Assembly (NCBI GenBank): GCA_010093705.1
Contig: MU006126.1
Span: 1 to 30,333 of the forward strand
Direction of reading: 5' to 3'
From: Patellaria atrata CBS 101060
Taxonomy: Eukaryota; Ascomycota; Dothideomycetes; Patellariales; Patellariaceae
DNA length: 30,333 bases
Shown here piece after piece: positions 1 to 30,333 of the stretch. Each line of letters starts with the position of its first letter. The first letter of the stretch is position 1. Under the pieces are notes generated by a model. It did not search any database and had not been told where the DNA came from. It saw only the letters and a list, made by a program, of their open reading frames with translations. The translations under genes and the position numbers were made by a program.

Positions 1-792
1 TGGCAGATCGTCTTGATGAGTCGGCTTCAGGTCTGATGTCAGATAGCTGATCCCCGATAGCCTTATGTTGGAAGATCGTCAGGATCTCCAGGAGTTCGTG
101 TTGGAGATCTTCAGAGCTAAATGCTCAGCTCCGACTTATCGGTTAAGTATCACCAAAACTATAACATTAGCTCACTCTTTTGATGTCATCTCTTATTTTA
201 TATCTGACGTAGGTAGTATCGTTATGTTCGCCTTGATTTGGAGATTACGTAGCTAGGCTTCGTGACGTCAAAGGGTTAATCAATAAGGTGGTCTGTCATT
301 ATATAAACACTAGATAGAATCCGTAGTTGTACGGAGAAGGAAGCGACTACATTCAGTTACCCACAATCTCACAGAAACGTAATCGCGAGGACAGATTACC
401 AAGAAACGCAGATATCACGGGAATAACTTGGAAATTTTGAGTGGGAAAGATCCGGGTCTCCATTCTCTAATTGGTCAAAGCATCATCTTTTCTCTCTCCG
501 CTATTGCTTCCCCATAGTATAAGTATGAAAAATATTCCTGGAACCATAATGTAATGCTTGTCTCATTGAATGGATATCTATAAGATCAACTATATATATA
601 CTGTACTTCATCTATATCCTCCTCGGCAAATTCATCATCTCCTAGAAGTCTAGTATATCGGACTTATTTCTAGTTGTTTGTAAGCCGGATGAAGGCCGAG
701 TCTCCGCTGGCTTGACCCCTCTTTTAATCATAATCATGACGAAGGAAATGGCCTGGCAAAGCTGTACGAGGTTTAACACCTAACAGTGTCAG
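1..792. other. Left-edge stretch without a supported gene
   Basis: No exon model could be supported here. A 63-codon open frame at 65-256 (+) has no recognisable motif and no clean splice partner. A perfect palindromic CRE-type site (TGACGTCA, 263-270) lies about 30 bp upstream of a TATATAAA string (300-307), which looks like a core promoter reading rightward, but no convincing rightward gene follows. A short TA run sits near 590-600. It could be the flank of a gene outside the window. Confidence 0.4.
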
Positions 793-1557
793 CTAGTGTT
801 TATAGATTATAGGGTATTGTCCTACTATATAGATAATATGAGTAGCTTTCATTACTCTTATATCTTTATTTGCAAGCATGATAGTAATAACAAGCGTTCC
901 GGTGAGTAAAAGGGCCACAGTTGACGCTTTATAGGCTATGAGACAGGATACCCATCTGCGAAGCGGTTTACTCGAGGTATTGTGAGTAAAGCCGAACATA
1001 GGGATTATAATATAGCTAATTTGGCAGGCTAAAGCTAGTAAAGCAAAGGACTCTAAGATAGTGTTAATCTTAGTTATTCTCGTATCATTTCTAGAGTACT
1101 ATCAGTAGTGAACGGTTTATTTCGAGCAATAAGCGTACGGTACGAAGAGTATTCCTTGCAGGATGCTAAGTACTGGGACGATGCTTTGGATCCACGCGGG
1201 CGATAAAGCTTCATGGACTATATAAAAATTAATACGTGTTAAACAAGTCCACAACATTTTACTTACATGTATGAGAAATCGACATAGGAATGCCCATTTC
1301 AATACTAGGAGTATACATCGACCAGACACTGATTGACCAATTACGTCTATCCACGAAAAAATAATTAAGCAAGATTGTGCAATAATCACCGATAGACTAA
1401 AGATAAAGGAAAATGTACTAATAAGTGCTAGTACTTGATCCCGAGAGAAGACTGCACGTCTATTCACCGGTGTAAAACCGAATAGAAGGATATCATATAG
1501 AAGGACGATAGACGAGAGCGCGAAAACAGAGGTATCAAGAGCTAAGAATTCCGCCAT
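793..1557 (-). CDS. Multi-pass membrane protein, two exons, unknown family
   Basis: I model exon 1 at 1557-1139 (419 nt) and exon 2 at 1090-793 (298 nt). They are joined across a 48-nt intron (GTACGC...CTCTAG, branch CTACTGAT), giving 238 aa with exact phase agreement. The start is an ATG opening with MAEFLALD. At least five hydrophobic segments are visible: around residues 10-28, 42-68, 80-98, 125-140 (VPVLSILQGILFVP) and 150-172, with another near 180-205 (STVALLLTGTLVITIML). No signal peptide cleavage site or catalytic motif is visible. The C-terminus after TM6 is short, and a further 3' exon is possible. I do not recognise the family. The 7-TM-like gene at 9.9 kb has a similar style but no alignable sequence. 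The reading is mostly structural inference; integral membrane location is the secure part. Confidence 0.62.
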
Positions 1558-2255
1558 ATGGGAACAGGTAGAATAAAGAAAGGAGGCAATAAAGCGTCGA
1601 GGTATAGACTAAGTAACCCTTTACGCATAAGCGGCTCTTTAAATATAAACGGACTGAGCTAGTTGTCCGTCGCTTCAGAGTTCTGGCTTCTTATCCGCGC
1701 GATATTGTACCATATTTGCTGTTTGAGGCGTTGATGCTGGCCAACATTAACACGCCTTCACACCACAACGTCGTCTCACGAGCCTTCCGCAGCATCCCTT
1801 CCGTATTTGCTGACGGAGGTCCAAGTCACTCTGGGTTTCAGCGATAGCCAGTGGTAAGAATCCCTGGTAATCAACTGTCATTGATAGTTTAATTCCCTAG
1901 AATAACTTGCTACAGCAAATCAGCTGGGAAAAGGTTGGCCACTCTGTTTTGACGCCACTGATATTTGGTGTAGTTTTTGCAATTAGCGCATACTTAGATT
2001 TATAGAGTGAGGAGATGCGCAATAGAATTGTTGTATTAGATCGAGATTTATCCCCTGTTCTACTCCTACCATGTAACTCCATCAAAGTAACGATTTAAGA
2101 TGATGAGTATAGTTCATCCATCAGCTCGGCAGTATTGATCGAACCAGCAAAAACAGAGCAGAAGGTTCTGCGGCCTATAGTATTAAGGATCTTGTGAAAT
2201 TGCACTTATTTTTGCTATCGCCAGGGAAATATGTGCGATTACCCATTAAATCGAT
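1558..2255. other. Spacer with possible unassigned minus-strand exon pieces
   Basis: Between the membrane protein and the C2H2 gene there are two minus-strand open stretches with a coding look but no resolved splice partners. One is at about 2097-2190 (ends with a Ser run before a stop). The other is at 1897-2079 (begins MELHGRSRTGD, basic). They may be 3' exons of the C2H2 gene upstream on the same strand, whose last modelled exon ends at 2256, or remains of a separate gene. I could not join them in phase with confidence. Confidence 0.3.
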
Positions 2256-4172
2256 CTACAAGAATATATTTTTATGTACTAATCGAAGTCTAATACAATC
2301 CTCCTCAACTAGACACATGTCATTGGGATACAGCCCACGGAGGCATACGCGTTGGCTGTTGCTTAACAGAACTTGTTTATTTAAACAGCTCGTGAGTTCT
2401 GTAACGTGCTTCTCCGGACTAGAGTCAATAGGTCGAATGGTAGCAATATATGACTGGATGTCCCTGAAAATATTTTGACCCTTGCACGTGAGGTTGTTTG
2501 AAGCGTATCGACGCCAGTTGGAGTGGTAGGTAGAACTAGGACCATAGATATCCTCAGTTAAAATGTTGACGAGTCGAATCAAGGTGATGACTTTGCCTCT
2601 ACTCGGGAAGTAAGATAGTAACGTGTTTGGAAGGAGAATCGGGAATAATAGCCTAGTCTGACGTCCTAGTACTCTTATATGATGCTGAACAACACGACAA
2701 ATTTTGCTAGAAGAGATGTTACTAGGACACCAAGTCTGCTCCGAAAGGCTGGATGCGGAAGTCGATACGAATTCCTCATCGGAGGGTGGATGTTTCTGCG
2801 TGTGGTGCTCCGGTGTCCGTTCGACCTCCATGTATTCTAGTGTGGTAGAGACTTCATCGAGAGACGCTGGCATGCTTGCAGCATCCAAGTCTAGTAATGA
2901 ATCATCAGCCAAAAAAGGATGAGACGCTCGTGAAGGGCCGTTATGCTGGGTGCGGAAAGGGTCAAGTATCGGCCGCGCCTCGATTGTAGGAGTTTGCACT
3001 TCGCTGTACCCATTCCTCGCGCCCGGCAGATCCATCCAGGTCTTAGTCAGTTGGTGGGAAGAAAATTGTTGGTTTGAAGCTGTCCACGAAGATTCTGTTG
3101 GTGCTGCTCCACTTGGATGATTAAGTTGCTCAGTATGCATAAGCTTGCCCGGAGGTATGCTTAGCGCGCAGCTGATGGGAATCGAATAACCTGACGCATC
3201 GTCTTCCATAGGCACGTAAGGTGAAGGTAGGATTTCTTGTATAGAGTAGGATGTAGTATTTTGGGTTCCATCCTTGGAAATAAACAAGTCAGATTAGCTC
3301 TATGAAGATGGAAGATACATACTTCTAGGTTGGTTATTAAGGTTTATGTGGGGAGCTGGTGAAGAGCTGGGGACCTCTTCTACTGTACGTCGTGTTGCGC
3401 CTGTTTACGCCGTTGTGGAAGGGTTTGCTTGGAAACCTTCTGGTTCCCGAAACCCTTCTTATCAGGCCGCCTCCGCTTGGGGGTGCCGCTCTGACGTTCG
3501 AAATTTGACCAGCCATGAACGCGACGCATGTGTTCATCGCAAAGGGATCGTCGGCGAAACCCCTCATATTCCTTAGATCGCTCACAATTGAGATACGGGC
3601 ATAGATAGACACCCACACCGTGAATCTCCCTGTCATGACGGAGAAGAGAAGAACGCGATGCAAAGCGGGTCTTCTCGCACGACGCGGCCTTCTCATAACG
3701 ATATGGCTTTATGTGACATTCTAGGTACTTGCTACACGATAATTAGGCTATTATGCATAAAGACGAAGATGTGACGATTTACATGTATAAATAACTGTAC
3801 TAGGTTGGTTTGTGGTTACAGTTCTCTTTTTCCTTAAAGGGGCAGCAGTATTCACCATTATCATTTAGCTTAGCTTTATATAGTAGGTCGCTAGAACCTT
3901 CATCCATCCGTTCTAGGGTGAATTTTTCTTCTTTCATAGACTTTTCGCCATCTTGGAGGCCAATTGTTGGTTGGTAAAGAGGAATAGTGAGTTTTTGGTT
4001 GAACTGTCGATCCGTATGATTCTCAAGTAGTCTGATTGGAATGACCTGAGAGGCCTATACCTTTAGATGTAGGTGTGGAGCTTGGTTCCGACTGTCGTTG
4101 TACGAGACCTTGTAAAAATGCAACAGGTGAGGGACGTCGTCGAGCGTGTTGAGAGCAATATATTATTAGCAT
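2256..4172 (-). CDS. Fungal multi-C2H2 zinc-finger regulator, four exons
   Basis: I model exons 4172-4104, 4054-3801, 3731-3389 and 3272-2256, with introns of 49, 69 and 116 nt, summing to 1683 nt (560 aa) in phase. The middle of the protein carries a cluster of three fingers. Finger 1 starts at YCCPFKEKENC and is split by the second intron. Finger 2 ends in RHDREIHG. Finger 3 runs CPYLNC...HMRRVHG. This HIKPYR / LLRHDREIHG / HMRRVHG layout is typical of fungal C2H2 regulators, so nuclear DNA binding is likely. A basic KRRRPDKK stretch follows and may be a nuclear localisation signal. The long C-terminal exon is Ser/Pro/Thr-rich and low in motifs. Oddities: the first Cys of finger 2 is Tyr (KPYRYEKAASC), and the third intron is longer than its neighbours, so that junction is the weakest. 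Exon 1 and the true 3' end are also uncertain. The zinc-finger core is solid. Confidence 0.68.
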
Positions 4173-4637
4173 GATTCCCCCTGGGTATCATTCTAAGTCA
4201 TCCTTGGATTTCAATGAGGCGTCGCCTAAGACGCCCATCATGAACTTGCTATACCTGATAGTTCTTCGAATAGCGGACATTGCTAGTCCTGGCGGGCTGC
4301 GGTAGAGCTTCCTATAGGTGACTCCGTTCAACGGCACGTCCTTCGGGATTATAGACTTGCGAATAGCGCTAATAAGGCTGTAGATAGAAAGCAAGGTATC
4401 ACGGCAAATGAGTATATGTCCAGGGGTGCTAGGGCATCTCTCCATGCTGCGGGAAGCAGGGGTCACTTGATAGTAAACTTTAGCCAATAAAATTTAGAAT
4501 CTTGTATATCACCTTCAAGACTTTAGATCTTATTGGCTGTAGTTGTCTCGTGCGAAGCGTTTCCTAATCCATCTAGAGCGAACCACCTTAAGCCTGTCAT
4601 GCCCTAAGTTCCTCTCCTTCTCTCTTCACTTTTTCAA
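4173..4637. promoter_or_regulatory. Divergent spacer between the C2H2 gene and a 167-aa orphan
   Basis: This 465-bp spacer separates two divergently transcribed genes. A minus-strand frame at 4188-4487 is open for 99 codons, but it starts with TTG, lacks a recognisable motif and is separated from the C2H2 start by an in-frame TGA, so I do not call it a gene. On the plus side, a pyrimidine-rich stretch (about 4610-4636, CTCTCCTTCTCTC) sits directly before the ATG at 4638, a common context for fungal transcription or translation starts. Confidence 0.35.
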
Positions 4638-5141
4638 ATGGATTACCTCCCAGCGGTCGGAGATGCTCTCTGCAATGCTACTGATCAAGATATCCAACGA
4701 TATGTCTGCACGATTGAACGATTTAAATTCGATCAAGCGATTCAAAAGCTCAGATGCCTTGCCAGAAAATTGGATAAGGCACCTCCAACTCCCAATCCTC
4801 CCCCAGAAACCAATGAGTTAGCTGAGGCATTAGTGAGAAGACTCCCAGAGCTTAAGAATTTCTTCTCCGAGAAGACTGAAATCGCGGTTGGACAGCCACC
4901 ATGGAAAGTGGACGACTACCGTCCAACTAATATTCGCCTTGTTGATGGTAGAGCTCGTAAGAAGACACTTCAAGCTGAGCTGCGGAGAGCGCTTGCGGAA
5001 CGGAGTCTTGCGGTCAATTTTGATGCATGGAATCCATATGGGCTTAAAGAGATTGTCAAAACCAAATCTTTTGAGGTTCGGAAAACCCGCCAAGGTTCCG
5101 TCCGTGACTTTGTTAGAAAATGGTATCGAGAGTGTATATAG
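4638..5141 (+). CDS. Hypothetical basic protein, single exon, 167 aa
   Basis: An intact ATG-to-stop frame of 167 codons with a CT-rich leader immediately upstream. The N-terminal third (to about residue 48) looks helical and ends in a KLDK motif. It is followed by a Pro-rich linker (APPTPNPPPETNE, about 48-60) and then a charged, basic C-terminal region with RKKTLQAELRRAL and VRDFVRKWYREC. No transmembrane segment, signal peptide or known catalytic motif is visible. The linker plus basic helices would suit a small nucleic-acid or protein-binding adaptor, but that is only inference. It faces the 58-aa gene on the other strand, with about 60 bp between their stops. I do not recognise the family. 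Confidence 0.6.
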   Translation: MDYLPAVGDALCNATDQDIQRYVCTIERFKFDQAIQKLRCLARKLDKAPPTPNPPPETNELAEALVRRLPELKNFFSEKTEIAVGQPPWKVDDYRPTNIRLVDGRARKKTLQAELRRALAERSLAVNFDAWNPYGLKEIVKTKSFEVRKTRQGSVRDFVRKWYRECI

Positions 5142-5200
5142 ATGCAAGCCCATCGGGGTCGAATAATGGGAGACTTAGGCTTCCGGCAATCTTAAAGACT

Positions 5201-5420
5201 TTACATTTCGATAGACTTTATAAACTGTTATTAGCTAAGTACTTCATTCTATACTAGAGTAGCATACCAAAATTGCCCTCAAACGTCCAAGACGAGTGTC
5301 TAGCTCTGGATCGCCGCATAAGTAGACTCCTTTTAGACCTTCCACTTCTTTCCAATATTCTGAAGTCTTAAGCCACGCAACAAACTCTTGCGTTGCAGCA
5401 GATCGGTCGTCTGACCCCAT
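5201..5420 (-). CDS. Tiny two-exon orphan protein, 58 aa
   Basis: I model exon 1 at 5420-5268 (51 codons from ATG GGG TCA) and exon 2 at 5224-5201 (24 nt ending TAA). The 43-nt intron runs GTATGC...AACAG and has a GCTAAT branch site. Both exons are phase 0 and the total is exactly 59 codons. The product is acidic at first (MGSDDRSAATQEF), then W/Y/K-rich (WLKTSEYWKEVEGLKG), ending FIKSIEM. It has no membrane segment or known motif. It may be a real small protein, or the surviving exon pair of a larger gene. It is convergent with the 167-aa gene. Confidence 0.42.
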
Positions 5421-5855
5421 TATCACGATAACAAATCACGGAGATGATGTTCGGGGACTTCCCGAGGAGGCTGCGGTATTGCTGTGTGTATAAGATTCTC
5501 TAAAAGCGTTTACCCGAGGACGACAAGGACTACAAGAAATATAAGAGATACCTTAAGGTAAGTTATTAGTTACTTTGGTTCGTTTGGAGGTATGAGACTT
5601 TCGCCAAGTGGGCCGATGCGCCAAGGGCCAATGGGAGGGAGGTAGTTGGGGCTGAGCTTAATTGAACGGCCTCCAGCATTTATTTAGCTCGAGATGTTCT
5701 CAAGGATATTCTAATTTTTCGTTCAGAGTTCAGATATCGAGAAAGCGAACGATAAGCTGTAGGGTGCGCTAATCACCGTAGATTCTTGATTGCTATAAAC
5801 TTCTAAAATCAAAGATAAAGCTATAAAGCTATGTGCGAGCCTGGCTAGGTCCTTT
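5421..5855. other. Intergenic stretch, nothing recognised
   Basis: No exon, repeat or RNA gene could be supported. It separates the start of the 58-aa gene from the stop of the 327-aa gene on the same strand. It is AT-rich around 5690-5830 (ATAAAGCTATAAAGC), which could serve as the 3' end signal of the gene to its right (minus strand). Confidence 0.4.
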
Positions 5856-6948
5856 TCACTCAATAGCATTCGTCTTTACACCATCCAGACCACTAGACTG
5901 TCCGACTTTTTCCTTTCCCTTGACTAGTTTAGTAAACTTCTCTTCCTCCTGCTTGATTCGATTGTTTCCCAGCCTATCAATGCCGGCCGTTTTAGCGATA
6001 ATGAGAAGTAATGCGTGAAGGACAAAGAAGCGTCCTGCATCCCATCCGAATTTCCTAATAACGCCTGGCAAAGTTACTGCGAGCTGAAAGGCCAATTCTC
6101 CCTGTGTGGAAGAAAGAAATTGTCAGTTGATGCTCCGGTATTATACTTTGATACAGTACATACCCAACGAACTGATAGATCGTTACAAGCTCGAGAACAA
6201 TCCAATACATCTCTGATACCCTGCCCAATGTTGAAACTTATTTTAGTATGATCTATCTCGGTGTCACTTGTTTCGGCGTCATCTGTCTTAAGCTCATCTG
6301 CCTCGAGGTGCCGGGCGAGATTTATCAGCATCCAATGCCTATAGAGCTCGAGGAACCTCCAACTAGCGTGATGTTCGACCGTCGCTTGTGGGTGTACTCT
6401 GAAAACGTGTGCCAACGCTTTCTTAGCTGGTTGCGATAGCTGATCTGAAGTTATATGGGAACCGCAAAAGCTAGCACACCATTCTTCAGTTGCAAAGCCA
6501 TAAAGTTTGCAGTGTGCTCGTAGGAACGGGTATTCACGACTGGGTTGTGGCAAGGAGAGGAGCCTTGGTGGCATCGAACGCCTCCCCCGTACGATATGCT
6601 CCCTGATAATATGTCAGAATGGCCTCAGCTAAGTATTAGGGAAGAGTACTTTTCCATAATCCATGCCAGTGCATATCCCGGATCGTCGTTCTTTAGAAGT
6701 GATCCTATTTTCATGCCATCGGAAACAATATCACTAAGGATTCGGTCATCATAACCACTCCATAGGCTTAAATTATACCGCACGAAATTATCCGACGAAG
6801 GAGACAAGTTAGATTCTCTGGGTGCCTGATAGATTCGGCTCATGACCCACGCCTCGACGAGTGTACAATGTTCTTTATCAGCGTCTCCTCTAAGCTGTTC
6901 TATGGTTCGAGAATTGAGGACCTCCGGCCCATGAATAGTGCTGTTCAT
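5856..6948 (-). CDS. Three-exon orphan protein, 327 aa
   Basis: I model exons 6948-6650, 6602-6164 and 6101-5856. The introns are 47 nt (GTACTC...TTATCAG) and 62 nt (GTATGT...CACACAG, branch CAACTGAC). The sum is 984 nt, in phase throughout, from ATG AAC AGC to TGA. The protein is soluble-looking. An N-terminal helical part is followed by a Cys/Trp-containing block (EEWCASFCGSH, about residue 130), an acidic linker (ADELKTDDAETSDTEID, about 190-206) and a hydrophobic segment near 265-285 (FFVLHALLLIIAKTAGI). It ends in a Lys/Glu-rich tail. The hydrophobic segment may be a buried or membrane helix. I see no known domain. The clean three-exon structure argues for a live gene rather than chance frames. 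Confidence 0.66.
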
Positions 6949-7973
6949 GTTGACTGGAGGGAAGGTTTTTCAGATTGAGTAGATTGTCGACTGAAAGTTG
7001 CACCTAGGCAGTACGCGGAAGAAAGAGAAAACTTAGAGGGCAATAGCTTACTTCTAAATCATCTCATGCAACAATGTCCTAACTATTTCTGGCTATGTGG
7101 ATCCTAAGGATGCCAGGAGTTAAGGTTGGACCCGATGAAGAGAAAGGAAAAAAGAAATACAAGTGAACGATAGAGCGGTAGGAAGAAGGGTCGCAGAGTG
7201 GGGGGGGCAACGGACGACTATGGTCTGCGCTCTCTTGGTACGTTCCCGTGCTGCATAATATTCGCCAATACTAAGGTGCATAAGGGTATCAGTAAAGGCT
7301 CTCACACTAGGAGAATGTATGTGTAAAGTCTCACTGCCAGGGAACATAAGAGCGGTATGGCGCATCAGTGTCCGACTTCAAAGTATTCCAGTCAAGTTGA
7401 ACCGGCTTTTATCGGTGGATCACGTTGAATCACAGTCTCTCCTAAGCTGTGTTAGAGGAAGGGATCCTGTCAATATGACCTGGACTAAAGAAAGTAGAAA
7501 CCGCCACCCTTTCCGGCCTCTCGGCTCTTACCAATGGTCGATAGCTGTTGTAAGTCAAGACAGTATACTTTCTCACACTCCCTACGATTTTTGACTACAA
7601 TAGCAGAGCAAGTTACTCAAGGTAGCTAGTCGTAGGTATCACGAATGTGTTTAGATCCGAAACCTACCTCCAGTTACTGCAGCATATTTGTCACACTGAG
7701 GGTGTCACAGTCCCTGGGTACGTGAACAAGATAACCATTCGTCCTAGCAGTGATTCTTATCGCTTACGGTCATAACTTCCAGGGTTCTGATATAAATTGA
7801 TCTTGTAACGTAAACGTCATGCATGGGCAGAGACGGGTGAGCGTATAAGCGAGTTGTGCTGCGTAGCCCTCGTGATATATGCGGGAATGTGCATGCTCTC
7901 TTTGAATATGTGGTGTGTACACTTACTTTCGACTCTATCTCTCTCTACACGCTCATTAATACTTGAAGAAAAG
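6949..7973. other. Intergenic stretch with weak open frames
   Basis: The upstream region of two divergently read genes. It holds an 81-codon minus-strand frame (7365-7120, true ATG, no motif) and overlapping plus-strand frames, none with a clean splice partner. An eight-base G run lies near 7201-7208. The leader of the 114-aa gene contains a CTCTATCTCTCTCTAC pyrimidine tract (about 7933-7948) shortly before its ATG at 7974. I found no RNA gene. Confidence 0.35.
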
Positions 7974-8364
7974 ATGAGCTCTGCCTTATTTCTAGTCGAC
8001 CGATATCCCTTAAAAGATGTATACCTCAAGGCACCATATGATAAATGTCACGCACATACTATCTTTTACCATTTCGATAAAGATGCGAGGTTGAAAATAT
8101 ATACCACAATCGTACAGTACATGAAAGGAAAGTGGTCAGATAAACAAATCTCACCAAATTGTTTCTTACACTTAGAGGTAGGGTGAAGTTCCATCATTGT
8201 ATACCAATACTAACATCTCGCAGGCCGTTGTTAAATATAAGATCTCAACTCTCAAGCAGCGCACACAGAATTTGGGCTTAGGGGAAGGAAGAGAGAGCGG
8301 GATGGAGTATGCGGAAGTGCCTCGTACTGTAGGCCCAGATCTGACCTATTTTCTGGTTGAATAA
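7974..8364 (+). CDS. Two-exon orphan protein, 114 aa
   Basis: Exon 1 runs 7974-8177 (68 codons) and exon 2 runs 8224-8364 (47 codons with stop). The 46-nt intron is phase 0 (GTAGGG...CTCGCAG, branch ACTAAC). I chose the ATG at 7974 (MSSALFLVDRYPLKD) because it follows a pyrimidine tract. An in-frame ATG at 7854 would add a Cys-rich hydrophobic leader that looks unlike protein. The product is soluble and of mixed charge, with YKISTLKQRTQNLGLG in exon 2 and a short ending at FLVE. No motif is recognised. The perfect splice signals and phase support a genuine gene. Confidence 0.55.
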
Positions 8365-9071
8365 CTCGCCATATTGCTTTTGGATTGGAAATGACTAGTC
8401 AACCCCCTTGAATAGATACTATGGGCTCGAAAATCAATTTTGTTCGTTACTTTGCTTTGTAGACTCTCCGACACACCTTTTCGGTAAAGCAGAGTAATCG
8501 AAAGTGATGGGCCAAGTCATGAGGCGTGCTAAGACCACAATACTCTCAAGACCAGGGAATATGATGGTGTCGCTGTCATGGTTAATCGGTTAGAGCTTTC
8601 CGACCGCTGATGCCACCTTCAACACCTTTTACGCCACGTTCTGCTTTTAGAATGCTCCTTAGGACTTAGGAGGGAGGGGAGGTTTGCATTAAAAGTGCAT
8701 TTGCAATTAACACATAAAAGCGAAAGATGGTCCCGAGAACGAGTACATAATTCAATTTTAAGTACCTCCTCTCTTTCCAACATCTTCATAAAGCGTTAGG
8801 TGTATCTATAGTGAATATCACGCAGACAACCTTAGAGTTCCGTATTCTAGACTAGATCTGGGAACTAAGAGCCAGAACTTATTAAAAACTGTTGTAAAAC
8901 GAGTATAGAGAACTAGTAAATCTAGTTGCTCGACTCCCCTGCTTGATCCGGAATCCGCGACGAATCGCGAACAGGATCATAGAACTTCCTTCCTGATTCA
9001 TGCGACTTGGGGGTTGATTCCAGCACGGGGTTTGTGGGTGCTAATGAAGTTAACTTGTGTTCACCCATATT
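8365..9071. other. Intergenic stretch, nothing recognised
   Basis: Convergent spacer between the 114-aa gene and the 112-aa gene. I found no exon with consistent phase, no tRNA-like cloverleaf and no clear repeat. Composition is ordinary. Confidence 0.4.
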
Positions 9072-9456
9072 TTATGAATACTCGCCCGTTTGGAGGATTG
9101 CAACTCTAGTGGTTTGAAGCACTTTTGGCATGCGCCAACCCGCAATATCGGTATTCCAGGACGTTAGGCCATTACCGCTTAAGATTCCGTTTATTCGGTT
9201 GATAAAGTTTGTCTGGACCAGTAAGGGTATCTTACTCCACGACATTTGGTTTTCGAAAGAGACCCCTATATCCGCCCAATACTTATCACTTCCAAATGCG
9301 AGAGCGTCTCCCTCATCCCTAGTGATAGACTTATACTAAATATTTGGTTCATGGAGAGTGAGAGGTTATACTCACCAGAAATTGTTTCCACTGGTCATTG
9401 CTATACCCTAAAGCCACTTGGACCTCTTCCTTGGTAGACCCCAGTGTGATATGCAT
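9072..9456 (-). CDS. Small protein family member B, two exons, 112 aa
   Basis: Exon 1 (9456-9376, 27 codons) and exon 2 (9329-9072, 86 codons with TAA) join in phase 0 over a 46-nt intron (GTGAGT...TATAAG). The intron falls immediately after W-K-Q-F-L. The product has W..FL at about residues 23-27, ITRDEGDAL, KYW near 45, MSW-KIP near 57-61, NRIN near 71 and GWRMPKV near 91-97. The protein at 21241-21604 has the same motifs in the same order, with the same intron position, phase and length, which supports both models. The frame upstream of this ATG stays open for about 30 further codons (Thr/Ser/Pro-rich), so the N-terminus could be longer. Known function: none. The W/helix/W pattern hints at a compact helical domain of SANT-like size, but this is inference. 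A possible promoter is shared with the 7-TM gene. Confidence 0.66.
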
Positions 9457-9858
9457 TCCGTCGGTATCGAGTTGTGCTGCTGTTGAAATGAGGGGCGGCG
9501 TGTCAGCTTGGCCGGAACATGAGTAGGTACCGTAAGAGCTAGGGCGCCACTACCTATTAAGCTAAGAGCTTATCATTGCACTCTATTGGTCTGAAAAACA
9601 CAGGAGTGGGGCTGCATAGGGCTGCAATGAGCGAACTAGTTCTAGTCGTGCACAGACACAGTTTATTTCTGACTAGTCGCTGTGCACAGACATAGCATAT
9701 TTCTTCCCACGCTTCCTTGGATGTCTCATATGATTCTTCTCCGTCAATGGCTGATAATGATTCCGGCCATAAATCCCTGACAATTGTAAAGCTCCCGTAT
9801 GTTAATCAAGCCATATTCCACTTTCGTAGGCTCTAAGATATCTTTTTTTTGAAGAAGT
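9457..9858. promoter_or_regulatory. 402-bp divergent spacer with a short imperfect repeat
   Basis: It lies between the starts of the 112-aa gene (-) and the seven-helix membrane gene (+), so it should hold both promoters. It contains an imperfect tandem repeat (9642-9705). A T run (9843-9850) lies directly before the ATG at 9859. The minus-strand reading frame extends into it for about 90 bp, which may be coding. Confidence 0.4.
9642..9705. repeat. Imperfect tandem duplication, two units of 31 and 33 bp
   Basis: Unit 1 (9642-9672) and unit 2 (9673-9705) both begin CTAGTCG, share TGTGCACAGACA or GTGCACAGACA, and end in ATTTCT. The core GTGCAC is itself palindromic. Placed in a divergent promoter, the units could be paired protein-binding sites, but a neutral duplication is equally possible. 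Confidence 0.6.
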
Positions 9859-11054
9859 ATGCCAGACTTATTGGTCGATTATCTGTCCCTAATATATATC
9901 TGGGCTGCGACGCCCGACTTTGCAGTGATGAGTATGCATCTTTGCCTTCTTTCCTGCATCTTTATCACAGCTAATTCATTTCTTTTGGCCCCTTTTGCTT
10001 CTACGATCCTGGCGTCAAACCAATCCCACCAGATGACTCTTGCATTCCCTATCACAGCTTGGACTGTAATAGTACTATGTTGGCCGATCGTGGTCAAAAG
10101 TGTCTTTGAAATCCGGCGCATATCGGAGTTCCAGACCGCTAATACAGCCGTGTGTTTCTTGTACCTCGTCGGGCATACTATTTCCGCCTGGATTGGCTTT
10201 TCCGTGCAGGTAATTAAATGGTGCAACGTTTCCCATCCTCCCCGATTTCTACAGGATACAAATTCCCCTGTATTATGCGCTATGCAGATGTTAGTCTATT
10301 ATGATGTAAGACGTCACGAACTCGAAGGTTAACTTTACAGGTACTAGTTCTAACTTAGCACTTAGTTTACAAGACAAATGATTCTGCGCCGAGGTTCCCA
10401 ATTATGGCATATATCGTACCTTCTTCTATGTTTTATTGGATCTGTCCTTATCATAGTTTTAAGCCGGTGCGTTAACCTATATAATGTGAGATGTTTATTC
10501 AACAGCTAAAATCTTTAGAAGGCAAGGAAAGGGGAACCGAGCAGCGTATATCGCACAGATTGTAATCCTTTCAGGTCCACCATGCTTTTCTCTGTATTGG
10601 TTCATTCAGTACAAAAGAGAGACTCAGAACTGTGGCCGTCCACCACTTTCTTACACAGCATTCACTTTGGCAGTACTTGCTATTGAAGGACTCTTATTTG
10701 TCACTTCTCTAGTAGCAACTGTATTGCCAACCGATCGTACTAGCGATTCATCTTTAACTCACAATCTACATTTAGTATGTCCACTGTAGCAACTTCAGTG
10801 TTCAGTAACTAACAGTTTAGGCCGCGTTCGGCACCCTCTCCATCTTAACCGCTCGCTGGCAACGCACAATTTTGAGACGCATTCTTGGCTTCATAGCGAG
10901 ATTTAGATCTGATGATGACCAAGAAGATCTCGCAAGACAGTTCTCTTCTACTTTGGATGAACTTCCCATCGCCATCTCTACTCCCGGTGTCAAATCTCAG
11001 TCTGAATTTGATCCTGAATTTGATAATATAACTGGCCATAGTGAGGGTTCCTAA
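9859..11054 (+). CDS. Five-exon membrane protein, about seven helices, 330 aa
   Basis: Exons 9859-10209, 10255-10305, 10366-10466, 10519-10774 and 10821-11054 join through introns of 45, 60, 52 and 46 nt. All are in phase, and the total is 331 codons with stop. Hydrophobic segments lie at about residues 22-46, 59-80, 94-115, 148-166, 176-197, 213-236 and 248-262. A basic stretch with WQRTILRRIL follows, and then an acidic, Ser-rich soluble tail of about 55 residues (SDDDQEDLARQ ... HSEGS). Seven helices plus a charged tail recall receptor-like topology, but I see no diagnostic GPCR or rhodopsin motif (no retinal lysine context, no PTH11-type CFEM domain), so it remains an orphan membrane protein. 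The tail could be phosphorylated. Exon 2 is only 51 nt. Confidence 0.74.
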
Positions 11055-11718
11055 GGGCCCTTACGTTGTTCTTTTCGTTTCGCAAGTTAAACTGAATATT
11101 TTTTGTTGTCCTTCGTTTATATATGTTAATTGATATTTCTATTTCAGCTATGGGCGTGCATTTCAGGGCTGACCCCTATCTCATGGGTTTTTTTTTTTCG
11201 CAATTTTCTTCGTCTCTATCTAACTAATATGACTTGATTACCATAAAGCTGCTGCATAAGGGTGTCAAAGGATAAATAGGCGTATAATTTCTACCACCTA
11301 GGAGTCGCACAGAGCTCAAATTTTCCACAGCCTGGAGGAGTCAATGATAGCAATCAACTCCTGAAATGTATGCATATATTAGCTATTTAAGGACCTCAGA
11401 TACAATAGTTCCAATTGTTGCTCTAGTTGGAAGTGACTGGGCTGAATTATGCACCTCATCAATTCACCTCCATATATTCTATGGTACTGCCGCATACGCA
11501 GCCTATTTCAAAAACCAAGAGCATTATTTTCATTTACATACAAATGTGGGAATAGAAAATTCGAACAGACAGACATGACTTAATAGCTTGCAATATCGTC
11601 CAATCATTCACATCCTTAAGGCCAAGTTCCTGTATGGGCCCTATCATGTGCCGAAGACCTACTCCTCTGAGTTGCCATATTCTTAACGCTTTATACCCAA
11701 TACTGATCAGAATATTGG
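11055..11718. other. Convergent spacer, no gene supported
   Basis: It holds the 3' ends of the membrane gene (+) and the 167/170-aa gene (-). AT-rich and T-rich stretches (11095-11145, T run at 11190-11199) fit 3' untranslated sequence. A 70-codon plus frame (11366-11578) and a 62-codon minus frame (11534-11722) show no motif and no matching splice sites. Confidence 0.4.
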
Positions 11719-12271
11719 TCAAAACAGCCCAGTATTGGCGTAGCTTTCCTAAGAAAAGTTAGTATGGTCTCTGAGAATGAAAAAGTGGGGAGTGTACGGA
11801 TATATCCTCAGCTAAGAAAGCCTGCTCGAGAGGAGCTTGTAAACCATGTGATCGGGCGATATCGCAGTAACATAACTCGAGTCCTCGGCCCAGTCCACTT
11901 CGGATCGCCTTTACAGCATTTCGGAGGAAACGTGTTTCCGCCCTCTTTTTGGCGTGCGACTTGCCGTGTATTCGAATGTCGGCATCTACTGGCTCGACGG
12001 GATCATAATTGAAATCGCATTCGAATTTATAGAATTGGAGCAATGGAACATATGACGGATCCACGGCAACCTCGTAAAACTTGTCGCCAATGCATTTCTG
12101 AGCAAGGTAAATTCCCGGCGCAGACCGTAGTTGGTGCCAACCGGATAATGAACACTCAATTTGGTCTGTTGGAATGAGGCAGAGTCTCCATGGTTTCAGG
12201 GAGGCATCCGATGATAGATACGTCGGAGAATTAATGACCGAATATACGTTGGGCGATTCGCTATTCAGCAT
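11719..12271 (-). CDS. Orphan protein, about 167-170 aa
   Basis: The start is ATG at 12271 (MLNSESPNVYSV); the frame further upstream has no ATG. The unspliced frame runs to a stop at 11759 (170 aa). A better-looking ending splices 11797-11749 (GTACAC...CTTAG with an ACTAAC branch site), adding ten codons that end at 11719 (ESYANTGLF), for 167 aa. The product is soluble, with Pro/Ser-rich N-terminal segments, a central PGIYLAQKCIGDKFYEVAV stretch, an acidic YDPVEPVDADIRIHG patch and a basic KKRAETRFLRNAVKAIRSG helix near residues 120-138. I recognise no domain. The window's minisatellite lies about 350 bp beyond its start. Confidence 0.55.
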
Positions 12272-13369
12272 GGCGAAGAAGGCAAGTCTCACGGGTAGTG
12301 AACTGCAGAAAGCGCGGAAATTTCATGCGCTTTATCCTCTGCATAGAAGAAGCTGGTAAACATCGACAGAGAGGCCAACAAGAAAGGTAATACTCCGCTC
12401 ACTTCAAGAGAAGGAAGCAGTTGAAGGCGATGACGTCTATAAAGGGGTCAAGATGTGTTGATTTGTTACTTGATCTGTGAGTGGAAGAGCGTAGCGAGCT
12501 TATCGTCCGTTTCATCTCTCTATAATCAAGTTCGGTTTCACGCGTTCAATACACTGTGCCGTACGATCCATGGCGGATGGAGAGAATGCGGTATCCTACA
12601 CCCACAGGCTCTTTGTGATCAAAAGTACTCTAAAATCCAGGAAATCGGTGGGTTCCATGTCGTCGAACTAAAAGTCGGGGAATCTGTGGATACCTTGTCG
12701 AGGTAATCGAACTAAAAGCCGGGAGATCAGCAACTAAGGGTCGGGAAATCTGCAGGTCCCTTGTCGAGCTAAAAGTTGAGAGATCGACAACTAAAAGTCG
12801 GGGAATCTGCACGTCCCTTGTCGAGATAAAAAGTTAAGAGATCGACAACAAATCTGTTATCAGGATAAGCGAACTACAAACCCAGAACTATTATGCCGCA
12901 GCTCCATCTAATTAATGTTAGACATTATTGAGTTTATCGCTTCCCAAATTCTCAAATGCTTTTACGATCACAACTGAAGGCCGACACCCTATCACTAATG
13001 CGATAAAGGTGAATCCATTCATCTGGACGGAGATCTAATATATCAGTGGGTTTCCTGTCCATCTCGTCGACATGCAGAAGCAGGTTTAATTCAGTCGTGG
13101 GAGGTTGGGTAGACTGGACGTCTTCATGGCTAGAAAGACGGCGCTGGAGCATCTTCCCTCACATCTTTGCAGTTGTTAACTCTAGCCGGCGTGGAATTCA
13201 GGAGAAAGCGGATGGAGCAAAGCATGTTCTAGAATTATCTATAGAAATTTTTATCATCATCTCAATATAGATTGGTGAAAATAATTGAAACACATCGATC
13301 CTCATTCGAATGCTTTCGAACTTCACATTCAGCTTTGATTGCGCTAAAGCACAGAGACGCAATATCATC
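12272..13369. other. Gene-poor stretch with minisatellite
   Basis: Besides the repeat at 12621-12846 I see only one frame with some coding look: minus strand 13152-12952, 66 codons from a true ATG (MLQRRLSSHEDVQ ... DLRPDEWIHLYR). It has no motif and no splice partner, so it may be a gene fragment. An ATTATC-rich tract near 13235-13265 is simple sequence. Confidence 0.35.
12621..12846. repeat. Degenerate minisatellite, about 57-66-bp unit, three to four copies
   Basis: Copies start at AACTAAAAG or AACTAAGGG near 12666, 12732 and 12789, each followed by TCGGGGAATCTG or similar, then CCTTGTCGAG, then AAAAGTTGAGAGATCGAC or a variant. A weaker fourth copy lies at 12621-12665. The last two full copies (57 and 58 bp) differ at few sites. 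Each unit also contains two half-units that begin CTAAAAG and continue into a GGGAATC or GAGATC core, so it probably grew from a unit of about 28 bp. Confidence 0.7.
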
Positions 13370-14306
13370 CTATGACTCGCCGTCGTAGTACTGGTCCTGT
13401 AGCTTTCTCAACTGCGATGACCCACTGCTTACCTCGCCCGCCTCGCCAGCGACGAGTTTCCCGCTCCAGACCCTATCCCGCTCTTGAAGGATCTCCTCTG
13501 CCCAAGCTTTGGTCTCCGGCAGAGACACTTTGGTTGCCACATAGGTAAACTCGCTGAGGTCGACCCTGCCCCCTCCACGCTTCTCATACTCCACCATCTG
13601 AAGAAGGAGTTCTACCTTATCGATATCTTGGACGAACCGGCTTTCTAGCGTCTCGGAGTCCTCGTGTTCCTGCCATAGAGCACGAATTTCTGTGCCCACA
13701 ATTGAGGCTCCAGCACCTTGAACGTTTCCTAATAGGTGTTGTGTAATATAGTCCATAGTCAATGTCTCTCGTCGAATCTTCTCCCTCTTCGGAACCCCGT
13801 CCGCAGGTGTAATATCACCCACCAGTAACTCGGCCATATCATGGATCAGGCACATCTTCATACACTTAAACAGGTCCAGGCGTGACGTAAGGGACGCGGG
13901 GCCGAGCATTGTCATCAGAGACATCCGGTACATGTGATCGGCAATTGATTCGCCTCTAAGGGGCCAACAGTTAGTATATGGTACTAGCAAATCCAGGTGA
14001 CAGTCTCACCCATTGATACCAAACCTTCGCCATCCCTCACGCTTCGTAGTCTTAAGTCGCTCCAATATGTGGAAGAATGGTACGGGAGAACTTGAATCTT
14101 CCATCGGCTTGTCGAAAGTAATAGCAGCCAGTGCTTTATCTACTGTCCATGGGTTGGATATCTTTGGAGTGATTACGATAGAAGGGTCTAAGGGTAGTTA
14201 GTAGGAGCACGAAGATAGATAGCATAACGCCGATGAGATATAAACCTAGGATCTCCTTGCTGACATTATTAGTACCGGTATCGTCGTTCATTGTGCTCAG
14301 CGACAT
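13370..14306 (-). CDS. HD-domain phosphohydrolase, HDDC2/YfbR-type 5'-deoxynucleotidase
   Basis: Exons 14306-14246, 14187-14010 and 13955-13370, with introns of 58 and 54 nt (branch ACTAAC in both), give 274 aa in phase. Residues about 55-80 read PFFHILERLKTTKREGWRR, the signature entry of fungal HDDC2-like proteins. The metal ligands of the HD fold are all visible: H87 (ADHMYRM), H118-D119 with E122 (IHDMAELLVGDITP) and D192 (QDIDKVELLLQ). Family knowledge: these enzymes remove the 5'-phosphate from deoxynucleoside monophosphates using a divalent metal, in the cytosol or nucleus. The roughly 50-residue N-terminal extension is common in fungi. The tail after residue 235 is low complexity. The gene is divergent from the HD-kinase fusion, 190 bp away, whose HD domain is a distant paralogue. 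Function is well supported; substrate preference is inferred. Confidence 0.9.
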
Positions 14307-14496
14307 GTTACTGGCGTTGTGATAATTCGACAAGTGATTTTCTGCCCAGCCTACTCTTGGCGAATCTTTAGTTACTATACCACATTAGACCTAGGTAGTT
14401 TCGAGCGATTACCTGCTTCCCCAACCAACAAAATCGGATCTTCTATCACGGCGCCGCTTGACATAGAAACACGTATTTAGACCATTTCAAAACGTT
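14307..14496. promoter_or_regulatory. Compact bidirectional promoter of the HD gene pair
   Basis: Only 190 bp separate the ATG of the HD hydrolase (-) from the ATG of the HD-kinase fusion (+), so both promoters must lie here or overlap. I see no clear TATA box; an AT-rich block lies at about 14366-14390. Divergent arrangement of two HD-domain genes suggests co-expression, which is inference. Confidence 0.5.
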
Positions 14497-15891
14497 ATGG
14501 AAGTTAATCTATCCCAGTTGGATATGTCACCGCTTCCATTCCTGCATTTAATGCAGGAACTCAAGCACATGGATAGGACTGGCTGGTTGAGAACGGTCCG
14601 GAAGCCTGAGAGCGTGGGAAGTCACAGCTTTCGATTAGCACTTCTGGGTGGTTTCGCGCCGGTTGGTTCTGCTTTTCATTTTCATTTTCTATTTGCTGAC
14701 CTAGTAGTGTATAGGATCCTTTGGATCGGAGGAAGTGTATGTTTATAGGACTGTGCCACGACTTAGCAGAATCAGTAGTGGGAGACATACCAACATATGC
14801 TGGTATGTCTAAAGGTAAGTAGGTAGATTTTTTCTTTAATCGCTACTAATTGAGTGATATGTGTTAGAGCGGAAGCATAAACTAGAATTCTTTGGCTTCC
14901 GGTATATTATATCGTTGGTAACGCCTTGCAATGCAAAATATGCGGACGAGATGATGACCGCCTGGTTAGAGTATGAAGAGGGCAAGACTGCAGAAGGTCG
15001 GTGGATGAAAGAGATGGATAAATTAGAATGCTTGATACAGGCACACGAATACGAACAGAAGACGTATGGGGAGAAGAACCTCGAAGAATTTCAGGGACTC
15101 TCATCAAAAATTAAATCTCCCGAGGGAATAGCGTGGTTAAACTTATTAGGACAAGAGAGAAGCGCTCATCTCTCAAAACGAAAACGGCGGCTCCCTGTCA
15201 TCTTCATCACTGGTATGTCCCGAAGGTCCTAACTGTCTTCGGTGCTAAGTAGTATAGGTGCCCTAAGTGTCGGCGAGACACAATGCGCTCTTTTGTCCCA
15301 GGAGTTTGGATTTCAGTACATATCCTTGCAGAGTGTCCTGCGTGAAATGTCTGAAGACCAGACATATCTTCACGCAGAGTTCGTGAGAGATTGCCTGAAG
15401 GAGGAAGTCGATGTTCCGGTGGGTTTGGTAGTTAGCTTGCTTGAAGGGAAGATTGAAGAAGGCATAAATGAAGGAACGCGGTGGAGCCTAGTCCATGGAT
15501 TTCCGAAGAGCATGGAACATGTTCTTGAGTTTGAAAGAAAGGTTAGTATCCCTACTCCCGATAGCATCTTACTAAAACTAGTAGGCCCAAAAACCTAACT
15601 ACACACTATTTCTGAACTGCTCCGCAGAAGAAAAGCGTGTTGGAAACCCGAAGCAATATTATGGGGCTGATGATGAACTAGACGGGTGGAAGACTGGGGG
15701 TTTAGATCTCAAGGATTACTTAAGATCAATGGAGGGATATTTCAAGGAGGTAAGTAGAGCGTAACAAAAAAAACGAGTCATGTACTGATTGCATGTCGCA
15801 GATAAATTGCGATGGATCTGTGGCAGAGGTCTTTAACTTAGTGAAGAATGCAGTCAACGATTTTATTGAATATGCAGAGAGGGAGAAATAG
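14497..15891 (+). CDS. HD phosphohydrolase fused to adenylate/UMP-kinase-like pseudokinase
   Basis: Six exons (14497-14661, 14715-14814, 14868-15212, 15258-15541, 15585-15749, 15802-15891), with introns of 43-53 nt all in phase, give 382 aa. Residues 10-185 form an HDDC2-like HD domain with ligands H43 (GSHSFR), H70-D71 with E74 (CHDLAESVVGD) and the Asp of KEMDKLE (139). After a basic linker (SKRKRR, 191-196), residues 197-382 follow the nucleoside-monophosphate kinase fold. VIFITG, TQC, a VLRE segment, HGFPKSMEHVLEFERK, PNYTLFLNC, ADDE and GSVAEVF are recognisable in order. The P-loop reads GALSVGETQC: the phosphate-binding lysine is absent and the loop is about one residue short. GFPR is GFPK, and LID arginines are missing. 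So the hydrolase half looks active and the kinase half probably only binds ligand or partner. It is convergent with the Zn2Cys6 gene. Confidence 0.85.
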
Positions 15892-16216
15892 GACTCTATG
15901 CTTGCGTTTGCTAAGTACATAACGAAATCCACCAGGCGTACAAAAAGAACACGGGTTCAAGTTGTCTCCGGCAATTTATAGCAGCTACCGAGATAGTTAT
16001 GCGCTCAGTCCAAGTTCCTCGTGAAACTGTCAACACTTGGCTCCTAATGGAAGTCGTCTACCTTTGAATCGTTAATACTTGCAAACATCAATGAGCTTAC
16101 TGTTAACGCAACACTGTTTGGATTCCCGTCCTCGTATAAGTCTGATGCCTTCCGACCGATCAAACGATCCTGTTCTATCCACTGGTAAGATTCTGAGAAT
16201 GACTTAAGATTTTTAG
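15892..16216. other. Convergent 3' spacer
   Basis: About 325 bp lie between the stops of the HD-kinase fusion (+) and the Zn2Cys6 regulator (-). I see no gene or repeat. It should hold both polyadenylation regions. Confidence 0.5.
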
Positions 16217-17853
16217 TTACTCACTCAGCTTCGACACGTACGATTGAAGCGCTTTCATAGAGATCACAATCGTATCGTTATTATCTACCAAATCCATCGA
16301 TTTTTGGCTATCCCAATTTAGAGTGAGTGGCTGTTGTCCTACCGAACAGTGGTAATGCCACAACAAGGAATTACAAGAGGCGACCATTTCGTCAATAAGG
16401 GCTGTTGGCATAGATGGATGTATCCAAAATCCGCCCTTCGATAGTTAATGATTCTAGTTCCCTCAAATGCAGGAATGGCCTTACAGAGTCTCTGTAACGT
16501 CTCCAGTAGATGTTCCTCCCTGCATCCAGCTCACGAACATGCAGGAGGAGGAACACAGCCAAAGTCCCAACTACCCACATACGGCGGTCTCTCTTTTCTA
16601 ATATGACATGAAGAGCTTTTAAGATCTTCTCATCTAAATCAATTATATGTAACTCAAATAGGTGGCCTAGTTGGTTTTGGACCATACGTGGTACCGGGAT
16701 AGTGTCGTACCATGCGGACTGTTTATCTTTAATGGTGGCCATCCCCAGAGTTTCCTCACCAGAAAATCGCCATCCAATGCGAATAAGGCGAAGAGTCGTA
16801 TACATCTCTAGACAATCTCGTATGATTGAAACCTTGACAAATTAGCAACCGACTTATAAAGTTCGGGAAATGCTCACCTCGTTATGATAACGTGCAAGTT
16901 GGAAGAAGAAACTAACTGGATGTTGCGACTGACATACTTCATCCATTGCAAAGCTAACGCACGCCCTGATATATAACGAGATATCAATATTGTTGTTCGC
17001 TACGCAATACGCGGTAGTCTTTGTCCAGTGCCAGCCAGACGAATTCTTTCTGAGTGCGTGAATCTGGTAACTCTGGGTTGGGGTAAATTTACAGCAAGCG
17101 ACTTTCAGAGTAGGACCATCGACATAATGTTGTAACTGGGCTACCTTTTGGTCTTTCAACGAAGTCTGAATTACAGTTGTGAATAGAATTTGGTATGTTT
17201 CATCTTTCCCTGTAATATTATTAGCTCTATTATGGAAGTAACGTAAATTAGGTAGTAGAGGACATTTTTGGAACGGCTTATGCAATGTTACGCGCTCCGA
17301 GGTACAAATGTACGCCGGGATATCGAATTTAATGCATCGGAGGCAGCGAGAATCTCTTACGCTAGAGGGTTCTTTCTCGCACTATACTAACGTTAATCTG
17401 GTTCAAGTTGCGATTCACTTAAAGACATACTTTTTTCCTCGCTACCCAACACTTTATGCACAGTTTGGACTTTCTATCAACTCGTGCGAGACTTTGTGTA
17501 GAAGGCAATTGTTTGACTCCAGAAAGATACTCCGTATGATGGTCTTGAGGCTCCGGCGGTAAGACTACGCTAGCTAGGGGATTGGTGGCGGAGAAGGCTG
17601 CAGAGTTGTATGTGTTTAAGGAGAGAGCTGTGTTGGCGCTATGATGTTCAATCCTTAGATGTGTTGTAAGGTCTTGGCCATCAACTAAATATCCAGGACG
17701 AGTTGAATCTAAAGAAAGGTCGGAATCATTCTTTGGTCCCAAAATTGCGGTTGTAACTTGACCCTCCCCTACAACATCCCAATTGAAATCGCATAATCCC
17801 GTGACTAACGCACCCGCGTGCGTCCAAGTATTTTCATAATTTCCCTCATCCAT
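16217..17853 (-). CDS. Zn(II)2Cys6 transcription factor, four exons, 497 aa
   Basis: Exons 17853-17431, 17381-16878, 16832-16485 and 16435-16217, with introns of 49, 45 and 49 nt, are all phase 0 and give 498 codons. The binuclear zinc cluster is C132-X2-C135-X6-C142-X11-C154-X2-C157-X9-C167. The first two cysteines are in exon 1 and the other four in exon 2, so neither exon alone shows the motif. Unlike most family members the cluster is not N-terminal; about 130 residues precede it, including RPGYLVDGQDLTTHLR, rich in Asp/Asn/Ser. The C-terminal 300 residues are helical (IRACVSFAMDEVCQSQ, LARYHNE, LFELHIIDL, ALIDEMVASCNSLLWHYH), resembling the regulatory region of fungal Zn2Cys6 factors. 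Expected role: nuclear DNA-binding regulator; target unknown. It could act on the neighbouring HD pair, but nothing in the sequence proves it. Confidence 0.88.
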
Positions 17854-19711
17854 ACTTCTCGTAGGATGCCGATCGAATGTTATCACCACACGACCTTAGT
17901 TCATGGATGGTAAAGCGCACAATATATTGGAGGGATCAATGGTTTAGGAGGAGCTCTTGTTATGACGCAGCAGCCCACAAATCCACTTAGGAGTGTGAAG
18001 TGAGAACAGAATTTTGACACAAGTTTGTGAGGAGGAACATGACAAGAGGTGGATAATTGGAGATTGGATGGGAGGAGGGGAATGAGACAAGGGATAACAG
18101 GCAGGGAGTAAACGAGCAGTGATGATATTGGAAATGAGGAAGCAGAAGGAATCGAAACTGAAAGAAAGGGAGCATTTTCGATGGTCAAGGGAAGTGGAAA
18201 GGGTGGGAGGATTTCAATAAAGCCGCAGTTGCTTAGTCAAACAACCCTACCCGAAGGAGAATAACGACACTTGTGGAAGATCTATTAAGCACTATAGGCG
18301 TGTACCTGGGTGTTAAGTTTACATGTTTATTTCGAATCTTGTTCTCTGGAAATTTGTTACATTCCTATTACTATCTGGCTGATCGCGACGTCTTCAACCA
18401 AGGTTTTAGTTTAACCAGCGTCCCATTTTGAAGGAGCCCTCTTCTATAGCCTGTACTGTATAGAAACTAGCTAGGGCTGGGTGGATCACTTCTCTCAATC
18501 TCCAACGTTTCTCTTATACGCAGATATGATGAACTGAGATGCATACTTAGCTGAGTCAACTCTGCATGCACACGGCGAGCTTGTTGTACCAATAAAACTG
18601 GAGCAGTGAAGGAGTCAGAACCTTAAATAAGGATAGTACATTGGTTATTTAGAATCTCAGTCCATAACCCTTTTCGTTCTCTTGTAATACGATCTCTTGG
18701 TCGTATCGCACTGGGCGGGTGAAATGTGAGGGAACAAGCTTAAGCCAATGTTCTTCCAGTTAAAAGAAGTAATACGTTGGTTGACCCTTCCAAAGATGCA
18801 CGTTTCCGATTCTTACTTGTCTCGTCATTCCATTCTCCACCTTCCAGCACGTAACCCGCTTTAAGTCTCCTCTCCGGCGATTGATGTACGATGTTCCGGG
18901 CTGGCTTCTTGTATAATGAGAGAAAGTAGCGAGGGCTGCGGATTGCGCCGGGATGCATCCGTTTTGATCCTCTTATTCATTGACGGCCAGATCATCGTGC
19001 AGTTCATAGTTCTCGTCATCCTAGACCGTGTATTTAGTTAGCAACGTCACCCCTGGAAGTTGAAAAACGGGACACACTGCTTCTGACGCTGGCCGCTAAT
19101 AGATTAGTGGGTCTTTCACCATTGCATTACCCTCGGAACGAAGTAACAGCTCCGGGGTTTGCGAAGCTGAAGATCGGGGGAAGCTGGTTACATTGTGCTT
19201 GGGGCTTTTTGAAACCCCCCTGGACGGACTGATGGTTCTGATTCATTGGCGCTACCTGCGAGGTGGAGTAACGTTGGTGGCGATGGTAACTCGAAAGCAA
19301 GGCGTCGAGATTTCCATAGCCTTGCCGACGCGTCTTTTTAATATTGGCGAGAGGAGATCCCCCTAAATTGATCAGGCCGATCCAACAATGTGTGGCTTGG
19401 AAACCATGTCGAACCTATTCCCAGGACAAGCCGGATCATAACTCATTTTAGGAGCGTTGCATAGTACTACCCTACCAGCAGTCAACGCTTTACTGCAGGA
19501 GGTATTTGTCATAAAGGGCGGGATACTATATTAACGAATGGTGGCTGCATCTACATATCGCTTGCGGAGACGGTTATGATGGTTTACGGCGCAAAGGAGC
19601 AGATGAGAACTGGATGCTATGAATTGTTAGATTATTTTAAGTGACCGTAGTAGACCTCTTTCTCCCCTCGCTCTACTTCAAGAACTAACTTCAGTCAACT
19701 TTTATGTAGCA
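17854..19711. other. Long divergent intergenic region, 1.86 kb
   Basis: It separates the starts of the Zn2Cys6 gene (-) and the 340-aa gene (+). The first 350 bp are purine-rich on the plus strand (pyrimidine-rich in the direction of the regulator), as expected of a long 5' leader; the open frames there are Ser/Pro/Leu-rich and look like translated leader. A 72-codon frame at 18958-18740 (-) and a motif-free open stretch of about 85 codons around 19100-19365 (+) could not be given splice partners. No tRNA, rRNA or clear repeat was found. Confidence 0.45.
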
Positions 19712-20830
19712 ATGGCGGCGATAAAGGAAAGCCCGACGCAAGCTGAGGAAGATAGACCGCATCCGAATCAAGATCAAATGGTATGAACTTGAGTAACTTG
19801 AATACTGACCAGCTTACTGACATCTATATAGAAGTCAATATGCTCTGAGCGCCCTCCACAAAAGTTGATCGTGGTGAAAAATGGCAACCATCGTCTTGAA
19901 TTGCCCATGAAAGGATTGGACACCTTGGAAGTGAGCGCTCTTTCTGTGATATTGACGGGTCGTTAATTTAATTAGGCGGCCGAGGAAGCATTCCTAAAGA
20001 CACAGTTCGGGCTCGATACCTGTTCCTTTTCGCATAATGGAAAAACTGTCAACGAGGAAGACTGGAAATTGCACCTTCAGGATAGTAGAGATTTAGAAGT
20101 TACCCTACTTCTTCCAAGTCAGAAGCTATCCGGTGATTACGTACCCGCGCCAGTACATGTGTACCCAGGACCTCCGCCTCCACTTCCACCTTTTCTCTCA
20201 GTTAAGCTCCACTATAATCAGAACACGCCTCTGAATTGGGAGTATGATCTTCCCTTTATCCGATCACCGGAAGACTTTCTTAAGCACACCGATCGCTTTA
20301 TATTAGCTTCTATGCCTGCACTCACACCGTCCATAAGCCCCAGCATCGCGATTATTATTGAAAACCCAAAACCGTTACCAAATCGCCTGAACTGTTACAA
20401 GGAGATTCTGATGAAGGGTCTTATTGACACTTGGTGTGATCGATTGGGTCAGCTTTGTTACTCACCTTCCGACGAGCCCGACACCTGCCGTGTGGTTATC
20501 GACCCAGTTCTTAGAGAGCCAAAGTTATATGAGCTATGTGTGAAAGAAGGACTTGCCCCAACGCTTTGGAGCATTCAATCGTCAGCAGCATCACGGTCTG
20601 ACAACCGTCATTACCGGCTTGTGCAAGCAGGTGATCTCGGAGGCGTATTGTACGAGATTTTTCATTGTGCTAACAAAAGAATCAATACCCATGCTACGTT
20701 CATGATTGTAGCCATATCGGAGCGTACCCTTGCATTAACAGAGACAATGGCGAGTATGGGAGCAAACGTGGAGTATTTAACACAGGCAGTGAAGGACGGC
20801 AGCTACATCAATAACTTGATGATTTACTGA
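19712..20830 (+). CDS. Three-exon orphan with possible ubiquitin-like N-terminal domain, 340 aa
   Basis: Exons 19712-19780, 19832-19930 and 19976-20830, with introns of 51 nt (branch TTACTGAC) and 45 nt, give 341 codons in phase. Residues about 34-95 alternate short hydrophobic strands with a helix (KLIVVKNGNHRLELPMKG, an AAEEAFLKTQFGL helix, CSFSHNGKTVNEEDW, DLEVTLLLP). This is the layout of a ubiquitin-like beta-grasp domain with its 'input, helix, x-GKxVxxxD' pattern. A proline-rich linker (YPGPPPPLPPF, about 114-124) follows, then a globular C-terminal region of about 215 residues with several Cys/Trp (WCDRLGQLCYSPSDEPDTC) and a closing helical segment. No catalytic motif is recognised. 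The domain guess rests on pattern only, with no close family recalled. The gene structure itself is sound. Confidence 0.72.
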
Positions 20831-21240
20831 ACTGGGGGACCTTTATGATTTCAGAGTTATTCTCACTTTAGGTTGTAACGTAAAGGCTAGAGCGTAGGTC
20901 TATTCACTACTTATCCAGAGCTCCGAGATTAGACATCAAGCAAAAGTTATAGTGAGTTAACATCCTAGATCTGTATCAACAATTTCCGTGTCAACCTTGC
21001 TAGAAGTATCTGTTCAACGCTGGACCGGGTTCTGAGTCCGATCTACTGTGGTAGCATGTTGTAAAGTGACGTTAGTGTCATCATTCAAACAATCTTTTGG
21101 TCTTCAATACCCGCTGTCGAGGCGTTCCACAATACCCTCATCCGCATTCCCGGTGGTCGATAGCTCGCGGGCACTCTCGCCATCGTTGGAGAGCTCTGGT
21201 CATATTAGAGACAGTTTCGGAGATTCTCGCACAAATAAAA
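20831..21240. other. Convergent 3' spacer
   Basis: It lies between the stops of the 340-aa gene (+) and the 105-aa gene (-). Plus-strand open frames near 21048-21251 are antisense to nothing real and lack motifs. No repeat or RNA gene is seen. Confidence 0.45.
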
Positions 21241-21604
21241 CTAACCCGTAGTTTTGAATTTAACTTTACTCATCCGCCAATGAATTACTCTATCGTTAAT
21301 TTGTGGCACACCTTCCTTGGTAAGACCTTCGTTGACTCGATCTAACAGAAGTTGTTGTTGGCGTCTTGGAACATCTTTCCATGACTTGATACCTGATAGT
21401 GCTTGTGCCCTATCAGAGTCCCAATACGGTTCCTCATTTAATACGAGTAAATCAGCTTCGGCTTTAGTGATAAACTATCGGTGATTAGAGCGATATTATA
21501 TAGGAACGGGAAGTAACTACCAGAAATTTTCTCCACGTAATCATATCAAAGCGTGTAGCAAGTCTAACATCAGAAGATGAGGACTTAGTTGTAATAAAGT
21601 CCAT
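21241..21604 (-). CDS. Small protein family member A, two exons, 105 aa
   Basis: Exon 1 (21604-21521, 28 codons from ATG GAC) and exon 2 (21474-21241, 78 codons with TAG) join in phase 0 over a 46-nt intron (GTAGTT...CGATAG). The intron follows directly after W-R-K-F-L. Neither exon shows up as a conventional start-to-stop frame, yet the spliced protein is complete. Motifs in order: W-RKFL (24-28), ITKAEADLL, EPYW (43-46), KSWKDVP (58-64), LLLDRVNEGL (69-78), HWRMSKVK (93-100). It aligns along its whole core with the 112-aa protein at 9072-9456, with one single-residue gap. It has Trp at conserved helix-like spacing, no membrane segment and no known catalytic residue. It may be a small helical nucleic-acid or protein-binding domain; that is inference. 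Confidence 0.7.
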
Positions 21605-22199
21605 GTTGCTGCTTTCCCTGTTTGCTATATGGTGTTAATGAGGTTGGTTAGGCGAAAATGGCGAAGATGGCGAAAATGGCGAAGATGGCGAAAAGTGCAA
21701 ACAGGACCACCTCCGCCTCCCGGACCTCAAAAAGAGGCTTAGGCGTGCGGCTAGTTCGAGCCGCTTCACAACGTATCCTACCGTGCAACCAACCGTAACT
21801 TATCTACCTTACTTTGTTATTGCCCAGAACAGCACCTCCTCTTAGTCTCGATATTCACGGAAGGAAGCATACTCCAACATTACATAAATAAACGCCCGTC
21901 GGAGCATTCGAGGTCAAAAGTCACGTCTTAAGCTGGGAAATCAGAACATCGTGTCAAGGTTCAGCGGGAACAACTGGAGTTATTATCTCGCTAGACTCGA
22001 CCATAGCTAAGTTGAACGGGAGTAGAGGCACTTGCAAAAAGAGCAACGTTGGCTAAAGATTTGGTAGGGAGACAATCCATTGCATTCAACTCTCTAAGTG
22101 TCTTACGTACGTACCCAAGTTTGAAGGTTGATTGTGGCATATTTGACTCCTTGGAAAAGCAACAACTTTCTAACGAGATACGTTAGCTTCGAATGTCCC
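21605..22199. other. Intergenic stretch with a 9-bp tandem repeat
   Basis: It lies upstream of the 105-aa gene and downstream of the DUF7924-like gene, both on the minus strand. Apart from the GCGAARATG repeat I found no exon, RNA gene or larger element. A GC-rich block (21705-21780) follows the repeat. Confidence 0.45.
21652..21697. repeat. 9-bp tandem repeat GCGAA(A/G)ATG, about five copies
   Basis: The copies alternate GCGAAAATG and GCGAAGATG, so the true period could be 18 bp. The last copy decays into GCGAAAAGTG. It starts about 50 bp upstream of the 105-aa gene's ATG and so lies in its likely promoter or leader. Confidence 0.8.
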
Positions 22200-23486
22200 T
22201 CATGTCTTCCGAGACTTTGCCCCACGCCTTCCTTTGCCGGTTCTGTTTGAATGGTTGCTAGACTGGCTTGGAGTGTGGTAAGCTGCATTATCTTCCACGA
22301 AGGCTTGCAGAAGCTCTTTGCGTTTCCTCGCTAAGCTCTCGCCAAACTCTTGCGCGTTACGTAGATGTTTGCACGCGTCTCGAAATGTATTATAGTCTTG
22401 AATTACATCATCGCGAATGACACGGTGTTGAGAGTACACTACATGTGGTTCAAAATTCCGGGAATCTACGATACATTAGCGATGTATGAAGAGGAATACT
22501 AAAAAGTCAACCTACCGCCGGAAGTTTCTATATCAGTACCATAGTTAGCGTATATATTTAGCTCGATTCCGTTGAAAGTCGCAGTGATAGCTTGAGTTTC
22601 CCCGTAAGGAGACGTCAAATTGGCTGGGTGTAAGTACGTTAAAGCGTATGCAGACTGAGCTACAGAACTGTGGGTCATCAGTGCGCCGTCATATCCAGCC
22701 TGGATCTCGGCTGTTTGAAGTCCTGCGCCCGTATTTTTGATCTCCACGGCGAAGGCAGGCATCATAAAATCGTAGTCTGAGGGTTGGACTTCACCCTCTA
22801 GCGTTTCTTTTGCTTCTTGAGGAAGATGTTCAGAAGTGTATGCCTCGAAAAAATCCGGCTTGGCATGAGGAAGCTCTCTTGTGAGTTCATTACACACATT
22901 GTTGAAGATGTGCTCCGAGTATTGGTTGTATCCGGGTGCCTTTGGTGTCTTAGCGAGCGTGGAGTAGAGCGTTGACTTGCAAGTTGCTTCGTTCTGTTTC
23001 TTGCTCGCAATCTCACGGTATCGCTCGAACTCCTCTTGGGTTGGTTGGGGAGATTCTCGCGACCGATCGAAATATTCTCGAACTTTTGCGATATCGCCGG
23101 GAGGTTTTGCGTAGGAGTAGCGATACTCCACATCATTTTTCAGTAGTTGTTGGCCAAATACGACACTGCTACTACTTGTAGTCCTGCTTCCGTTCGAGAT
23201 ACCAGTTGACGATCTCTTGCGGCTCCCCATGTCGATATCGTGAAGTTTAAGGTTATGCGCAGTCAGTCGAAATCGTTTTCGAAGGGGCGGAGTTGGATAC
23301 CGGTATTCGTCATTAATGCTTCCTGCATATATTAGAGACAGTACCTGGGAATCAGTGATACCGCAAACCTCTAGACCGAGTTGTTTCAGTATCCTCCTCA
23401 TCAGCTAGAACACGCTTTCGCTTGCGGTTTGAGGCAGGTTGAGCGAACCGCTTCGCCTTGCGGATAGTCTCTGAGCGCAACTGCAT
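22200..23486 (-). CDS. DUF7924-like fungal protein with PD-(D/E)XK-type core, 396 aa
   Basis: Exons 23486-23369, 23322-22516 and 22465-22200, with introns of 46 nt (branch CTAAT) and 50 nt (GTAGGT...ATCGTAG, branch CTAAT), give 397 codons in phase. The first ATG after an upstream in-frame stop opens MQLRSETIRKAKRF. A basic RKRKR lies at 22-26 (likely nuclear signal). A Ser-rich low-complexity stretch covers about 75-95. The core runs from about 190: KPDFFEAYT, then D224 of SDYDF, E233-x-K235 in AVEIKN, and Q247 in EIQAGYDGAL. This matches the order D...ExK...Q seen in PD-(D/E)XK nuclease-fold proteins. The C-terminus YNTFRDACKHLRNAQEFGESLARKRKELL resembles the closing helix of fungal DUF7924 proteins. 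Family placement is from memory of motif order; nuclease activity is inferred, and Pfam lists the family as function unknown. The gene looks intact. Confidence 0.82.
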
Positions 23487-25031
23487 CTTGATACCATCGA
23501 AGATGAAAGGGTGCGCTTTATAAATGAGGGGGACGGCTTAGATGAAAGATGAGGTGGACGTGGCGGGATGGCTCGGCGTTGTGCCAAGATAATAGAATCA
23601 ACGTACTGAGGTAAGGTATCCCTGTTCGCGCAGATATATCTGAAGAAGTTCACGGCAAGCGCTCACAATGTGCGTAACGCTTCGGAATCATTCTTGAGTT
23701 CATAATAAATCAACAGAAAAAAAGAAAAGACCGAAAATCCTCACCTCCTATGGGCCTAGTTCTAATAGGGAGTTCTGCAGCTAGAGGGTCGATACGGTTA
23801 ATTTTGTGTTAGCTATCATCTCCTCGTATGTAGCGATCCTCAGTATGAAAGTGAGTAATAATATCATGGAAGCCGCGAATATCGCTGACAATGCTAACAG
23901 AGACCTGCAAAAAGGACGCTATCATCGAATTGAGGGATACTTACCGATGGTGGGACCGCGAAAATGCTGCACATTATAGACGTATCGCTCTACGTAGGAA
24001 TACCACTCTATGCATGCACATGTGCGGCGGCACCCAAGAATGACTATATGTCCTCTATATCTGAGACGCAAGGGAGGATGCTCCTGGAAGAAGGCACGTT
24101 TCGACCCACGCTTGTGAGCAAACACGGGAGGAAGGGTCGATAATTGGATAGTTGGGGTGAAAGAGGGGAGGGTTCTATGGTCGGGATATGCAACGTCAAA
24201 AGCGGCAGCTGCTTAATCGGGCAGGTTTTAGATACATCCATCTAGGCCAGTAGCTTTATTGACGAAACGTTCGCGTCTTGCACTCCGTTATTGTGGCATT
24301 ATCACTGTTCCAGTAGGAGAAGAAAGCCACTCTCTCTGGATTAGGGCAAAAATCAAAGGATTGTTAGGCAATGACAAATAACTGTGACCTAGAGGCACTT
24401 CAAACGTACGGATTCAAGCTAAGTGAGTAGCTGAGAATGTCTTATCGTCCTCAAAACCTCGTCAATGAACGGAACACGCTGATTTAATCGGCCGGAAGGT
24501 GCTAGACTTTATTCGAGGACGGAAATACAGCAATCATGGAAGGTTGTAACGTAAGCGAGTCCTCCTTCGAGCCTACATAGCATATCTGCCGCCCAAATCG
24601 CAATAGTTTGGGCCTTTCGTTCCTTCCGCCCTCCGTGGAGCTTAGATGCTTGAATCAGAGTTTCGGACAGCCAGCAGCACTCCATTTGGATGACCACTAT
24701 GACCCTGAATGCTCTACTAGCCACAAGTCCAGCGGGTGACTTATCAAAGAGGTAGTCATGAAATACGACGAAGAGTAAAGGGGACACTCCAGGCTAGACT
24801 AACTCTATTACGCAGCAATGATCCTCCATGTCCTAACTCACACGCTGCCACAAAGGATCAAGGATTCCCAGAATTTCAGAATAAGCGGGTGCACTTTCCC
24901 GAGCCGTAGTAAGCAGGTCTGGGCAGAGGTTCTGTACGTGTATATAAGGCATAGAACCTGAAATCCGCGACGCAAACTTCCCTTCCACAAATTTTCGCCC
25001 CTTGCAATTCAGTCAAATCTCATACACCAGC
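23487..25031. other. Gene-poor stretch before the SANT gene
   Basis: The DUF7924-like gene's promoter probably lies at the left side. A minus-strand candidate (about 24125 to 23781) combines a basic frame, a GTAAGT donor near 23942 and a second piece with a clear membrane helix (SAIFAASMILLLTFIL), ending at 23781, but its first exon lacks an ATG and the acceptor is weak. A 92-codon minus frame (24787-24509) starts with GTG and shows no motif. The right end, from about 24820, belongs to the SANT duplication unit and contains its promoter, with TATATAA at 24941-24947. Confidence 0.4.
24941..24947 (+). promoter_or_regulatory. TATA box of the intact SANT gene
   Basis: TATATAA lies about 85 bp before the ATG at 25032. 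It is conserved at 28331-28340 in the second copy of the duplicated segment, in the same sequence context (TATATAAGGCA-AGAACCTG), supporting its use. Confidence 0.6.
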
Positions 25032-25706
25032 ATGGCCAAGCTCGCGAATCCCAGTCCAGCAAGTCTAATCCCATTCGTTTCTCCGTCTGGATATCCGAGT
25101 AGTCGACTTCAAGACAGGTCAATCAATTACTCGCTTTCTATTGCAAACTCCGACGGGGACACGAGTATGTGACAGCTTCTCACAAAAGATTTCTTTGCAG
25201 CTAACTAATAATCCATAGCATGTGCATCATATAATATCGCCAATCAACTCCACGCCCATACTCCTTCGGCGGTCTCTCCAAACGGACCCGGTAATGAAGT
25301 GATTCATTATTGCCGGTTCACGGTTCCAAAAGAGACGGAAGTCACTGTCACAATAGTTCGCTGTCCACACGGGTCTGCATTCTTGACCGAGGGGGTGACT
25401 GACGCTCAGCGTCACAACGTCACCAAAATCTCTCCAGACAGGTATCTGTGGATACAAGCGCGCGCTACGTGTGGAGAAAAGCCGCTCTCAAGGCGACGCG
25501 GAAGACCAAGGCGTCGTATTCGCGAACTGTGGACTGAACAGGAGATTGAATGCATGAAGAAAATAAAGAATAATGTAACTGAGGGCAATGGAATGGACTG
25601 GGATAGCATTTGCAAGAAGTTTCCAGGGCGAACTGGCCCTGCTGTGAAGACACGGTACTTACTCAACGCAATGCTCTTGAATCTGGCAAATGAGAAGGGC
25701 TCTTGA
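25032..25706 (+). CDS. Myb/SANT-like protein with AT-hook-like motif, 206 aa
   Basis: Exon 1 (25032-25164) and exon 2 (25219-25706), split by a 54-nt intron (GTATGT...CCATAG, branch CTAAC), give 207 codons in phase. The N-terminal 45 residues are Ser/Pro/Asn-rich (MAKLANPSPASL). The middle (about 75-125) has a beta-rich look with HYCRF, VTIVRCPHG and NVTKIS. A basic motif RRRGRPRRR (about 142-150) resembles an AT-hook. Residues about 150-200 form a SANT/Myb-like domain: LWTEQEIECMKKIK, MDWDSICKKFPGRT, AVKTRYLL. This has the WxxE...W..I...FPGRT..AV..RY spacing seen in many fungal regulators, so nuclear DNA binding is expected. The gene has a duplicate at 28.4 kb that carries an internal stop. 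No target is known. Confidence 0.85.
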
Positions 25707-26179
25707 TATGAACTCTTTGATATCGATTTTCTTTTGTCTGCGTTTATCAACTGCTTCCCTAGAGATTTTACTAGTACACTATCCCAATTTCTATCGTATT
25801 TCGAAGTATACTTTGCAATCCTACTTTACTCAACTCTGCCAACTCAGCAGATGGTTTCAACACCGCGATAATCGGAACGATAAGACCAAGAGCCATGCAA
25901 CCCTGCCTACTCGAAAGCGAGATATACAGGATTTACTGTGGGCCAGCTGAAGTACATAGTGTCATGAAAACACAATAATTTAGGCGTACTCATTGTGAAC
26001 AAGGGTTATGGTTAGAATTAGGAAGGCGCTTACGCGGGCGCTTGCGCAGATTTATCAGTTCTAGTTTCCAAGAACTTGAAACCGCAAAAACGTTTCGTGA
26101 AACAAGGTTCTTACCGTTCTCAGTAGAAACGCGCTTAACTGAACAATGTGTTCAACAGTTTAACCCAAAATCAAGAGCA
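25707..26179. other. Spacer between the SANT gene and the small C2H2 gene
   Basis: The left 110 bp are the 3' end of the duplicated segment. A frame open from 26042 runs in frame into the C2H2 gene at 26180 but lacks an ATG, so it may be a leader or the end of a spliced upstream exon. An 86-codon plus frame at 25690-25950 overlaps the SANT stop and has no motif. Confidence 0.4.
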
Positions 26180-26619
26180 ATGAAGGTAAAGATGCCTAAT
26201 AGTGCTATTTTCCAGTGCGCAGCTTGCAAAACTACTTTTAAAAGAAGATGGAATCTTCGACAGCACGAGAAGACTCACTTACTCGAGCGGACGCGATATA
26301 AGTGCGATGAACAGGACTGCACTAAAAGCTTCCTTAGAAAAGAGGAGTTAACGCGACATATCAACACAGTAAGTAATGTTTGTCGAGATAAGCAACAAAC
26401 TAAATATAATATATTTCTTTTATACAGGTCCATCTAGATAGAGAATTTCCGTTTGAATGCCGAAATTGCGGAAAGAAATACAATAGAAGTGATACTTTAT
26501 TAAGGTAGGCTTCAGTATCAGTTAAATAGTATAGATAATACTAATTAGATAGACATTTTAGAAACATCTGCTCACATATATCTAAGGTGGAAGTGAAAAT
26601 CGAATTACACGAGTCTTAA
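26180..26619 (+). CDS. Small C2H2/C2HC zinc-finger protein, three exons, 110 aa
   Basis: Exons 26180-26368, 26428-26504 and 26553-26619, with introns of 59 and 48 nt (branch CTAAT in the second), give 111 codons in phase. Three fingers fill the protein: FQCAACKTTFKRRWNLRQHEKTH; YKCDEQDCTKSFLRKEELTRHINT|VH, whose last His is supplied by exon 2; and FECRNCGKKYNRSDTLLR|HFRNIC, a C2HC-type finger completed by exon 3. The bars mark intron positions. The first two spacings fit C2H2 consensus, so nucleic-acid binding is expected. ATG at 26180 is the first in the frame; the open frame continues 138 nt upstream without an ATG, so an upstream spliced exon is possible. Proximity to LINE remnants (start about 210 bp downstream) suggests a repeat-rich site, and the short tail suggests it may be a remnant of a larger regulator. 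Confidence 0.75.
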
Positions 26620-26826
26620 CTCCATTAGAGTAGTCTTCCTCGCGAAAAGAGTCCATTTGATTAAGCTATCTATATATATTATACCTAAAATACATTCAAA
26701 GGATAACGTCGTGAAGAATGGAACCTTCATCGTCAATAATTCTAATTCGTAATCAACAGGTCATAATGATGAAACAGTAATCAGCTATCGCCTTCGGACA
26801 ATTCGGAGTATCTTTGATCACCGTTA

Positions 26827-28184
26827 ACCCTTGGAGAGAGCTACAAGCTGGCAAGATTTGCATAACATCTTGCGAACCATTTTGGGGACAGATCCAGGAG
26901 GACAGAACAAGGATAAGGAAAAAGCATCAAAGCAACATGATAAACTAATCAGAGACCTAGAATCAGGCATGAAGGATGGGCTGGTCAGTGCTTACTACAC
27001 TGATGGGTCAAAAGAAGGCAACAGAAATGCTGCAGGAGCATGCCAGATAGGAAACAATCAGCGCATTTTGTTTGCCAGCAACTGAAACTTAGGGGATAGC
27101 GTTGAGATTATGGATGCAGAGCTATTTGCCATCCTCAAAGCACTTGAAAGAGAAAAGACCCAACGTGAGAAGGGACAATCCATGCCAAAAACCTATGGGT
27201 TTTTGTGGACAGCCAGCAGCACTCAAGAGGCTACAAAAGAACAGCCTTGATGGAGGACAAGAATTAAGTGTGCTGATAACTGACCTATGCAATACTCTTA
27301 CCAATGAATGGGAAATGAAAATTACCTTCAGCTGGGTTCCTGGCCATAAGAACATCTTTGGGAATGACATAGCAGACAAGCTGGCTAAAAAGGGACTGGG
27401 CGGCAAGCCTATAGGCACTTCATTCACATCACTCAGTTATATTAAACGAAAATGCAAGGAAAAGATCTTATCTAATTGGAAACAAAGCTGGGAAGCTAAT
27501 AGCAAGAGACAAGGTAAACACTATACACGCATTTGCAGAGATCTTGTGCGTTTCTCACTCGGTATACCCAAATCCAATGTCCAGAAAAAGATTCAAGCAG
27601 CCTACTTTGAACTTAAGACTGGTATTGGATTCTTCAAGTCTTACTCTAAGGTGATTGGGAAAGATGAAGAAGGGAAGTGCTTCAGAGACTGTCAATCACT
27701 TCAAACACCAACACCCCTTATTTTACATTGTGCACACTACTCTAAAGAGAGTAAGGAAATCAGGAGGCAACTAAGATCAAAGCTAACAATACAAAGCTTT
27801 TTTGCACAAAGTTAGGCAAACAGGTGTTATTTAAGTATATAGCAAGAACTCCAATCTCTACTGCCAGATGGCTGATGCACGTAGGAGATGTAGACAGAGT
27901 CTACAGAAGATAACAAGATGTATGGCATATAACTGGAAATAGAAAAGAGATGGTAAAGAGGAAGAAAGATGGTTTCCAACAATTCCTTTATATGGAATTT
28001 AAACGTCCTAACTTTCCTTTGCATATAAAATATCAGTGGGTTAAGCCACTGAAGACTTCACTAAGCATATGAGGGCCCTGAAAAGGGATTTATGTATATA
28101 GGGAGTTGCGCCATAGCTTGAAGGCTGCATGCGCAGTATTGCAGATAATACAACACAAGGGAATAAAAAAAAAGAAAGAAAAAG
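26827..28184 (+). mobile_element. Tad1-like LINE, 5'-truncated copy A (RNase H and 3' end)
   Basis: A 3' fragment of a non-LTR retrotransposon. RNase H landmarks are visible: YTDGSK with its catalytic Asp near 26998, MDAELFAILKALE with the catalytic Glu near 27116, and the C-terminal PGHKNIFGNDIAD near 27335-27380. Downstream lies the zinc-knuckle-like region with LILHCAHYSKE (27715-27750), then a 3' untranslated part and an A-rich tail (28163-28184). Fungal LINEs with RNase H after the reverse transcriptase are typical of the Tad1 clade; the reverse transcriptase itself is missing here. The copy carries an in-frame stop near 27083 and at least two frame shifts (about 27200 and 27815), so it is dead. 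No target-site duplication was identified. Confidence 0.85.
28108..28134 (+). other. Conserved 3' stem-loop of LINE copy A
   Basis: GCGC ... GCGC forms the outer stem and AGCTT/AGGCT the inner stem, with one T-G pair. The same structure occurs in copy B at 29934-29961, with the T-G pair replaced by C-G. It sits just before the A-rich tail, where LINE reverse transcriptases often recognise their own RNA. Confidence 0.55.
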
Positions 28185-28220
28185 GGGTAGCTATGAAATA
28201 CAACGAACAGACTGAACCTA

Positions 28221-29300
28221 TTGATCCTCCATGCCCCTAATGGGATCGAGGATTCCTCAGCATTTCAAAAAAAAAGTGGCTGAACTTTGCCGCGCCGTAG
28301 GAAACAGGCGCTTGGCAGAAGTTTTGTGCGTATATATAAGGCACAGAACCTGCAAGCCGCGACACAAATTCCCCTTCCACAAATTTTCACCTCTTCTAAA
28401 TCAGTCAGGATTTCATATACCAGCATGGCCAATCTCGCGAACCCCAATCCAGCAAGCTGGATCCTACCTGTTTCTCAGTATGGAGATCAGAGCAGTGGTA
28501 GAATTCACGACAGACCAATCAATTGCTCGCCTTCTACTGCAAACTGCGACGGGAGCACGAGTACGTGTCAGCTTATCGCAACGATTTCTTTACAATTAAC
28601 CAATAGTCCATAGCTTGCGCATCACATAGTATCAATCAGTCCCCCGACCAGACCCCTTTGGTGGTCTCTCCAAGCGGACTGTGCAACGAAGTGATCTCTT
28701 ATAGCCGGGTCATGGTTCTAAAAGACACGGAAGTCATTACTACAGTAGTTCGCTGTCCAATCGGCCCTGTATCCTTGATGGAGACGGTGACTGACAGTCA
28801 AAGCCACATTGTTATCAAGGTCTCTTCAGACAAATGGCTGCTCATATAAGGGCGTAGGACGTGTCCAGAAAGGGGGGTAGATACGGCGCAAAGAGAAGAA
28901 AAAAGATTACCGAGGCGACGAGGCAGACCAAGGCGTCCTATCAACAAGCGATGGACTGAAGCCGAGCTTTTATGCATGAAGCATATGAAGATGGGAGTAC
29001 ATGAGGACCATGGAGTGGACTGGGAAAGCATTTACAAGGAGTTTCCTGAGCGATCTCCCGCTGCCGTGAAAGCACGGTACTACTTAACGCAATGCTCTTG
29101 ATTAAGGTAGCAGGGAAGGACTTTGGACCTTACCTCTTTGATATCTACGTTCCTTTGTCTTAGTACATCCAACTCTTCTCTGGTAGTGCAAAGGAAATCA
29201 GAGGTAGTGAGTAGTCGTTCGAGGCCACAGAAGCGGGTAGTGATTTTACTACTATAATACTCCAATCTTTATCGTAATTCCAATTTATCCTTTTATTGAG
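28221..29300 (+). repeat. Segmental duplication, copy 2 (interrupted SANT gene)
   Basis: Colinear with 24820-25815, including the TATA region (TATATATAAG at 28331-28340), leader, both exons, the intron and the 3' flank. It is bounded on the left by the A-rich tail of LINE copy A (ends 28184) and on the right by LINE copy B (starts about 29310), so both edges fall at LINE sequence. Confidence 0.75.
28425..29101 (+). pseudogene. Second SANT-like gene copy, stop before the DNA-binding domain
   Basis: Exon 1 (28425-28560) and exon 2, after a 53-nt intron (GTACGT...CCATAG) with the same position and phase as the intact copy, encode MANLANPNPASW... and continue colinear with the 206-aa protein. 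A TAA at 28847-28849 stands where the intact copy has CAA (ATA-CAA to ATA-TAA), giving a 123-aa product without the AT-hook-like and SANT parts. The frame beyond the stop stays open and conserved for over 80 codons (RRRGRPRR, RWTEAELLCMKHMK, FPERSPAAVKARYY). A one-base gap then shifts the last residues, ending at 29101. It is either a recent pseudogene or a gene for a truncated protein that keeps only the N-terminal region. The promoter and splice sites are intact. Confidence 0.8.
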
Positions 29301-29309
29301 AACAATCTG

Positions 29310-30008
29310 CAGCAAAGACAAGGAAAACATTACACCCAAGTGTGTAGAGCAGCAATCTCATTCTCAACCAATCATCGATCCCAAAATATCCAAAGAGGAC
29401 TCAAGCAGCATTCTTTCAGCTGAAGAGTGGAGCAGGCTTCTTCAAGTCATACTCCAAGAGAATTGGAAAGGATACCGAAGGGAAATGTTTTGGAGACTGT
29501 AGGTTTATCTAAAGCCCAAGACACCTAATTCTTCACTGCAAACATTACTCCAAGGAACGCAAAATCATGGAGAAGCAGCTAAAGTCAAGAATGACATTAA
29601 CAAAACTCTTTTATACAGAGAAGGGGAAAGTACTCTTCTAATACTTACACAAAACGCAATCTCAACAGCTAAATGGCTAAATGGCTGCTATATAAAAGAG
29701 AAATAAATGAAGAAGAACAAGAAACATACTAAAAATGATAGTATACAGGGGAAAAACTAGATTGATATATAATGCAGGGAATTGAAGAGCAAAGGACACA
29801 GTGGAGTTGGTTCAGTTTTTCTAATGCTTGGATTAGACTATAAAGTTTGGACAACTGGAGAGCTTCACTCCTCAGGCACTCTCACTAGACATATTATTGC
29901 CCTAGGATAGGGATTTATGTAGATAGAAGAGCAGCGCCATAGCCTAAGAGGCTACATGCGCAGTATTGTAGATAATGCAATACAATGGATAAAAAAAAAA
30001 AAAAAAAA
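29310..30008 (+). mobile_element. Tad1-like LINE, 5'-truncated copy B (3' end with poly-A)
   Basis: It starts near AGCAAAGACAAGG, which matches copy A at about 27505 (AGCAAGAGACAAGG), and runs to an 18-base A tail (29991-30008). Shared landmarks are CTTCTTCAAGTCATACTCCA, GGAAATG-TTT-GAGACTG, ATTCTTCACTGCAAACATTACTCCAA, GGGATTTATGTA-ATA, and the 3' stem-loop followed by CAGTATTG-AGATAAT. It is more deeply truncated than copy A (RNase H absent) and diverged from it with several gaps, so the two are separate insertions of related elements in the same orientation. The long pure A tail suggests copy B is the younger insertion. Confidence 0.82.
29934..29961 (+). other. Conserved 3' stem-loop of LINE copy B
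   Basis: Outer GCGC/GCGC stem and inner TAGCCT-AAG-AGGCTA stem, immediately upstream of CAGTATTG and the poly-A tail. It is the counterpart of the structure at 28108-28134, with a base-pair-preserving change. Confidence 0.6.
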
Positions 30009-30333
30009 CTGTCATGGCTTAACCTCAGATGAAAGCTGAAAGGTATATTGTTGTATGTACATGAAGCTTAAACTTAAGGAAAGAAAGTGTCGAGACAGCA
30101 TATGCTATTCTACTAAAGTACAGTGTGACTAAGCCGCTGGGTCATCCAAGGCACTTATACTTATCGGGTCTAACTCGTGACAAGTACCCTTTCTCTCGTC
30201 GAGCGTCGAGCACCGATCACTTCAATTACGTGACCTCTTGTTAGATGGTGGAGCTATCGGGGTGTTGATTCTTGTGGTAACCAGGGGTAGTGAGCTAGTC
30301 GCTTATACCACCACAATTACGGTATCGTCGTAA
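30009..30333. other. Right-edge stretch, nothing recognised
   Basis: Sequence after the LINE tail. No exon, repeat or RNA gene could be supported; it is probably the old insertion target or the flank of a gene outside the window. Confidence 0.4.

What the first reader, a model, noticed from the sequence alone, without database searches (positions are those of the whole stretch)
9072..9456. Hidden two-member small-protein family: member B (partner at 21241-21604)
Both copies are invisible as simple frames. When spliced they give proteins of 112 and 105 aa that align colinearly from W..FL through YW, W..(V/I)P, (D/N)R(V/I)N and WRM.KV, with one single-residue gap and about 30 percent identity by eye. 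Both have a phase-0 intron of exactly 46 nt at the same codon, right after W-x-x-F-L. Shared splice position, length and motif order at low identity is strong evidence for an old duplication of real genes. I recall no described domain with this pattern.
Basis: partly seen in the sequence, partly recalled or inferred. Interest (0 to 1): 0.78.

Follow-up and report, generated by a model that had tools for sequence, protein, structure and literature searches.

The report
Old duplicated small-protein gene pair
Two short, overlooked genes about 12,000 bases apart are distant copies of the same small protein of unknown function, with a broken third copy nearby; they look like ordinary members of an unnamed gene family, probably fungal, rather than something dramatic.

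Summary
On the minus strand, 9072-9456 (B) and 21241-21604 (A) splice to proteins of 112 and 105 aa that align over 96 columns with 30 identities and one gap column (blastp E 7e-17; score 137, maximum 50 in 5000 shuffles). The unspliced exon-2 frames alone find each other among 779 frames (E 1.2e-9). Synonymous sites are near saturation while the protein is conserved (dN 0.77, dS 3.2); the introns are no more alike than shuffled sequence. This fits two old paralogues kept under selection.

Corrections: a broken third copy of exon 1 lies at 1816-1870 (+) (40/55 nt to B). 'Exactly 46 nt' depends on the model: B has an in-frame TAG acceptor giving 40 nt, A an in-frame donor giving 43 nt.

No significant relative was found in Pfam, NCBIfam, PHROGs, PADLOC, PDB, viral contigs, prokaryote genomes or (A only) plasmids. 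Fungal proteomes could not be searched, so 'new domain' is untested. Exon-2 models are helical but of low confidence. Best reading: an uncharacterised small soluble helical binding protein evolving by duplication and decay.

The parts
9376..9456 (-). B exon 1 (27 codons, starts ATG, ends W-x-x-F-L)
9330..9375 (-).
9072..9329 (-). B exon 2 (85 codons plus stop), holds YW, WSKIP, NRIN, WRMPKV
21521..21604 (-). A exon 1 (28 codons)
21475..21520 (-). A intron, 46 nt, donor GTAGTT, acceptor TAG; an alternative donor GTTACT gives 43 nt
21241..21474 (-). A exon 2 (77 codons plus stop), holds YW, WKDVP, DRVN, WRMSKV
1816..1870 (+). third copy: broken relic of exon 1, closest to B (40/55 nt), stop codon after the conserved W
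1916..1963 (+). possible remnant of exon 2 of the relic (QISWEKV..., like B QMSWSKI); weak
   Evidence: 141 of 3000 shuffles as good

Best explanation
A and B are two anciently diverged paralogues of a small, two-exon gene family, probably fungal. They are kept as coding genes under purifying selection, with at least one decayed copy nearby. Shown: homology, colinear motifs, shared exon 1 / GT junction, exon-limited conservation, the relic. Inferred: each makes a soluble intracellular all-alpha domain of about 70-100 residues, without recognised enzyme motifs, whose Trp/Tyr positions form the core. It would act as a binding module (protein-protein or nucleic acid) through the conserved C-terminal WRM.KV segment. 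Copies arise by dispersed duplication and are lost by decay. Confidence in the paralogue reading is about 0.9; in the binding-module function about 0.35.
For: Alignment E 7e-17, 0 of 5000 shuffles as good. Unspliced exon-2 frames find each other at E 1.2e-9 among 779 frames. dN 0.77 against saturated dS 3.2. Introns not alike beyond chance. Codon-use score of the proposed frame is the best of six in both (0.094 and 0.083 per codon; 3000 random stretches: 95th percentile 0.017, 99th 0.119). Relic exon 1 scores 140 against a maximum of 110 in 300 shuffled windows. No cysteine in either protein; the highest 19-residue mean hydropathy is 0.84 (A) and 0.74 (B), so no membrane span or obvious signal peptide. 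Exon-2 models contain helices and no strands.
Against: No transcript. No homologue outside the window was found in the collections searched. A's donor GTAGTT looks weak, so A may be losing function. Codon-position enrichment alone is marginal (p 0.055). pI differs strongly (A 9.6, B 5.2), which speaks against one shared nucleic-acid-binding surface. The structure models are of low confidence (mean pLDDT 59.7 and 65.1) and lack exon 1, so the fold and the binding role are weakly founded. With lenient gapped scoring the relic did not exceed shuffles (165; 60 shuffles: mean 159, maximum 198).
Confidence: 0.6

Rival explanations
1. The copies are pieces of a mobile or repeated element (an accessory frame, or a domesticated capsid-like protein) scattered in a repeat-rich region.
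For: Three copies within 20 kb on both strands, one of them broken. The window also holds an RNase H-bearing element with repeated stretches. A non-significant fold match to Ty1 Gag CA-CTD occurs in one list (rank 21 of 38, E 8.3).
Against: Similarity stops at the coding exons: 0 of 6 flank comparisons reached p<0.05. No inverted repeats of 12 nt or more within the stretches searched around B and the relic, and only one 13-nt, 85% pair around A. dN/dS of roughly 0.24 is not expected of dead element copies.
Confidence: 0.12
2. A is a decaying pseudogene and only B is functional, or both are relics, so 'gene family' describes past rather than present function.
For: A's weak-looking donor and B's AAG acceptor in the 46-nt model, pN 0.48, and the broken third copy.
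Against: Both spliced frames are open over 105 and 112 codons although synonymous sites are near saturation.
Confidence: 0.2
3. A known but undetected domain (for example a helix-turn-helix or Myb/SANT-like module) too diverged for profile search. This does not exclude the best explanation.
For: Helical models; Trp-rich pattern; a long helix then a shorter helix spanning DRVN...WRM.
Against: No Pfam family listed at E up to 10 for full or exon-2 proteins (HMMER's filters drop most matches above about 0.1). No Foldseek match at E<=0.001 in PDB (0 of 63 and 0 of 38 matches) or BFVD (0 of 45), with low-confidence models.
Confidence: 0.25
4. Chance resemblance of two non-coding stretches.
For: None beyond short length and low identity.
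Against: 0 of 5000 shuffles as good; unbiased frame comparison E 1.2e-9.
Confidence: 0.01

Closest known systems
Uncharacterised orphan or lineage-restricted small-protein families of fungi (a general kind, not a named family)
   Same: Short, intron-bearing, no Pfam domain, duplicated copies with a relic
   Different: Whether it is lineage-restricted could not be tested; a name in fungal databases may exist
LM1843 (PDB 9n2y_A), best PDB sequence hit of A and of the full two-sequence profile
   Same: Weak alignment of about 70 residues (A alone E 0.046; full profile E 0.2; exon-2 profile E 0.41)
   Different: Not significant; in the alignment only the last Trp is matched, not YW, SW or WRM.KV; B alone does not list it
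Ty1 Gag CA-CTD (p22; PDB 7nli)
   Same: Appears in the Foldseek list of the B exon-2 model (E 8.3)
   Different: Not significant; no sequence match listed in the PDB searches

Membership tests
Any Pfam-A family | Profile score at or above the curated cut-off | tested here: not met
   0 families at E<=10 for full A, full B and both exon-2 proteins
NCBIfam, PHROGs, PADLOC families | Significant profile match | tested here: not met
   0 families in NCBIfam and PADLOC (exon 2 only); PHROGs one 10-residue match to A at E 0.068
Mobile element component | Repeated ends or flanks shared between copies | tested here: not met
   0 of 6 flank comparisons p<0.05; one 13-nt inverted pair around A, none around B or the relic
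Secreted cysteine-rich effector-like small protein | Signal peptide and several cysteines | tested here: not met
   0 cysteines in A and B; maximum 19-residue hydropathy 0.84 and 0.74; no dedicated signal-peptide predictor was available
Fungal orphan or lineage-restricted family | Homologues confined to one lineage | not testable with these tools
   No fungal genome collection among the tools; no whole genome held for the window
   Viral and prokaryote collections gave no relative, which says little about fungi
Helix-turn-helix/Myb-like DNA-binding module | Three-helix fold matching known structures | tested here: inconclusive
   Models helical but mean pLDDT 59.7 and 65.1; no Foldseek match with E<=0.001

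The most novel reading that the evidence does not exclude
A, B and the relic belong to an undescribed, widespread fungal domain family of about 95 residues with an ancient phase-0 intron after W..FL, repeatedly missed by gene prediction because each exon is short.
Probability: 0.4. Interest if true: 0.45.

Novelty: new member of a known kind. Interest (0 to 1): 0.27.

Why it matters
If homologues are found, it would add a small protein family to genome annotation and show that short two-exon genes are missed by frame-based scanning. As it stands it is a modest gene-family finding: no function, phenotype or mechanism is tied to it.

Tried and rejected
A fourth copy near 1383-1408 (I4) was considered and rejected: A's best ungapped plus-strand match, at 1350-1400, scores 84, equal to the shuffle mean of 84.1. 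The possible exon-2 remnant of the relic is only suggestive (141 of 3000 shuffles as good). Lenient gapped DNA scoring was uninformative for the relic (165 against a mean of 159 and maximum of 198 in 60 shuffles), so a strict ungapped score was used afterwards. Other weak within-window matches (for example 14047-14133 -, E 0.042 with B) were not followed and are probably chance.

External searches that led nowhere: five scans of viral contigs. The 9 and 2 pattern matches became loci L001-L011; the profile of A and B found nothing better than E 1.8 in their frames of at least 15 aa. Two scans of genome contigs and one tblastn of plasmids with A only gave nothing. The phages and E. coli collections were not searched. 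Rfam at gathering threshold and tRNA search of the window gave none. PDB sequence hits are not credible; the lowest E values were 0.046 for A and 0.014 for B. Pfam on 27 other window frames (9, 10, 8) did not help to explain A or B. Literature: 'LM1843', '9N2Y' (from 2024) and 'WRM motif' gave 0 papers; a set of intron terms (5 of 6 required) gave 0; an orphan-gene set (3 of 5 required) listed 7, of which I saw the listing and, for PMC12684174, search passages only. The bacterial promoter and terminator scan is not informative for a eukaryote.

Full report
What was checked. The finding concerns two hidden small genes. I read both loci and translated their minus strand. Removing 46 nt after the 27th codon of B (9072-9456) and after the 28th codon of A (21241-21604) gives proteins of 112 and 105 aa. 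They align over 96 columns with 30 identities and a single gap column (blastp E 7e-17). The BLOSUM62 local score is 137, while 5000 shuffles of B gave mean 26.3, sd 4.7 and maximum 50.

Independence from splice choice. I compared all 779 stop-to-stop frames of at least 25 aa in the window with each other, with no splicing. The A and B exon-2 frames pair at E 1.2e-9. With tblastn against the window, A finds B's exon 2 at E 6.7e-9; its next match, at E 0.42, is unrelated (4866-4946), and B's exon 1 follows at E 0.47. B finds A's exon 2 at E 7.1e-9, then the relic described below at E 0.018, a match at 14047-14133 at E 0.042, and A's exon 1 at E 0.32. Exon 1 is thus weak alone and is carried by colinearity. 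The all-against-all list (best 30 rows seen; the A/B pair is row 14) shows other duplicated units: an HD-domain pair (13373-14005 and 14858-15229, E 5.9e-13), a pair at 16220-16444 and 24246-24341 (E 1.9e-9), and a repeated element at 24.8-29.6 kb. Old duplicates are therefore common in this window, and the A/B pair is one of several.

Coding constraint. By a Nei-Gojobori count on 97 aligned codons, pS is 0.74 and pN 0.48 (dS 3.2, saturated; dN 0.77). The two 46-nt introns match at 19 of 46 positions and their global score is no better than that of shuffled sequence (40% of 2000 as good). None of six comparisons of 200-300 nt flanks between A, B and the relic reached p<0.05. Codon-use scores, trained on 1558 codons from six long frames of the window, are highest in the proposed frame in both genes; stops in the other frames carried an arbitrary penalty. 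Against this, differences by codon position are 49, 45 and 62, a marginal third-position excess (p 0.055), as expected if synonymous sites are saturated but not strong alone.

Introns. All three copies share the exon 1 / GT junction (TTTCTG|GT in A and B, TCCCTG|GT in the relic). The equal length of 46 nt is less secure. A's donor is GTAGTT, and GTTACT 3 nt later is also in frame. In both genes the exon-2 frame opens directly after an in-frame TAG, which favours 40 nt in B. The preference for TAG over AAG acceptors and for GTRAGT-like donors, and so the word 'weak' for A's donor, is recalled general knowledge of fungal introns, not from a call.

A third copy. A repeat search matched B's exon 1 to 1816-1868 on the plus strand. 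The ungapped score over 1816-1870 is 140; 300 shuffled windows gave at most 110. Identity to B is 40 of 55, to A 26 of 55, and A to B 30 of 55, which suggests that the relic is a later copy of the B lineage. It has a stop codon after the conserved W. A possible exon-2 remnant at 1916-1963 is weak (141 of 3000 shuffles as good). Lenient gapped scoring did not separate the relic from chance.

What it is not. There is no Pfam or NCBIfam match, and none in PADLOC (exon 2 only); PHROGs gave one 10-residue match to A at E 0.068. PDB by sequence gave LM1843 (9n2y_A) at E 0.046 for A alone and 0.2 for the two-sequence profile, and for B a designed repeat protein at E 0.014 made of five low-scoring pieces; none is credible. 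Five viral-contig scans and two prokaryote-genome scans found no relative, nor did plasmids with A. These collections are not expected to hold fungal genes, so the absence says little.

Structure. I read the predictor's rule as not covering spliced proteins, so exon 2 was modelled from two sequences: A mean pLDDT 59.7, B 65.1 with block means of 61-78 over residues 1-70. Both models contain helices and no strands. Foldseek gave no match at E<=0.001: 0 of 63 (A) and 0 of 38 (B) in PDB, 0 of 45 (B) in BFVD.

Likely working. The proteins have no cysteine, no hydrophobic segment long or strong enough for a membrane span, 4 and 5 tryptophans, and pI 9.6 (A) and 5.2 (B). I infer a small soluble intracellular helical binding module. 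The opposite net charges argue against a shared nucleic-acid surface, so protein binding is somewhat favoured. This is inference, with confidence of about 0.35. The paralogue reading itself is about 0.9.

Origin of the window. No genome is held for it.

Verdict. It is an ordinary-looking uncharacterised gene family, interesting mainly if fungal homologues prove widespread.

Noticed in passing
13370-14005 (-) and 14858-15232 (+): Two diverged HD_3-domain copies in opposite orientation, 37.5% identical over 72 aa (a further piece at 14715-14819 matches too); a frame with an adenylate-kinase-like domain follows at 15233-15598 after a stop codon.
   Followed up: partly
16344-16436 and 24219-24310: Inverted duplicate in two blocks (55 and 36 nt, 84% and 83%); the frames 16220-16444 (-) and 24246-24341 (+) match at E 1.9e-9, so the copy at 24.2 kb may be a gene fragment.
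   Followed up: partly
24919-25760 and 28311-29181; 28122-28181 and 29949-30008: Repeated element: ungapped blocks 71-84% identical, plus a 60-nt pair (85%) ending in A-runs; an RNase H domain at 27093-27815 and a Myb-like match just under the Pfam cut-off at 25212-25706.
   Followed up: partly
12628-12849: Tandem array of a 57-nt unit, 2.5 copies, with related 41-nt repeats.
   Followed up: no
21651-21694: GGCGAAAATGGCGAAGAT repeat (18-nt unit, 2.4 copies) about 50 nt upstream of gene A's start.
   Followed up: no
22499-23404 (-): 301-aa open frame with a sub-threshold match to DUF7924 (E 0.0016).
   Followed up: no
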